This document shows positions 1 to 64,000 of a stretch of 64,000 nucleotides of DNA, one piece after another. The number at the start of each line of letters is the position of its first letter. Within the stretch, counting starts at the first letter, position 1. A program made the translations under genes and the position numbers. The stretch spans positions 62,001-126,000 of the forward strand of contig JAHDVK010000004.1 of assembly GCA_023384675.1 (NCBI GenBank), written 5' to 3'. The DNA comes from Bryobacteraceae bacterium (GTDB lineage: Bacteria; Acidobacteriota; Terriglobia; Bryobacterales; Bryobacteraceae). Under the pieces are notes generated by a model. It worked only from the letters and a program-made list of their open reading frames with translations. It ran no database searches and was not told the origin of the DNA.

Positions 1-2
1 CC

Positions 3-143
3 GTGGTGTATCCCGAGGGCGTGTGGTATCACTCGGCCTCGCCGGCGGTGCTGGAACGGATCATCCAGGAGCACCTGATCGGCGGCCGTCCAGTGGAGGA
101 GTATGTGTTCGCGCGCGATGCGTTGCGCGGGACGCTACCCTGA
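3..143 (+). CDS. (2Fe-2S) ferredoxin domain protein, C-terminal fragment
   Basis: This open frame enters from the left edge and stops at 141-143. The 46 visible residues include YPEGVWY followed about 14 residues later by [10 protein letters not shown]. That arrangement is typical of the C-terminal end of thioredoxin-like [2Fe-2S] ferredoxins, whose cluster-binding cysteines would lie upstream, outside the window. Only the tail is seen, so cluster binding cannot be checked. The next gene, hpt, starts 4 nt after the stop, so the two are probably co-transcribed. Confidence 0.72.
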
Positions 144-147
144 GTCT

Positions 148-669
148 ATGTCCTCCTCGAAGTACGAAGTGATGTATACGGCGGATCAGATCGCCGCGCG
201 CGTGGCGGAACTCGGCGCGCAAATCAACGCCGACTACGCCGGGCAAAGCGTGGTGGTGGTGGGCGTGCTCAAGGGATCGTTTATTTTCATGGCCGATCTG
301 GTGCGCCATCTCACCATCCCGGTGCGGATCGATTTCATGGGCACGAAGAGCTATACGGGCACCACCACGTCCGGGCAGGTGCAGATCACCAAGGATCTCG
401 ACCGGCCCATTGAAGGCGAGCATGTGCTGCTGGTGGAGGACATTGTCGATACCGGGCTGACGTTGAATTACCTGAAGCGGAATCTCGAGCAGCGGCGGCC
501 ATTGTCATTGAAAACCATCGCTTTTCTGGACAAGTGGCAGCAGCGCCGCGTGGACGTGAAAGCCGAATACGCCGGCTTTCGCATCGAGAACAAGTTCGTG
601 ATCGGCTACGGGCTCGATTACGAGCAGCAATTCCGGAATCTGGGCGATTTGTGCGTGCTGGGGGAGTAG
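148..669 (+). CDS. hpt: Hypoxanthine phosphoribosyltransferase
   Basis: A purine-salvage enzyme transferring phosphoribose from PRPP to hypoxanthine or guanine in the cytoplasm. The 173-residue product has the full family length. The PRPP loop VLLVEDIVDTGLTL is at about residues 93-106, the early KGSFIFMADL segment at 42-51, and the flexible-loop segment SYTGTTTSGQV at about 68-78. The ATG at 148 is chosen because the upstream extension back to 103 lies inside the ferredoxin gene and has no family similarity. The gene starts 4 nt after the ferredoxin stop. Confidence 0.95.
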   Translation: MSSSKYEVMYTADQIAARVAELGAQINADYAGQSVVVVGVLKGSFIFMADLVRHLTIPVRIDFMGTKSYTGTTTSGQVQITKDLDRPIEGEHVLLVEDIVDTGLTLNYLKRNLEQRRPLSLKTIAFLDKWQQRRVDVKAEYAGFRIENKFVIGYGLDYEQQFRNLGDLCVLGE

Positions 670-694
670 GGCGCCGGGCGGCGCCGATTGCGGT

Positions 695-700
695 TATACT
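695..700 (+). promoter_or_regulatory. -10 hexamer TATACT of a leaderless promoter for the antitoxin gene
   Basis: TATACT is followed by exactly six bases and the ATG at 707. Transcription starting about 7 nt after the -10 would begin at the start codon. No Shine-Dalgarno sequence and no convincing -35 are seen. The same geometry recurs at other genes in this window. Confidence 0.55.
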
Positions 701-706
701 CATGGT

Positions 707-943
707 ATGAAGACCGCCGTGTCGATTCCCGACGAGGTATTCGAGAAGGCAGAACGGCTGGCCCGCAGGTCCAACCGCTCCCGGAGCGAGCTTTACAGTG
801 CGGCGCTGCGAGATTACCTGGCGCGCCATGCCGGTGACGAGGTCACCGAGGCTTTGAACCGGATCTGCGGCGAAGCCGGCGACGATTCCGGCCCCTTCCT
901 GCGTGCCGCCAGCCGCCGCGTCATCGAGTCGTCAGAGTGGTAA
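707..943 (+). CDS. Ribbon-helix-helix antitoxin of a MazEF-type module
   Basis: A 78-residue protein. The N-terminus MKTAVSIPDEVFEKAERLA, followed by RSRSELYSAALRDYLA, is a CopG/MetJ-type ribbon-helix-helix DNA-binding domain (residues 1-44). The C-terminal part is the expected toxin-binding tail. The stop overlaps the start of the MazF-like toxin by 7 nt, the normal toxin-antitoxin arrangement. By analogy the antitoxin probably represses its own promoter. The start codon lies six bases after TATACT, so the mRNA is probably leaderless. Confidence 0.87.
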   Translation: MKTAVSIPDEVFEKAERLARRSNRSRSELYSAALRDYLARHAGDEVTEALNRICGEAGDDSGPFLRAASRRVIESSEW

Positions 944-1281
944 TCGCGCAAGGGGAGGTTTGGTGGGCGGATTTGCCGCCGCCTGCAGGTTCCCGCCCCG
1001 GCTTCCGCCGCCCTGTGCTTGTTGTGCAAGGGGATTCGTTCAACCGGAGCAGGATAGGCACGATTGTTTGTGTGCCTTTGACGAGCAACTTGCGCTGGGC
1101 GGATGCGCCAGGCAACGTCCGCCTTACGGCAAGAGAAACGGGGCTGATGAAGGAGTCGGTCGCCAACGTCTCCTTGACCACCGCTTTGGACCGTGGTCTC
1201 CTCACCGAGCACACCGGCAGACTTTCGCGGGCGAGACTGCAACTCGTGCTGGCGGGAGTGGACGTTGTGCTGGGGAGGTGA
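937..1281 (+). CDS. MazF/PemK-family mRNA interferase toxin
   Basis: A 114-residue protein of the PemK/MazF fold. The opening GEVWWADLPPPAGSRPGFRR, then RPVLVVQGDSFN, TIVCVPLTSN and the helix beginning LMKESVANVS fit endoribonuclease toxins that cleave mRNA at short motifs. The start is GTG at 937, overlapping the antitoxin stop by 7 nt, so translation of toxin and antitoxin is coupled. The basic residue in GFRRPVLVV and the Thr/Ser in PLTSN, where active-site residues are expected, are present, so the toxin looks intact. The cleavage sequence cannot be predicted. Confidence 0.92.
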   Translation: MVIAQGEVWWADLPPPAGSRPGFRRPVLVVQGDSFNRSRIGTIVCVPLTSNLRWADAPGNVRLTARETGLMKESVANVSLTTALDRGLLTEHTGRLSRARLQLVLAGVDVVLGR

Positions 1282-1285
1282 TCCC

Positions 1286-1543
1286 CTACTCCTGCCGCGC
1301 GGCGCTGCGGGCGATGGGTCCCACGATGATGCCGGCGCCCCAGATAAACAGGAAGATAAACAGACAGCCGATCACAATGTCGTAGGCCATTCCTTGTATA
1401 CCTTCGATCTGCGGCATCAGGCCGATGGCCATGGCGAGCACCACCGCGGCGGCGTGCCAATACCACCGGGCGCCGCCGAAGCGCCACAACACAACGACGG
1501 CCGCCAGGAAAGCAAGGGCATAAGTAATGGGGATGAGGGACAT
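1286..1543 (-). CDS. Small membrane protein of unknown function
   Basis: The family is not recognised. The 85-residue product has about three hydrophobic helices (roughly residues 5-22, 28-44 and 52-74) and a short charged tail, so an inner-membrane location is likely. It is real rather than a shadow because AAAGGAGG lies 8-9 nt upstream of the ATG and its composition is coherently membrane-like. It converges on the mazF-like gene with only 4 nt between the stops. Confidence 0.6.
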   Translation of the reverse strand: MSLIPITYALAFLAAVVVLWRFGGARWYWHAAAVVLAMAIGLMPQIEGIQGMAYDIVIGCLFIFLFIWGAGIIVGPIARSAARQE

Positions 1544-1610
1544 GAACTGCGCCTCCTTTCACCCCCCACTGTATCGCTCCGGGCGTGGAAGTCAACCGGT
1601 ACGAACGTGC

Positions 1611-2789
1611 TTACTGGCGGTTCCCCGCCTCGATCCATTCGGTATTGAAGCGCGCGTGGCGGATGGTTTCGCGAGGCTCGCCTTTGGGGAGGTGATTCAG
1701 AACCACGCTGTAGCTTGCCTGGATCGAGCCGTCCGCGCCCTGCATGATCGAGGGGTAGTGGAATGAACTGGCGCGCTCGGGGCGGAGGTCGTGCTCCAGG
1801 GCGCGCGAAGATTTCCAGGAACGGCCCTCGTCGCCGGAGAGCGCGAGGGTGAGGCGGTGGCGGCCCCGTTCGGTGTCGTTGTTGATCATCAGCCAGCGGC
1901 CGTCCTTCAACCTCTGCACTTCGAGACCCGTCCCGGAGTTGTGCATTTCATGGTCGGCGGCGAAGCTCCAGGTTTCGCCGTTGTCGCGCGATTCGCTCAC
2001 CAGCACGCGCTTCGGCGGCGGGCCATTATCGCGCATGTAGGCGAGGATGGTCCCGTCTTTGCGGCGCGCAAAACTCGGCTGGACGCCGCCGCCGCCGAGG
2101 ATGGGTTCGCTGGCGAACCACGTTTCGCCGTGATCGTCGCTGATGGCGGTGAGCGAGAAGCTGAAGCCGTCGGAATAGAGCGGAATCAGGATGCGCCCCG
2201 AGGGCAGTTGGAGCGGCTTGGCGCGGCCCATCCACCCCATGCGCGAGAAGTACTTGTCGCCGGCGCGTTCGATCATGCGCTCCCAGAACTTCGCCGGGGC
2301 GCCATCGGCGAAGCGGACGGCCGCTTCCTTCACGCGCTCTTCGATATTGCGCGGCTTGAGGAACAGGGCCTGCGAGGAATCCCACTTCGGGGGGCCGTCG
2401 CGCACGTAGTCGCGGGAGATGCGGATCTGCGTCACGGCCGTATGCCACTGGTTGGCGACGATGGTCTGCCAGAAGAACCACAAGCGCTGTTTGCCGTCAA
2501 TCCACAACACGGGATTCGTGTCGGGAAAGCCGGGGACATCCGCAAGAACGAAGGGCTCGGACCAGCCCTTGGCGCCCTTCTTCTTGCGCGCCGCGAGCAC
2601 GGCCACGTCGTCGGCCTGGCGCTCGCCCGAGCCGCGGTACCAGCATGTGAGCAGGTCGCCGTTGGGCAGTTCCACGATCGACGAACCGTGATTGTGCTGG
2701 ACGTTCAGCGGGAAGATGTCTTCCTTTTCGACGAACGGGGGCGCGGCGGTGAGCGAGGCGGCCGCGAACAGAAGCGCGGAAAATCTCAT
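1611..2789 (-). CDS. Secreted sialidase/neuraminidase-like protein (BNR-type propeller)
   Basis: A 392-residue protein with a signal peptide (residues 1-16, ending SLTAA). The body is a six-bladed-propeller sialidase-like fold. HNHGSSIVELPNGDLLTCWYRGSGE near the N-terminus resembles the exo-sialidase arginine region. Asp-box-like segments such as SDDHGETWFAS, SRDNGETWSF and SGDEGRSWK mark successive blades. Family members act on sialic-acid or other glycan substrates, but the substrate here cannot be assigned. The gene lies 22 nt downstream of a co-directional beta-helix gene and has its own TAGCAT -10 six bases before the ATG. Confidence 0.82.
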   Translation of the reverse strand: MRFSALLFAAASLTAAPPFVEKEDIFPLNVQHNHGSSIVELPNGDLLTCWYRGSGERQADDVAVLAARKKKGAKGWSEPFVLADVPGFPDTNPVLWIDGKQRLWFFWQTIVANQWHTAVTQIRISRDYVRDGPPKWDSSQALFLKPRNIEERVKEAAVRFADGAPAKFWERMIERAGDKYFSRMGWMGRAKPLQLPSGRILIPLYSDGFSFSLTAISDDHGETWFASEPILGGGGVQPSFARRKDGTILAYMRDNGPPPKRVLVSESRDNGETWSFAADHEMHNSGTGLEVQRLKDGRWLMINNDTERGRHRLTLALSGDEGRSWKSSRALEHDLRPERASSFHYPSIMQGADGSIQASYSVVLNHLPKGEPRETIRHARFNTEWIEAGNRQ

Positions 2790-2795
2790 CCCACC

Positions 2796-2801
2796 ATGCT
2801 A
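2796..2801 (-). promoter_or_regulatory. -10 hexamer TAGCAT of a leaderless promoter for the sialidase-like gene
   Basis: On the minus strand TAGCAT is followed by GGTGGG and then the ATG at 2789. This TANNNT-N6-ATG spacing predicts a transcript starting at the start codon. Confidence 0.5.
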
Positions 2802-2811
2802 CACGCGCGAG

Positions 2812-4233
2812 CTATTCGATTCCGCCGAAATGGGCGCGCATCAAAGCTTCCATCCATTGGCGGTGTTCCGGCAGGAACGCGGCGAAGCGCTCGGGTTGGG
2901 AAGGATCGAATCTGGGCCCGTCCCAGCTGGCCACTGGCGGCCCGGCGGCTACTTCCTGGTTGCCTTCCAGCCGCACGTTGCGCGCGGGACCCCAACCCTC
3001 GGCTATCTGGTACGAGCCATCCTTGCCGCGGCTCACCGCGTGGCCGGACCGTGCGCGCCCCTGGATCACGTAGCGGTTGTTCCGCAGCAGCAGACCGTCG
3101 GCCCAGCCCTCCCAATCGGTCAGCAGCAGCAGTTGAACATCGAGTCCCGGGCCAATATAGATCCAATTCTCTTCGACCACGGCATTTTCTACCGCGCTGA
3201 CGTGGAAGATCCGAGCGCGGTCGTTGCGGCTGATGTTGCGGCGGACCACCGTATTCTGGTTGCCGATGTTCTCCTCCGCCTTGCGTTTGCCGGGGGAGCA
3301 AATCAGCATGAATCCGCCCTCGTTGTCGTGGCTCAGGTTGTATTCGAACCGCGTTCCGCGCGAGTTGTAATCGCTGTCGAAGCCCTGTCCGTCGAGCAGG
3401 GTCTTCACGCCGAAGGCGCGGTTCAGGCGGAATTGGGTGCGGTCGGCGCTCCAGGGCCAGATGCCCGCGTTATAGCTGCCGGCGCGCGTGTTGGCCCCAT
3501 CCACGATGTTGTGCTCCACCAGCGCGCCGTCGGTGGCCCAGGGCACGATGCCGTCGCCGCCGGCATCGGCCACGTAGTTGTCGCGGATCACGACGTTCAG
3601 GGAAGGAAACCAGCGCGTGCGCGGCCAATGGTAGCTTTGGGCGGCGATGCCGCTGCGGTCCACGCGCCAGATGATATTCCGCTCGATGCGCAGGCCGTCG
3701 AAGCGCGAAGGCTCCTTGTCGCCGAGGGTACGAAAAATGATGCCGCCGTTGTCCTTTTGCTTGTTTGTTCCGTTGACGTCGTGGATGTAGAGATCGCGTA
3801 CGGTAACGCCCGCGATCGTCCCATCGTTGGCGGCGATAATGTGGACGCCGCGCTTCGGACGGTCGCGGTCGCCGCGGTTGGTGATCTCGAGACCTTCCAG
3901 GACGACGTGCGGAAAGTTGCGTAGCCGCACGGCGTCTTCCTCGGCGCCTTCGATACGCGGCCGGGGACCGGAGCCATAGCTGCCGATGATCACCGGCCGG
4001 GCCGCCGAGCCGCGTCCCTCGGGCGCGAGCGTGCCTCGCCAGACGCCGCCCGCGCGGAAGCGGAGTTCGTCACCGGGCCGCAGCGGTGCGCGATTGGCAT
4101 GCGCCAGGCTGCGCCAGGGCTGCGCCGCCGAGGTCCCGGGATTGGCGTCGTGGCCGCGCTGCGAATCCACGTAGTAGGTCGCGCCGTTTGCCGTGGCAGC
4201 CCACAGGATTATCGGAACTGCATATCTCAGCAT
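2812..4233 (-). CDS. Secreted right-handed parallel beta-helix protein
   Basis: A 473-residue protein with a short signal peptide (MLRYAVPIILWAATANGA) and the N-terminal motif YYVDSQRGHDANPGTSAAQP. That motif typifies pectate-lyase-like beta-helix proteins, where it starts the helix cap. The middle carries repeated rungs with N-R-N / I-x-x-N patterns (DNYVADAGGDGI, VEHNIVDGA, EYNLSHDNEGGF). It is probably a carbohydrate-active or surface glycan-binding protein; the substrate is unknown. An ATG two codons upstream (4239) is possible, but the TAGCAT hexamer sits exactly six bases before the ATG at 4233. Confidence 0.82.
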   Translation of the reverse strand: MLRYAVPIILWAATANGATYYVDSQRGHDANPGTSAAQPWRSLAHANRAPLRPGDELRFRAGGVWRGTLAPEGRGSAARPVIIGSYGSGPRPRIEGAEEDAVRLRNFPHVVLEGLEITNRGDRDRPKRGVHIIAANDGTIAGVTVRDLYIHDVNGTNKQKDNGGIIFRTLGDKEPSRFDGLRIERNIIWRVDRSGIAAQSYHWPRTRWFPSLNVVIRDNYVADAGGDGIVPWATDGALVEHNIVDGANTRAGSYNAGIWPWSADRTQFRLNRAFGVKTLLDGQGFDSDYNSRGTRFEYNLSHDNEGGFMLICSPGKRKAEENIGNQNTVVRRNISRNDRARIFHVSAVENAVVEENWIYIGPGLDVQLLLLTDWEGWADGLLLRNNRYVIQGRARSGHAVSRGKDGSYQIAEGWGPARNVRLEGNQEVAAGPPVASWDGPRFDPSQPERFAAFLPEHRQWMEALMRAHFGGIE

Positions 4234-4239
4234 GCCCAT

Positions 4240-4245
4240 ATGCTA
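4240..4245 (-). promoter_or_regulatory. -10 hexamer TAGCAT of a leaderless promoter for the beta-helix gene
   Basis: On the minus strand TAGCAT is followed by ATGGGC and the ATG at 4233. It is the same hexamer and spacing as at the next gene downstream (2796-2801). Confidence 0.45.
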
Positions 4246-4302
4246 GCAACCGGTTGCGCACTGCGATACGCTATCAGCATCTGGGAAACGGGCTGATTCG
4301 GG

Positions 4303-7446
<3,144 letters not shown>

Positions 7447-7453
7447 GCCCGCC

Positions 7454-8893
7454 ATGACGCCCGATCGCGAACTTCTACTCACCCTCACCCGCCGCCACTT
7501 CTTCGGCCGCACGGCGACGGGCCTGGGCGCCGCCGCGCTCGCCTCGCTGCTGCCGAAGTCCGCGCAGGCGGCGGGCGGGCTGGAAGGCCTGCCCCACTTC
7601 GCGCCGAAGGCAAAGCGGGTGATTCTGCTGCATCAGTCCGGCGGGCCTTCGCAGCTCGACACCTTCGACTACAAGCCCGGCCTGTCCAAACATCGCGGCA
7701 TCGATCTGCCCGATTCGGTCCGCATGGGCCAGCGCATTACCGGCATGACCAGCGGCCAGAGTACGCTGCCCGTGGCGCCGTCAAACTTCTCGTTTCAGCG
7801 CTATGGCGAGACCGGCACCTGGGTGAGCGAACTGCTGCCGCACACCGCGAAGATCGTCGACGACCTCGCCATCATCAAGACGATGCACACCGAGGCGATC
7901 AACCACGATCCCGCCATCACGTTCTTCCAGAGCGGCTTCCAGCAGCCGGGACGGCCGTCGATGGGCGCGTGGGTCAGCTACGGGCTGGGCAGCGAAAATG
8001 AGAATCTGCCGTCGTTCATCGTGCTGCTGTCGCAGGCGCACGCGCTGAATACCGATCAGCCGCTGTTTTCGCGTCTGTGGGGCAGCGGCTTTTTGCCCTC
8101 TTCGCATCAGGGCGTGAAGTTGCGCGCGGGCGCCGATCCGGTGTTGTTTTTGAACGATCCGCCGGGCATTGAACAGGACACGCGCCGGTCGATGCTCGAC
8201 GCCATCGAGAGGCTGAACCGCCTGAAGCACCGCGCCTTCGGCGATCCCGAGATCGAATCGCGCATCGCGCAGTATGAGATGGCGTACCGCATGCAGACCT
8301 CGGTGCCCGACCTGGTGGACTTGGGCCAGGAGCCCGAATCCACGTTTGCGAACTACGGCCCGGAATCGCGCAAGCCCGGCACTTACGCGGCCAACTGCCT
8401 GCTGGCGCGTCGCCTTGCGGAGCGCGGCGTGCGCTTCATTCAGCTCTACCACCGCGGGTGGGATCAGCATAACGACCTGCCGCGCGACCTGCGCCTGCAG
8501 TGCGCGGGCACCGATCAGCCGACGGCGGCGCTGGTGGCCGATCTGAAACAGCGCGGGCTGCTCGACGAAACGCTGGTGGTGTGGGGCGGCGAGTTCGGCC
8601 GCACCGTCTATTGCCAGGGACGGCTGACCGAGACGAACTACGGGCGCGACCACCATCCGCGCAACTTCGTGATGTGGGCCGCGGGCGGCGGCATCAAGGC
8701 GGGCGCGCGCGTCGGTGAAACCGACGAGTTCAGCTACAACGTCACCGCGGACCCGGTGCATGTCCACGACCTGCAGGCGACGATCCTCCACTGCCTCGGC
8801 ATCGACCACAAGCGGCTCACGTACAAGTTCCAGGGCAGGCATTTCCGGCTGACTGACGTGCATGGGAAGTTGATTAAGCCAATCCTCGCGTAG
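7454..8893 (+). CDS. DUF1501 secreted protein with Tat signal
   Basis: A 479-residue DUF1501 protein, a relative of the alkaline phosphatase/sulfatase superfamily with unproven activity. The N-terminus has a twin-arginine signal: TRRHFFGRT followed by a hydrophobic stretch ending KSAQA at about residue 36. Typical segments follow: [51 protein letters not shown] and [13 protein letters not shown]. The gene follows the PSD1 gene by 7 nt, and the two almost certainly form an operon and an exported complex or pathway. Confidence 0.93.
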
Positions 8894-9040
8894 CCGCCGC
8901 CGCGGCGGCGGGCGGCCAACCGCGGCACGAGGCGCACCGCAGACGAGACTGCTCTCCGCCAGGTGCAGCGAATCGAATCAGCCGCAGCGATAAACCGGGC
9001 GAGGCGGACTGCCGGAATTCCCGACCCGTTCCGCGCATCG

Positions 9041-9057
9041 GCCCCGGCCGCCGGGGC
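9041..9057. terminator. GC-rich hairpin just beyond the ECF sigma gene
   Basis: GCCCCGG and CCGGGGC form a 7-bp perfect stem with a 3-nt loop, starting 7 nt beyond the minus-strand sigma gene stop. No T-tract follows, so its role as a terminator is uncertain. A second palindrome, CCGCCGCCGCGGCGGCGG, sits just after the DUF1501 stop at about 8895-8912. Confidence 0.35.
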
Positions 9058-9064
9058 AACCAGA

Positions 9065-9622
9065 TCAAGCCGAGAGTTCACGGCGGAGCCACGCGCGGGC
9101 GGCGCGAAGGTCATGGCGAACCGCGTGCGCCGTGCGGTTGACGGCGGCGGCGATTTCCTCGGCGCTCATCCCGCTGAAGTAGAACAGCTCCACGATGCGC
9201 GCCAGTTCCGGGTTTTGCGCCTCGAGCTGCCGCAGGGCGCGGTCGAGGTCGAGCAGATCCGGCCCCCCGGCCGGAAGAACCGCGGGGTCCGGCTGTCCCT
9301 CCAGGGGCAAGGGCTTTGCGCCGCCCCGTTTTTGGGCGGAATGAGTGCGGGCATGATCCACCAGCACCTGCCGCATGACTCGCGCCATCACCGCCAGGAA
9401 GTGGACACGGTCCGCGAACTCGGGCTCGCCGCCGCCGAAGACTTTGAGGTAAGCCTCGTTCACCAGCGCAGTGGGTTGCAGTGTGTGGCCGGAGGGCTGC
9501 CCGCGCAAAAGCGAACGCGCGAGCCGGCGGAGCTGGTTATACAGCAATGGCGAAATGCCGTCCGGTCCCGCGGCGCCGGCAACCCAGATCCCGCCCCAAA
9601 TCGCCCCAGTGTCCGCTGACAT
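9065..9622 (-). CDS. ECF-type RNA polymerase sigma factor (acidobacterial/planctomycete subgroup)
   Basis: A 185-residue sigma-70-family protein of the ECF subgroup often found beside protein kinases in acidobacteria. Region 2 is visible as LLYNQLRRLARSLLRG through TALVNEAYLKVFG and FLAVMARVMRQVLVDHAR. Region 4 is the helix-turn-helix FSGMSAEEIAAAVNRTAHAVRHDLRAARAWL near the C-terminus. No anti-sigma factor is adjacent. The neighbour is a divergent Ser/Thr kinase, which suggests control by phosphorylation, though that is inferred. The ATG at 9622 is preferred over TTG at 9625; TATACT lies ten bases upstream. Confidence 0.9.
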   Translation of the reverse strand: MSADTGAIWGGIWVAGAAGPDGISPLLYNQLRRLARSLLRGQPSGHTLQPTALVNEAYLKVFGGGEPEFADRVHFLAVMARVMRQVLVDHARTHSAQKRGGAKPLPLEGQPDPAVLPAGGPDLLDLDRALRQLEAQNPELARIVELFYFSGMSAEEIAAAVNRTAHAVRHDLRAARAWLRRELSA

Positions 9623-9632
9623 CAATAGGGCC

Positions 9633-9638
9633 AGTATA
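9633..9638 (-). promoter_or_regulatory. -10 hexamer TATACT upstream of the ECF sigma gene
   Basis: On the minus strand TATACT lies ten bases before the ATG at 9622. The predicted leader is only about 3-4 nt, so the mRNA is nearly leaderless. Confidence 0.4.
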
Positions 9639-9732
9639 GCCGCAACCTGGCGCGCGGGAAAGCATTTTGCTTTGCTGTCAAGCTGTGCGATGATTCTTGC
9701 ACCCGAATTGTGGATGCCTACGGAGGGTTGGG

Positions 9733-12390
9733 ATGACGAAGGATGTTCAGGCCCTGTTCGCTCAAGTAGCGGATCTTGACGGCGAGCAACGGAGGCGGAT
9801 CTACAGCGAGCAGGGGATCAGTCCGGAAGTGCAGCAGGAGGTGGAGTCGCTGCTGAGGCATGACGGACAGGGGGAGAGCCTGCTGACTGGGTTGGTGGAG
9901 CGGTCGGCGGCTGGGTTTCTTGAGGGCGATCGGGGAGCGGTCGAGGGTATGGCCTGTGGGGCGTTCCGGCTCATCCGGATCGCTGGCCGGGGCGGGATGG
10001 GCGCGGTTTACCTCGCGGAACGCTCCGACGGGGAAGTGAAGCAGCGCGCCGCTATCAAGTTCCTGCGCTGGGACATCGGCGAGGGCGCGCAACTCGACCG
10101 GTTTTTGCGGGAGCGGCAGATTCTCGCCGATCTCGAGCACCCGGGCATCGCGCGGCTGCTCGACGCGGGCAGAACCGGGCTTGGGCAGCCGTACCTGGCG
10201 ATGGAATACGTGGAGGGCGTGCCGCTTGACCAGTATGCGGCTACCCTTGACGTGCGGGGAAAGCTCGCCCTGTTTCTCCAAGTGTGTGACGCGGTGAGTT
10301 ATCTGCACCGGAACCTCGTGATCCACCGGGATTTGAAGCCTTCGAACATTCTGGTGGACGGCGAGGGGCGGACGAAGCTACTGGATTTTGGCATCGCGAA
10401 GGTGCTCGATGCCACAGTTGAGCCGGGAGCGACGCGCGAAGTGCTGCTGACGCCGGAGTTCGCTAGTCCGGAACAATTGCGCGGCGCGGCGCAGACCACG
10501 GCGACGGACGTTTATTCGCTCGGCGCCGTGCTTTACACGCTGATGACCGGGCGCTCGCCGCACGCCGGAGTGGGCGAGGCGGGGACTTCGCTCGAAGAGG
10601 CGATTGCGGACCGTGAGCCGCCCCCAGCCAGCAGCGTAAACCATGCAGTACCGCGGGACCTGGACTACGTGCTGGCGAAGACCTTGCGGAAGCAACCGGA
10701 GGAGCGTTACGCCTCGGCGGAAGCGCTGGCCGAGGAGTTGCGCGCGATTCTGGAGCACCGGCCGGTGAAAGCCCGCCAGGGCGATGCGTTTTACCGTGCG
10801 CGGCGATGGATGCGGCGCCACTGGGTACCCGCCGCGGCGGGCGTGGTGACCGTGGCGGCACTCACAGCGGGCATGGTGGCCGCGAACCGGGAAAGGAAGA
10901 TCGCTGAACAGCGCTTCGACCAGGTCCGCACACTCGTGAGGGAGTTGTTCGCACTCGACAGGGAGGTCGCTGGGCTGGCCGGGTCCACGCAGGCGCGTCA
11001 CAAACTCGTCTCCACGGCGTTGCGTTACCTGGAAGGGCTTTCCGCCGGTGTGGCGGGCGATCCGGAATTGGCCTATGAAGTGGGAGCGGCCTACTCGCAG
11101 GTGGCGCAGATCCAGGGCGTGCCGGCCAGGAACAATCTTGGGCAATTCGCGGAGGCGGAGCAAACTCTTGCCAAGGCGGAGCAGTTTCTGGAGCAGGCCA
11201 TGGCCGGTCTGCCGCGGGAACCGCGCGTCCTGTTCGAAGCAGCGATGGTTGATCAGTACCGGATGATCCTCGCTGAGTCCGGCAAACGCCGGGGGGAAGC
11301 GATCCGGTACGCGGAGCGCGCGGCGCAGCGGATTGATCAACTCAGCGTGCTGGGCGGCCTTCAGCCTGAGCAGTCCAGGGCCGCCGCCGCGGCGCTTGGA
11401 AACATCGCTCTCGCGCATCTGAACATGCATCTGCACGAAGCCGCCGCCCGGCATGCCCGGCAGGCGGTCGCGTTTCAGCAGAAATTCGAGCCGGACCAGC
11501 CGCCGCCGCCGGGGGCGATCGGGATCCTGGCCAGTGCGTTGCGCTTTCTTGGCGACCTGGACGGGGCGCTTGCCGCCGCGCGTGAGGCGCGTGGGATCGC
11601 CGAAGCGGAAATGCGCCCGGATGACACACGGACGCAATTTAACCTGGCGAGCGCGCTTTGGCGGGAGGCGATGGTCCTTGGCGCTCACGATGGAGTCAGC
11701 CTGGGCCGGAGCGCAGAGGCGGCGGCGTTGCTGGAGAGGGAGTTGGAGATCCTGGAGCGGCTTTCGCGGGCCGATCTGCGTGAGTCCACCAGCCGTGCCC
11801 GCACAGCGACGGCAGTCCGGGAACTGGGGCCTCTGCTGAGAGAGCGCCATCCCCAGCGGGCGGTGGAGGTCTATCAGCTCGGCCTGAAACGGTTGGGCGA
11901 GCTTTCTGGCCACCGGGCAGGCCGGTCCGCTGAAGCCGAGTTGTACGCGGGATTGTCCTACGCCCTGAGGGATGTGGGCCGGCGGGAGGAAGCGGCCCAA
12001 AGGGCGCGGCAGGCGGTGGCGATGCTGAAGGCGGCGGGCGGCCTGAAGACCGGCCGCGTCGAAACCGGTAGCGAGGCCGAACGGGTGCTGCGGGCGGAAG
12101 CGGACGACTTGATCGCTCGCGGCGAAGGCTGGCAGGCGGCGGAAAAATACGAAGAGTTGTTGCGGCTCGTGCTGGCCTCGGAGCCGGATCCTGAAACCGC
12201 CCTGCGGGACGCCTCTGGGATTAGCCGCGTGCTGGAGGGCCTGGCCAGAGCGCAGGTGCTGGCCGGCAATGCGAAACGCGCGGAGGAGATCGCCGCGCGC
12301 CGCCTGGGACTCTGGCGGCATTGGCAGGCTCAGTTGCCAGGGAACGTCTTCGTCGAGCGGCAGGTCCAACTGTCCTCGCCACGCAGGTAG
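9733..12390 (+). CDS. Membrane Ser/Thr protein kinase with TPR-like sensor domain
   Basis: An 885-residue Hanks-type kinase. The kinase domain covers about residues 78-345, with glycine loop IAGRGGMGAVYL (83-94), catalytic lysine AIK (K109), HRDLKPSN (198-205) and DFG (218-220). One transmembrane helix lies at about 364-383, placing the helical, TPR-like C-terminal 490 residues in the periplasm. The gene is divergent from the ECF sigma gene. That pairing suggests the kinase relays an envelope signal to the sigma factor, an inference. ATG 9733 is chosen for the upstream GGAGGG; the longer reading from 9697 adds an unrelated stretch. Confidence 0.93.
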   Translation: MTKDVQALFAQVADLDGEQRRRIYSEQGISPEVQQEVESLLRHDGQGESLLTGLVERSAAGFLEGDRGAVEGMACGAFRLIRIAGRGGMGAVYLAERSDGEVKQRAAIKFLRWDIGEGAQLDRFLRERQILADLEHPGIARLLDAGRTGLGQPYLAMEYVEGVPLDQYAATLDVRGKLALFLQVCDAVSYLHRNLVIHRDLKPSNILVDGEGRTKLLDFGIAKVLDATVEPGATREVLLTPEFASPEQLRGAAQTTATDVYSLGAVLYTLMTGRSPHAGVGEAGTSLEEAIADREPPPASSVNHAVPRDLDYVLAKTLRKQPEERYASAEALAEELRAILEHRPVKARQGDAFYRARRWMRRHWVPAAAGVVTVAALTAGMVAANRERKIAEQRFDQVRTLVRELFALDREVAGLAGSTQARHKLVSTALRYLEGLSAGVAGDPELAYEVGAAYSQVAQIQGVPARNNLGQFAEAEQTLAKAEQFLEQAMAGLPREPRVLFEAAMVDQYRMILAESGKRRGEAIRYAERAAQRIDQLSVLGGLQPEQSRAAAAALGNIALAHLNMHLHEAAARHARQAVAFQQKFEPDQPPPPGAIGILASALRFLGDLDGALAAAREARGIAEAEMRPDDTRTQFNLASALWREAMVLGAHDGVSLGRSAEAAALLERELEILERLSRADLRESTSRARTATAVRELGPLLRERHPQRAVEVYQLGLKRLGELSGHRAGRSAEAELYAGLSYALRDVGRREEAAQRARQAVAMLKAAGGLKTGRVETGSEAERVLRAEADDLIARGEGWQAAEKYEELLRLVLASEPDPETALRDASGISRVLEGLARAQVLAGNAKRAEEIAARRLGLWRHWQAQLPGNVFVERQVQLSSPRR

Positions 12391-12413
12391 GGCTATGGCG
12401 CGAAGGCGCGGGA

Positions 12414-12419
12414 TATAAT
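12414..12419 (+). promoter_or_regulatory. Consensus -10 TATAAT for the dehydratase gene
   Basis: TATAAT lies nine bases upstream of the ATG at 12429, giving a predicted leader of 0-3 nt. No Shine-Dalgarno sequence is present. The site is only 24 nt after the kinase stop, so the gene can be transcribed separately. Confidence 0.5.
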
Positions 12420-12428
12420 GCCGGTGCC

Positions 12429-13547
12429 ATGAAGATTACGGGCGTCGAAACGATTTACCTTCGCCAGGCCGATGTCAAGACGCAATGCGACAGCGGGCAG
12501 GATGCGCTCATCGTCAAGGTGACCACGGATGAGGGCATCACCGGAATCGGCGAGGTGGACTCGAATCCGCTCGGCGCGAAGGGGGTGATCGACGGTCCGT
12601 TCTCTCACACCACCGCAGCTGGCCTGGCTGGTCTGATTCTCGGCGAGGACCCTTTCGAAACCGAGAAGATCTGGCACAAGATGTATCGCGGCAATATCTA
12701 TGGCGGGCGCCGGGGCGTGGCCATCCACGCCATGAGCGGCATCGACCTCGCGCTGTGGGATATCAAGGGCAAAGCGCTGGGCTTGCCCATTTGGAAGCTG
12801 CTCGGCGGCGGCTTTCACCGGCGCATCAGAACTTACGCCAGCACATTGTTCGGCCCCACGCCCGCAGCTACCGCGGAGATCGGCCGCCGCCTGGTGGACC
12901 AGGGGTTCACCGCTGTCAAGTTCGGCTGGGACCCGATGGGACGGGACCGGGAGACCGACCGGGCGCTGGTCCGCGAGGCGCGCTGCGGGCTTGGCCCGCA
13001 GGCCGATCTCATGATCGACGCCGGTCTCGTATGGGATGCCAAGACCGCGATTCAGCGTGCCAACGATTTCGCCGAGCACGACATCTTCTGGCTGGAGGAA
13101 CCACTGCGTCCCGATGACTACGACGGCTACCGGAAGCTGTCCGCCGCCACGCCGGTCCGGATCGCCGCCGGCGAGGAGGAGAGCAACCGGCTCTCCTTCC
13201 TTGAACTGATGGACCGGGGCGGGATCGATGTCGTGCAAGTGGATCTCACACGTTGCGGCGGTTTCACGGAGGCCATGAAGATCGCCGCCCTCGCCTGGGA
13301 CCGGGGCCTGCCCGTGGCAAATCACGGCTTCACGACATACATCAATGTCACCGCCGCCCTGCATTGGCTGAATGCGATTCCCAACGCGCTGATTTGCGAG
13401 TTCGTGACAGAAGAAGAAACCCAGCTCCGCGAAGCGGTGACGCGCCAGAAGCCTCGCGCCAAGGACGGCTATCTCGACATCCCCCAGGAACCGGGGCTCG
13501 GTATCGACCTTGATGAAGAGGCCATTGCGCGACTGCGCGTGACATGA
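12429..13547 (+). CDS. Mandelate racemase/muconate lactonizing enzyme family dehydratase
   Basis: A 372-residue enolase-superfamily protein with an N-terminal capping domain (about 1-120) and a TIM barrel. Metal-ligand positions are visible in LMIDAGLVWD, FWLEEPLRPDD and RIAAGEEESN. A basic residue in AVKFGWDP follows barrel strand 2, and a His-bearing segment ANHGFTTYINV lies late in the barrel. This fits acid-sugar dehydratases or racemases. The exact substrate cannot be read from the sequence. The true start is the ATG at 12429; upstream codons have no family similarity. Confidence 0.9.
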   Translation: MKITGVETIYLRQADVKTQCDSGQDALIVKVTTDEGITGIGEVDSNPLGAKGVIDGPFSHTTAAGLAGLILGEDPFETEKIWHKMYRGNIYGGRRGVAIHAMSGIDLALWDIKGKALGLPIWKLLGGGFHRRIRTYASTLFGPTPAATAEIGRRLVDQGFTAVKFGWDPMGRDRETDRALVREARCGLGPQADLMIDAGLVWDAKTAIQRANDFAEHDIFWLEEPLRPDDYDGYRKLSAATPVRIAAGEEESNRLSFLELMDRGGIDVVQVDLTRCGGFTEAMKIAALAWDRGLPVANHGFTTYINVTAALHWLNAIPNALICEFVTEEETQLREAVTRQKPRAKDGYLDIPQEPGLGIDLDEEAIARLRVT

Positions 13548-13573
13548 GCGCTTGTCCGAAAGCGCTCATGTCA
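13540..13573. terminator. Perfect 14-bp inverted repeat spanning the dehydratase stop codon
   Basis: TGACATGAGCGCTT (13540-13553) and AAGCGCTCATGTCA (13560-13573) are exact reverse complements around a 6-nt loop. The repeat contains the stop codon of the dehydratase gene and ends 14 nt before the ATG at 13588. No T-run follows directly, so it may act as a weak terminator, an mRNA stabiliser or an operator for the next gene. Confidence 0.5.
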
Positions 13574-13587
13574 TACTCAACCCTGGG

Positions 13588-14369
13588 ATGTTTTTCTGTG
13601 ACCTTGATCTGGCCCGGCGGCTGGAGTACGCCGAGGGCGCGGCGTGTGCGGGCTTTGCCCGTGCGCGGCGCCAGTTGTTTCCCGGGAGCGGCGCGGAGTG
13701 GGTGCGCCATGCCGGGGTGTTCACCGTCTTCGATGGGCCGGAGTCGCCCATCACGCAGACATTCGGCCTGGGCTTATTCGAACCGTTGACAGAAGTTGCC
13801 CTTGATTTCATGGAGACCTTCTTTCGTGAGCGCGGCGCGTCTGTGCATCACGAGGTCTGCCCGCTGGCCGGAGTCGCCACGCTTGAATTGCTCTGCGCGC
13901 GCGGCTACCGCCCGGTGGAGATCAGCAGCGTGTTGTACCGGCCGGTGGAGCCGCCGCGCGACCGCGAAGCCGGGCCGGTGTCAGCGCGCGTGGCTGGGCG
14001 CAGGAACAGCCGGAATTGACAGATTTCCTGAAGGAAATGGGCGCGATCACAGCGGCAAAGAAAAACACCGCATGCTTCGCCGGCGAGGTGGATGGTGTGG
14101 TTGGAGCGGCAGGTGCTTTGGACATCGCCCGGGGTGTGGCGTTGTTTGCAGGGGCGGCGACCGTGCCGGAGATGCGGCGGCGCGGGCTGCAGGGGGCTCT
14201 GCTCGAGGCGCGGATGCGCTATGCGTTTGAAAACAAATGTGATCTGGCGATGATGGTGGCCGCGGCCGGAAGCGGTTCGCAGCGCAACGCCGAACGGCGG
14301 GGGTTCCGGATCGCCTATACGCGCACGAAATGGCGGCTTCCCGCGGACGCCAAAAGCCACTCAGAATGA
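13588..14369 (+). pseudogene. GNAT-family acetyltransferase split by a frameshift
   Basis: Two overlapping frames together make one GNAT-like protein of about 260 residues. The first frame runs from ATG 13588 (MFFCDLDLARRLEYAEGA) to the stop at 14017-14019. The second is open from before 13989 (RGWAQEQPELTDFLKEMG) to 14369 and holds the acetyl-CoA region ATVPEMRRRGLQGALLEAR and the C-terminal GSGSQRNAERRGFRIAYT. Family continuity switches frame between about 13950 and 13989, implying a one-base change. It may be a real pseudogene or a sequencing error; the second half has no convincing start of its own. Confidence 0.68.
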
Positions 14370-14402
14370 GCAAAAAGCGGGTGAAAAAGGGTCCAAAAGA
14401 CG

Positions 14403-15695
14403 TCAAAACGAGGATTTCCACGCATCTGGGAACCACTCTAGGCCGCCGTCGCGCTCGAGAGCGAGTAGACGGTTGTACTTGGCGAGGCGTTCGGAGCGGG
14501 TGATGGAGCCGACTTTGATCTGCCCCGCGCCCGAGGCCACGGCGAGGTCGGCGAGGAAGGCGTCTTCGGTTTCGCCGCTGCGTGCGGAAACGACGGCGCG
14601 CCACCCGGCTTCACTTGCAAGATCAAGCACTTCGAAGGTCTCGGTGAGAGTGCCGATCTGGTTCATTTTGACGAGCACGGCATTGGCGGCGCGTTCGGCG
14701 ATGGCCTGGCGGAGGCGTTCGGGGTTGGTGGTGAGGAAGTCGTCGCCGATGATCTGGAGGCGCGAGCCGAGGGCGGCTGTCAACTGGCGCCAGCCGGGCC
14801 AGTCGTTCTCGTCGAGCCCGTCTTCGAGCGAGACCACGGGGTAGCGGCCGGCCCAGTCTTCGTAGAGAGCGATGAGGGCGGGGGCGTCGAGGGTGCGGTC
14901 CTCGCTGCGCAGGTGGTATTGGCCTTTCTGGTGGAAATGGCTGGCGGCGGCGTCGATGGCGATGGAGACCTGCCGGCCGGGCTGGAAGCCGGCATCCTCG
15001 ATGGCTCGGGTGAGGACCTCGAGGGCGTCTTCGTTGCGGGGAAGCAGCGGGCCCCAGCCGCCTTCGTCGGCAACGCCGGTGAGGAGGCAGCTCCTGGCGG
15101 CGAGTCGTTCGCGGGCGGCGGCGTGAATGAGCACGGCGGCATGGAGGGATTCGCCATAGGAGGGGAAGCCGTGGGGGATGGCGAGAAAGTCCTGGAGTTC
15201 GAAGTTGTGCCCGGCGTGCAGGCCGCCCGAGAGGATGTTGATCATGGGGACAGGCAGGCGGGGGGCGCGCGGCTGGCGGCCGTAGCGGGCGAGGGTGCGC
15301 CAGAGCGGTTCGCCGCGGGCGGCGGCGAGGGCGCGGGCCAGGGCGCAACTGACGCCGAGCAGGGCGTTGGCGCCGAGGCGGGACTTGCCGGGGGTGCCGT
15401 CGAGTTCGATGAGGCGGCGGTCCACGGCGGCGGGGTCTTCGGCGGGGAAGTCCGCGAGGGCGGCGGCGATTTCGCCTTCGACGGTGGCCACGGCGAGGCG
15501 CACCCCGAGGCCGCGATAGCGGGCCGTGCCGGCATCGCGGCGTTCGAGGGCTTCATGGACGCCGGTGGAAGCACCCGATGGAACTTGCGCCGAGCCGGTG
15601 GCGCCGTTGGACAGCGCCAGCGAGACTTCGAGCGTGGGACGGCCCCGGCTATCGAGTATTTCGAGGGCGCGGAGGGATTGGATGGTCAGGGGCAT
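14403..15695 (-). CDS. Enolase paralogue (phosphopyruvate hydratase-like) with altered active site
   Basis: A 430-residue enolase-fold protein of normal length. The metal-binding and catalytic-lysine segments are kept: IDAAAS, SLEDGLDENDW, GDDFLTTNP, VLVKMNQIGTLTET and GQIKVGSITRSERLAKYN. Two positions differ from canonical enolase. The motif SHRSGETED reads SARSGETED, losing the catalytic-site histidine, and QEFM reads QDFL, changing Glu to Asp. The loop GGLHAGHN is also unusual. It may be a weak enolase or act on a related substrate. The start overlaps the stop of the upstream kinase-like gene by 10 nt, so translation is probably coupled. Confidence 0.85.
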   Translation of the reverse strand: MPLTIQSLRALEILDSRGRPTLEVSLALSNGATGSAQVPSGASTGVHEALERRDAGTARYRGLGVRLAVATVEGEIAAALADFPAEDPAAVDRRLIELDGTPGKSRLGANALLGVSCALARALAAARGEPLWRTLARYGRQPRAPRLPVPMINILSGGLHAGHNFELQDFLAIPHGFPSYGESLHAAVLIHAAARERLAARSCLLTGVADEGGWGPLLPRNEDALEVLTRAIEDAGFQPGRQVSIAIDAAASHFHQKGQYHLRSEDRTLDAPALIALYEDWAGRYPVVSLEDGLDENDWPGWRQLTAALGSRLQIIGDDFLTTNPERLRQAIAERAANAVLVKMNQIGTLTETFEVLDLASEAGWRAVVSARSGETEDAFLADLAVASGAGQIKVGSITRSERLAKYNRLLALERDGGLEWFPDAWKSSF

Positions 15696-16675
15696 GGGAA
15701 GAAGCGTTGGAAGGCGGCTGCGGCGTCCGGGGTGGGGCGCTCGAGGAGTTCGCGGGCGGCGGCGCGGACCTGGATGCGGGCGGGTTCGCCGAGGTATTCG
15801 ACGGGCGATTTGCCATCGATGCGGGCGAGCATGAGGCCGCCGAGGTGTTCCATGGCGGCGGCGGGGAGCCAATCGAATTCGGGGCCGGCGGTTTCGATCA
15901 GGGTCCGCCAGTAGGCCTGGGCGGCTTCGGCAAGGGCCGGGGCGTGGGCAGGTTGATGGAAAGCCTTGAGCAGCAGGTGGTTGGTGAGGAAGGCGGCGTC
16001 AAAGGCGGGGTCGCCGAAGTGGATCACTTCGAGGTCGATGAGCATGACCGAAGCGCCGTGGACGAGGATATTTTTCGGGCTGAGGTCGCCATGGGTGAGA
16101 GAAATTCTCCGATTCAGGCACTTCTGTATGAGCGCTTCGAAGCGGCTGCTCAGGTCCGGATGGTGTTTGGCGGTGCTCCGGTAATACGGGTCCACGCGCA
16201 AGTCGTCGAAGACGGCGAGATCGCCAAACAGCTCACGCCACCGGGCCGGGGCGCCGTGATGGAGCCAGGCTCCATGCAGGGCGCCGGTGCGGGAGGCCGT
16301 GTCGTGGCTGATCTCCCCAGCCAGCAGACAGTCCTTCCAGGACCGGGCGCCCTCGGGAGCCGCTTCGATGGCGATGACGTGATGGTCGAAGTCCTCGAAG
16401 AGGACGCCGGGCACAGCGCCTGGGGGCAGCAGGGCATGGAGTTCGCGGAGGGCGGCGGCTTCGCGGTGGATACGGCCGGGGTCGCATAGCCACTCCTGGG
16501 CGACGCGCAAGCGGGCGAGGGCCTGCTTAACGACGCAACGGAGACCCGGAGCTTCGGCGAGCAGGACAATATTGGAGACGCCGCCGCCGAGCGGGGTGAG
16601 GCGCAGTTGGCCCGGATCGGCGTTGAGGCTTCGGGCGAGCCAGGGCAGGGCGGCGGGGGAAACGAGATCGAGCAA
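15686..16675 (-). CDS. APH/choline-kinase-fold small-molecule phosphotransferase
   Basis: About 329 residues of an aminoglycoside-phosphotransferase-fold kinase. LTPLGGGVSNIVLL forms the nucleotide loop and CVVKQAL holds the lysine. SLTHGDLSPKNILV is the Brenner catalytic motif (HGD...N), and MLIDLEVIHFGDPAFD supplies the metal-binding Asp. The substrate is unknown; resistance is not implied. The start is uncertain. TTG at 16675 is proposed because it follows the CpaE-like stop by 13 nt; the frame is open further upstream but overlaps that gene. The stop overlaps the enolase-like gene by 10 nt, suggesting a shared pathway. Confidence 0.78.
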   Translation of the reverse strand: MLDLVSPAALPWLARSLNADPGQLRLTPLGGGVSNIVLLAEAPGLRCVVKQALARLRVAQEWLCDPGRIHREAAALRELHALLPPGAVPGVLFEDFDHHVIAIEAAPEGARSWKDCLLAGEISHDTASRTGALHGAWLHHGAPARWRELFGDLAVFDDLRVDPYYRSTAKHHPDLSSRFEALIQKCLNRRISLTHGDLSPKNILVHGASVMLIDLEVIHFGDPAFDAAFLTNHLLLKAFHQPAHAPALAEAAQAYWRTLIETAGPEFDWLPAAAMEHLGGLMLARIDGKSPVEYLGEPARIQVRAAARELLERPTPDAAAAFQRFFPCP

Positions 16676-16688
16676 GTACCCGAGTATA

Positions 16689-17891
16689 TCAACGGCCGAG
16701 GATGGAGGCGAAAAGGCCGGAAATGCCGCTGGGCTTGGGCTTCGGCTCCTCGACGGGCCTGCCGAGCAGGCGCGCGGAGAGCTGCTGAAAACCGCGGCCA
16801 AGTTCGCAAGTGGGGCTCAGGATCTTGCCTTCGACGAGCGCGCGCTGGACGCCATCATAGTCACTGGGAAGCAGGTGCAGGACTTCGCAGTGGAGGGCGG
16901 CCTCGATGACATCGCGGCTGAGGCCGATGTCCTTGTTGAAGCGGTTGACGACCACTTTCACCTTGGCGCGATCAACGCGGTTCCGCTCCAGGTAGGCCAA
17001 GGCGCGCTGGGCGGACTGGAGGCTGGGCAGTTCGTTGGTGGTAATGAGCAGGAGATCGTCGCATAGCCTGGCAAGTCCAAGATTCCATTGACCGTACGGC
17101 CCGCCAGCGTCGAGGACGATCTGGTTGTAGAGTCCGCGGGCGAATTCGATCATGGTGGGCGCGTCGCGGAGTTCATCCATGCCGTGCACAGGCTTTTCGG
17201 GAGCGAGCAGGACATCGAAGCCGCCTTTTGGCGCGACCATCCCGTTCCAGATGTCGTCATCGAGGGTCTGAGCGCGGGAGACGGCGTCGGCAAAGCTGTA
17301 TCCGGACTTGACCTTCAACTGAAAGGAGACGGTGCCGGTAAGGGGGTCGAGATCGCAGAGCAGGACACGCTTGCCCGTCATTTTGGCGAGATTCGGGGCC
17401 AGGTTGCAGGCGACGGTGGTGGCGCCGCAGGCGCCCTTGGCGGGCATGACGCAGAGAACGCGGCCCATTTCGCCGCCGCGCCCGCGCGTGAGGGCGCAGA
17501 GGCGCTCCATCACGGCGACGAATTGTTCCGCAGTGACCGGTTTCATGAGGACTTCGGTGGCGCCAAGGCGGAGGGTGCGGAGGATATAGTCCGGGTCGTT
17601 GTCCTTGTGCAGGGCGACAAGGGGCATCTTGGCGTCGAGCATGCTGAGGTCGTTCAGCAAAGCCTGCGCCCATTCGCGGTTCGTATAAGCATCCACGAAG
17701 CATAGGTTGGCGCCATGCTCGGGAAGGATCTCAGACAGCACGGCGCGTGTGGGGTACTCGGGGAGGGTGAGGATGTTGGAGAAGGGGAGATACTCTTCGA
17801 ACAGGGGCTGAAGCTGCTGCTGCATCTCTTCGCTCGGGGAGATCGAGATGATTCTCCACTGGCCGAAATTCTTGGGTGCCGGCTTGTCCAT
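16689..17891 (-). CDS. CpaE-like pilus/secretion ATPase with receiver-like domain
   Basis: A 400-residue protein. The N-terminal part (about 10-135) resembles an atypical receiver domain. The C-terminal part is a MinD/ParA-type P-loop ATPase with the deviant Walker A KGACGATTVACNLA, followed by VLLCDLDPLTGTVSF and QIVLDAGGPYGQWN. CpaE proteins localise Tad pili or related secretion machines, but no tad/cpa genes are near. The start is MDKPAP at 17891; the upstream extension to 17951 is dissimilar and lacks a ribosome site. The gene is divergent from the LuxR-type regulator. Confidence 0.82.
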   Translation of the reverse strand: MDKPAPKNFGQWRIISISPSEEMQQQLQPLFEEYLPFSNILTLPEYPTRAVLSEILPEHGANLCFVDAYTNREWAQALLNDLSMLDAKMPLVALHKDNDPDYILRTLRLGATEVLMKPVTAEQFVAVMERLCALTRGRGGEMGRVLCVMPAKGACGATTVACNLAPNLAKMTGKRVLLCDLDPLTGTVSFQLKVKSGYSFADAVSRAQTLDDDIWNGMVAPKGGFDVLLAPEKPVHGMDELRDAPTMIEFARGLYNQIVLDAGGPYGQWNLGLARLCDDLLLITTNELPSLQSAQRALAYLERNRVDRAKVKVVVNRFNKDIGLSRDVIEAALHCEVLHLLPSDYDGVQRALVEGKILSPTCELGRGFQQLSARLLGRPVEEPKPKPSGISGLFASILGR

Positions 17892-18046
17892 GGTTCGAAG
17901 GCGGGAGGAGGCAGCCGAGGCGGAACAGCCCGGCCGGATTCCATCCCACATAGGGACTATCGGGCAAATGCGAAGAAAACTTGAGAGCTTTCCCTGGTTG
18001 AAGGCACTTATCTGTGTAGAGCCGTCCGGCGGCTGAGTGGGTGACT

Positions 18047-18766
18047 ATGAAGAACGAACAGTGCAAGACCAGGGTTGGGCTGTGCGAGACCCAACCGGTG
18101 ACGGCTGAGGGAATCCGCAGCCTTTTGGGCAGTACGCCGGACCTGGAGTGCCGGTGGTGCGCCGGCAGCCTGGCCATGGCGGTGGCGATGCTGCAACAGC
18201 AACCGGTGGAGGTGTTGTTGATCGACAAGTCGTTTCTCCTGGCGCCGAACCAGGAACTTGCGGAGATACTGGAGGGTCCGGCACAGACTCTGAATCTGGT
18301 GGTGTGGGGCCAGACGCTGAGCGAGCTGGAGGCGTTGCGATTCGCGCAGGGCGGGGCGCGGGGAGTTCTCCGCAAGACGACGGATCTGCCGGCGGTATTG
18401 CGGTGTCTGCGCGCGGTGGCGGCGGGTACAACCTGGATGGAGGAGACCGGAACCCGCGAGCCGGCAAGGCTGGAGCGGACGATGCGCTCGAGCCTGACCG
18501 CGCGGGAGCGGCAGGTGCTGGAATTGGTGGAACAGGGGATGCGAAACAAGGAGATTGCCGATGTACTGCGCATTCGTCCGGGGACAGTGAAGATCCACAT
18601 GAAGCACATCTTCGAGAAGACGGGGGTGAGGGGCCGCTACGGGCTGGCGTTGAACGGGTTGCGGCAGAAGGGGCTGCTGGCGCTGTCGCGAGCCCACGGG
18701 CTGGTGAACGGGGCGGAGTCCGAAGCGATGGAGAACGAGGAAGCCAGGGCGCTGAAAGCCTCGTGA
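18047..18766 (+). CDS. LuxR-family transcriptional regulator with receiver-like domain
   Basis: A 239-residue NarL/FixJ-type protein. The receiver-like domain (about 8-125) keeps the putative phospho-acceptor Asp (D60 in VLLIDKS) and the lysine in GVLRKTTD. One acidic partner is reduced to Glu (GLCETQ) and the usual Ser/Thr position is not clear, so phosphorylation is uncertain. The C-terminal HTH covers about 148-205: LTARERQVLELVEQGMRNKE, then IADVLRIRPGTVKIHMKHIF. No cognate histidine kinase is adjacent. ATG 18047 is preferred; GTG at 18041 is also in frame. It is divergent from the CpaE-like gene. Confidence 0.85.
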   Translation: MKNEQCKTRVGLCETQPVTAEGIRSLLGSTPDLECRWCAGSLAMAVAMLQQQPVEVLLIDKSFLLAPNQELAEILEGPAQTLNLVVWGQTLSELEALRFAQGGARGVLRKTTDLPAVLRCLRAVAAGTTWMEETGTREPARLERTMRSSLTARERQVLELVEQGMRNKEIADVLRIRPGTVKIHMKHIFEKTGVRGRYGLALNGLRQKGLLALSRAHGLVNGAESEAMENEEARALKAS

Positions 18767-18779
18767 TATCCTGAGCTTC

Positions 18780-20495
18780 GTGCGGGCACCAAGATTACGG
18801 GGGGCCGCGGCGGCACTGCTGCTGATCAGTGCGGTGGGAGGTCCGGTTACGGGCCGGGCGGAGGCCCCGGAGGACGGGAGCCTGCTGGGAGTGCTGCGGG
18901 TAGAACTCCGGCGGAACTTCACTGCTCTGAAGGAGAAGGCGGATCCAGCCCCGTACTATATCAGTTACCTGCTTGTGGAAGAGCAAAGCGAATCGCTTTC
19001 GGCTTCGCTGGGCGCGCTGACAAGCGACAGCCGGACGCACCGCAGGGTTTTGGACTGCACGGTGCGCGTGGGCAGCCCCGCGTTCGACAATTACCGGGTC
19101 ATCGGCGGGGACCGGGCCCGCGTGACGGCCTCGGCGGGCCTTCCCGTGGAGGACGATCCGCTGGCGATCCGCAGCATTGCGTGGCGCGAAACCGACCGGG
19201 CGTGGCGCGGAGCGGCCCAGCGCTACATTCAATTGCGGGCCCAGAGCCAGCTCCAAAAGGAGGGCGAAGAACTGGGCGAGTTCACCGCCGAAGAGCCAGT
19301 GAAGAGCTGGGCGGCGGCCCCGAAGCCGAGTTTCGCCGGCCCCGGATGGGCGGCGCGTTTGAAGCGGCTGTCCTTCAAGATGCGGGAACAGCAGGCGGTG
19401 ATCAGTTCGAGCGTGGGATTGACGTACCGGCACGAAGTGCGGAGTTTCCTCGACACAGACGGGACCGAGGTGAGGCACGGGCGGGGATTCGCGAGACTGA
19501 CGATCGTGGCTCGGGGCAAGGCGACCGACGGTCAGGATCTGCTGACCACCGAGAGTTTCGAAGCCGAGGATCCAGAGAAGCTGCCGGACGAGAAAGCGCT
19601 CATGACGGCAGTCGAGAAGGTGATGAAAAGTCTGGCCGGACAGCTGACGGTGCAGCCGGTGGACCCGTATGTTGGGCCGGCGATCCTCTCCGGACGGGCG
19701 GCCGGGGTGTTCTTCCACGAGATCTTCGGGCACCGCGTGGAGGGCCACCGGCAGCGGGACGAGCGCGAGGGCCAAACCTTCACGAACAGCGTCGGACAGC
19801 CAGTGCTGCCGGAGTTTCTGTCGGTGGTCTTCGACCCGACGCGCCGCAGCATGGCCGGGACCGATTTGCTCGGGTGGTATGAGTTCGACGACGAGGGCGT
19901 GCAGGCGAGGCCAGTCACCGTGGTGGAGAATGGGACGCTGCGGGAGTTTCTGATGGCGCGGATGCCGTTGCCCGGATTTCCGCGTTCGAACGGGCATGGG
20001 CGGAAGCAGCCCGGACTGGCAGTGGTGCCGCGGCAGTCGAACCTGATCGTGGAGTCGGCGAAACGGGTGAGCGAGCGGGGCCTCCGCGAAATGCTGATTG
20101 CCGAGGTCCGGCGGCAGGACAAGCCGTACGGGCTTTACTTCGAGCAGGTGACGGGCGGCTTCACAACGACGCAGCGAGGCGGCCTGCAGGCGTTCACAGT
20201 GATTCCGCTGGTGGTGTACCGGGTGTTTCCGGACGGGCGTCCGGACGAACTGGTGCGGGGCGTGGATATCGTCGGCACGCCGCTGGCGAGTTTCTCGAAG
20301 ATACTGGCCACGGGCGACCGGGACGAGGTCTTCAACGGGTATTGCGGAGCGGAATCCGGCAACATTCCCGTTTCGGCCGTGTCGCCCGCGATCCTGGTGA
20401 GCGAGATAGAAGTGCAGCGTAAGCCCGCTCCGACGGACCGGCCGCCACTGCTCAGGCGGCCGGAGATCCTGGACGCGGGGACGGGACGGCGATGA
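18780..20495 (+). CDS. Secreted TldD-like metalloprotease (active subunit)
   Basis: A 571-residue TldD/PmbA-family protein with an N-terminal signal sequence ending near GRAEA (residue 28). Cytoplasmic TldD lacks such a signal and is about 480 residues. The zinc motif is intact: FFHEIFGHRVEGHR, following AGV at about residue 311. Later family segments are VVENGTLREFLMAR, RSNGHGR and YLGLYFEQVTGGFT-like sequence. The start is GTG at 18780, 13 nt after the regulator gene. The stop overlaps the next gene (ATGA), a paralogue lacking the metal motif, suggesting a secreted TldD-TldE-type heterodimer that degrades peptides. Confidence 0.87.
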   Translation: MRAPRLRGAAAALLLISAVGGPVTGRAEAPEDGSLLGVLRVELRRNFTALKEKADPAPYYISYLLVEEQSESLSASLGALTSDSRTHRRVLDCTVRVGSPAFDNYRVIGGDRARVTASAGLPVEDDPLAIRSIAWRETDRAWRGAAQRYIQLRAQSQLQKEGEELGEFTAEEPVKSWAAAPKPSFAGPGWAARLKRLSFKMREQQAVISSSVGLTYRHEVRSFLDTDGTEVRHGRGFARLTIVARGKATDGQDLLTTESFEAEDPEKLPDEKALMTAVEKVMKSLAGQLTVQPVDPYVGPAILSGRAAGVFFHEIFGHRVEGHRQRDEREGQTFTNSVGQPVLPEFLSVVFDPTRRSMAGTDLLGWYEFDDEGVQARPVTVVENGTLREFLMARMPLPGFPRSNGHGRKQPGLAVVPRQSNLIVESAKRVSERGLREMLIAEVRRQDKPYGLYFEQVTGGFTTTQRGGLQAFTVIPLVVYRVFPDGRPDELVRGVDIVGTPLASFSKILATGDRDEVFNGYCGAESGNIPVSAVSPAILVSEIEVQRKPAPTDRPPLLRRPEILDAGTGRR

Positions 20496-22282
20496 GGCGG
20501 CGCGATCTTTGGCCGCTACTGGCGGCACTGCTGCCGGCCCGGCTTGCCGGGCAGGCGCGGCAGTGGACGGCGGCCGAGAAGCGGATGCTGGCCGATGCGC
20601 AGAAGGACCCGCTGCTGGGGGCAATGGTGGTGGAGATGCAGCGGATGAGCGAACTGCGGACGATGCCGGAGATCCCGTATTTCGTCGAAGTGGGCTGCGA
20701 CGACGCCCAACTGCTGCAGGTATCGGCGACGCTTGGGGCGGCCTTCGCTTCGCAGTCGGGGCGGGTGAGGCCGTTGCGGGTGCAGGTGCGTGTCGGCAGC
20801 CCGCAGTTCGACAACACGAATTCGATTTTTTCCGATATGTATTCGGGCACGCGGTACGACAGCGGGCAGTTGCCGCTGGAGGGCGGCGCGATGCAGTACC
20901 GGCACGCGCTTTGGCTGGCGCTGGACCGGGCATACAAGTCGGCAGTGGAAGGGTTGGGGCGGAAGACAGCGGCGCTGCGGGGCGTGACGATGCAGGATCC
21001 GCTGCCGGACCTGGCGCCGGCGGAAGCGGCGGTGGTGGTGCGGGAGCCGGAGCGTCCGAAGCTGGACGCGGCACGCTGGCGGGACCTGGTGAAGCGGCTG
21101 TCGGCGGTTTACCGGGAATTTCCGGCGGTGACGGGTTCCATTGTCGAAATGGATCTGTCACAGGGCACATCGTATTACGTGAACACTGGCGGCGCGGTGG
21201 TGCGGATGCCGGAGACCATTGCAGTCTTACGAACGAGGGCGGGCTGCCAGGCCGAGGACGGGATGGTGGTGTACGAAGGCGGGCAATGGGTGTCGCCGGA
21301 CCCGGCGAGGCTGCCGCCGGAAGAGAAGTTGGCGGATGGGGTGCGGGAGGTCGCGAAGCGTCTGACAGCGCTCACGAAGGCGCCGGTTAGCAAGGCATAC
21401 GTGGGGCCGGTGCTGTTCGAGCCGCGGGCGGCGGCGCAACTGGCGGGCGAGATCCTGGGAACGCATCTGTGCGCGTCGCGGCGGCCGGTGGCGGAACCGG
21501 GGCGGGCGCTGCCATTGATGAGCGGCGAGTACGAAACACGACTCAACAGCCGGGTGATGCCGGAGTGGCTCAGCGTAACCGACGATCCGGGTCAGACGGA
21601 GTGGGAAGGGCAGGCGCTGGCGGGGCACTATGAAGCGGATCTGCAGGGTGTGCGTCCGCAGGCGTTGAAGGTGGTCGAGAACGGCGAATTGAAGACGCTG
21701 CTGACCGGGCGGCAACCGGTGCGGGGCGTGCAGGGTTCGAACGGACGGGCGCGCCTGCCGGGCGCGTTCGGGGTGAGGACGGTGCGGATCAGCAATCTGT
21801 TTCTGGAGGCGAGGGAGAGTGCGCCGCTGTCAGAGCTGCGGGCGAGGCTGTTGGCGATGGCGGCGCAACAGCAGAAGGAGTATGCGCTGGTGGTCCGGAA
21901 GATGGATTTCCCGTCGGTGGGTTCGATGGACGATCTGCGGCGGTTGGGACAGCGGGTGGCGCGCGGAGGCGGCGGGCGGGCGGTGTCGCTGCCGCTGGGA
22001 ATCTACCGGATGTACGCGGATGGACGCGAGGAGCTGGTGCGGGGGTTGCGGTTCCGGAATCTGGGGACGCGCGCGTTCCGGGACATCCTGGCAGCATCGG
22101 CGGAGCGGGCGGTTTACAACTATGTGGACAATGGATTGCCGCTGGCGATGACGGGCGCGGCGCCGTTCGTGGTGGGGTGTTCGGTGATTGCGCCGGCGCT
22201 GTTGTTCGAGGAACTGGAACTGGAGGCGATCGAGGAGGAGTTTCCGGAGCGGCCGCTGGTACCGCCGCCGGTGGCGGGCTGA
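20492..22282 (+). CDS. Secreted TldE/PmbA-like protein without metal motif
   Basis: A 596-residue paralogue of the preceding protein, also with an N-terminal signal (MRRRDLWPLLAALLPARLAG). The two align through RVRVGSPQFDN, then YVGPVLFEPRAAAQLAG, then ALKVVENGELKTLLTGR. At the position of the zinc site it reads GEILGTHLCASRR, so all metal histidines are gone. This matches the TldE/PmbA role as non-catalytic partner. The overlap of 4 nt with the TldD-like gene implies coupled synthesis. The start is ATG 20492. The LptFG gene follows after 12 nt. Confidence 0.83.
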   Translation: MRRRDLWPLLAALLPARLAGQARQWTAAEKRMLADAQKDPLLGAMVVEMQRMSELRTMPEIPYFVEVGCDDAQLLQVSATLGAAFASQSGRVRPLRVQVRVGSPQFDNTNSIFSDMYSGTRYDSGQLPLEGGAMQYRHALWLALDRAYKSAVEGLGRKTAALRGVTMQDPLPDLAPAEAAVVVREPERPKLDAARWRDLVKRLSAVYREFPAVTGSIVEMDLSQGTSYYVNTGGAVVRMPETIAVLRTRAGCQAEDGMVVYEGGQWVSPDPARLPPEEKLADGVREVAKRLTALTKAPVSKAYVGPVLFEPRAAAQLAGEILGTHLCASRRPVAEPGRALPLMSGEYETRLNSRVMPEWLSVTDDPGQTEWEGQALAGHYEADLQGVRPQALKVVENGELKTLLTGRQPVRGVQGSNGRARLPGAFGVRTVRISNLFLEARESAPLSELRARLLAMAAQQQKEYALVVRKMDFPSVGSMDDLRRLGQRVARGGGGRAVSLPLGIYRMYADGREELVRGLRFRNLGTRAFRDILAASAERAVYNYVDNGLPLAMTGAAPFVVGCSVIAPALLFEELELEAIEEEFPERPLVPPPVAG

Positions 22283-22294
22283 GGATTCGAGGGC

Positions 22295-24622
22295 GTGGGG
22301 ATCTTATCGCGAACGGTTTTTTGGGAGATCGCGGCGAGCGCGGCGCTGGGCTCGCTGCTGTTCATCTTCGTTCTGTTTCTGCAGAAGGCGAGCCAGCTTT
22401 TCTCGATCCTGGTCAATAGCAGCGCGACTCCGGAGACGGTGGGTTCCCTGTTTCTGCTGCTGTTGCCGGCGACGCTTCCGTTGACGTTGCCGTTGGGGGC
22501 GGTGGCGGGGACGCTGATCGCGCTGTCGCGGATGTCGAGCGACGGAGAAGTAACGGCGTTGCGTGCCGGCGGGGCTCCGGCGCGGCGGCTGGCGCGACCC
22601 GTGACGGCGTTCGCACTGGCGGCAATGGCGTTGACGGGGGCGTGTTCACTCTGGCTGACGCCGTGGGCGAACCAGGAGACCATCCGGGTGATCAACCAGT
22701 TGGGCGCGGCGCAACTGACGGCGGAGATCCAGCCGCGGGTGTTCGACGAGAGTTTCCCCAACAAGGTGCTGTTCGTGGAGGATGTACTCGCGGGGCAGCC
22801 TGTGCGGTGGAATAACGTACTGGTGGCCGACCTGACGCCGCCGGAGCAGCGCCAGAGCGCGGCCACGGAGCGGGGGGCGGGGCCGAGCGTGACGCTGGCT
22901 AGTGAAGCGGTGGTGGTGCCCGATCCGGAGAACAACCGCTTGCAGTTGTCGCTGCTGCGCAGCAGCACCTACGAAGCCGGTCCGGACCCGCAGAGTTATC
23001 ACAAGGTGTCGTCGCCGACCCGGGAGCAAGTGCTGGAGGGCCGTCCGCGCGGGGAGGTGCGGGCGAAGCTGTACAGCGCGACCCCGACCATGGCATTGCT
23101 GGGGGAGGCGGATCCGCCGCTGGAAGCGCGCATCGAATTGCATCAGCGGCTGGCGCTGCCGCTGGCGTGCCTGCTGCTGGCGCTGTGCGGTATGCCGCTG
23201 GGGATTTCGTCGCGCAAGGGGGGCAAGTCGGCGGCTCTGGTGATTACGGTGTTTTTTGCGTTCCTGTACTACATGTCGCTGGTGAGCCTGATCGGGCTGG
23301 CGCGCGAGGGGCGGCTGGCTGCGGAGGTGGCGGTGTGGCTGCCGAACGTAGGCTTTGCGCTGATGGCTGTGGTACTCCTGGCGCGGCTGGAACGGCCGGG
23401 GGACGCGGATGTAGTGGATTGGGTGCGCGGTTGGGCTGCGCATCACTGGGGCCGGCTGCGGGGGACGATCCAGAACGGCGGGGGCGGGCGGGTTCCGGCG
23501 GCGTTGAACGGGCGCCGGTATTTTCTGCTGCCGCAGGTAATCGACACGTTTGTACTGTCGGGATTTCTTTTCTATTTCCTGACGCTGTTGACCAGCTTCG
23601 TGTTGTTGACGGAGGTTTTTAACTTCTTCGAGTTGCTGGGCGATACGTTCAAGAACAACATTGCGATGGGCGAACTGCTCCGGTACCTGGTGTTTCTGGC
23701 GCCCAAGCTGGTGTATGACGCGGCCCCGGTGAGCGCGCTGGTGGCCGTGCTGGTGACTTTCGGCGTGCTGGCGAAGAACAACGAGATCACGGCGTTCAAG
23801 GCATGCGGGGTGAGTCTGCACCGGCTGGCGCTGCCGGTATTCGTGGCGAGCCTGGCCCTGAGCGGTGCGCTGTTCGTCTTCGATTACGGGATCGTGACGC
23901 GGGCCAACATTATTCAGGACGCGCTGCGGGACAAGATCAAGGGCCGTCCGGCGCAAACGTATCTGAGCCCGGACCGGAAGTGGATTCATGGGACGGGCAA
24001 GCGGATTTTTTACTACCGGTTTTTCGAGCCCGATCAGGGGATCCTGGGCGGAGTGAGCGTGTATGAGTACGAGACCGGTCCGATGCGGCTCCGCCGCCAC
24101 ATTTACGCGGAAAGCGCGCGCTGGGAGCCCCGGCTGAATACCTGGGTTTTTCAGAACGGCTGGTCGCGCGACGTGCGCGAGGGCGAAGACCAGTACCGCA
24201 ATTTTCAGGGCGAAACGGCGACTTTCGCGGGCATTGAGGAAGACCCGGCCTATTTCCGGAAGGAAGTGCGCACGTACAAGCAGATGGACTATGCGCAACT
24301 GCGGGACTATATTGCCGAGTTGCGGCAAAGCGGATTCAACACGGTACCGCTTCAGGTGCAGTTTCACAAGAAGTTCGCGGCCCCATTGTTTGTCTTCATC
24401 ATGGCCTTGCTGGCTGCGCCGTTCGCATTCCTGACGGGGAGCCGGGGGGCGATGATGGGTGTCGGAGTGAGCTTTGGAGTGGCGATCGCCTATTTCGTGG
24501 CGAACTCGCTGTTCGAGCAACTGGGCAACGCGGGGCAATTGCCGCCCGAAATGGCGGCCTGGTCGCCGAACGCGGCGTTCACGCTGGTGGGCGCCTACCT
24601 GCTGACGAGGCTGCGCACCTGA
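22295..24622 (+). CDS. Fused LptF-LptG lipopolysaccharide export permease
   Basis: A 775-residue protein made of two tandem YjgP/YjgQ permease halves, normally two separate proteins of 350-400 residues. The first half (about 1-370) starts LSRTVFWEIAASAALGSLLF and shows the usual LPLGAVAGTLIALSRMSSDGEVTALRAGG coupling region. The second half starts about 405 (YFLLPQVIDTFVLSGFLFYF) with AAPVSALVAVLVTFGVLAKNNEITAFKACG. Each half has helices around a periplasmic beta-jellyroll. With LptB and LptC it would extract lipopolysaccharide from the inner membrane. The start is GTG 22295. The csm module begins 60 nt after the stop. Confidence 0.9.
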   Translation: MGILSRTVFWEIAASAALGSLLFIFVLFLQKASQLFSILVNSSATPETVGSLFLLLLPATLPLTLPLGAVAGTLIALSRMSSDGEVTALRAGGAPARRLARPVTAFALAAMALTGACSLWLTPWANQETIRVINQLGAAQLTAEIQPRVFDESFPNKVLFVEDVLAGQPVRWNNVLVADLTPPEQRQSAATERGAGPSVTLASEAVVVPDPENNRLQLSLLRSSTYEAGPDPQSYHKVSSPTREQVLEGRPRGEVRAKLYSATPTMALLGEADPPLEARIELHQRLALPLACLLLALCGMPLGISSRKGGKSAALVITVFFAFLYYMSLVSLIGLAREGRLAAEVAVWLPNVGFALMAVVLLARLERPGDADVVDWVRGWAAHHWGRLRGTIQNGGGGRVPAALNGRRYFLLPQVIDTFVLSGFLFYFLTLLTSFVLLTEVFNFFELLGDTFKNNIAMGELLRYLVFLAPKLVYDAAPVSALVAVLVTFGVLAKNNEITAFKACGVSLHRLALPVFVASLALSGALFVFDYGIVTRANIIQDALRDKIKGRPAQTYLSPDRKWIHGTGKRIFYYRFFEPDQGILGGVSVYEYETGPMRLRRHIYAESARWEPRLNTWVFQNGWSRDVREGEDQYRNFQGETATFAGIEEDPAYFRKEVRTYKQMDYAQLRDYIAELRQSGFNTVPLQVQFHKKFAAPLFVFIMALLAAPFAFLTGSRGAMMGVGVSFGVAIAYFVANSLFEQLGNAGQLPPEMAAWSPNAAFTLVGAYLLTRLRT

Positions 24623-24682
24623 CAGCGGCCTACCGGCGCTGTGATAGATTCAAGGATTGATCTAGGCTCAGGGTTAACATCA

Positions 24683-26071
24683 GTGCAGGTTTTTCTTCAA
24701 GGTAAGCTGCTTGGCATCGATCCGTTCGTCAAACAGGCAGGAGAGGGGTTCGCCGATCTCGCCGGGCGGTGCCTGTACGCGTCGATCCTGGCCGAGAGCG
24801 TGCCGCGTGTGCTGCTGGACCGGCTGGGTCTCTCGCGGCAATTGCTGGGTTCGAGCGGCGCGGGCCAGTTTTTGGTGGTTTTGACCGACGAGAGCCTGCC
24901 CGCCGCGCACGAGTTTCTGGTGGACGTAACGACGAAATTGCAGGCGGCCACGGGGGGCGCGTTGCGGCTGGCCTGGGCGGCGACGGAAAACCTGGGCGGC
25001 TGGACCGATGTCCGCAAACGGCTTCAGGAAGGCATGGCGCGCTGGCGCGGGCTGAACGCGCTGGACGCGGCGGCGGCGTTCGCCCCGTTGACCGAGGCGC
25101 CGGAGCCGCCCGAATACGCGCAGATCTTCCGGGATTTGCCTGAATCGCTCCAGTTGAAATGGTCCGGCGAGGGTCCGTTCTTATTGGAAGCAGGGGGCGA
25201 GGCGCTGCCGCTGGCCAACCACGCGGCGCTGTCGGAGGCCGGTCCGGGAGCCGCGGAGCCCGCCGAATTTGCTGCCCGGGCGGCGGGGCGTCCGGTGTGG
25301 GGCGTGTTGCGCGGCGATGTGGACCAGTTCGAGGCGCGGCTGCGGCGGTGCGCCACCATCGAGGAACACCTGCAGGTGTCGATGTTCTACCGGCAGTTCT
25401 TCTCGGGCGAGGTGCAGGTGTTGTGCTCGCAGGGCGAGTTCTGGCAGAAGGTGACGGTGCTCTACACAGGCGGCGACGATTTCGCGGTGGCCGGCGCGTG
25501 GGATGCGCTGCTGGGGTTTGCGCGCGAGATGGAACGGCTGTTCAAGATGTCGGCTGAGGAGTTTTTGAAGGATTACGCGGGGCCGGAGGGCAAGACGCTG
25601 TCGATGGCGATCTCGCTGGCGCCGGGCGACGGCGCCTCGCCGGTGGCGGTGCTGTCCGAGGCCGGGCAGCGGCTCGAGGTGGCCAAGAGCGCGGGCCGCG
25701 ACTTGATCGATGTGTTCGGGCGGACGCTGGACTGGAAGAATTTCACCGAAGCGGCGGAGATTCGCGGGATGATGACGCGTCTGGTGGAGGAATTCGGTTG
25801 TTCGCCGCAGTTTTTGGGCGAATTGGGGGCGTTTTACCGCGAAACCGACCGGGTTCTGCAATCCAAGGCGGCGCGGGCGCGGCAGGAACGGCCGTGGCGC
25901 TTCCACCGGCGGCTGACCCGGGTGCTGGAATCGCCCGTGCGGCAAAAAGAGTTTCAGAAGGCGCGCAACGCGCTGCTGGCCGAGTTCATGGGACGGCGGC
26001 AGGGGCACGTGAAGTTGCGGCCGGCGGGCCGGGTGGCGCTGGAATGGGCGCGCCTGGCTCAGGAGGCCTAG
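24683..26071 (+). CDS. csm1: Cas10/Csm1-like type III CRISPR effector, HD-less
   Basis: About 462 residues, much shorter than usual Cas10 (roughly 700-850). The first palm-like domain runs from QGKLLGIDPFVKQ through LAGRCLYASILAESVPRVLL and GAGQFLVVLTD. The second palm carries GVLRGDVDQFE (residues 207-217) and TVLYTGGDDFAVAG with GGDD at 263-266, so cyclic oligoadenylate synthesis is predicted. AGQRLEVAKSAGRDLIDVFG and a helical C-terminal domain also match Csm1. There is no N-terminal HD nuclease domain and no CxxC zinc finger. GTG 24683 is chosen for AGGG upstream; GTG 24641 is an in-frame alternative. It is the first gene of csm1-5. Confidence 0.88.
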   Translation: MQVFLQGKLLGIDPFVKQAGEGFADLAGRCLYASILAESVPRVLLDRLGLSRQLLGSSGAGQFLVVLTDESLPAAHEFLVDVTTKLQAATGGALRLAWAATENLGGWTDVRKRLQEGMARWRGLNALDAAAAFAPLTEAPEPPEYAQIFRDLPESLQLKWSGEGPFLLEAGGEALPLANHAALSEAGPGAAEPAEFAARAAGRPVWGVLRGDVDQFEARLRRCATIEEHLQVSMFYRQFFSGEVQVLCSQGEFWQKVTVLYTGGDDFAVAGAWDALLGFAREMERLFKMSAEEFLKDYAGPEGKTLSMAISLAPGDGASPVAVLSEAGQRLEVAKSAGRDLIDVFGRTLDWKNFTEAAEIRGMMTRLVEEFGCSPQFLGELGAFYRETDRVLQSKAARARQERPWRFHRRLTRVLESPVRQKEFQKARNALLAEFMGRRQGHVKLRPAGRVALEWARLAQEA

Positions 26072-26108
26072 CCGCGGGCCTATGCCGGCGGCGGAAGGAT
26101 GACCGAAG

Positions 26109-26897
26109 ATGAGCGATCAGGAAAACGAAGTTCAACAACCGCGCGAGCCGGAACCTGCCGGCGTGGAAACCGTGGCTCCGGCGGCGGCGCCCGCGCCCGT
26201 CGAGGAAAAGCCGCCCGCGCCCGCCCCGGAACCGGAGCCGGCCGCTCCCGCGGCTGAGCCCGAGCCCGCGCCTGCCGAAGCGAAGCCCGAAGCCCCCGCC
26301 GGGGAGGCGAAGCCTCCGGAACCGAAGCCCGAACCCAAACAAAAGGGTGAAGGCCGGCCGGCCGGCCCGCGCCGCGAACCGCGTGAGCCGAAGGAACCCC
26401 GCGAGCCGAGAGAGCTTCGCGAGCGCGGCCCGAAGCCGCAGCGGGAAGGCGGCCGCGAGCAGAACCGCGGCGAGGCCGGCAAGGGCGGCGACCGGGGCGA
26501 CCGGCGAGGTCCGCGGCCGGGCGGCCGGGATATGAAAGGCGGGCGGCCCGAGCTCGCGTTCGACATCGATCTCGAGAAGCTGATCGCCGACAGTCTGTAT
26601 CTGGACAACCAGGCGCACGCCGTGGTCAGCCGGATGCGGGACATGGACTCGGGCACGCGCAGCCAGTTGCGGCGGCTCTATAGCGCCATCCGGCGCGCCT
26701 GCCGCGCCACCGAGGGCGACCGTCAGCATCAGTTCGTGATGCTGCGGGCGCGGCTGGCTTACACGATCGCGCGCCATCAGTTGCGCAGCCTGGATGGGCT
26801 GGAGAAGCTCCTGCTGCAGGTGACCCGCAAGAACGACGCGCGCGGCTACGAACGCTTCCGCGATCTGTTTGAAGCCATCGTGGCGTACAACGAATAG
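26109..26897 (+). CDS. csm2: Csm2-like small subunit with long disordered N-terminal extension
   Basis: A 262-residue protein. Residues 1-147 are low-complexity: first Pro/Ala/Glu-rich, then Arg/Gly/Glu-rich. The C-terminal ~115 residues (LEKLIADSLYLDNQAHAVVS, then TRSQLRRLYSAIRRACRATE, FVMLRARLAYTIARHQL, FRDLFEAIVAY) match the all-helical Csm2 small subunit, which lines the crRNA-target backbone. Typical Csm2 is only about 120-150 residues. Its position between cas10 and csm3 supports the call. The start is ATG 26109 with GGAAGG about 14 nt upstream. Confidence 0.83.
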   Translation: MSDQENEVQQPREPEPAGVETVAPAAAPAPVEEKPPAPAPEPEPAAPAAEPEPAPAEAKPEAPAGEAKPPEPKPEPKQKGEGRPAGPRREPREPKEPREPRELRERGPKPQREGGREQNRGEAGKGGDRGDRRGPRPGGRDMKGGRPELAFDIDLEKLIADSLYLDNQAHAVVSRMRDMDSGTRSQLRRLYSAIRRACRATEGDRQHQFVMLRARLAYTIARHQLRSLDGLEKLLLQVTRKNDARGYERFRDLFEAIVAYNE

Positions 26898-26918
26898 GGA
26901 TTGAGAAGGGATAACGCG

Positions 26919-27755
26919 ATGAGTTCCCACACCGCCGAAACGAAGCTGGGCCTGATCGGCAAACTGCTGATCGAAGGCGAAATGATTTGCGAGACCGGAT
27001 TGCACGTGGGCGCGGGCAAGGGCTCGCTGGACCTGGGCGGAGCCGACAATCCAGTGGTGAAGGACGCCTTTGGCCGGCCTTATGTGCCGGGCAGCACGCT
27101 GCGCGGCAAGCTGCGGTCGCTGCTGGAGCAGAGCGCCGGGCTGGTGTCGCCAGGGGATCTGGTGTACCTTTCGCGCCGCCGCGGCCAGGAGGTGCGGATC
27201 CACCAGAGCAACGAGCCGGGCGACGAAATCTGCCTGTTGTTCGGCCGCAACCCGGGCCGTATGGAACGGGTGAGCGGCGATGCGCTGGACACGACGCTGG
27301 CCACGCCCGCTCGCTTCACCGCCTACGATGCGCCGCTGGATCTCGAATCCATCACGCCGCAGATGCGCGAGAACCTGGACGATGAATTGACCGAAGTGAA
27401 GAGCGAAAACGCGATCGACCGCGTCACCTGCCAGGCGAATGCGCGGACGCTGGAGCGCGTGCCCGCCGGGGCGCGGTTCCGCGTGCGTTTTGTGCTGGAT
27501 GTGTTGTGCGCCGAGGACCGCGAGCTTCTGGCGAAGGTCGTTGAGGGGCTGCGGCTGCTGGAGGACGATTCGCTTGGCGGCGGCGGCTCGCGCGGCAATG
27601 GCCGGGTCCGGTTTGAGAATTGGAAGCTGACCTGGCGGGGCCGCGGATTCTATGCCGCCGGAGAGCCGGAGGCCGCACTGCTGGAAGGCGCGGCGACCAC
27701 GGCGGATCTGCAGGGCGCGGTGTTGAGCGGCGGTCTGCCGGAGCAGTTGGCCTGA
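26919..27755 (+). CDS. csm3: Csm3 RAMP backbone/RNase subunit
   Basis: A 278-residue RAMP protein (Cas7 family) that would polymerise along the crRNA and cut target RNA every six nucleotides. The N-terminal segment GLHVGAGKGSLDLGGADNPV, then PYVPGSTLRGKLRSLLE, is a near-standard Csm3 signature. D43, in ADNPVVKD, is at the position of the catalytic Asp of characterised Csm3 (D33 in Staphylococcus epidermidis). Later features are CLLFGR, SENAIDRVTCQANAR, ERVPAGARFRVRFVLDV and the Gly-rich LGGGGSRGNGRVRFENW. ATG 26919 follows GAGAAGGG by 8 nt; the TTG at 26901 is less likely. Confidence 0.93.
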   Translation: MSSHTAETKLGLIGKLLIEGEMICETGLHVGAGKGSLDLGGADNPVVKDAFGRPYVPGSTLRGKLRSLLEQSAGLVSPGDLVYLSRRRGQEVRIHQSNEPGDEICLLFGRNPGRMERVSGDALDTTLATPARFTAYDAPLDLESITPQMRENLDDELTEVKSENAIDRVTCQANARTLERVPAGARFRVRFVLDVLCAEDRELLAKVVEGLRLLEDDSLGGGGSRGNGRVRFENWKLTWRGRGFYAAGEPEAALLEGAATTADLQGAVLSGGLPEQLA

Positions 27756-27769
27756 GCGCAGGCGCCGAC

Positions 27770-28774
27770 ATGAAACCTGCCGTCTTATTCCGGCTCCGGC
27801 CCATCACGCCCTGGCGCATCGGCCCCGGTACGGGGGCGCGCACGCAGGCGGGAGCCGTGCTGCACAGCGACACCTGGTACGCGGCCGTCTCCCAGGCGAT
27901 GGGCCAATTCCAGTTGCTCGAGGAATGGCTGAACGCCACGGCGCAGCCGTTCGCCGAGCCGGCCGTGCGGTTGAGTTCCCTGTTTCCCTACCAGAGGGGC
28001 ATGCTGTTCGCGCCGCCGCCGGCGGGTGTGTGGCCGCCGCAGCACACGGGCCGGGTGCGCTGGAAGGGCGCCAGGCTGGCGCCGCTGGGCGCGATCGGAA
28101 CCCTGCTGCGGGGCGAGGCCCTCGACGAGGAGAAATGGATGGTGGACGGACACAGCGCCTGTCTGCTGCCCTCGACGGGCTACGGCGGGGTCGGTCCGTT
28201 TCGTCAGTTGCGGCGGCGGTTCGCCGCGGTGGACCGGCTGACCGGCGGGCACGCCGAACCGTATGAGGCCGCGGCGGTGCAATTCGCGCCGGGCTGCGGG
28301 TTGTGGGGCCTGATGGAGTTCGCCAATCCCACCGCATACGCGGTGTGGGCGCCGAAGATCGAAGTGGCGCTGCGCTGGCTGGCCGACAGCGGAGTGGGCG
28401 GTCTGCGGTCGCGCGGGTTCGGGCGCGCGCGGCAGCCAGAACTGCAGGCCGGTACGCTGGATCAGCTGCTGGAACCGCTGCCCGTGCCGAAGAGCGGACG
28501 CCGCGCATGGTGGCTGTTGTCGCTGTTCAGCCCCGGGGTGGAAGATCGGGTGGACTGGTCCTCCGGGAGCTACGGATTGCTGACGCGGACGGGCCGCGCC
28601 GCGAACGGGGCGCTGAAGCCGGGCGCGCGGCTGGTGGAGGAAGGCTCGGTGCTGGTGGCGGATTCACCGTTACGAGGTTCGATTCAGGATGCGCGGCCGG
28701 AAGGCGCGCCGCATCCCGTGTACCGCGCCGGGTACGCGCTGGCGCTGCCGATCGATTGGGGGACGCCGGCATGA
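27770..28774 (+). CDS. csm4: Csm4 RAMP subunit (crRNA 5' handle binding)
   Basis: A 334-residue RAMP protein (Cas5-group). It opens LFRLRPITPWRIGPGTG, with LHSDTWYAAVSQAM matching the Csm4 'hSDtlf.Al' segment. Near the C-terminus SGVGGLRSRGFGRAR is the glycine-rich RAMP loop. In known complexes Csm4 holds the crRNA 5' tag and contacts Cas10. ATG 27770 comes 14 nt after the csm3 stop; the longer open frame back to 27620 lies within csm3. The stop overlaps csm5 by 4 nt (ATGA). Confidence 0.88.
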   Translation: MKPAVLFRLRPITPWRIGPGTGARTQAGAVLHSDTWYAAVSQAMGQFQLLEEWLNATAQPFAEPAVRLSSLFPYQRGMLFAPPPAGVWPPQHTGRVRWKGARLAPLGAIGTLLRGEALDEEKWMVDGHSACLLPSTGYGGVGPFRQLRRRFAAVDRLTGGHAEPYEAAAVQFAPGCGLWGLMEFANPTAYAVWAPKIEVALRWLADSGVGGLRSRGFGRARQPELQAGTLDQLLEPLPVPKSGRRAWWLLSLFSPGVEDRVDWSSGSYGLLTRTGRAANGALKPGARLVEEGSVLVADSPLRGSIQDARPEGAPHPVYRAGYALALPIDWGTPA

Positions 28775-29928
28775 ACCCATACCGCGTGACGTGCCTTTCG
28801 CCGCTGCTGGTGGGCGACGGCCAGAAACTGGCCCCGATCGACTACATGGTCTGGAAGGACCAGGTGAACGTGCTGGACCAGATGCGCATCTTCCGGCTGC
28901 TGGCCAAGGGGCCGCGGCTCGATGGGTACCTGACGCAGATCCGGCGCGCGGACCGGCTCGATTTCGCCTCCTGGGGCGGATACGCGCAGAATTTCGCCCT
29001 GCGGCGGATTCCTCTGGAAAGCCCCTCGCTGGCGGGCCACTACCAGCGCGCGCACGCCGAGGATTTGTTCATTCCGACGTTCGCGGCGAGCGGCGGCGGT
29101 CCGTATCTGCCGGCGACGGCGTTGAAAGGGCCGCTGCGGACGGCGCTGTTACTGGCGCGGGCGCAGGAGAGCCACTACCAGGCGCTGGATCAGAGGCTGG
29201 ACGCCGACCGTCCGCCGCGCTATCCCGCTGAAACCCTGGAGCAGAGTGCGCTCGGGTCCGCCTCGAACCACCGCATGCGGGCGCTACGGTTCGCCGACGC
29301 GGGCGCGCCGGCGGCGGGCGGAACGCGGGTCTATCTGCTGCGGACCGCGACGCTGATTTCCCGCAATAACCGGCTGGAACTGGGCTGGAAATCGGCCGCC
29401 CGCGGCGCGGTGGACGGGCGTAAGCCGCAAGACGCGCCGCCGCTGTTCGCCGAGATGGCGGAGCCGGGCACGGTGTTTGAGGGCCGCTGGCAGCCGCCCG
29501 CCGGGACTCAGTTCGCCGGTCTGCGGCAGGCGCTGCGGATGAAGGACGCGCCGGGTCCGGAACCGTTCACGAAGGCGGCCAACCGGGCGGCGGAAGTGCT
29601 GCTGGAGGCGCAGCGGCGATACGCCGCCGCCACCGGGCTTCAGCGAGTCCAGGCTTCGGTGGAGCGTTTGATCGCCGAACTGGAAAAGGCGCGGGCCGAG
29701 CGGGCTTCCTGCCTGCTTTGTGTGGGCTGGGGCGGCGGGTATCTGACGAAATCGGGGCTGCTGGCCGCGCAGCCGGAGCTTTCGCGTTCGATTCTGCGGC
29801 GCCATCCGTTGTATGCGCGGACGATGCAGACGGGTCTGCCGTTCCCGAAGACGCGGAGAATCGTGTTCCTGAACGACGAACCGGCGGCGCTGCCCGGCTG
29901 GGTGAGGCTCGAGTTTCTGGGTGTTTAG
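28771..29928 (+). CDS. csm5: Csm5 RAMP subunit
   Basis: A 385-residue RAMP protein capping the crRNA 3' end. VTCLSPLLVGDGQKLAPIDY, then YLPATALKGPLRTALL, are Csm5-type versions of the 'sPvhIGsG' and 'ipGSSiKGaiRt' motifs. LCVGWGGGYLTKSGLL near residue 320 matches the late Gly-rich strand. In staphylococcal systems Csm5 also recruits nucleases for crRNA maturation. ATG 28771 overlaps the csm4 stop. No further cas gene follows; the next gene, 142 nt on, is an ExeA-like ATPase. Confidence 0.86.
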   Translation: MNPYRVTCLSPLLVGDGQKLAPIDYMVWKDQVNVLDQMRIFRLLAKGPRLDGYLTQIRRADRLDFASWGGYAQNFALRRIPLESPSLAGHYQRAHAEDLFIPTFAASGGGPYLPATALKGPLRTALLLARAQESHYQALDQRLDADRPPRYPAETLEQSALGSASNHRMRALRFADAGAPAAGGTRVYLLRTATLISRNNRLELGWKSAARGAVDGRKPQDAPPLFAEMAEPGTVFEGRWQPPAGTQFAGLRQALRMKDAPGPEPFTKAANRAAEVLLEAQRRYAAATGLQRVQASVERLIAELEKARAERASCLLCVGWGGGYLTKSGLLAAQPELSRSILRRHPLYARTMQTGLPFPKTRRIVFLNDEPAALPGWVRLEFLGV

Positions 29929-29998
29929 GCGGGTTGGGATCGGGCTTTTCCCTCAATTCCGGCTAATGCAGCCGCCGGGTTCCGCCGATGATGGGTGT

Positions 29999-30004
29999 TA
30001 GAAT
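29999..30004 (+). promoter_or_regulatory. Possible -10 TAGAAT for the ExeA-like ATPase gene
   Basis: TAGAAT lies in the 142-nt gap between csm5 and the ATPase gene and would give a leader of about 60 nt containing GGGGGAGG. No clear -35 is seen, so this is a weak call. The gap holds no other feature that I can support. Confidence 0.3.
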
Positions 30005-30070
30005 GAGGCGAATCAGGCACAGCGTGCCGGTGGAGGAACGCGGCTAGGGGGAGGCTGGCGCTAGAGACCT

Positions 30071-30958
30071 ATGTATAACGCTTTCTTCGGTTTCCGGGAA
30101 AATCCATTCAATCTCAGCCCGGATCCGGCGTTTCTGTACCGGAGTCCGCAGCACGAGGAAGCGCTCGCGAACCTGATTTACGGGGTTCACAGCCGGAAGG
30201 GGTTTGTCGTGCTGACGGGCGAGGTGGGCACGGGCAAGACCACGATGCTCGAGTGCCTGCGGGACTACCTGGAGGCGCAGTACACCGAGTTTGCGTTCAT
30301 TTTCAACTCGCGGATCACCACCGAGCAGTTTTTCGAGATGATCGCTTACGATCTGGACCTGCGCTGCTCGCACAAGTCGAAGACGGAAGTGCTCTTCGCG
30401 CTGAACCATCTGCTGATTCAGCAGGCCAAGGAAGGGCGGACCACGGTGCTGCTGGTGGACGAGGCGCACAATCTGGATTGGGACGTGCTTGAGGAGATCC
30501 GGCTGCTGGGGAACCTGGAAAACCCCAAGATGGGTAAGCTGTTGCAGATCGTGCTGGCGGGGCAGCCGGAACTGGACCGCAAGCTGGATGCGCCGAACCT
30601 TCGGCAGTTGAAGCAGCGGATCGTGCTGCGGTGTTCGCTGTCGCCGCTGCAGTTGGGCGAGGCGATCGAATATGTCAATTCGCGGCTGGAGAAGGCGGGC
30701 CTGCCCGGGCAGACGGTATTTCCGCTGGACGTGTTGCGGGAGATCCACCTGCGCACACAGGGGATTCCGCGTCTGATTAACGCGGTGTGCGACAACCTGC
30801 TGTTGAATGCCTTCGCGCGGGAGAGCAAGCGGACGTCAATGGAGATGCTGGAAGAGGTGTCGCAGGACATGCGCCTGGAGTGGCCGGGCCGTCGGCGCCG
30901 GCGGGCGGCTGTCGAGGAATCCGTCGAGACGCCGAGCTTCTTCCTGCCCCTGGAATAG
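30071..30958 (+). CDS. ExeA-like AAA+ ATPase
   Basis: A 295-residue AAA+ protein of the ExeA/GspA type. The N-terminus YNAFFGFRENPFNLSPDPAF is the standard family opening. Walker A is GEVGTGKT (50-57) and Walker B is TVLLVDEAHNL. Sensor-like segments QIVLAGQPEL and RIVLRCSLSPL follow, then the C-terminal lid GIPRLINAVCDNLLLNAF. ExeA proteins help assemble type II secretion or other envelope machines. Here there is no peptidoglycan-binding domain and no secretion operon nearby. Nothing ties it to the csm genes beyond proximity. Confidence 0.87.
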   Translation: MYNAFFGFRENPFNLSPDPAFLYRSPQHEEALANLIYGVHSRKGFVVLTGEVGTGKTTMLECLRDYLEAQYTEFAFIFNSRITTEQFFEMIAYDLDLRCSHKSKTEVLFALNHLLIQQAKEGRTTVLLVDEAHNLDWDVLEEIRLLGNLENPKMGKLLQIVLAGQPELDRKLDAPNLRQLKQRIVLRCSLSPLQLGEAIEYVNSRLEKAGLPGQTVFPLDVLREIHLRTQGIPRLINAVCDNLLLNAFARESKRTSMEMLEEVSQDMRLEWPGRRRRRAAVEESVETPSFFLPLE

Positions 30959-30965
30959 GCGGCGG

Positions 30966-30971
30966 TATACT
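30966..30971 (+). promoter_or_regulatory. Possible -10 TATACT upstream of deoC
   Basis: TATACT is just after the ATPase stop and 37 nt before the proposed TTG start of deoC. A small GCCGCC/GGCGGC hairpin lies in the predicted leader. Confidence 0.3.
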
Positions 30972-31008
30972 ACGAAAAGGCCGCCTGAAGAGGGCGGCGC
31001 CACCGGCC

Positions 31009-31767
31009 TTGCACTCTTTTCACCTAGAACAACTCGTTGCGGAGATCGGGGATGCGATCCTGAACGATCTGCGTCCGCCGGCGCCGGTTTCCGCGCTGAC
31101 GCGGCGCGAGGTGGCGCGGCTGATCGACCACACGCTGCTGCGTCCGGACGCGACGGCGGCGGACGTTCACCGGCTATGCGCCGAAGCGCGGGAGTACGAG
31201 TTCTGCACGGTCTGTGTGAATCCGGTGCGGGTGGCGCAATGCGTGGCGGAATTGCGCGGCAGCGGGGTGAAGGTTTGTGCGGTGGCGGGGTTTCCGCTGG
31301 GGGCGTCTACGGTGGCGGCGCAACTGGCCGAGGCGGGCACGGTATTGCGGGCCGGCGCGCGCGAAATCGACATGGTGATCGACGTGGGCGCGGTGAAGGA
31401 TGGGGCGCACGAACGGGCCGAAGCCGGGATCAAAGCGATGGCGCGGCTGTGCCACGGCGCCGGCGCGCTGCTGAAAGTGATCCTCGAAACGTGCCTGTTG
31501 ACGGATGAAGAGAAGGTGCTGGGGTGCCGGCTGGCGGCCGGGGCGGGGGCCGATTTTGTGAAAACCTCGACGGGCTTCGGCACGGCGGGTGCGACGGTGG
31601 CCGACGTGGCGCTGATGCGGCGCACGGTGGGTCCGGCGATGGGTGTCAAGGCGGCGGGCGGCATCCGGACGCTGCGCGATCTGGAGGCGATGGCGGCGGC
31701 GGGGGCGACACGGATCGGCGCGAGCGCGAGCGTGGCGATCATGGAGGCGGCGGCGCGCCATGCGTGA
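31009..31767 (+). CDS. deoC: Deoxyribose-phosphate aldolase
   Basis: A class I aldolase converting 2-deoxyribose 5-phosphate to glyceraldehyde 3-phosphate and acetaldehyde in deoxynucleoside catabolism. Signature segments are LIDHTLLRPDATAADV, CTVCVNPVRVAQC, KVCAVAGFPLG, EIDMVIDVGAVKDG, VILETCLLTDEEK and the Schiff-base lysine in DFVKTSTGFG, followed by GVKAAGGIRT. The start is uncertain: TTG 31009 is the best in-frame choice and gives about 252 residues. The stop overlaps the next gene by 8 nt. Confidence 0.92.
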   Translation: MHSFHLEQLVAEIGDAILNDLRPPAPVSALTRREVARLIDHTLLRPDATAADVHRLCAEAREYEFCTVCVNPVRVAQCVAELRGSGVKVCAVAGFPLGASTVAAQLAEAGTVLRAGAREIDMVIDVGAVKDGAHERAEAGIKAMARLCHGAGALLKVILETCLLTDEEKVLGCRLAAGAGADFVKTSTGFGTAGATVADVALMRRTVGPAMGVKAAGGIRTLRDLEAMAAAGATRIGASASVAIMEAAARHA

Positions 31768-33511
31768 GACCCGTCCCACGCGGGTGCGTTTCCGCGAGCG
31801 CGCCGAATTGCTCGATTTCCTGCTCGAAGTCGCGGCAATTACAAGTGAAACGCTGAATCTGGAGCAGTTGCTAGGCAATGTGGCGACGGTGGTCCGGCAG
31901 GTGATTCCGCACGAGTTGTTCGCCATTCTGCTTTACAGCGAACGGCGCAAGGGGCTGCGCATCCGCTACGCCCGCGGCCACCGCAAGGAGGTGGTCCACA
32001 ACCTGATCATCCCGCTGGGCGAAGGGATCACAGGCGCGGCGGCAGCCTCCGGGCAGCCGGTGATGGTAGGCGATGTGTACGCGGATCAGCGGTACTTGAA
32101 TGCGCTGGACGCAGTCCGCAGCGAATTGGCGGTGCCGATGGTGCTGCACGGCAAACTGGTGGGCGTGATCGATCTGCAGTCCACGACACCGGAGGCCTTC
32201 ACGCCCCAGGATCAAGCGCTGCTGCAATTGATTGCTTCGCGGGTGGGGGCTGCGATTGAGAATGCGCGGTTGTACCGGCGTGTGGAACGGCAAAACCGCA
32301 CGCAGCGGACACTGGCGCTGCTCGGGCAGGAGTTTTCGTCGATTCTTCAACTGGATGCGCTCCTGGACCGGATCGCCAAGTCGGTGAAGAAACTGATCAA
32401 CTACGACGCGTTCATGGTGCTGCTGTTGGATGAGCAGCAGAGAATGCTGCGAAGCCGGTTCAGCCTGCGCTACGACGAACGTTCGCAGGCGGCGAGCATG
32501 AGCCTGGACCGGGGCATCACGGGGGCGGCGGCGAGCGAGGGCCGGACCATCCTGGTGGGCGACATCTCCACGGATCCTCGCTACGTCGAGTCGCATGTGG
32601 GCATCCGCAGCGAAATTGCGGTGCCGCTGATCGTGCAGGACCGTGTGATCGGCGTGATGGATTTGGAAAGCGAGCGGGTGAATTACTTCACCGAGGAGCA
32701 TGCGCGTACGTTGTCGCTGATTGCGCCGCAGATCGCGATTTCGATCGAAAACGCGCGCCTGTACGAGGAGCTGGCGCAGCGGGAGCGAGCGATTCAAAAG
32801 GATCTCGAGGCGGCACAGCAGTTGCAGGCAATCATTATGCCGAGCGAGGCGCCGGCGATTGCGGGTCTGGACGTGGGCGTGGTGCTGCGGCCCGCGCGCC
32901 TGGTGAGCGGCGACCTGTACGACTTTTTCGAATACGACGACGACCACGCGATGCTGGCGTTTGGCGATTCGAGCGGCAAGGGCGCGGCGGCGGCGCTCTA
33001 CGGCGCGCTGTTCAGCGGGCTGCTGCGCAGCCTGGCGCCGAGGCGGCGCAGTCCCGCGCTGCTGCTGAAGTCGTTGAACGACACGCTGATGGAGCGGCAG
33101 GTGCCGGCGCGTTACGTCACTTTGCTGGTGATGCTATGGCAGGCCGCGCAGCGGCAGTTCATCATCGCAAATGCGGGCTCCACCACGCCAATGGTGTGCC
33201 GGGGCGGGGAAATCCTGCACCCGCGGGCTTCGGGCGTGCCGATCGGACTGCTGGAGCATGTGGACTACGAAGAGACCGTCTTCGACGCCGAGCCGGGCGA
33301 CCTGCTGATTCTGTTTTCCGACGGCATATCGGATCAGGTGAACGAGGCGGGCGAGGAATACGGCAAGAGGCGCTTTCAGGCGGTCCTGAAGGACGTGTGC
33401 GACCTGACCGCCCAGCAGATCGCGAACCGCGTGCTGGAGGACTGCCGCGAATTTCGTGGTTCCGTGCCCGTCCATGACGATCAGACGCTGGTGGTGCTGC
33501 GGGTGGCCTGA
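31760..33511 (+). CDS. GAF-GAF-PP2C (SpoIIE/RsbU-type) serine phosphatase
   Basis: A 583-residue cytoplasmic phosphatase. The first GAF domain is at about 15-165 (EQLLGNVATVVRQVIPHELF ... ELAVPMVLHGKLVGVIDLQS). The second is at about 185-335 and closely resembles the first (IRSEIAVPLIVQDRVIGVMD). A short coiled coil follows (ERAIQKDLEAAQQLQAIIMP), then the PP2C domain with RLVSGDLYDFF, LAFGDSSGKGAAAALYGAL, LLILFSDGISDQVNEAGEEYG and HDDQTLVVLRV. It probably senses small molecules and dephosphorylates an anti-sigma-factor antagonist; no such partner is adjacent. ATG 31760 overlaps deoC. Confidence 0.92.
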   Translation: MRETRPTRVRFRERAELLDFLLEVAAITSETLNLEQLLGNVATVVRQVIPHELFAILLYSERRKGLRIRYARGHRKEVVHNLIIPLGEGITGAAAASGQPVMVGDVYADQRYLNALDAVRSELAVPMVLHGKLVGVIDLQSTTPEAFTPQDQALLQLIASRVGAAIENARLYRRVERQNRTQRTLALLGQEFSSILQLDALLDRIAKSVKKLINYDAFMVLLLDEQQRMLRSRFSLRYDERSQAASMSLDRGITGAAASEGRTILVGDISTDPRYVESHVGIRSEIAVPLIVQDRVIGVMDLESERVNYFTEEHARTLSLIAPQIAISIENARLYEELAQRERAIQKDLEAAQQLQAIIMPSEAPAIAGLDVGVVLRPARLVSGDLYDFFEYDDDHAMLAFGDSSGKGAAAALYGALFSGLLRSLAPRRRSPALLLKSLNDTLMERQVPARYVTLLVMLWQAAQRQFIIANAGSTTPMVCRGGEILHPRASGVPIGLLEHVDYEETVFDAEPGDLLILFSDGISDQVNEAGEEYGKRRFQAVLKDVCDLTAQQIANRVLEDCREFRGSVPVHDDQTLVVLRVA

Positions 33512-33530
33512 GGGGTCCTGACAAGAAACG

Positions 33531-34778
33531 ATGGCGAATCCAATCGAACGAAGAGAAGGCGTCCTGTTCTGCGAGAACGTGGAATTGGAGACGATTGCGC
33601 GCGAAGCGGGCACGCCGGTGTACGTCTATTCGGCGGGCGGCATCCGCGCGAGGTACCGCGAGTACGCGGCAGGTCTGGAGGGGATGGACGCGCGCGTCTG
33701 CTACGCGGTGAAGGCGAACGGGAATCTGTCGGTGCTCCGTTTGCTGGCGGCCGAGGGCGCGGGATTCGATATCGTCTCGGGCGGCGAGTTGGATCGCGTG
33801 CTGCGCGCGGGCGGCGATCCGGCAAAGGTCGTGTTCGCGGGGGTTGGCAAGACGCGCGAGGAGATCGAGTTCGCGCTCGAAACCGGCATTGCGGCCTTCA
33901 ATTGCGAGAGCGAAGCGGAGATTGCGCTGATTGACGCGCTCGCCGGGCGGATGGGCAAACGGGCCTCGGCGGCGGTGCGCGTGAATCCGGACGTGAATCC
34001 GGAGACGCATCCTTACATTTCCACCGGCCTGCGCGAGCACAAGTTCGGGATCGACATTCACGGCGTGGAAGAGGTGTACGAGCGGGCGCGCGGGCTGCGC
34101 AATGTCAGCCTGGAGGGTGTGGCGTGCCATATCGGCTCGCAGTTGCTCGATGCGTCGCCGCTGCTTGAGGCGGCGCAGAAGATGGTGGAACTGGCCGTGC
34201 GCCTGCGCGCGCGCGGCTTCGCCATTCGCCATCTGGATCTGGGCGGCGGGCTGGGGGTGCCGTACAAGCCGGGTGATGCCCGGCCGGACGTGGGCGCGTT
34301 CCTGCGAGCGCTGCGCGGGATTGTGGTAGGAACCGGTCTGCGGTTGTGGCTCGAGCCGGGGCGGTCGATTGTCGCCGAAGCGGGCGTGCTGCTGGCCCGC
34401 GTGTTGTACCGGAAATCGAACGGGGACAAGGAGTTCATCGTCGTGGACGCGTCGATGACCGAACTGATCCGTCCGGCGCTATATGGGGCGCATCATGAGA
34501 TCGTTCCGCTGCGCAAGAGCCGTCTGCCGGGCACGGTGACGGCCGATGTGGTGGGGCCGGTTTGCGAAACTGGGGACTTTCTGGCGCGCGGCCGGGAACT
34601 GCCGCAATTGATGCCGGGCGATTTCGTGGCCGTGATGACGGCGGGCGCCTACGGCTGGGTGGCTTCGTCCAATTACAACGCGCGGCCGAGGCCAGCGGAA
34701 GTGCTTGTCGACGGCACTGGCTGGGGCGTGGCGCGGAAGCGCGAAACCTACGAGGATTTGGTGCGCGGAGAGGCATAG
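33531..34778 (+). CDS. lysA: Diaminopimelate decarboxylase
   Basis: A PLP enzyme for the last step of lysine synthesis, meso-diaminopimelate to lysine. The 415-residue product has the alanine-racemase-fold N-domain with PLP lysine K61 in CYAVKANGN. HIGSQLLDASPL, LDLGGGLGVPY and LEPGRSIVAEAG bind the cofactor. The C-terminal VVGPVCETGDFLARGREL carries the active-site Cys, and GAYGWVASSNYNARPRPAEV completes the signature. ATG 33531 lies 19 nt after the phosphatase stop. It is the last gene of the long plus-strand run. Confidence 0.96.
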   Translation: MANPIERREGVLFCENVELETIAREAGTPVYVYSAGGIRARYREYAAGLEGMDARVCYAVKANGNLSVLRLLAAEGAGFDIVSGGELDRVLRAGGDPAKVVFAGVGKTREEIEFALETGIAAFNCESEAEIALIDALAGRMGKRASAAVRVNPDVNPETHPYISTGLREHKFGIDIHGVEEVYERARGLRNVSLEGVACHIGSQLLDASPLLEAAQKMVELAVRLRARGFAIRHLDLGGGLGVPYKPGDARPDVGAFLRALRGIVVGTGLRLWLEPGRSIVAEAGVLLARVLYRKSNGDKEFIVVDASMTELIRPALYGAHHEIVPLRKSRLPGTVTADVVGPVCETGDFLARGRELPQLMPGDFVAVMTAGAYGWVASSNYNARPRPAEVLVDGTGWGVARKRETYEDLVRGEA

Positions 34779-34851
34779 GTCAGCGCGGGTGCGCGGAGTC
34801 TGAAATTGCCCGCAAGGAGGCGCGCGGGGTAGCGACGGCTCGGGTAATCTC

Positions 34852-36483
34852 CTAAAGCTTTCGTACGAGCGTGTAGTGCGCGCCCCAGGCGGCGCCGCCC
34901 GCTTCCAACCGGCCCTCGGCCCGTCCGGGACCCGGCCTTAACTCAACCGGGGGCAGTTTCACCGAGGAATCTTCCGGTTTCGCTATTCCTTCGACTCGCG
35001 CATTGCCGAGAGTGAACACAGCCCTGGCCTCAACACCGGGCTTCGGAAAGCGCAATTCCACTTCATACCGGCCCGGTGACTTCACTTCGACTTCATAATA
35101 GCCGAGGGCTTTGCCCGCCCATTGGGCTTGCGGGCCGCGCCAGTCCTGGCGGGTGAGGAGAACGGGATTTTCGATCTCCGAGCCCAGCCAGATGCGCGGC
35201 GGCGCATAGCCCGCCGAGCCGACATCCTTGAACCAGCGCTCATACTCCTCGCGCAGCGACCGCACTTCGCCGGGCCAGAACCGGGCGATGTCGTTCTGCT
35301 CGGACGGGTCGATATCCAGGTTGTAGAGTTCCTCGCCATTGATGAGTTTCCACTTGCCGCGACGCACGGCGGAATTGCGGAAGGCCTCGGGTTCGTCGCC
35401 GCGGTGCCATTGAAGGAACAGGGGCCGCGTAGGCGGGGCCGCCTGGCCCTGCATCGCGCCCCAAAGCGAAACGCCGTCGATCTTGCGATCCTTGGGCCCG
35501 GGCACGCCCGCCATCTCGAGCAGCGTCGGCATCAGATCGATGTGCGCGGCAGGGGCATCCACTGTGGACCCGGGCTTGATCCGTCCCGGCCACTTCACGA
35601 AACAGGGCACTTGAATTCCGCCTTGATAGGGCGAACCCTTCAGGCCCCGGAGTCCGGCATTGTAGCGTCCGGGCTGTTGCGGACCGTTGTCGGTCATGAA
35701 GATGACAATCGTGTTCTGTTCGAGACCCGTCTTGCGCAGGTGCGCGAGCACGCGTCCGAGCCCGTGATCCAAGTTCGCCACCATCCCATAGATCTTCTCC
35801 GTGGTGTCGTTCAACCCGCGGCCGCGATAAGGCGCCACCCACTCTTCGCCGATTTCAAGCGGCGTGTGCGGTGAGTTGGTCGATACATACGCAAAGAAGG
35901 GCTCATTGCGGTGGCGGTCGATGAAGTTGAGCGTTTCGTCGAAGAAGATATCGGTGCAATAGCCGCGCGCCGTGTAGGGGACGTTGTTGCGTTCGAGCGG
36001 CGGGTCGAAGTAACCCGTGCCCGGCGGCGAAGACGGCTGCGCCAATCCGCCGCCGCGGTGCAGCACGCTCGTCTCGAAACCCTGTTCGGTGGCGCGCAGC
36101 GGCGCGTTGTCGCCCAGGTGCCATTTGCCGAAGATACCCGTGCGGTAGCCCGCGCCGCGCAGGGCTTCGGCCAGAGTGACTTCCTCGGGCCGCATCATGG
36201 CGCGGCCGAGAAAGGTGTCGGTGATCGCCGTGCGGTAGTTCCAGCGGCCGGTCATCAGACTGGCGCGGGTGGGCGCGCAGACGGGGCTGACGTGAAACTG
36301 CGTGAACCGCAGGCCCTGGCGTGCGACGGAATCGGTGTGCGGCGTTTCGAGCACGGGGTTGCCGTGCAGGCCTACGTCTCCATAGCCCTGGTCGTCGGTC
36401 ATCACCAGGATGATATTGGGCCGGCGCGCGGGTGCTTGCAGCAGCAGGGGCGCGGCCATGATTTCGCGGCGCGTGAGTTCCAT
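34852..36483 (-). CDS. Secreted sulfatase (formylglycine type)
   Basis: A 543-residue type I sulfatase. Metal-binding MTDDQGYGDVG starts at residue 28. The formylglycine signature CAPTRASLMTGR has the modified residue at C69 (Cys-x-Pro-x-Arg type). KWHLGD and VIFMTDNGP supply further active-site positions. The C-terminal ~120 residues look like an added beta domain. The N-terminus is a weak signal with two arginines. It hydrolyses sulfate esters of unknown substrate; a formylglycine-generating enzyme would be needed and is not in the window. ATG 36483 is chosen because it lies 22 bp from the divergent gene and after a TATTGT -10. Confidence 0.92.
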   Translation of the reverse strand: MELTRREIMAAPLLLQAPARRPNIILVMTDDQGYGDVGLHGNPVLETPHTDSVARQGLRFTQFHVSPVCAPTRASLMTGRWNYRTAITDTFLGRAMMRPEEVTLAEALRGAGYRTGIFGKWHLGDNAPLRATEQGFETSVLHRGGGLAQPSSPPGTGYFDPPLERNNVPYTARGYCTDIFFDETLNFIDRHRNEPFFAYVSTNSPHTPLEIGEEWVAPYRGRGLNDTTEKIYGMVANLDHGLGRVLAHLRKTGLEQNTIVIFMTDNGPQQPGRYNAGLRGLKGSPYQGGIQVPCFVKWPGRIKPGSTVDAPAAHIDLMPTLLEMAGVPGPKDRKIDGVSLWGAMQGQAAPPTRPLFLQWHRGDEPEAFRNSAVRRGKWKLINGEELYNLDIDPSEQNDIARFWPGEVRSLREEYERWFKDVGSAGYAPPRIWLGSEIENPVLLTRQDWRGPQAQWAGKALGYYEVEVKSPGRYEVELRFPKPGVEARAVFTLGNARVEGIAKPEDSSVKLPPVELRPGPGRAEGRLEAGGAAWGAHYTLVRKL

Positions 36484-36490
36484 TGCCGGA

Positions 36491-36497
36491 TACAATA
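36491..36497. promoter_or_regulatory. Bidirectional overlapping -10 in a 22-bp divergent gap
   Basis: ACAATA/TATTGT is read on both strands. On plus, TACAAT (36491-36496) is 9 nt before the ATG at 36506. On minus, TATTGT (36497-36492) is 8 nt before the ATG at 36483. Both transcripts would be leaderless or nearly so. No Shine-Dalgarno sequence fits in the 22-bp gap. Confidence 0.55.
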
Positions 36498-36505
36498 TCA
36501 CCACC

Positions 36506-37522
36506 ATGCGTTGCCTTGCCGCTTTCTCGTTTCTTCTGCCGGCGGTGCTCGCCGCTCAGACGTCTTCGGCCCCGCCGCGCAGCTATCCCACGCTCGGCAA
36601 AATCGTCCGCGAGGATCCGCGGCTGGATCAGGTCCTCGACCCCTCGGCCAAAATCGAGGTGCTCGCCACCGGCTTCGAGTGGTCCGAAGGCCCCGCCTGG
36701 GACCGCAAGAACAATTACCTGATCTTCTCCGACATTCCCCGCAATTCCGTCATCAAATGGACTCGCGAACGCGGCGCCGAACTCTTCATGAAGCCGAGCG
36801 GCTACACCGGCGTGGCCGATTACGGCCGCGAACCCGGCTCGAACGGACTGATGTTCGACCCGCAGGGCCGCCTCTATCTGGCCGAACACGGCGACCGGCG
36901 CGTCAGCCGCATGGACCCCGAGGGCGGCAAGGTCACGCTCGCCGCCCATTATCAGGGCAAGCGCCTGAATTCCCCGAATGACCTGGCGCTCAAATCCAAT
37001 GGCGACGTCTACTTCACCGATCCGCCCTACGGCCTGCCCAAGGGTTGGGACGACCCCCGCCGCGAACTCGATTTCTGCGGCATCTACCGCTGGTCGGCCG
37101 CCACCGGCGAGGTCACGCTGCTGGCGCGCGACCTCGATCGCCCGAACGGCATCGCCTTCTCACCCGATGAAAAGACCCTCTATGTCGCTCAATCGGCCAA
37201 GCGCGCCATCTGGAACGCCTACCCCGTGAAGGCCGACGGCACTTTGGGCGAGCCGAAAGTGTTCGCCGACGTGAGCGCCGAGATGGGCCGTGAAAACCCC
37301 GGCGCTCCCGACGGACTCAAGGTGGACCGCGCGGGGAACGTCTGGGCCACCGGGCCCGGCGGCGTCCACATTTTCGCGCCCGACGGCAAACGCCTCGGCC
37401 GCATCCTGACCGGCGAAGCCACCGCGAATGTCGCCTTCGGCGGCCCGGACGGATCGGTGCTCTACATCACGGCGGATATGTACTTGTGCCGCGTACAAAC
37501 GAAGGTGCGCGGTTGGGAGTGA
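36506..37522 (+). CDS. Secreted SMP-30/gluconolactonase-family lactonase
   Basis: A 338-residue protein with a signal peptide (MRCLAAFSFLLPAVLAAQ). The six-bladed propeller of the SMP-30 family is seen in GFEWSEGPAWDRKNNYLIFS (metal-binding Glu), NSPNDLALKSNGDVYFTDPP (Asn/Asp ligands), DLDRPNGIAFSPDEKTLYV and GAPDGLKVDRAGNVWAT. It probably opens sugar lactones in the periplasm. Its divergent pairing with a sulfatase suggests joint use on a sulfated or oxidised sugar, which is an inference. ATG 36506 follows TACAAT by nine bases. Confidence 0.92.
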   Translation: MRCLAAFSFLLPAVLAAQTSSAPPRSYPTLGKIVREDPRLDQVLDPSAKIEVLATGFEWSEGPAWDRKNNYLIFSDIPRNSVIKWTRERGAELFMKPSGYTGVADYGREPGSNGLMFDPQGRLYLAEHGDRRVSRMDPEGGKVTLAAHYQGKRLNSPNDLALKSNGDVYFTDPPYGLPKGWDDPRRELDFCGIYRWSAATGEVTLLARDLDRPNGIAFSPDEKTLYVAQSAKRAIWNAYPVKADGTLGEPKVFADVSAEMGRENPGAPDGLKVDRAGNVWATGPGGVHIFAPDGKRLGRILTGEATANVAFGGPDGSVLYITADMYLCRVQTKVRGWE

Positions 37523-38005
37523 GGCTCTGAAGGAACCAGGGCAGATGTCACCGCAGGAATCTCTGCACACATTGGCTAGACGGTAATGCCTTGACCGATT
37601 GCGAAAGTTTGCGGAGAAGGATCGCCTCCTGCGGTCGCGCACGGTCCAAGAGCGCGCCCCGTACTCATCCTCTGAAATCGACCTATATTCGCGGTCTCAA
37701 CTACTCGCAGAAACGTCACCTACGAAGGATGCTTCAGCACCCAAGATCTTCGCGGGACCTGGGAACAGCCAGCGGGGCGAGATGAAGTCCGCGCGGGTCC
37801 GGCCCCTTGACTAGCAAGCCGTGTCGAATGAGTCTCTCCGGCAATTCATCGAAGCGCGGCATGAAAACCTGGAAGCGACTCGCCGCCGTTAGATTTGCGA
37901 CGAGTTGCGAAAGGCGAGGTAGGCGGCCGGGAGCTATGGCCGTTGGCTCCTGATTGCCCGGGCCGGCGCTCAAGCAACCGGCCCGGGCACATCCTCGAAC
38001 GCCAG
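37523..38005. other. 483-nt region without a convincing gene
   Basis: This is the only gap over 300 bases. Short frames exist on both strands, but none shows family similarity, a ribosome site or protein-like composition that I trust. Much of 37650-37760 is visibly less GC-rich than its surroundings. A minus-strand frame at about 37734-37900 has a mildly protein-like tail and could be a gene remnant. An 11-bp inverted repeat lies at 37956-37988. Confidence 0.5.
37956..37988. terminator. 11-bp perfect inverted repeat beyond the Dabb gene
   Basis: GCCCGGGCCGG (37956-37966) and CCGGCCCGGGC (37978-37988) pair perfectly around an 11-nt loop, 18 nt after the minus-strand Dabb gene stop. No T-tract follows on either strand, so a terminator role is likely from position only. 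Confidence 0.45.
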
Positions 38006-38437
38006 CTAATTCGTGATATCCGAAGTCGCGCTGCGGCCGCGCACCGGGACATAGACCTTTTCCCACGCGCGGTGGGCCGGATGATCGTCGTAGGCCTTGA
38101 ACGCCGCTTCGTTTTCGAATTCCATCACGAACGCATCGGTGTAGGGCCGCGCCTTCAGCGAGCCGTCTTCCTGCTTTTCGTAAAAGGCGCCCTGCACCTT
38201 GAAGCTCCTCAGCCAGACGTTCTTGACGCCCGGGATCTCCGCCGCCATCTTTTCCACGCCGTCCAGCACGGCCTTCTTCTGTTCGGCCGTGGTGCCGTCC
38301 TTGTAATACAGCGTTACGACGTGGATGATCGACTGCGGCTTGCCATACTTGTTAGCCGCCGTCGCCACTCCCGCGCCCATCGCCACCAGCGCCACGGCCA
38401 GCAGCATCGTTTTTTTCCAGTTCAAATTCAATTGCAT
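38006..38437 (-). CDS. Exported Dabb-domain (stress-responsive A/B barrel) protein
   Basis: A 143-residue protein with a signal peptide (about residues 1-28, ending ATAA) and one dimeric alpha/beta-barrel domain. IIHVVTLYYKDGTTAEQKKA, GVKNVWLRSFKVQG, TDAFVMEFENEAAFKAYDDH and PAHRAWEKVYVPVRG match the Dabb family. The function is unknown; related folds bind small aromatic ligands. A good ribosome site (AGAGGAG) precedes the ATG at 38437. The start overlaps the upstream membrane-protein gene by 10 nt. It is the last gene of the hslVU-led minus-strand series. Confidence 0.88.
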   Translation of the reverse strand: MQLNLNWKKTMLLAVALVAMGAGVATAANKYGKPQSIIHVVTLYYKDGTTAEQKKAVLDGVEKMAAEIPGVKNVWLRSFKVQGAFYEKQEDGSLKARPYTDAFVMEFENEAAFKAYDDHPAHRAWEKVYVPVRGRSATSDITN

Positions 38438-38862
38438 CGCGTATTCTCCTCTGAAACTTCTGAACGGACAGATTCCACATTCAAAACCGGCAGCCCCGAC
38501 CAATCCTCGCTCACCACGATGGAATTCGCCGGGTTGTTCGGCTCATAACGGACACTTACAGGGCCAATCAGCCGGGAGGGATCCCCGGGAAGCCGGCTCC
38601 GCAACGCCCGCACGTCCTGCGAAGCGAAGTAGGACACGCCGCGCAGGCCGTATTGGTAATGAATCAACTCCACGCTAGCCTCGGTAATCAGGCCTTCCAC
38701 ACTCCTTCGGTTCGTGGCGACCATCTGCCGGCGGCGGCGTTCTTTCTCCTCGGGCGAGATACGCCGCAGCCGGATCATCCAAACCACGCTCAACGCCAGC
38801 GCCACGGCACTAACGGCTAGAAGAATCTGCGGATCCATGATTGCCATTCGCGCCCAGTTCAT
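38428..38862 (-). CDS. Small single-pass membrane protein, unknown function
   Basis: A 144-residue protein with one N-terminal transmembrane helix (ILLAVSAVALALSVVWMI), a basic juxtamembrane stretch, and a soluble beta-rich part. The soluble part (TEASVELIHYQYGLRGVSYF ... VSVRYEPNNPANSIVVSEDW) resembles DUF3592-like domains. ATG 38862 overlaps the TGA of the upstream transaldolase remnant (ATGA); internal ATGs at 38847 and 38838 are alternatives. The function is not known. Confidence 0.7.
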   Translation of the reverse strand: MNWARMAIMDPQILLAVSAVALALSVVWMIRLRRISPEEKERRRRQMVATNRRSVEGLITEASVELIHYQYGLRGVSYFASQDVRALRSRLPGDPSRLIGPVSVRYEPNNPANSIVVSEDWSGLPVLNVESVRSEVSEENTRCN

Positions 38863-39170
38863 TCTTTCGCGGTTGGAAATACCCGCGCATAGTCCTGCAG
38901 AAACTGCTCCAGCCCGCGGTCTGTTGGCAAACGGTTGAAGAGCCAGTCCGGCACCTGGAAGGGCATCGTGGCGGCATTCGCCCCGGCCTCGGCGGCCTGC
39001 TCAGCGCTCACCGGCCCATCCCCGATATCGCAAATCGCGCGGATCTGCTCCGCCGTTTGCCGTCCCTCTATGGCAGTCCATGAGGGATGGGTGGTCACGC
39101 CGTCCGCCACGCCCCACGCGTTTCCGCTTGCGGTCTCATCGAGGTTCGCCGTGTCGAGAAACAATCTCAT
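38859..39170 (-). pseudogene. Transaldolase/fructose-6-phosphate aldolase remnant with internal in-frame deletion
   Basis: A 103-residue frame that joins the two ends of a ~215-residue transaldolase. Residues 1-57 match the N-terminus (MRLFLDTANLDE, WGVADGVTTHPSW, ICDIGDGPVSAE). The rest (QAAEAGANAATMPFQV, TDRGLEQFLQDY) matches the C-terminus. About 110 central residues are missing, including the Schiff-base lysine strand and most of the barrel. The reading frame is preserved and both ends overlap neighbouring genes by 4 nt (ATGA), so it is still translated in the operon. It cannot be an active aldolase. It may be a remnant or a repurposed small protein. Confidence 0.8.
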
Positions 39171-39943
39171 CGCTGTGCCGCTACGGTATTTTCGAGGGTT
39201 CCGAGACCTGTCACTTCCACCGCCACCGTGTCGTTCACAGCCAATGGGCCAACGCCTGGCGGCGTGCCGGTTGCGATCAGGTCCCCTGGCTCCAAGGTCA
39301 TCACGGCGGTGACGTATTCCAGAATAGCAGCCACGGGAAACAGCATGTCCGTCACCGGCGCGTCCTGCTTCAACTCGCCGTTCACGCGCGTTTTGACTCG
39401 GAACGAGGCGAAGTCCACCTCTTCCTTCGGCGTCCACCAGGGACCCACGGGACAGAAAGTGTCGAAGCCCTTGCCGCGCGTCCATTGTCCGTCGCGCTTC
39501 TGGATATCCCGCGCGGTGATGTCGTTGACCACCGTGTAGCCCGCAATGACGGATTCGGCGTTCGCGGCCTTGACATGGCGGCAGCGCGCGCCGATCACCA
39601 CGCCCACTTCGCCCTCAAACGACACCAACTCCGAAAGCGCAGGATGCACGATCGCGGCGCCGTGCGCTGTCAGCGACGAGGGCGGCTTGAAAAACAGGAT
39701 CGGCTCCGTGGGTACCTGATTTCCCAATTCCTTCGCGTGGTCTGCATAATTGCGGCCCACGCACACGATTTTGGAGGGCGAAACGCAAGGCAACAGCTTC
39801 ACTTGGTTCAGCGCCGCTGTTGCGCCATCGGGCATACGGATGCGCCCGTCCTCCTCCAGGAGGCCTCTGCGGACAGAAGGATGCGCATCCGGGGCCGTCA
39901 CCGGGACGCCCGGCTCCAATGCGAACCGTATGTACCTGGTCAT
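39167..39943 (-). CDS. Fumarylacetoacetate hydrolase-family protein
   Basis: A 258-residue FAH-fold hydrolase or decarboxylase. IVCVGRNYADHAKELG, PILFFKPPSSLTAHGAAIVH, VSFEGEVGVVIG (metal-binding Glu), GYTVVNDITARDIQKRDGQW, KGFDTFCPVGPWW and GDLIATGTPPGVG are the standard family blocks. Substrates are 2-oxo acids or acylpyruvates from aromatic or sugar breakdown; the exact one is not evident. The ATG at 39943 fits the family start (MTRYIRFALEPG). An ATG at 39967 overlaps the upstream stop (TGATG) and is an alternative with eight more residues. The stop overlaps the transaldolase remnant by 4 nt. Confidence 0.92.
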   Translation of the reverse strand: MTRYIRFALEPGVPVTAPDAHPSVRRGLLEEDGRIRMPDGATAALNQVKLLPCVSPSKIVCVGRNYADHAKELGNQVPTEPILFFKPPSSLTAHGAAIVHPALSELVSFEGEVGVVIGARCRHVKAANAESVIAGYTVVNDITARDIQKRDGQWTRGKGFDTFCPVGPWWTPKEEVDFASFRVKTRVNGELKQDAPVTDMLFPVAAILEYVTAVMTLEPGDLIATGTPPGVGPLAVNDTVAVEVTGLGTLENTVAAQR

Positions 39944-39966
39944 CGCTTTCTCAAGCTCCTTTCCCA

Positions 39967-40958
39967 TCAAGGCGCCGTGATTTCCACGGCTTCGCTGCGC
40001 GCGCTCTCGTTTCGCGCCAGGTCGAGGGCCGCAATCGCGTAGCGGTAGCGTCGTCCGCTCACAAGGTCCGAATCGCTGAATGAGAGGGTGCTCACGGGAT
40101 CGCCCAGTCGCGCGAACTCCCCATCTCCCTCGGCCCGCCAGACCTGATACCCCGCCAAATCCTCTTCCGGGCTTCGCTCCCAGGCCAATTCGATCGAGTT
40201 GACGCCGGCGATGCCAGTCAGACCCAGGGGAGGCGCTGGCGGGAACGTATCGCGCGGTTCGATGGCAAAGGGTGCGCCGGGTTCGCTTTCCGCCTGGGAC
40301 TCGCCCGCGGGGGCCACGGCCTGCAGCACATAAGCGTAACGGCGCCCGTACACGATGCCACGATCGAGCCACGAAGCTTCGGCCGCTGTGCCGAGCAAGA
40401 TGAACCCCTGCTCGTCCGCGCCCTTGCGGAACACCCGCCAGCCGCGCCCATCGGGACCCTCGCCCGCGTCCCATTCCAGGAGCACGCCTTCCGCGGTGGC
40501 TCTGCCGCGGAGGCCCTCAGGCCTGCTCAGCGGGGGAAGCACCCAGAGCGCCACGAGGTTCGACCAGCCCGACCGCCGCCCCGTCGGCCCAACGGCGCGC
40601 ACGCCCAGCACCACTTCTCCACCCGCCCATTGGCGGGCGGGCAATTCCAGAGTAACCTCCGTTTTCTCGCCAGGTTCCATGGTCAGAATCTCCGCCGAGG
40701 CGGCCCAGGCTTCGGTATTGAATTCGCCTTCGCCGCGCCGCCCGGCATGAAGCTCCATTGGCGGCAGGGACTTCAGAGCCAGCTTGTCGGTGGTCATGCG
40801 CGGTGCGGTGAACTGGACGAGGATGCGGCCGCCACGCTGCAAGGCGCGCAAATCCTCCACGCGTTCGGGAATGTTCAATGCGGGCGGCAGCGGATCGCCA
40901 GGATAGCCGCATCCGGCCAGCGCCAAGGCCAAAGCCGCCCATATGCCGCGTCCGCGCA

Positions 40959-40959
<1 letters not shown>
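39967..40959 (-). CDS. Lipoprotein with fibronectin type III-like domains
   Basis: A 330-residue predicted lipoprotein. Lipobox LALAGC has the lipidated Cys at residue 17. At least two FN3-like domains are visible: about 140-235 (LRGRATAEGVLLEWDAGEG ... GRRYAYVLQAVAPAG) and 240-330 (GLTGIAGVNSIELAWERSPE ... GRRYRYAIAALDLARNESA). A third region at about 30-135 may be another beta domain. It is likely envelope-anchored and binds proteins or glycans; the role is unknown. The start overlaps the hslU stop (TAATG), so translation is coupled to the protease genes, an odd partner. Confidence 0.83.
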
Positions 40960-42317
<1,358 letters not shown>

Positions 42318-42323
42318 GGCGGT

Positions 42324-42875
42324 TTAGCCCAGCTCCAGGTAGGCAATGTTGTGGTTGGTGTAAATACAGGTGTCGGCGGCGATGGCCATGGCGCGCTCGG
42401 CGATCTCTTTCGCGCCGAGCTTGGTGTTTTCGAGCAGCGCACGCGCAGCGGCCTTCGCGAACCCGCCGCCGGAGCCGATCGCCGCGCAGGCCTCGTCGGG
42501 TTCGATGACGTCGCCTTGTCCGCTCAGGATGTAAGTGTTCTGCGCGTCGGCGACCAGCAGCAGCGCTTCGAGGTGCCGCAACATCTTGTCCGTGCGCCAA
42601 TCCTTGGCGAGTTCCACGGCCGCGCGCGGCAATTGGCCGTTGTGCTGCTCGAGTTTCGATTCGAAGCGGGCGAAGAGGGAAAAAGCGTCGGCGGTGGAAC
42701 CGGCGAATCCCGCTATGATTTTGTCCTTGTGCAGCTTGCGCAGCTTATTGGTGGAAGCCTTCAGCACTTCGCTGCCCAGAGTCACCTGGCCGTCGCCAGC
42801 CATCACCACCCGGCTGCCGCGCCTGACGCAAAGTATGGTGGTCCCGTGAATACGGTCGTCCGCGTGATTGCTCAT
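42324..42875 (-). CDS. hslV: HslV, threonine protease subunit
   Basis: The proteolytic chamber of HslUV. The sequence [20 protein letters not shown] marks the mature N-terminus. The nucleophile is T12 when translation starts at ATG 42875, leaving an 11-residue propeptide. [20 protein letters not shown] and the late [10 protein letters not shown] are typical. The upstream ATG at 42884 is also in frame, but a TACACT -10 at 42887-42892 lies only 2 nt before it, so the internal ATG is favoured. hslU follows after 6 nt. Confidence 0.96.
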
Positions 42876-42886
42876 CGTATTCATTC

Positions 42887-42892
42887 AGTGTA
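42887..42892 (-). promoter_or_regulatory. -10 hexamer TACACT for the hslVU operon
   Basis: On the minus strand TACACT lies 11 nt before the ATG at 42875 and 2 nt before an in-frame ATG at 42884. The predicted leader is about 4 nt. Confidence 0.4.
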
Positions 42893-42953
42893 GCTTGGCG
42901 CCCGGTCTTCGCATCGCCGCGCCGGGACCGGAGATCTGGATTGGTGGACCGCC

Positions 42954-44075
42954 CTAATCCCCGGGAAAAAGGACCCACAATTCCGGCCGGCCGCTATTGC
43001 AGTGGACGGCACGGGAGAGCATTCCGAAATTGGCCCAGGAGAGATAAAGCGCCATCCGCGCCGCGTGCCACGCCCCTCCGGAGGCAGCGCCGGATTGCAT
43101 GGCCCTCAGCCGGTTCTCTACTGAGGGTATGGGATGGAAGATCCGCTCCAGCCACCGGCCGCGCCGTGGTTCATCTTCCTGCAATTGATCGATTTCGACG
43201 ATAGCGTGGTGCAAGGCCGGGACTTCCGCGCCATGCTCCATCGCGTAGCGATCCGCGCCGATCACCGCCGGGCGGCTCAGCGATGGAAGCACCAACAGCC
43301 CGAAGAAGGACCACAGCGTGAAGGCCACCAGCGTCGTCACGAATTCCCACAGCCGCTCCACGCCTGCCCCCGGCAAGTGTGCGCATAGAAGGAAGCCGGC
43401 AATGTTCCATGCCGATGCGAGCAGCAACCCCCGCAGCCGCGCGCCGGTTGCGATCACCCCTAACCGCCGAAGCAGCAATGCACGGGCCCCTTCAACAGGC
43501 AGAGAATCCACCCAGTGCGCCGGAAGCACAACTGTTTCGCGCCCCGGCAGCCCCGCCACGCCGCCCGAGAGTCCTCCATCGAACCCGGCGACAACGACGC
43601 TGCGTTCCGGCGCCCCACCCACCCCGCGCAGGGGCCGCAAGCTCAGCCCGCCTACCCACCGGGCCAAGGGCAATTGCAGCGCGACAAGCAGGACTTGCAG
43701 GACGAGAAGAACGCACGCCGCCACCCACACGCCCCATCGGCGGCCGCTTTCGAATAACAGCAGCGCGCTGCCGGTCATCACCGCGCCCTGCATCAGCACG
43801 CCCCTCACCCACTTCATCCAGAAGGTGGGGAACATGAGACACAAGCGCTGGTATTTGCATGGCAGCCAGTATCCACCCAGGAAATCGAAGGGCAAGCTGA
43901 TCAGGACGTACAGCTTGAATAAGGTGACCAAAGCCGCCCATTCGGCCCACAACGGACCGCCGTCAAAAGGGAACAACGTGGCGGGGAGTTGCCATAAGTA
44001 CATGAAGAGCGAGAACACCACTAAGACCCCCACTCCGGCGATGCCTGTCCATAGTCTCGCTCGCGCATATGTCAT
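42954..44075 (-). CDS. Polytopic membrane protein resembling a degenerate M48 peptidase
   Basis: A 373-residue protein with about five to six hydrophobic helices. Near the C-terminus IFHPIPSVENRLRAM resembles the conserved 'tHPp...eRi' block of M48/HtpX-type metallopeptidases, and DRYAMEHGAEVPALHHAIVE resembles the 'aD..A' zinc-ligand region. Where HEXXH is expected the chain reads ARALLLRRLGVIATG, so the zinc site is lost. It is probably a non-catalytic relative. The start is uncertain: ATG 44075 is preferred, with ATG 44117 possible. Identification rests on weak similarity. Confidence 0.62.
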   Translation of the reverse strand: MTYARARLWTGIAGVGVLVVFSLFMYLWQLPATLFPFDGGPLWAEWAALVTLFKLYVLISLPFDFLGGYWLPCKYQRLCLMFPTFWMKWVRGVLMQGAVMTGSALLLFESGRRWGVWVAACVLLVLQVLLVALQLPLARWVGGLSLRPLRGVGGAPERSVVVAGFDGGLSGGVAGLPGRETVVLPAHWVDSLPVEGARALLLRRLGVIATGARLRGLLLASAWNIAGFLLCAHLPGAGVERLWEFVTTLVAFTLWSFFGLLVLPSLSRPAVIGADRYAMEHGAEVPALHHAIVEIDQLQEDEPRRGRWLERIFHPIPSVENRLRAMQSGAASGGAWHAARMALYLSWANFGMLSRAVHCNSGRPELWVLFPGD

Positions 44076-44191
44076 AAGGAACTCGAATACAAACGCGGTC
44101 CCAGTCCCGCTCAACATTATCAAGGATGCCGGCACGGGAACCTCCGATGGGGAATGTGAGGTTCTGACGCTATAGCGGATACTAGAAGAGG

Positions 44192-44974
44192 ATGCTTCGT
44201 TCTCTCGCGCTTCTCTTGTTACTACAATCCGCCGCGTGGGGCTGGGGTCGCGATGGACATGCCTTGATCGGCCGCATCGCGGAGCGCCACTTGACGCCGG
44301 AGGCCCGCGCCGCCGTCGCGCGACTGCTGGAAGACGGTGAAACCCTGTCCTCAATCGGCTCCTGGGCCGACGAGATCCGGAACGAACGCCGCGAGACCAG
44401 CACGTGGCATTACATCAATCTGCCCATCACGCAGCCCCGCGGCGACTGGCGCGCCTATTGCCCAGCTTCTGGCTGCGTGGTCAGCGTGATTCCGGACATG
44501 ATGGCCAGGTTGCGGGACCGCTCGCGCAGCCGCGCCGAGCGAGCCGAGGCCCTCAAGTTCCTCACCCACTTTGTTGGCGACCTCCACCAACCCTTGCACA
44601 CCGGCGATCGAGGCGATCGCGGCGGCAACGACGTCCCGGTCGTGTTCCGGGACAGGCCCGGTAACCTGCACAGCATCTGGGACACGCCGATCCTCCTCTG
44701 GATGTTCGAACGGGATCCCGGACTTCGGGCCCGGCTGGAGCGCGGCGCCGGCTACTGGCAGCGGCGGCGGATCGAGCGCGGCACGCTGGACGACTGGGCT
44801 TGGGAAGCGCATGCGGTCGCGCGAGACGTGGTTTACCATCACCTGCCCGACGGCAACCCTGCCTTGCTTGGCGAGCACTACGCGCGTCAGGCCGCACCCG
44901 CCGTCGAACTCCAAGTCATGAGAGCCGGGGTCCGCCTCGCGCGCCTCTTGAACGAAGTCTTCGGGGCTCAGTAA
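44192..44974 (+). CDS. Secreted S1/P1-type nuclease
   Basis: A 260-residue zinc-dependent nuclease. After a signal peptide the mature protein should begin at W18 (WGRDGHALIGRIAE), whose N-terminus and Trp bind zinc in S1/P1 enzymes. Further ligands are in SIGSWADEIR, TSTWHYINLP, FLTHFVGDLHQPLHTGDRGD (several His/Asp) and NLHSIWDTPIL. It would degrade single-stranded nucleic acids outside the cytoplasm, perhaps for phosphate or nucleotide scavenging. The ATG at 44192 follows AGAAGAGG almost directly. Confidence 0.93.
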   Translation: MLRSLALLLLLQSAAWGWGRDGHALIGRIAERHLTPEARAAVARLLEDGETLSSIGSWADEIRNERRETSTWHYINLPITQPRGDWRAYCPASGCVVSVIPDMMARLRDRSRSRAERAEALKFLTHFVGDLHQPLHTGDRGDRGGNDVPVVFRDRPGNLHSIWDTPILLWMFERDPGLRARLERGAGYWQRRRIERGTLDDWAWEAHAVARDVVYHHLPDGNPALLGEHYARQAAPAVELQVMRAGVRLARLLNEVFGAQ

Positions 44975-45052
44975 ATACCCCCCTGCCGAAAACCTCGTCA
45001 AAACGGACCAAATGATACTTCTTACTGAACAACTTACAGGATTTGGAAGCGC

Positions 45053-45081
45053 TCGACCTCAAAGTGGGGCCATGCTACAAT
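45053..45081 (+). promoter_or_regulatory. Promoter of the TonB-family gene
   Basis: TCGACC (45053-45058) and TACAAT (45076-45081) are separated by 17 nt, a standard sigma-70-like layout. The -10 lies in the inverted repeat CTACAA-TTTT-TTGTAG (45075-45090). The predicted transcript has a leader of about 130 nt. The remaining 243-nt intergenic region shows no other clear element. Confidence 0.55.
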
Positions 45082-45217
45082 TTTTTGTAGGTTGGAGGGG
45101 TTCCGCGCCGCGATTCGTGCAACTTTGCCCGTCACGCTGCGTCTAAGAGCCTAGGAGATTATCGGGATCGAGTCCGATCGTAAGAGTAGTACGCCCGAAA
45201 CCGGACGATAGGCACAC

Positions 45218-46540
45218 ATGCAGGCGCAATATCCAAATCCCCGTCAAACCCCCGATCCCAGGGCCGCCACGCCGGTACCGCCTCGGACGGTCCACGAGGA
45301 TCCCTTGTTCCTTGTTCCGCCCGAGAAGCCATGGTTTGTTACCCTGCTTGCCAACATCAAGGAAGCGCTTTCCAACAAAGAGCAGGCTCCGATGCAGGTC
45401 AGCTTCCGGCCAATGAGCGAAGCCGAGCTAGCTGCCAGCGACGACCCGATGCTCCGGCGCCTCGCCGAACTCAACCAGAAGCCGAAGAGTTTTTTCGCCC
45501 GCGTTTCGGAGAACATCCGCGAACTCATCAGCCCGCCGCCGCCGCCGCCGGTTACGTCCAGGCCGCTCACCAAGGAAGAGTTAGCCGCCATGGGCGGCAC
45601 CTTCGTAGAGATGGAGAGCGCGGAGCGGCCCTGGTACCAGAATCTCTATCTCAATCTGAAGGATCTGCTGTTCCCCCAGAAGTTGCCGCCGCTCGAGGTC
45701 ACCTCGAGGCCGGTGCAGGTTCGCGAGCTATTTAGCAGGAACGAGTATAAAGGCCGTTCGCAGGTCATCAGCTTCTTTGTTCATGTCGGCATCGTGGTTC
45801 TGGCGCTGACGCTCGGTACCAGCGAGACCGTTCAGACGGCTGTCAAGCAGTCGGTTTCCATTTTCACCCCGGTGGACATTGCTCCATACGTTCCTCAGGC
45901 GCCAGTGAAACAGCAGGCGATGGGCGGCGGCGGTGGCGGTGGAACCCGCGATCTGACTCCGCCGAGCAAGGGCCGCCTGCCGCGGCAGTCGCTCAAGCAG
46001 TTTACTCCTCCGGCCGCCGTGATTCTGAATGAGAATCCGAAGCTCGTCATGGAGCCGACGATTCTGGTTCCGCCCGACGTTGCGCTGCCGAACACGAACA
46101 TGCCGAATTTCGGCGACCCGTTGGCCAAGCTGGGACCTCCCTCGGGCGGTCCGGGTTCGGGCGGCGGCATCGGTACCGGATCTGGCGGCGGCGTCGGCAA
46201 GGGCCGCGGCGGTGGTTACGGTGAAGGCGAAGGCGGCGGCGTCGGTGGCGGGGCTTTCCGCATTGGCGGCGGCGTTTCCGCTCCGCAACCGATCTTCAAG
46301 GTCGAGCCGGAATACTCCGAGGAGGCCCGCAAAGCCAAGTACCAGGGAACTGTGCTGCTGGCCATCGTCGTTGACGAGGAAGGCCGAACGCGCAATATTC
46401 GCGTGGTTCGTTCGCTCGGCATGGGCCTCGACGAGAAGGCGATCGATGCCGTCAGCAAGTGGCGCTTCCGCCCCGGCTACAAGGACGGCCGCGCGGTGGC
46501 CGTCCATGCCAATGTGGAAGTGAATTTCCGCCTGCTCTAA
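45218..46540 (+). CDS. TonB-family energy transducer with triple N-terminal repeats
   Basis: A 440-residue TonB-like protein. Unusually, the ~180 residues before the membrane helix contain three similar units at about 37-71, 89-122 and 137-171. Their shared pattern is [KR]PWF-x-x-L-x-x-NIKE-x-L, a Pro-rich linker, VTSRP-x-x-x-EL. The transmembrane helix is at about 182-200. A Gly-rich spacer follows (about 228-345). The C-terminal TonB domain runs from PQPIFKVEPEYSEEARKAKY to the end (YQGTVLLAIVVDEEGRTRNI). It links inner-membrane energy to outer-membrane transporters. The ATG at 45218 is the only good start. Confidence 0.87.
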   Translation: MQAQYPNPRQTPDPRAATPVPPRTVHEDPLFLVPPEKPWFVTLLANIKEALSNKEQAPMQVSFRPMSEAELAASDDPMLRRLAELNQKPKSFFARVSENIRELISPPPPPPVTSRPLTKEELAAMGGTFVEMESAERPWYQNLYLNLKDLLFPQKLPPLEVTSRPVQVRELFSRNEYKGRSQVISFFVHVGIVVLALTLGTSETVQTAVKQSVSIFTPVDIAPYVPQAPVKQQAMGGGGGGGTRDLTPPSKGRLPRQSLKQFTPPAAVILNENPKLVMEPTILVPPDVALPNTNMPNFGDPLAKLGPPSGGPGSGGGIGTGSGGGVGKGRGGGYGEGEGGGVGGGAFRIGGGVSAPQPIFKVEPEYSEEARKAKYQGTVLLAIVVDEEGRTRNIRVVRSLGMGLDEKAIDAVSKWRFRPGYKDGRAVAVHANVEVNFRLL

Positions 46541-46699
46541 CCAGTCCCGCAATTCCTTCGGCCGTTCCCTGCGCCTCCCCGCTTCGCGAGCAGGTTTCCG
46601 GGCTTGCGCTGCTCCCGCCCGCTCCGCGATGATACGAGTTCGGTCCCCGCGGTGATGCCTCCATTTGCGCGCTTCATGGAACCGAGGTAGGAGAAGTAC

Positions 46700-47932
46700 T
46701 TGCAGACTCCCGTTGTTGACTTGAACTCCGTACAGGTTCTGGGCCTGGCCGCCGTGGGTGTGGCCTTGGGGATATGGCTGAAGCGCAGACTGCCCGTGCT
46801 GGACCGGCTGAATATCCCGGCGTCCGTTGTAGGCGGACTGATGTATGCTGTGCTCACGCTAGCCCTGCGGGATCGTGTGGTCAATTTCAACATGGATGTC
46901 ACGCTGCGCGACATTTTCATGATTGCCTTCTTCACCACCATCGGCATGAGCGCCAGCCTCCGGGTGGTGCAGCAGGGCGGCAAGCAGGTGGTGATCTTCT
47001 TCGGCCTTGCCACCCTGGGCGTCCTGATCGAGAATGTCGTGGGCGTCGTGAGCGCCCTGCTCTTGGGCCTGGATCCGCTCTTGGGATTGATGGCCGGATC
47101 CGTATCCATGGCGGGCGGACCTGCCACCGCGCTCGCCTTCGGCGAAACCTTCGAATCGCTGGGCTTGGAGGGCGCCACATCGATCGGAGTGGCGGCGGCG
47201 GTCTTCGGGATCGTAGCCGGAGGATTGTTGGGCGGCTACGCCGGCGGATCACTGATCCGAAAGCATGGGTTGAAGCCGGAGCTCGCGTCCGCTGTGGTTC
47301 GCGCGGAAGATGTTGCCTACCAGCCTGGAGGAAGCGACGAACCGGTACGATTCGCCGAAGAGAGCGCCGAGGAGCGTTCGCCGCTGCTGGCGAATTCACT
47401 GGCGATCGCGGTCGCCATGGGGCTCGGCACCATGGTCAGCGGGGCTCTGCAGAACGCGGGCCTGCTGCTGCCCGCTTACATCGGCGCGATGATCTGCGCC
47501 GCGGTGATCCGGAATCTTGATGACCAGTTTGGCTGCGTGGGCATCGCGCAGCGGCAAATGGACCAGATCGGCAATGTTTCGCTGGATCTGTTCATCGTGA
47601 TGGCGCTACTGACGCTCCGCCTCTGGGAGATGCTGGCGCTCGCACTGCCGGTCCTGCTCATTCTCGCGCTGCAGATCACAGCGGTGCTCTTGCTCTGCCG
47701 CTGGTTGGTATTCCGGGTGATGCGACGCGATTTCGACGCGGCCGTGGTGAGCGGCGGTTATTGCGGTTTCATGCTGGGCACCACCGCGAACGCCATGGCT
47801 TGCATGAACGAGCTGGCGAACCGCTACGGCCCCGCCCCGCGCGCTTTCCTGGTCGTGTCGCTGGTCGGCGCATTCCTGATCGACTTCACAAATGCGCTGA
47901 TCATCACGCAGTGCCTGAACTTGCTGCGTTAG
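46700..47932 (+). CDS. GltS-type sodium/glutamate symporter family protein
   Basis: A 410-residue inner-membrane transporter with about 10 helices. GIWLKRRLPVLDRLNIPASV, FFTTIGMSASLRVVQQGGKQ and MAGSVSMAGGPATALAFGET are typical of the first GltS repeat. The second repeat has ISLDLFIVMALLTLRLWEM-like sequence, GGYCGFMLGTTANAMACM and GAFLIDFTNALIITQ. It probably imports glutamate or a related dicarboxylate with sodium. The start is TTG 46700 with TAGGAGAAG just upstream. The 159-nt gap before it shows no clear regulatory site. Confidence 0.88.
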   Translation: MQTPVVDLNSVQVLGLAAVGVALGIWLKRRLPVLDRLNIPASVVGGLMYAVLTLALRDRVVNFNMDVTLRDIFMIAFFTTIGMSASLRVVQQGGKQVVIFFGLATLGVLIENVVGVVSALLLGLDPLLGLMAGSVSMAGGPATALAFGETFESLGLEGATSIGVAAAVFGIVAGGLLGGYAGGSLIRKHGLKPELASAVVRAEDVAYQPGGSDEPVRFAEESAEERSPLLANSLAIAVAMGLGTMVSGALQNAGLLLPAYIGAMICAAVIRNLDDQFGCVGIAQRQMDQIGNVSLDLFIVMALLTLRLWEMLALALPVLLILALQITAVLLLCRWLVFRVMRRDFDAAVVSGGYCGFMLGTTANAMACMNELANRYGPAPRAFLVVSLVGAFLIDFTNALIITQCLNLLR

Positions 47933-47946
47933 CGCCAGCGGGTCGC

Positions 47947-48330
47947 TCAGGAACCGATATAGGCCTGGTACTCTTCAGCCGACATCAGCAAATCGACTTC
48001 ACCCGGGCTGGCGAGCCGGATCTTTACGAGCCAGGCTTCGCCGTGGGGGTCGCTGTTCAGAGTATCGGGGGCATCGGCAAGAGCGGGATTAGCCCCCACG
48101 ATTTCGCCGCCAACGGGCGAGTAGATGTCGGACACCGCCTTGACGCTCTCGACCGAGCCAAACGTATCGCCAGGCGAGAGTTTTAGCCCTGGTTTGGGCA
48201 GATCGACATACACGATGTCGCCCAATTCCTTCTGGGCGTGAAAGGTAATACCGACAGTGGCGGTATCGCCTTCCACAGAAACCCATTCATGTTCTTTGGT
48301 GTAACGGTAGTTGTCTGGATAGGTACTCAT
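47947..48330 (-). CDS. gcvH: Glycine cleavage system H protein
   Basis: A 127-residue lipoyl carrier of the glycine cleavage system. YTKEHEWVSVEGDTATVGIT opens the domain and GDIVYVDLPKPG follows. The lipoylated lysine lies in FGSVESVKAVSDIYSPVGG (ESVKAVSD). The C-terminus is normal. ATG 48330 overlaps the gcvT stop by 4 nt (ATGA), so gcvT and gcvH are coupled. gcvP is not in the window. Confidence 0.96.
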   Translation of the reverse strand: MSTYPDNYRYTKEHEWVSVEGDTATVGITFHAQKELGDIVYVDLPKPGLKLSPGDTFGSVESVKAVSDIYSPVGGEIVGANPALADAPDTLNSDPHGEAWLVKIRLASPGEVDLLMSAEEYQAYIGS

Positions 48331-49430
48331 TTCGGTCGCTTGTAAAAAGGGGTGGGCACGGTGACGGCCGCCACGGGGCGGTCGCGGATCACAATCTCGA
48401 TTGGGCGGCCAGACTCGGCCGCGGCCGCGGGCAGGTAACACAGCCCGATATTCTTGTTGAGCGTGGGCGAAGGGCCGCCGGAAGTCACCCATCCGGCCGC
48501 TTCCCCATCGATACGGACCTCGTATCCATCGCGGCCGATGCCGCGCTCCGTCATCTCGAAGCCAGTCAACCGGCGCTTCACGCCAGCCGAGCGTTGCGCC
48601 TCCAGCGCCGCGCGCCCCACGAAATCACCCTTGTCGAACTTCACGATCCAGGCGAGCCCGGCCTCCAGCGGCGTGATAGAGGCGTCGATTTCATGCCCGT
48701 AGAGCGCCATGCCCGCTTCGAGCCGCAGCGTGTTGCGGGCGCCAAGGCCGCAGGGCGCGATCCCGCTCCCGGCTCCCGCCGCCAGCAACGCCTGCCACAG
48801 CGGGCCGGCGTGCTTGGGCGCTACGTACAGTTCGAAGCCGTCTTCGCCGGTATAGCCGGTGTGCGCCACGCGCGCGGGAAACCCCGCGGCCTCGGTTTCG
48901 GTGAACCAGTAATAACGGAGTAAGGAAATGTCGTCCTTCGTGACGCGGTTCACCACCTTGGGGGAGAGCGGTCCCTGTACGGCAATCTGCGCGTAGCGCG
49001 GGCCCGCGTTCTCCACTTCACAGTCGAAGCGGTTGTGGGATGTGATATGCGCGAAATCTTTGTCCTGATTCGAGGCGTTTACGCAAAGAAAGTACTCAGT
49101 TTCCGAGACCTTGTGTACCAGGATGTCGTCTACGAAGCAGCCGGTTTCATAGAGCAGTCCCGAATAATGCGCCTGGCCTGACTGGAGTTTCGCCGCGTTG
49201 TTCGTCGTGACAAAATTCACCAGTTGCAGCGCCTCGGGACCACGAACCACGATCTCACCCATGTGCGAAACATCAAAGATCCCGACGGCGTTCCGTACCT
49301 CCTGGTGTTCCTCGATAATGCCTCGGTACTGGACGGGCATCTCCCAGCCTCCGAAATTCACCATCCGGGCTTTGTGCGCGTGGTGGGTGTCGAACAGCGG
49401 CGTTCTCTTAAGGGCGGCGGCTTCGCTCAT
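48327..49430 (-). CDS. gcvT: Glycine cleavage system T protein (aminomethyltransferase)
   Basis: A 367-residue tetrahydrofolate-dependent aminomethyltransferase. The start SEAAALKRTPLFDTHHAHKA and MVNFGGWEMPVQYRGIIEEH are standard. VGIFDVSHMGEIVVRGPEAL, ARVAHTGYTGEDGFELYV and GARNTLRLEAGMALYGHEID follow. It takes the aminomethyl group from the lipoyl arm of GcvH and releases methylene-THF and ammonia. I saw no glycine riboswitch in the 236 nt upstream. A TAGAGT hexamer lies about 18 nt before the start codon. Confidence 0.96.
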   Translation of the reverse strand: MSEAAALKRTPLFDTHHAHKARMVNFGGWEMPVQYRGIIEEHQEVRNAVGIFDVSHMGEIVVRGPEALQLVNFVTTNNAAKLQSGQAHYSGLLYETGCFVDDILVHKVSETEYFLCVNASNQDKDFAHITSHNRFDCEVENAGPRYAQIAVQGPLSPKVVNRVTKDDISLLRYYWFTETEAAGFPARVAHTGYTGEDGFELYVAPKHAGPLWQALLAAGAGSGIAPCGLGARNTLRLEAGMALYGHEIDASITPLEAGLAWIVKFDKGDFVGRAALEAQRSAGVKRRLTGFEMTERGIGRDGYEVRIDGEAAGWVTSGGPSPTLNKNIGLCYLPAAAAESGRPIEIVIRDRPVAAVTVPTPFYKRPK

Positions 49431-49622
49431 GTCATTTCAGGCTCTCACACTCTAACACGGCCGGGGGACCGCCGGAACCTCTGCACCCGACTTGCAGATA
49501 GCTCCGGTTCCGGCTCCGGCGCCGGCGCGCAAGTGCCCGCTTTGCCGGCCCGGATGCCGCGGCGCGAGCTTCGGCGCAATGCAGAAAGTCATTTGCAATT
49601 AGGTATTTAGAGGGAATCCTGC

Positions 49623-49628
49623 TACAAT
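49623..49628 (+). promoter_or_regulatory. -10 TACAAT for bacterioferritin
   Basis: TACAAT is about 38 nt before the bfr ATG, with CCAGGAGAG as ribosome site in between. No clear -35 or Fur box was recognised. The 236-nt gap back to gcvT is otherwise GC-rich without assigned elements. Confidence 0.45.
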
Positions 49629-49666
49629 CGAGGGGCAGTAGGGGCTATTTCCCAGGAGAGAAAACA

Positions 49667-50143
49667 ATGAAGGGCAACGAAACCGTTTTGATGTACCTGC
49701 AGGAGACGCTGACCGCCGAACTCACGGCGATCAACCAGTACTTCCTGCACGCCGAAATGCTGGAGAACTGGGGCTACGAGCGCCTGGCCAAGATCACCAA
49801 AAAGGAATCCATCGAGGAGATGACGCATGCCGAAAAGCTGCTCCACCGGATGCTCTATCTCGATGGTTCGCCAAACATGGGGTCGCTGTTTCCGCTGCGC
49901 ATCGGGCAGAACGTGAAAGAGCAGTTTGAGAACGATCTCGCGCTGGAACTGGAAGCGATTCCGCGCTTGAACAAGGCGGTGGCCGCGGCGATCGAGGCGG
50001 GCGACAATGGCTCGCGGGAGCTGTTTGAGAAGATCCTGATCGACGAGGAGCACCACGTCGATTACCTGGAAGCTCAGCTTCACATGATTCAGGAACTGGG
50101 CTACGAGAACTATCTGGCGCAGCAGATCAAGCCGGGCGAGTAA
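49667..50143 (+). CDS. bfr: Bacterioferritin
   Basis: A 158-residue iron-storage subunit that assembles into a 24-mer shell. The di-iron ligands are visible: Glu in TAELTAINQYFLHAEM, E/H in KESIEEMTHAEKLLHRML, the later ALELEAIPRLN and DEEHHVDYLEAQL. The heme-ligating Met is present in ESIEEMTHAE (M52-type position). The ATG at 49667 has a strong ribosome site. A hairpin terminator follows at 50167-50195. Confidence 0.97.
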   Translation: MKGNETVLMYLQETLTAELTAINQYFLHAEMLENWGYERLAKITKKESIEEMTHAEKLLHRMLYLDGSPNMGSLFPLRIGQNVKEQFENDLALELEAIPRLNKAVAAAIEAGDNGSRELFEKILIDEEHHVDYLEAQLHMIQELGYENYLAQQIKPGE

Positions 50144-50166
50144 GCTCAACCCGGAAGACACCGCAG

Positions 50167-50195
50167 CGGCCCGAAAGCAATGCGCTTCCGGGCCG
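50167..50195 (+). terminator. Hairpin terminator after bfr
   Basis: CGGCCCGAAAGC and GCTTCCGGGCCG form a 12-bp stem with one mismatch and a 5-nt loop, 23 nt after the bfr stop, followed by TTCTGCTG. The rest of the 184-nt gap to the esterase gene has no clear feature. Confidence 0.6.
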
Positions 50196-50327
50196 TTCTG
50201 CTGCAGCGATGACGCCTCGCAAGGAAACCCCCGGCCCTGATGGCTTCACCCGCCCGTACAGGGCAGGATCGCGGAAGGCCAACGCTGAAATGGCCTTGCG
50301 CCCTGGGGTTTGCGTCCGCGAGTACAG

Positions 50328-51761
50328 CTATTCCACGCGTAGCGGCCCGAACACCGGGCAGGGCATGTTCGCTTCGTCCGCCAGATTCAGGTAAGGATCT
50401 TTGCCGTAACCATAGTGAACGCGGGCGCCCTCCGGCAGCTTGCCGCCGAAAAGCAACTCGACCGTGTTCGAGGAGCCGGGCAGCAGGCGCTGCCGGAAGA
50501 TCAGCGGCACGGGCTTGCCTTCGGCGTTGTGAATGGTGAAGCCATTCAGCCGTCCCGAGTGGACCAGCCGGCCATTGACCGAGGAGAACTCAACCAGAAC
50601 GCGGCTGCCATCCAGGCGTGCGCGCAGCGGGCGGGGCCCGGGCGCGAGTTTGCCCTCGGCGAGGTTGGCCAGACGCTGCCCGAGAACCAAATAGGAGTCC
50701 GTTCCGACGTGGATGCCGTCGTCGAGTTCCAGATCGATCGCGGTGGTCATGCCCACATTGCGGAAAAGGCCCTCGATACGCCGCTGGGCGTCCTGGACCG
50801 CGTGCCACTCGTCGATGTTGGTGTCATTGACGTGACGGCCGATCTGGACATAGTAAAAAGGCAAGTCCGGCTGCCGGAAGTCCACCCGGACAGATTCGAT
50901 GAGCGACTGGAACTTGGCCGCGAACGCGGGAGCAGCCTTCGGGTTGGCGTCGGACTCACCCTGATACCACAGCACGCCCGCGATGCGTCCACCCACCGCG
51001 AGAAACCGCCGCAGCATTCCACCATACAGCGAAGCCCCGCCCTCGCCTTTCAACGCGGGCGACCACTGGTCCATCGAGGTCCCGCCATGCGCGCTGGGGA
51101 TCAGGCCAATGGGGACTCCGGTCCGCCGCACCCTCTCAAGAGCAAAAGGCAGACCCACGCCCGCACCCTTGACACGCGCGGCAATGGCCTTGCGCAGCGC
51201 TTCTCCGCTCAACGGCGCTTTCGGCTCGCCTGAATTGCGCCGCCAGTGAAAACTATCCACGGCGTCTTCGAGCCGGTGCAACGGCTCCTCGGCGGGCACC
51301 CACTGGTCGGCCATATTGAAGCTGTAAACCTGGGCGGAAGGAACGGGCACGTTCTTCAGGTCGCCGACGCCCTGCATGTTCGACTGCCCGGCGAGCATCC
51401 ACAGGTCCCCCACCAGCAGGGGCTCCACCGCAAGTACGCCGTTCGCCCCCGTGATGCGCACTTCCATGCGATAGGGGCCGCCCGCGGGCACGCGGGTCAG
51501 ATTCACTCCCCAGCTTTCCGCGCCCGCCGTACCCACCTGCCGCCAGTCGAAACCGGGCACGGTGAGCCCGCCGCGCAGCAACCGCGCTTCCACGGGACGG
51601 CCGGCGAGCTGTTTGGCGGAATTGCCTTCCAGCCGGAACGCGCCACGGTTGTCTGCTTCGCGCTGCACCACCTGGTAGGGAACCACGCCGCCGGTGATCT
51701 CAAACGTCTGCGCGGGGGCGGCCGCCGCCAGCGCCGCCAGAAGCGGGAACACAAGTCGCAT
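50328..51761 (-). CDS. Secreted sialate O-acetylesterase-like SGNH hydrolase
   Basis: A 477-residue protein with a signal peptide (MRLVFPLLAALAAAAPAQ). The SGNH-type nucleophile motif is WMLAGQSNMQGVG at about residues 121-133. The oxyanion and catalytic-site segments IPSAHGGTSMDQW and GVLWYQGESDAN follow, with the His-containing DDGIHVGTDSY later. It removes acetyl groups from sialic acid or another glycan. The gene is divergent from an oxidoreductase gene across 22 bp. Its ATG is 8 nt after a minus-strand TATAAT. Confidence 0.91.
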   Translation of the reverse strand: MRLVFPLLAALAAAAPAQTFEITGGVVPYQVVQREADNRGAFRLEGNSAKQLAGRPVEARLLRGGLTVPGFDWRQVGTAGAESWGVNLTRVPAGGPYRMEVRITGANGVLAVEPLLVGDLWMLAGQSNMQGVGDLKNVPVPSAQVYSFNMADQWVPAEEPLHRLEDAVDSFHWRRNSGEPKAPLSGEALRKAIAARVKGAGVGLPFALERVRRTGVPIGLIPSAHGGTSMDQWSPALKGEGGASLYGGMLRRFLAVGGRIAGVLWYQGESDANPKAAPAFAAKFQSLIESVRVDFRQPDLPFYYVQIGRHVNDTNIDEWHAVQDAQRRIEGLFRNVGMTTAIDLELDDGIHVGTDSYLVLGQRLANLAEGKLAPGPRPLRARLDGSRVLVEFSSVNGRLVHSGRLNGFTIHNAEGKPVPLIFRQRLLPGSSNTVELLFGGKLPEGARVHYGYGKDPYLNLADEANMPCPVFGPLRVE

Positions 51762-51769
51762 AGGTCCCG

Positions 51770-51777
51770 ATTATAAT
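51770..51777. promoter_or_regulatory. Bidirectional palindromic -10 (ATTATAAT) in a 22-bp divergent gap
   Basis: ATTATAAT gives TATAAT on both strands. On plus, TATAAT (51772-51777) is 6 nt before ATG 51784. On minus, TATAAT (51775-51770) is 8 nt before ATG 51761. Both mRNAs would be leaderless or nearly so. Confidence 0.6.
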
Positions 51778-51783
51778 GCAACC

Positions 51784-52998
51784 ATGCCGTCCGCATTACC
51801 CGCCCGCCGCGCCATCCTGCGTGCCGCCGGCCAGGCCGCCCTGGCCTGGACCGCCGCTTCCTACGCCCGCATCCTGGGCGCGAACGACAAAATCAATCTC
51901 GGTTTGATCGGCGCAGGCGAGCGCGGCCGCGGCGTGATGAACGGTTTTATCAAAACGGGCGGCGTGAACGTCACGGCGGTGTGCGATGTGTACGCCGAGA
52001 TGATCGACCGCGCCCAGCGCGCCGCGCCGGATGCGAAAGGCTACCTGGATTACCGCGAGTTGCTCGCGCAGAAGAACGTAGACGCGGTGCTCATCGGCAC
52101 CCCCGACCACTGGCACGCGGCCAACAGCATCGACGCCCTCAACGCCGGCAAGGACGTGTATGTGGAAAAGCCGCTCACGCTGCGCATCGAGGAAGGACCG
52201 GAGATTGTCAAGGCCGCGCGTGTGAACAACCGCGTCTGCCAGGTGGGCTTGCAGCAACGTTCCGGCGCGCATTACATCGAGGCCAAGCAGAAGTACTTCG
52301 ACACGAATGCGCTCGGCCGGATCACGCTCGTCCGCACCTGGTGGCATGGCAACACCTATCATCTGCGCCGCGCGCCCGCTTCGCTGGCCACGCGACCGTC
52401 GAACCTCGATTGGGCGCGCTTTCTCGGTCCGGTGAAGTGGCGCGAGTGGGATCCGCAGCAGTTCTGGAACTGGCGCGCGTACCTCGACTTCGGCGGCGGT
52501 CAGGTGACCGACCTGTTCACGCACTGGATCGACGTGGTCCACATGTTCCTGGGCCGCGACATACCCACCTCGGGTGTCGCCGCGGGCGGCGTCTACCACT
52601 ACAAGGACGGACGCACCGCGCCCGATACCATCAATGTGCTGCTTGAATACGGCGGCGACTACACGGTGACTTTCGAGGCGACCCTGGCGCCCGGCATCCG
52701 CGGCGAGGCAATCGAGTTCTGCGGCACCGAGGGCAAATTGTGGATCAGCCGCTCGCGCTATGAGTTCCTGCGCGCGGGCAAGGGGGCCGAACCGGTGGAG
52801 GTCAAGGGCCCGGGCTACGACTTCACGCTCGATCACATCAAGAACTTCCTGGATTGCGTGAAATCCCGCCAGAAACCGAATTGCGATGTGCTCGACGGGC
52901 ACCGTTCCGCGCAAGCGTCCCATCTCGGCAACATCAGCTACGTTCAGAAACGGCGGCTGAATTTCGACCCCATCCGCGAAGAGATCCTGCCTTTCTAA
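51784..52998 (+). CDS. Gfo/Idh/MocA-family oxidoreductase, probably exported
   Basis: A 404-residue NAD(P)-dependent sugar dehydrogenase-like protein. The N-terminus has paired arginines and a hydrophobic stretch (ARRAILRAAGQAALAW), a weak Tat-type signal. INLGLIGAGERGRGVMNGF is the Rossmann loop. GTPDHWHAANSIDALNAGKD, then VYVEKPLTLRIEEG, carry the EKP motif. LDFGGGQVTDLFTHWIDVVH contains the usual Asp/His active-site positions. The substrate is unknown. The stop is 1 nt before the GTG of the amidohydrolase gene. Confidence 0.92.
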   Translation: MPSALPARRAILRAAGQAALAWTAASYARILGANDKINLGLIGAGERGRGVMNGFIKTGGVNVTAVCDVYAEMIDRAQRAAPDAKGYLDYRELLAQKNVDAVLIGTPDHWHAANSIDALNAGKDVYVEKPLTLRIEEGPEIVKAARVNNRVCQVGLQQRSGAHYIEAKQKYFDTNALGRITLVRTWWHGNTYHLRRAPASLATRPSNLDWARFLGPVKWREWDPQQFWNWRAYLDFGGGQVTDLFTHWIDVVHMFLGRDIPTSGVAAGGVYHYKDGRTAPDTINVLLEYGGDYTVTFEATLAPGIRGEAIEFCGTEGKLWISRSRYEFLRAGKGAEPVEVKGPGYDFTLDHIKNFLDCVKSRQKPNCDVLDGHRSAQASHLGNISYVQKRRLNFDPIREEILPF

Positions 52999-52999
52999 C

Positions 53000-54670
53000 G
53001 TGACCCGTCGCCAACTCATCGGGCTGCTCGCGGCGCGGGCCGCCGCCGCCGACTCTTTCGACACCGTGATCCGGGGCGGAGTCGTGTACGACGGCACGGG
53101 CGCTCCGGGCGTCCAGGCCGACCTCGGAATCCGCGGCGACCGCATCGCCGCCGTGGGGGATCTGCGCGCGGCGGGCGCGCGCACGGTGATCGAAGCCGAA
53201 GGACTTGCGGTAGCGCCGGGCTTCATCAACATGCTCTCCTGGGCCGCCGAATGGCTGATTCGCGACGGCCGCGGGCTTTCCGATCTCAAGCAGGGCGTCA
53301 CGCTCGAGATCTTCGGCGAAGGTTCTTCGCTCGGACCGCTCACGCCTGCCATGCGCAAAGATAGACTGCGCACGCAGCCGCGCAAGCACCGCTATCCGAT
53401 CCCCTGGGTGACGAATGCGGGCGCGCTTGGCTGGATGGCGCAGCGCGGCGTGTCCATGAACATCGCTTCGTTCGTCGGCGCTTCGACGGTGCGCATCCAC
53501 GAACTCGGCTATGAAGACCGCGCGCCGAACAAGGCAGAACTTGCGCGCATGCAGGAACTGGTGCGGCGCGAGATGCGGCTGGGCGGGATGGGCGTGGGCG
53601 CGGCGCTCATCTACGCGCCGGGCGCCTACGCGAAGACGGCGGAACTCGTCGCCCTGGCTAAAGCCGCCGCGCCGTTCGGCGGCATCTACATCTCCCACAT
53701 GCGCAGCGAGGGGGACCGGATCGAAGAGGGGCTCGATGAACTCATTCACATCGCGCGCGAGGCGAAAATCGCCGCCGAGATTTATCACCTGAAAGTGGCC
53801 GGACGCGAGAACTGGCCGAAACTCGCAACGGTGATCGAGCGCATCGAACAGGCGCGCGCCGAGGGACTGAAGATCTGGGCCGACATGTACACCTACACGG
53901 CGGGTGCCACGGGCTTCGACGCCGCCATGCCGCCGTGGGTGCAGGAAGGCGGCTTCGAGGCCTGGCGGAAACGCCTTCGCGATCCCGAAATCCGGCGACG
54001 CGTCGCAGCCGAGATGCGCGACCCGGCCGCTCGATGGGAGAACCTGATGCGGGCCGCCGGCGCGGAGGGCACGCTGCTGCTGGGCTTCGCCAATCCCGCT
54101 CTGCGCGAATACACCGGCAAGACTCTGGCCGAAGTCGCGGCTTTGAGGAACGCCTCGCCCGAGGACACCGCCATGGACCTGGTGGTCGAGGATGGCAGCC
54201 GCGTTTCCGTCGCCTACTTCCTCATGTCCGAGGACAACGTGCGCCGTCAGTTGAAGCTGCCCTGGATGGCTTTCGGCTCCGACGCCCGCGCGATCGCAGC
54301 CGAAGGCGACAGCCTGGAAGCTTCCACACATCCCCGCACCTACGGGAACTTCGCCCGTCTGCTCGGCAAGTATGTTCGAGACGAAAAGGTATTGCCCATG
54401 GAGGCGGCGATCCATCAGCTCACCGGGCTGCCCGCCGGGCGGCTGGGCCTGGCCAAACGGGGCTTGCTGCAGCCGGGCTGCTACGCCGACGTCGCCGTGT
54501 TCGACCCGAGGACCATTCGCGACACCGCAACCTTCGCCCGTCCGCACTCCTACGCTGAAGGTATGCGCCACGTGTTCGTCAACGGCCGCCACGCACTGAA
54601 AGAAGGCGAATCGACCGGCGTCCTGGCGGGCCGCTTCGTGCGCGGCCCGGGCTACCGGCCTGCAGGTTGA
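53000..54670 (+). CDS. N-acyl-D-amino-acid deacylase-like amidohydrolase
   Basis: A 556-residue amidohydrolase-superfamily protein of D-aminoacylase type, with a weak N-terminal signal. FDTVIRGGVVYDGTGAPGVQ starts the domain. Instead of GFIDxHxH after the first barrel strand it reads APGFINMLSWAAEWL, so the usual HxH is absent. Later metal-site blocks remain: GGIYISHMRSEGDRI, IAAEIYHLKVAGRENW, MAFGSDARAIAAEGD and ASTHPRTYGNFARLLGKY. The C-terminus LLQPGCYADVAVFDP is typical. Translation starts at GTG 53000, 1 nt after the previous stop. Confidence 0.86.
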   Translation: MTRRQLIGLLAARAAAADSFDTVIRGGVVYDGTGAPGVQADLGIRGDRIAAVGDLRAAGARTVIEAEGLAVAPGFINMLSWAAEWLIRDGRGLSDLKQGVTLEIFGEGSSLGPLTPAMRKDRLRTQPRKHRYPIPWVTNAGALGWMAQRGVSMNIASFVGASTVRIHELGYEDRAPNKAELARMQELVRREMRLGGMGVGAALIYAPGAYAKTAELVALAKAAAPFGGIYISHMRSEGDRIEEGLDELIHIAREAKIAAEIYHLKVAGRENWPKLATVIERIEQARAEGLKIWADMYTYTAGATGFDAAMPPWVQEGGFEAWRKRLRDPEIRRRVAAEMRDPAARWENLMRAAGAEGTLLLGFANPALREYTGKTLAEVAALRNASPEDTAMDLVVEDGSRVSVAYFLMSEDNVRRQLKLPWMAFGSDARAIAAEGDSLEASTHPRTYGNFARLLGKYVRDEKVLPMEAAIHQLTGLPAGRLGLAKRGLLQPGCYADVAVFDPRTIRDTATFARPHSYAEGMRHVFVNGRHALKEGESTGVLAGRFVRGPGYRPAG

Positions 54671-54701
54671 GGAGAACTTCCTTCCGAGAGGCTAAATCGG
54701 T

Positions 54702-54707
54702 TACGCT
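54702..54707 (+). promoter_or_regulatory. -10 hexamer TACGCT before a TTG-started leaderless gene
   Basis: TACGCT is followed by TTCAAG and then TTG 54714. The spacing equals that at the leaderless ATG starts in this window. Confidence 0.4.
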
Positions 54708-54713
54708 TTCAAG

Positions 54714-55712
54714 TTGAGCTTGAGGCTGTCTGTCATCATCCCGGTACGCGACGGAGGAGCGGCCTTTAGGCGGTGCTTGGCCAGTTTGCGCGCGCAGACG
54801 GAAACGCCTTCGGAAGTGATCGTGGTGGACGATGGCTCGCGCGACGGCTCCGGCGCCGAGGCCGAGGCGGCAGGGGCGCGCGTGCTTCGCCAGCGCACGC
54901 CTCAAGGCCCCGCGCATGCGCGCAACGCCGGCGCCGCAATCGCAGAGGGCGACGTGCTGGTCTTCCTCGATGCCGACGTGGAATTGCATCCGCAAACCCT
55001 TCAACGGGTGCGGGAACGTCTGGAAAGCGAGCCAGGCCTCGATGGCGTCTGCGGACGTTACGATGATGATCCCCCGCATCGCTCGCTGGTCTCCCGCTAC
55101 CGGAATCTTCTGCATGCGTACACGCACCTTCAGGCTGCGGGCCGTGCCGCTACGTTCTGGGCCGGTTGCGGAGCGCTCCGGCGCGCCGTCTTCGCCGAAG
55201 CCGGGGGATTTGACACGCGCTTTGGCGCGCCCTCCGTCGAGGACTTGGAACTGGGCATGCGCCTGGCGCGCGACGGACGAAGACTCGAGATCGATGCGTC
55301 GATTCAGGTCAAGCATCACAAGCGTTGGACGCTCCACTCGATGATCAAGACCGATGTCTGGCAGCGGGCCGTCCCCTGGGCGCATCTGGTGATGGCGCAA
55401 CGCCGCGCCCCCGCCGCACTGAACCTTCGTTGGAGCCAGCGGACCAGCGTCGCCGCGGTCTGCCTGGCGGTCCCCGCACTCGCCATCCATCCCGCCGCCT
55501 CCGGGGCCCTGCTCCTCGTCCACGGCGCTCTCAATCTGCCACTGTTGCGTCACCTCCGTGCCACGCAGGGCATCGGGTTCGCTGTGGCCGCGTGGCCCCT
55601 CCATGTCCTGCACCATCTTTACAGTGGATTGGCCATCCCCCTGGCCGTGGCGACCTACCCGTGGCGACGCCTCTCCCGCCCGGAGCGCGCACTGTCCGAG
55701 GCCGCCCGGTGA
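54714..55712 (+). CDS. Family 2 glycosyltransferase
   Basis: A 332-residue GT-A-fold transferase with a C-terminal membrane-associated part. LRLSVIIPVRDGGAAFRRCL opens the domain. EVIVVDDGSRDGSGAEA and VLVFLDADVELHPQTL carry the nucleotide-sugar and DxD motifs. AGGFDTRFGAPSVEDLELGM carries the ED catalytic-base motif. Hydrophobic segments lie at about 235-300. The start is TTG 54714, six bases after TACGCT. The stop overlaps the flavoprotein gene by 4 nt (GTGA). It probably acts in a surface glycan or glycolipid pathway. Confidence 0.9.
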   Translation: MSLRLSVIIPVRDGGAAFRRCLASLRAQTETPSEVIVVDDGSRDGSGAEAEAAGARVLRQRTPQGPAHARNAGAAIAEGDVLVFLDADVELHPQTLQRVRERLESEPGLDGVCGRYDDDPPHRSLVSRYRNLLHAYTHLQAAGRAATFWAGCGALRRAVFAEAGGFDTRFGAPSVEDLELGMRLARDGRRLEIDASIQVKHHKRWTLHSMIKTDVWQRAVPWAHLVMAQRRAPAALNLRWSQRTSVAAVCLAVPALAIHPAASGALLLVHGALNLPLLRHLRATQGIGFAVAAWPLHVLHHLYSGLAIPLAVATYPWRRLSRPERALSEAAR

Positions 55713-57175
55713 TCGCCATCCTCGGGGCCGGGCCTGCCGGGCTGACCGCGGCCTACGAACTCACCCGCCAGGGCCGGGAGTGCATCGTCTTCGAAAAGGG
55801 CGATCAACCCGGCGGCCTGTCCCGCACCGTCAACTACCGCGGCTACCTGTTCGACATCGGCGGCCATCGGTTCTATACGGCCGTCCCGGCCATCGAACAA
55901 ATCTGGCGGGAGACCCTCGGCGATGACCTGCTCACGCGGCCGCGCCTGTCGCGGATTCATTACCGCCAGCGCTTCTTTCAGTACCCTCTTGAACCCTGGG
56001 ACGTCTTCGCTCGGCTCGGCCCCGTCGAGGTCTTCCGCTGTGGCGCGAGTTACCTCGCCGCGCGCTTCCGCCGCCGGGGCGAGGAGCGCAATTTCGACGA
56101 ATGGGTCTCGAACCGCTTCGGAAAGCGCCTTTTTGAGATCTTTTTCCGCACCTACACAGAGAAGGTCTGGGGCATCCCCTGCACCGAAATCGGCGCGGAA
56201 TGGGCCGCGCAGCGGATCCGCGGCTTGAGCTTCGGCGCACTGGTCAAACAGGCCGTTTATGCCGGACGGCAGCCGGTCCGCTCGCTCATCCGCGAGTTCC
56301 TCTATCCGCGGCGCGGCCCCGGCATGATGTGGGAACGCATGCGCGCGCGCGTCGAGGAGGCTGGGGGGCGCGTGCTGACGGGCCACGCTGTCGAATCCAT
56401 CGAGATGCAGGATGGGCGCGTCTCCGCCATCCACGCCGGCGGCCGGCGTTTCGCTGTGGTTGGGGCCATCTCCACGCTGCCGCTGGGCGACCTGCTGCCC
56501 ATGGTGACGCCCGCGCCGCCCGCCCCGGCGCTCCGAGCTGCTTCCTCGCTCCGCTACCGCGATTTTCTCACCGTCGCGCTCATGGTCCGCGGCCGCGACC
56601 TGTTCCCCGACAACTGGATTTATATCCACGAACCGGGCGTGAAAGTGGGCCGGATTCAGAACTACACGAACTGGAGCCCCGAGATGTCGCCAGACCCAGA
56701 CATGAGCTGTCTCGGTATGGAGTACTTCTGTTTCGAGGGCGACGGTCTCTGGAACAGCTCCGACGAGGATCTCATCGCGCTGGCCCGCCGCGAAATCACC
56801 CGGCTGGGCCTGATCGACCCCCGCAAAGTGGAGGACTCCGCCGTCCTCCGCGTCCCCAAGGCCTACCCCATGTACGACCGGCACTACCAGGAACACCGCC
56901 GCGCCTTGGGCGAATGGTTCCGGAGCATCCCGAACTTCGAGGCCGCCGGCCGCAACGGCCTCCACCGGTATGACAACCAGGACCACGCCATGCTCTCCGG
57001 CATCCTTGCCGCTCGCAATCTCTTGGGCGGCAGCTTCGATCTGTTCGGCTGGCATGAGGAAGGTTACCTCGAGAACGCCGAAAGCGCGCTGGCCGCCGAA
57101 TGGGCCAGGCTTGATGCGTCGCAACCCGCCGTGCCCCACGCCGTTCCCGCAAGAGTCGATGAGCGTCCCCGCTGA
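55709..57175 (+). CDS. FAD-dependent oxidoreductase / UDP-galactopyranose mutase-like flavoprotein
   Basis: A 488-residue flavoprotein. The N-terminus VIAILGAGPAGLTAAYELTR is the FAD-binding Rossmann motif. EKGDQPGGLSRTVNYRGYLF, then DIGGHRFYT, matches UGM/protoporphyrinogen-oxidase-like amine-oxidase-fold enzymes. TYTEKVWGIPCTEIGAEWAA and the C-terminal GLHRYDNQDHAMLSGILAAR are typical of the glycan-linked branch. It probably modifies a nucleotide sugar or glycan precursor. GTG 55709 overlaps the GT2 stop. The stop runs 17 nt into the next gene. Confidence 0.87.
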   Translation: MIAILGAGPAGLTAAYELTRQGRECIVFEKGDQPGGLSRTVNYRGYLFDIGGHRFYTAVPAIEQIWRETLGDDLLTRPRLSRIHYRQRFFQYPLEPWDVFARLGPVEVFRCGASYLAARFRRRGEERNFDEWVSNRFGKRLFEIFFRTYTEKVWGIPCTEIGAEWAAQRIRGLSFGALVKQAVYAGRQPVRSLIREFLYPRRGPGMMWERMRARVEEAGGRVLTGHAVESIEMQDGRVSAIHAGGRRFAVVGAISTLPLGDLLPMVTPAPPAPALRAASSLRYRDFLTVALMVRGRDLFPDNWIYIHEPGVKVGRIQNYTNWSPEMSPDPDMSCLGMEYFCFEGDGLWNSSDEDLIALARREITRLGLIDPRKVEDSAVLRVPKAYPMYDRHYQEHRRALGEWFRSIPNFEAAGRNGLHRYDNQDHAMLSGILAARNLLGGSFDLFGWHEEGYLENAESALAAEWARLDASQPAVPHAVPARVDERPR

Positions 57176-58379
57176 CACGTTTCGGCGTTCGGCGCTGCTG
57201 ACCGCCGCCGCCGTCACCCTCGCCGCCCTGGCCGGTCTCACGCTCACCGTCCAGGCTACCCACCAGGGCGATTGGACGGGGCTATTTTGCATCGGCAGCA
57301 AATTCGCGGGCGGAATGCAAAATCTCCCTCCCGGCCGGGCGTTCCCGGACTCGAACGGCTACGACGGCCAGTTTTATCGCGCCGTTGCCCACAACCCCTG
57401 GTTGCGCACCGAAGCGTGGCGCGCCATCGACGACCCGGAGATGCGTTACCGGCGCATTCTGATCCCCCTCGCCGCATGGCTGCTGGCCGCGGGCCAGCCC
57501 GCGCTGATCGACGGCGCCTACGTCGCCGCGATCCTCATCTGCCTGTTCCTGGGAACCTACTTTCTTGCCCTGTGGCTCGCCCGCGAGGGACTGCCCCCCG
57601 CAGCCGGCGCGGTCTTCCTGTTCCTGCCCGGCACCTTGATCTCGCTGGACCGGATGATGCCCGACATCGCTCTCTACACCATCCTGGCCGCGCTGCTCGC
57701 GGTGTGGCGCGGCCGCCTGACGCCTGCCGTCGCGGTTCTGCTCGCGCTCGCGCCGCTGGTGCGCACCATCGGACTGCTGGCGTGCGCGGCGGTCGCGATC
57801 GCCCTGATCTCAGCGCGCAGATGGCGCGATGCTGGCATGATCCCCTTTCTTGGCTTGCCGGTCGTCGCCTGGTGGGTGTGGTTGAATTCTCAACTCGTGG
57901 GCCAGGTCTCCGGCGTCTCGACCCCCTCTACTCCAGGCCAACTGCTCGGCCTGCCCCACTGGCTGCTCAAGCAGCCGGGCTATGGACTCCTCCTGAGGAT
58001 CTTCGATCCCGTGCCCTATCCGGGCCTGCCACCCGCAATCGAGACCGCCACTCAGGTCCTGGACATCCTCGCGTGGCTGGGCATGCTCTTCTCCGTCGTG
58101 ATTGTGACGCTATCATGGCGCCGTTTTACCGGAAACCTGCCGGGCCTGCTGATCCTGCTCTGGATCCCACTGTTCCTGCTGGCCAGCGGCCGGGGCTTCT
58201 GGCGCGATCCCTACTCCTACCCCCGCGCGTTTACGCCACTGCTTGGCCTGCTCTTGTGGGAGGCTGCGCGGCGCCGTCAGTGGTGGTTCGCGCTTCCGCT
58301 TCTGCTGGTCACGCTGCGGGTGGGCGCGCAACTGTTCCCTCAGGCTTCGCTTGGTCTGCGCTGGCTGCTGGGGTCCTGA
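57159..58379 (+). CDS. Polytopic membrane protein, glycosyltransferase-like, unknown function
   Basis: A 406-residue protein with about nine to ten hydrophobic helices. An early extracytoplasmic loop reads [20 protein letters not shown], and an Asp-rich [16 protein letters not shown] follows. The overall layout (first helix, polar loop with Asp and Tyr, then alternating helices) resembles GT-C or DUF2029-type lipid-linked glycosyltransferases, but I see no decisive motif. The ATG at 57159 overlaps the flavoprotein gene by 17 nt, so it belongs to the same operon. GH15 follows after 44 nt. Confidence 0.72.
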
Positions 58380-58423
58380 GCGTGCGATACCCTGAGCGTG
58401 AGTATTCCGAAGGAGTCCCTCTC

Positions 58424-60253
58424 GTGTCCCATCGTCCCATTGAAGCCTGCGGCGTAATCGGCGACCTACATTCCGTCGCCCTGGTCGGCATGGACGGTTC
58501 CATCGACTGGTGCTGCCTGCCGCGCTTCGATTCCCCCAGTCTGTTCGCCGCGATCCTGGACCAGGACAAAGGCGGCTTCTTCCGCATCGCGCCCTTGCAT
58601 GGCGGCTCGAACCGGCAGATGTATCTGCCCGAGACGAACGTCCTGATGACCCGTTTCCTCCGCCGGGAGGGCGTCGGTGAAGTGATCGACTTCATGCCCG
58701 TGCACGAGGATGGCGTATCCGTGCGCCCGGAGAAGGTCCACGAAATCGTGCGCATCGTCCGCGCCGTGCGCGGCGAAGTCCAGTTCCGTCTCGACTGCCA
58801 GCCCGCCTTCGACTACGCCCGCCGCGCCCACACCATCACGCCCATCGAAGGCGGCGTGGTGTTTTCGAGTGGCCCGGAGCGCATCGCCCTGCTGAGCGAA
58901 GTGCCGTTGAAGATCGAGGACGGCCGCGTCGCCGCCGAGTTCACGCTCTGCCCCGGCGCCTCGGCCAGTTTCGCGCTGCGCTACGTCGAGGGACGCGACG
59001 ACCGCGAACTCCGCGCCCCCATCAACTGCAACCAGTTGCTCGATGAGACCGTGCGCTACTGGCGGCGCTGGCTCGACCACTGCACCTACGAAGGGCGCTG
59101 GCGCGAGAAGATCATCCGCTCCGCCCTGGTCCTCAAGCTGATGACCTACCGGCCCACCGGCGCCATCGTCGCCGCTCCCACCTGCAGCCTGCCCGAAGAG
59201 ATCGGCGGCGAACGCAACTGGGACTACCGCTACACCTGGATCCGCGACGCCGCCTTCACCGTCTACGCCTTCCTCCGCATCGGCTTCCAGGAAGAGGCCG
59301 CCGCCTTCATGGACTGGGTCGAACACCGCGTCAAGGAAGTGGAGGACGTCAATGGCCCGCTCAACATCATGTACGGCATCGACGGCCGCCACGAACTCAC
59401 CGAGGAGACCCTTGACCACCTCAGCGGCTACCGCGATTCCCGACCCGTGCGCATCGGCAACGGCGCCTATAACCAGCTTCAACTCGACATCTACGGCGAG
59501 GTGATCGACTCCATCTACCTCTTCGACAAATACTCGACGCCCGTCAGCTACAGCCTGTGGCGGCACCTGCGCCGCATGCTCGACTGGGTGGCCCGCAATT
59601 GGGAACAGCCCGATGAGGGCATCTGGGAAGTGCGCAGCGGCCGCCAGCACTTCGTGTATTCAAAGCTCCAATGCTGGGTGGCGCTCGACCGCGGCCTGCG
59701 CATCGCCGACGCCCGCAGCCTGCCCCTCGAGCGCGAACGGATTCAACGCGAGCGCGACCGCATCTACGAAGCCATCATGGAACGCGGCTGGGACCGCGAA
59801 AAGGGCTCCTTCGTCCAGTCCTTCGAATCCAAGGCCCTCGACGCCTCAAACCTCATGATGCCCCTTGTGCACTTCATCTCCCCACGCGACAAACGTATGC
59901 TCTCCACCATCGACCGCACCATGGAGACTCTGGTCTCGGACAGTCTGGTGTACCGCTATCAGCTCAACGGCGATCACTCCACCAACGATGGTCTGCGCGG
60001 CGAAGAGGGCACCTTCAGCATGTGCACCTTCTGGCTGGTGGAGGCGCTCACCCGCGCCGGCCGCGTGGACGAAGCCCGCTTCATCTTCGAGAAGATGCTG
60101 ACCTACTCGAACCACCTGGGCCTGTACTCGGAGGAGATCGGCCCCACCGGCGACGCCCTCGGCAACTTCCCGCAGGCCTTCACCCACCTCGGCCTGATCA
60201 GCGCGGCCGTGAACCTCGACCGCGCTTTGGGCACAAAATACAGTTCACGCTGA
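58424..60253 (+). CDS. Glycoside hydrolase family 15 (glucoamylase/trehalase type)
   Basis: A 609-residue GH15 protein. The N-terminal beta domain opens [20 protein letters not shown], then [20 protein letters not shown]. The (alpha/alpha)6 barrel starts about residue 215. The first catalytic region is [20 protein letters not shown], then [18 protein letters not shown]; the second is [20 protein letters not shown]. No signal peptide is seen, so it is cytoplasmic and may act on trehalose, glycogen or maltodextrin. GTG 58424 follows AAGGAG by 8 nt. The longer frame back to 57272 reads through the preceding membrane-protein gene and is rejected. Confidence 0.93.
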
Positions 60254-60257
60254 CTGC

Positions 60258-61385
60258 CTAGGACCCGGCCCCCACGGCAGTGATGAAGGGAGTCTCCACG
60301 ACGCGCCGGCCATAGAGGGCAGCAACCTGCTCCATGATGGTCCGAGCATGGGCTGCGGCGCGCTCGACGCCCTCGGCATAGCGCAGATTGGGCCGCCCCG
60401 GGCCTCCGTTGTAGGCGCCCGCGGCCAGTGTGATGTCGCCGTCGAAGCGGTCGATCAAATCGCGGAACAGCAGGCCGGCGTACGTTGTGAGGTGCTCTGG
60501 CTTGACTTCATCGAGATTGATCTCGCGGGGCGGGCGGAGCCGGGCAGGCAGAAGCGAGTAATCCCGCTTGTCTTTCAAATACATACGATGGGTGAGGCGC
60601 AGCGTCTCGCGGGTGATTTGCCAGGCGCCGGAGGATTCGTTCAGCACCAGCACGCGCCCGCCCGCGCGTCGAAGGACGATATCGCCCTTGCTGGCACGGC
60701 GTTTCCAGACGGCGTGGCCGATGTCGCCTTTCACGTCCATGAAGTTGTTCTCCATGGCGCCGATGCCGAGAAAGAAATCGAGAGGAATGCCAAAGAAATC
60801 AGCGACTTCGAGGATGTCCGCAGCGATTTGGGACGCTTCTTCGCGGCTCAGCACGGGGACGGGTTGGCCCAGCCGGATGCGCGGATCCGTCTTACTTTTA
60901 AATCGCACAAAACGGCGCAAAATTTCCTCTTTTTCAGCCCGGGAAAGCTGATCCAAGCCTCTTTTTACCGGAAAAGCGTAGGCTGCCTGGAAGACGGCGG
61001 ACTGCTTACGGCGGTGGGCAACGGCGGCCAGATCGGCGAGGCGCCATTCGAAGCCGGCAATCTCGCGCAGTGCGACGTTGTACCAGAGGACATCCTGGGC
61101 CCGCGCCGGATCGTTCGGAAAGACGGCAACCACCGCATAATGAGGGTCATCGCGCGGGCTTTCGTAGGTCAGCAGGAGTTCGACATCCCGGAAGCCGATG
61201 CGCCCGCGGAGATGGTCGAACATCAGGTAGGCGAACATCTCGTCGTCGAAGCGCGCAACTTCAGCGAGAATGAAGCCGGGCGGGGGCGGGGGCGGGGGAG
61301 GCAGTTCGCGCCGACGGTAGTAGCCTGCGCCCCAGACGCCAAGCGCCAGCGCACCCACCGCCACAACCGCTAAGAACCAGCGCAT
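60258..61385 (-). CDS. Lytic transglycosylase-like protein
   Basis: A 375-residue protein with an N-terminal membrane anchor (FLAVVAVGALALGVWGAGYY) followed by a Pro-rich linker. The C-terminal half carries an SLT-like lysozyme fold. DFFGIPLDFFLGIGAMENNF gives the catalytic Glu in AMENNF. GDITLAAGAYNGGPGRPNLR is the AYNGG motif. The central region (about 55-200) is of unknown fold. It would cut peptidoglycan in the periplasm. The start is ATG 61385; the upstream extension to 61484 is not protein-like. It converges on the GH15 gene with 4 nt between stops. Confidence 0.83.
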   Translation of the reverse strand: MRWFLAVVAVGALALGVWGAGYYRRRELPPPPPPPPGFILAEVARFDDEMFAYLMFDHLRGRIGFRDVELLLTYESPRDDPHYAVVAVFPNDPARAQDVLWYNVALREIAGFEWRLADLAAVAHRRKQSAVFQAAYAFPVKRGLDQLSRAEKEEILRRFVRFKSKTDPRIRLGQPVPVLSREEASQIAADILEVADFFGIPLDFFLGIGAMENNFMDVKGDIGHAVWKRRASKGDIVLRRAGGRVLVLNESSGAWQITRETLRLTHRMYLKDKRDYSLLPARLRPPREINLDEVKPEHLTTYAGLLFRDLIDRFDGDITLAAGAYNGGPGRPNLRYAEGVERAAAHARTIMEQVAALYGRRVVETPFITAVGAGS

Positions 61386-61584
61386 ACCAGGATTCCCGAC
61401 TTCAGTATGACATTGGTGCGGGAGGCGAACTTGCTCCCAGAAGCGGTCTGCCGCCGGACTGCATCCTTTGTGAGGGTGTAGCATAACCTTTGGCGGCGGT
61501 TTGTCGTCAATAAAGCGCAGGATATTCCAGACTGAGACGGCCGGCGCGTCATAGCCCCGCTAAACAACAACGAGAAACCGGAAG

Positions 61585-63381
61585 ATGCAACCGTTACGCA
61601 AAACCGAGCCGACTCCACGCCCGGAGATCGTGCCGCAGCCCATGACGCCGCGTCCCGGCGGCCCACGCAAGTCACTGATTCTTTTTGCATTGGTGGCCGC
61701 AGTGGGCGTTGGGCTCTATCTCTTCCGCGAGCCCATCGCTCAAACCTTCACAGGCGGAGGCGGTGGCGGACCCGTACTGGTGAAGACCACACCCGTCACC
61801 CGCGGCACGCTGGAAAGGACAATCCGGCTATCCGGCGCCACAGCGGCGGAGCGCTACGTGTCGCTGGTGGCGCCGCAACTTCGCGGCGGCCGCGGCGGCG
61901 GAATGTCGGTATCGGGTGGTGGCGGCGGCCGCGGCGGCGGCGGCATGGTCGTGACCATTTCCGCGGGTGGAGGCGGTGGAGGGGGTGGTTCGTCATCCTC
62001 TTCGTCCAGTTCCTCGTCTTCAACATCGAGTGCGGCCACGTCCGCGGTTTCTTCGGCCTTGAGCGGCGCCGGCGGGACCGGGAGTTCGACCATGGGAACC
62101 TCTAGCGCAGCGGCCTCGGGAGGCGGATCGTCGACGGGCGGGTTCCGCTCCTCCGGTACCAGCCGTTTCAGCGGAGCGTCCAGCCGGGGTTCTTCCGGTG
62201 GCTCGACAGGCGCGGCAAGTTCAGCGGCCACCGCGGCCTCAGCCGCCGGAGGCGGCGTTGACGCCGGGGCCATGGAAGGCATGAGCGGCGGCATCAGCGA
62301 CTTCATGCAGGTGCTCCAGAAGGCCGCGCCCGCGGGCAAGATGGTGAAGAAGGGCGATGTGGTGGCGGATTTCGACCGCCAATACCAGGAAACGCGGCTG
62401 GACGATTTCCGCTCCTCGGTCGAGCAGGGCGAGACGAACATCCGGAAGGTGGACTCGGAACTGGAAGTGACGCGCAAGGCTCGCGAATTGAACATCGAGC
62501 AGGCGCGCGCGGCGGTGGAGCGGGCCAAGCTGGATATCAAGACTACACCCGTCCGCAGCCAGATCCAGGCCGAGGTTTTGAAATTGGAGCTGGAGGAAGC
62601 TGAGGCGCAACTGCAGCGGCTTCTAAGTGAGGTGAAGTTCCAACAGATCAGCGAGCAGGCGCAGCGGCGCAACACCGAGATCGGCATGGAGCAGTCCCGC
62701 AAAGAGCTCCAGATGGCGCAGCGCAATATCGACCGGATGAGCATGAAGGCGCCCATGGACGGCATGGTGGTGATGCAGCAGACGTTCCGCAGCGGGGAGT
62801 TTGTGCAGATCCAGGAAGGCGACCAGCTCATGTCTGGGCAGATGTTCATGCAGATCGTGGACCCATCTTCAATGATGGTGTCCGCGTCGGTGAACCAGGC
62901 CGATGTGGAACTGATTCGCGTGGGCGCCACCGCTCGGCTGCACTTTGACGCCTACCCGGGACTGGAATTGCCGGGCCGCGTTGTGTCGATCGGCGCGATG
63001 ACGAAAACCGGCGGACAGCGCGCGGATTACGTCAAGGAGATTCCGGTGTATATCAAGGTGGAAGGCGCCGATTCCCGCATCATCCCCGATCTGAGCGTAA
63101 GCGCGGACGTGGTGATCGAAGAGGCGCGCGAGCAAATCCTGGTGCCGCTCGAAAGCGTACGCCGGGACGGCGACGGGGGCCAACCGTATGTGTTCGTGCG
63201 CACCGCGACGGGCTTCGAGAAACGGCAAGTGGAATTGGGCCTGACGAGCAACGTGAAGGCAGCGGTGAAGTCGGGGCTTCGCGAGGGCGAGACGGTGGCG
63301 GTGGAAACGCCGCCGGTGAAACAGGAAAGCGGAAAGCGTCCCGTGGCGAATGTGCCGCGCGAGACTCCGCCAGGAGCGTGA
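61585..63381 (+). CDS. HlyD-family periplasmic adaptor with large Gly/Ser-rich insert
   Basis: A 598-residue membrane-fusion protein. One transmembrane helix is at about 30-46. The first lipoyl half (VLVKTTPVTRGTLERTIRLS) is followed by a Gly/Ser-rich low-complexity stretch at about 98-230 (11 consecutive Ser at most). The hairpin then resumes at KMVKKGDVVADFDRQYQETR. A coiled-coil hairpin (about 270-380), the second lipoyl part (MSMKAPMDGMVVMQQTFRSG) and beta-barrel domains follow. It would link an inner-membrane ABC or RND pump to an outer-membrane channel. A second HlyD gene starts 1 nt after the stop. Confidence 0.88.
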   Translation: MQPLRKTEPTPRPEIVPQPMTPRPGGPRKSLILFALVAAVGVGLYLFREPIAQTFTGGGGGGPVLVKTTPVTRGTLERTIRLSGATAAERYVSLVAPQLRGGRGGGMSVSGGGGGRGGGGMVVTISAGGGGGGGGSSSSSSSSSSSTSSAATSAVSSALSGAGGTGSSTMGTSSAAASGGGSSTGGFRSSGTSRFSGASSRGSSGGSTGAASSAATAASAAGGGVDAGAMEGMSGGISDFMQVLQKAAPAGKMVKKGDVVADFDRQYQETRLDDFRSSVEQGETNIRKVDSELEVTRKARELNIEQARAAVERAKLDIKTTPVRSQIQAEVLKLELEEAEAQLQRLLSEVKFQQISEQAQRRNTEIGMEQSRKELQMAQRNIDRMSMKAPMDGMVVMQQTFRSGEFVQIQEGDQLMSGQMFMQIVDPSSMMVSASVNQADVELIRVGATARLHFDAYPGLELPGRVVSIGAMTKTGGQRADYVKEIPVYIKVEGADSRIIPDLSVSADVVIEEAREQILVPLESVRRDGDGGQPYVFVRTATGFEKRQVELGLTSNVKAAVKSGLREGETVAVETPPVKQESGKRPVANVPRETPPGA

Positions 63382-63382
63382 T

Positions 63383-64000
63383 ATGTCGAAGGATGTGAAG
63401 AAACAGCGTTTGGGGCAGGTGAACGGGAAGGGCAGGGTAGCCGGCTGGATCGTGGGTCTGCTCGCGGTGGGCGGCGCGGGCTACGCGGCCTATCACTACA
63501 ACACGAACAAACCGATTGAAGTGCCCGTAGCCAGCGTGCGGCGTGGCGAATTCGTGGTGTCGGTCCGGTCGCGCGGCGAGATCAAGAGCGTACGCTCCAC
63601 AATTCTCAGCGCGCCGCAGGTGCCTAACCCGCGCATTGTCCAGCTGGCCGAATCGGGCAAGCCCATCAGGCGAGGCGAAGTAGTGGTGGAATTCGACGCG
63701 GCCCAGCTGGAGCAGTATTACCTCGACCGGCAGACGCAGGTCCGCACGGTGGATAGCGAAATCGTCCAGCAGCAGGCGACGCACCGGATCACGAACGAGC
63801 AGGACGCGATGAGCCTGATGACGTCGCAGTACGACGTGCAGCGTTCTGAGTTGGAGGCCAGCAAGGCGGAGATCCTGTCCGAGATCGAAGGCGCGAAAAC
63901 GCGCATCGACGTGGGCATCTCGCAGGGCGCGCTCCAGCAGGTGAAGACGACGATCAAGGCGCACGGCGTTTCGCAGGATGCCGACATCGACCGCTTGCGG
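63383..64000 (+). CDS. Second HlyD-family adaptor, cut by window end
   Basis: Partial, 206 residues visible. One transmembrane helix (GWIVGLLAVGGAGYAAYHY, about residues 22-40) is followed by a lipoyl half (VRRGEFVVSVRSRGEIKSVR) and the start of a coiled-coil hairpin (GEVVVEFDAAQLEQYYLDRQ). It lies 1 nt after the first HlyD gene. The pump genes presumably follow beyond the window. Confidence 0.88.
   Translation, partial: MSKDVKKQRLGQVNGKGRVAGWIVGLLAVGGAGYAAYHYNTNKPIEVPVASVRRGEFVVSVRSRGEIKSVRSTILSAPQVPNPRIVQLAESGKPIRRGEVVVEFDAAQLEQYYLDRQTQVRTVDSEIVQQQATHRITNEQDAMSLMTSQYDVQRSELEASKAEILSEIEGAKTRIDVGISQGALQQVKTTIKAHGVSQDADIDRLR

Follow-up and report, generated by a model that had tools for sequence, protein, structure and literature searches.

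The window, the whole 64,000-nucleotide stretch of DNA analysed here, contains a pair of divergent genes separated by a head-to-head intergenic gap of 22 bp at positions 51762–51783. On the minus strand (50328–51761) lies a SASA-type acetylesterase of 477 amino acids (PF03629, 3.6e-51) whose N terminus appears Sec-like by eye, and on the plus strand (51784–52998) a Gfo/Idh/MocA oxidoreductase of 404 amino acids (PF01408, 8e-20) whose N terminus, again judged by eye, is Tat-like. The gap is bounded directly by the first bases of the two ATG codons, at 51761 for the esterase and 51784 for the oxidoreductase, and these start codons agree with the secretion-signal-like N termini and with the comparison of orthologues. 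The core of the gap is the palindrome ATTATAAT (51770–51777). Its symmetry ends at 8 bp, and it gives the -10 hexamer TATAAT on both strands, at 51772–51777 on the plus strand, 6 nt before the oxidoreductase ATG, and at 51770–51775 on the minus strand, 8 nt before the esterase ATG. Both the exact length between the minus and plus ATGs and the palindromic -10 at these distances had been reported in a sequence-only reading of the window, and both are correct. We propose that the gap constitutes the whole of a shared core promoter. No -35/-10 promoter was matched on either strand of 51600–51950 at the threshold of the tool used, and a classical sigma-70 promoter, with a -35 hexamer 16–18 bp before the -10, was rejected for both strands of this region.

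The evidence for the box is strongest on the oxidoreductase side. Of 80 orthologues, 79 have enough upstream DNA to be counted (L080 was omitted). TANNNT is found 5–10 nt before the start in 66 of these and is exactly TATAAT in 47, most commonly at a distance of 6 nt; the count takes the best box at 5–10 nt from an in-frame start no more than 60 nt from the expected one. Exact TATAAT preceded none of the out-of-frame starts used as a control in the same 79 orthologues. Because of this conservation, a leaderless-type promoter is firmly predicted on this side of the shared box. The box A is 11 bp before the ATG, with GCAACC between box and ATG, which is the arrangement of a TA-led leaderless gene. 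Given that about 7 nt separate the -10 from the transcription start (PMC12825309), the first base of the oxidoreductase RNA would be the A of its ATG, and the start is predicted at or next to 51784. The named orthologues are mostly from Bryobacterales or other Acidobacteria. One, L015, is 81% identical to the query and comes from a record titled Arcobacter sp., a label that is probably wrong. By eye, a TAGTGC-like hexamer is seen 10–11 bp before TATAAT in orthologues L022, L024, L025, L026, L027, L030 and L047; it could be an activator site, its spacing being unlike that of a -35.

The esterase in its own species also has the arrangement of a TA-led leaderless gene, with the box A 13 bp before the ATG. 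Neither GGAG nor GAGG is present 4–12 nt before this ATG, there is no other TANNNT in the 45 nt before it, and transcription is predicted to start at about 51761–51765. The esterase adjoins the oxidoreductase orthologue at 8 of the 80 orthologue loci, and also in further relatives. In nine distant relatives about 150 to 1600 bp lie between the two genes, and in seven of them (L013, L014, L018, L019, L020, L033 and L143) the esterase has a box 17–22 nt before its ATG together with a Shine–Dalgarno sequence. The other two are L138, which has a leaderless-like esterase box although its gap is long, and L023, which could not be resolved. Since seven of the nine have a separate esterase box and a Shine–Dalgarno sequence, the esterase box of the focal pair looks derived, and the two promoters are likely to have merged with loss of the esterase leader. 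L135 has a gap of 28 bp, with the esterase box 13 nt from the ATG; directly after this box comes GGAG, which the transcript may not include. The esterase box of two congeners is 11 nt from the ATG, and no Shine–Dalgarno sequence is seen there; two congeners carry CAATATAATGC in place of the palindrome, with gaps of 25–31 bp, and no esterase match was found in a third. At none of the 13 other aligned loci (or 12, should L017 and L134 belong to a single genome) does ATTATAAT occur; the relatives retain TATAAT and its distance from the ATG, not the palindrome, which is therefore rejected as a conserved element of the focal locus.

The octamer itself is scarce. In the window ATTATAAT has a single copy, the focal one, where 0.04 are expected, and 4 of 100 shuffled windows contain at least one. 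The 5.73-Mb genome has five copies, compared with three of a control pattern read backwards. The octamer was rejected as a genome-wide signal: two of the five sites are flanked by starts on both sides within 10 nt, a third by ATGs at distances of 10 and 33 nt and a fourth by TTG codons at 7 and 24 nt, and the fifth is one-sided with GTG. A sample of 838 kb from the own genome was used to follow the looser TANNNT; its 718 genes were called by a script that makes no use of upstream signals. At distances of 6, 7, 8, 9 and 10 nt before the 718 starts it occurs 20, 23, 13, 20 and 11 times, respectively, compared with about 5 per position at 16–39 nt. Counts at 6–10 nt are 41 of 220 for divergent genes, 33 of 258 for tandem genes whose gap is at least 20 bp and 11 of 236 for tandem genes with a smaller gap.

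The sample includes 12 divergent gaps of 15–45 bp, the focal gap among them. Three of the 12 (22, 22 and 28 bp) have overlapping two-sided TANNNT boxes at 5–12 nt, whereas shuffles give a mean of 0.21 such gaps and none of 2000 reaches three, the 12-nt limit having been picked after the list of gaps had been viewed. At 5–10 nt there are two (shuffle mean 0.09, with 9 of 2000 reaching two), and at 5–9 nt there is the focal gap only, 121 of 2000 shuffles having at least one. That the excess in the own genome varies with the distance range chosen counts against the reading of a shared box.

The sequence-only reading had also pointed to a second 22-bp gap of the same layout in the window, had suggested searching the genome for similar pairs, and had taken a constant length and an association with secreted glycan-related genes as the marks of a compact class of bidirectional promoter. 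The second gap, at 36484–36505 between a sulfatase and an SMP-30/gluconolactonase-like gene, is indeed exactly 22 bp and has overlapping boxes, TACAAT at 36491–36496 on the plus strand, 9 nt before its ATG, and TATTGT at 36497–36492 on the minus strand, 8 nt before its ATG, but this core is not a palindrome. The gene caller had other starts there, and this gap is outside both the 110 divergent pairs and the own-genome gap counts. The 838-kb sample did yield two further gaps with overlapping boxes, of 22 and 28 bp. Just to the left of the window, a third 22-bp divergent gap (G000:C2:61744-61765) has TACAAT and TATTGT boxes that overlap; it separates the gene of a zincin-like metallopeptidase from one whose 125-amino-acid product has no Pfam match. 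At L004 (G000:C41, 222880-222907) a 28-bp divergent gap has ATTATAAT 10 nt from both ATGs, and one of the genes beside it encodes another Gfo/Idh/MocA protein. Further ATG-to-ATG gaps of 22 bp that have no A/T core are present in the window at 57293–57314 and 62850–62871, so that this length alone is not rare. Among 110 called divergent pairs there are two gaps of 22 bp and three of 28 bp with no clear peak, and 22 bp was rejected as a favoured length. An 8-bp shared core with 6–8 nt on each side gives gaps of 20–24 bp; 22 bp is thus a matter of geometry, not a rule, and with lengths of 19–28 bp seen it does not define a class.

In 237 genomes of the family, presumably the Bryobacteraceae, the two-sided pattern CAT-N5-9-ATTATAAT-N5-9-ATG, which leaves GTG and TTG starts outside, was found at 43 sites in 35 genomes, the control giving 2 sites in 2 of the 237. 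Thirty family loci, drawn from these 43 sites and including the focal one, were read, and 26 of them have ORFs of at least 80 amino acids on both sides. Three identical copies of the pattern in one genome (G174) point to a repeat element; at the one that was read (L181), one ORF has 5 amino acids and the other reaches beyond the end of the contig. A set of 150 genomes contains 869 copies of ATTATAAT. One-sided ATG hits number 235 (control 59) and two-sided sites 30, compared with 15.9 two-sided sites expected if the two sides are independent. This is an excess of about twofold, with P = 0.001, a value that ignores the kinship of the genomes and repeat copies. Where ATTATAAT has at least one ATG it is two-sided in 30 of 205 cases (14.6%), the corresponding figure for SNTATAAT being 223 of 3561 (6.3%). 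Over the phylum the pattern has 56 sites in 38 of 297 genomes (control 14 sites in 11 genomes), and elsewhere in the phylum two ORFs are present at 5 of the 29 loci read, as against the 26 of 30 within the family. A phylum-wide class of promoters is therefore unsupported outside the family; within the family such a class seems to exist. A compact two-sided promoter survives as the best reading, with such sites recurring in the family, but a fixed length, a link with glycan genes and conservation of the palindrome at the focal locus are not supported.

The link with secreted glycan genes is lost because 14 of the 30 two-sided family loci pair an FGGY kinase (PF00370), which from its motif we take to be a glycerol kinase, with a short protein that begins MFFRR or nearly so, and the zincin pair does not fit it either. 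The MFFRR protein (L192–L281) is about 140 amino acids long, is uncharacterised, is present in 217 of the 237 family genomes and gave no Pfam match in the one protein tested. Of 90 upstream regions of its gene that were read, 30 from the top hits and 60 chosen to span genera, 86 could be parsed (L208, L209, L237 and L272 were left out). The gene is head-to-head with the FGGY kinase at 31 of the 86 parsed loci, in 15 genera. The boxes of the two genes overlap at 25 of these 31, in 11 of the 15 genera and in gaps from 21 bp upwards; the kinase start used was whichever candidate had the best box, a choice that biases this count towards overlap. ATTATAAT lies between the two genes at 21 of the 31 loci and in 7 of the 15 genera. 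At loci with no head-to-head kinase within 330 bp, it is found at 1 of 55 and in 1 of 33 genera. At the level of genera, Fisher's test gives P = 0.0006, which becomes 0.0016 when g5 is removed and 0.005 when g84 is removed as well, these being the two genera that the query and the choice of G240 favoured; the sets of head-to-head and other genera overlap. From the difference between 7 of 15 and 1 of 33 genera, symmetry of the box appears to go with the presence of a partner able to read it. The MFFRR gene of the own species (L222) is neither head-to-head with a kinase nor leaderless-like, which is against a universal rule.

We think it probable, from the sequence evidence, that the 22-bp gap is one sigma-70-type -10 box common to two genes that are leaderless or nearly so. 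The sequence, spacing and conservation pattern of the focal gap have been demonstrated, and from them we infer its two-way activity, start points, mode of translation and order of events. A single pseudo-symmetric -10 element would be used in both directions, polymerase facing one way starting at, or 1–2 bases from, the oxidoreductase ATG and polymerase facing the other way starting 0 to ~4 nt before the esterase ATG. With starts this close to the ATGs, both mRNAs would be without a Shine–Dalgarno leader and would be translated by the leaderless route, a consequence that the sequence-only reading had left undrawn. As no -35-like hexamer was found on either side, recognition would depend on the -10, with a possible contribution from proteins that bind inside the coding sequences. 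In the ancestral state the oxidoreductase would already have been leaderless and the esterase would have had a separate promoter and a Shine–Dalgarno sequence; the intergenic DNA would then have shrunk in the own lineage until the two promoters merged.

The alternative that survives best, although we regard it as unlikely, is a promoter acting one way, in which the box serves the leaderless oxidoreductase alone, the mirror box arises simply because TATA is self-complementary, and the esterase is weakly transcribed or has its promoter within the oxidoreductase gene. It would account for a conserved oxidoreductase box opposite an esterase box that is not conserved, for the missing palindrome in two congeners, and for the finding that an ATG at the mirror position is present at 223 of 3561 non-palindromic SNTATAAT sites compared with 38 of 1071 in the control. 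It does not explain why the esterase has no other upstream TANNNT and no GGAG/GAGG within the distances searched, nor why palindromes accompany head-to-head neighbours at the kinase/MFFRR loci. A perfect 8-bp palindrome between two possibly co-regulated genes might also be the operator of a dimeric regulator that overlaps the start region by accident, but this is very improbable, since the symmetry goes no further than 8 bp, each half matches the -10 consensus at the spacing found genome-wide, and relatives have kept TATAAT and its ATG distance, not the palindrome. Least credible is a chance coincidence of short divergent gaps and A/T octamers with the 22-bp gaps unrelated, for, although gaps of this length occur without an A/T core, 22 bp is not conserved among relatives and the focal gap alone is two-sided at 5–9 nt, as in 121 of 2000 shuffles, the wider ranges give two or three of the 12 gaps, which is rare in shuffles, the pattern recurs in the family with ORFs on both sides, and the oxidoreductase box is conserved.

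The shared -10 may also be an instance of a recurrent family architecture, a suggestion in which our doubt slightly outweighs our confidence. Here a symmetric -10 would form the whole intergenic space, both mRNAs would be leaderless, and the arrangement would arise when neighbouring promoters merge and, as at the kinase/MFFRR pair, would be kept or recur across many genera; with one orientation of polymerase at a time, the two genes would be obligately coupled.

Bidirectional promoters in which a pseudo-symmetric -10 is used on both strands have been described (Warman et al. 2021; PMC10268837, PMC12825309), and the focal ATTATAAT at 51770–51777 resembles them in being a -10 hexamer on both strands with overlapping bases. 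In these sources, divergent starts are 7–25 bp apart, 18 bp being the commonest and 10 and 23 also common (PMC12825309), and the RNA made in the divergent direction is frequently non-coding or antisense (PMC10268837, PMC12825309); the word "leaderless" occurs 0 times in PMC12825309. The focal divergent starts are predicted to be ~19–23 bp apart, or 23 bp if both are the A of the ATG. Unlike in the bidirectional promoters described, the focal start codons sit at the predicted transcript starts, and the box with its two short flanks makes up the whole intergenic region. TA-led leaderless genes have TANNNT ~12 bp before the start codon and were found in 3 of 3 Acidobacteria genomes, where they account for an average of 13.3% of genes (Zheng et al. 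2011, PMC3160421). They were classified singly, "divergent" being absent from that paper, whereas the focal box would serve two such genes. Leaderless genes and bidirectional -10 promoters are thus both published already; a leaderless gene pair with one common -10 conserved across genera was not found among the papers listed in the literature searches. In this lineage two protein genes, neither with a leader, seem to be served by a symmetric -10, and for one pair this seems to hold across many genera. At the kinase/MFFRR loci a gene can be compared in the presence and in the absence of a head-to-head partner, a natural comparison that bears on whether -10 symmetry is selected, on the change from Shine–Dalgarno-led to leaderless genes and on the minimum size of a divergent promoter.
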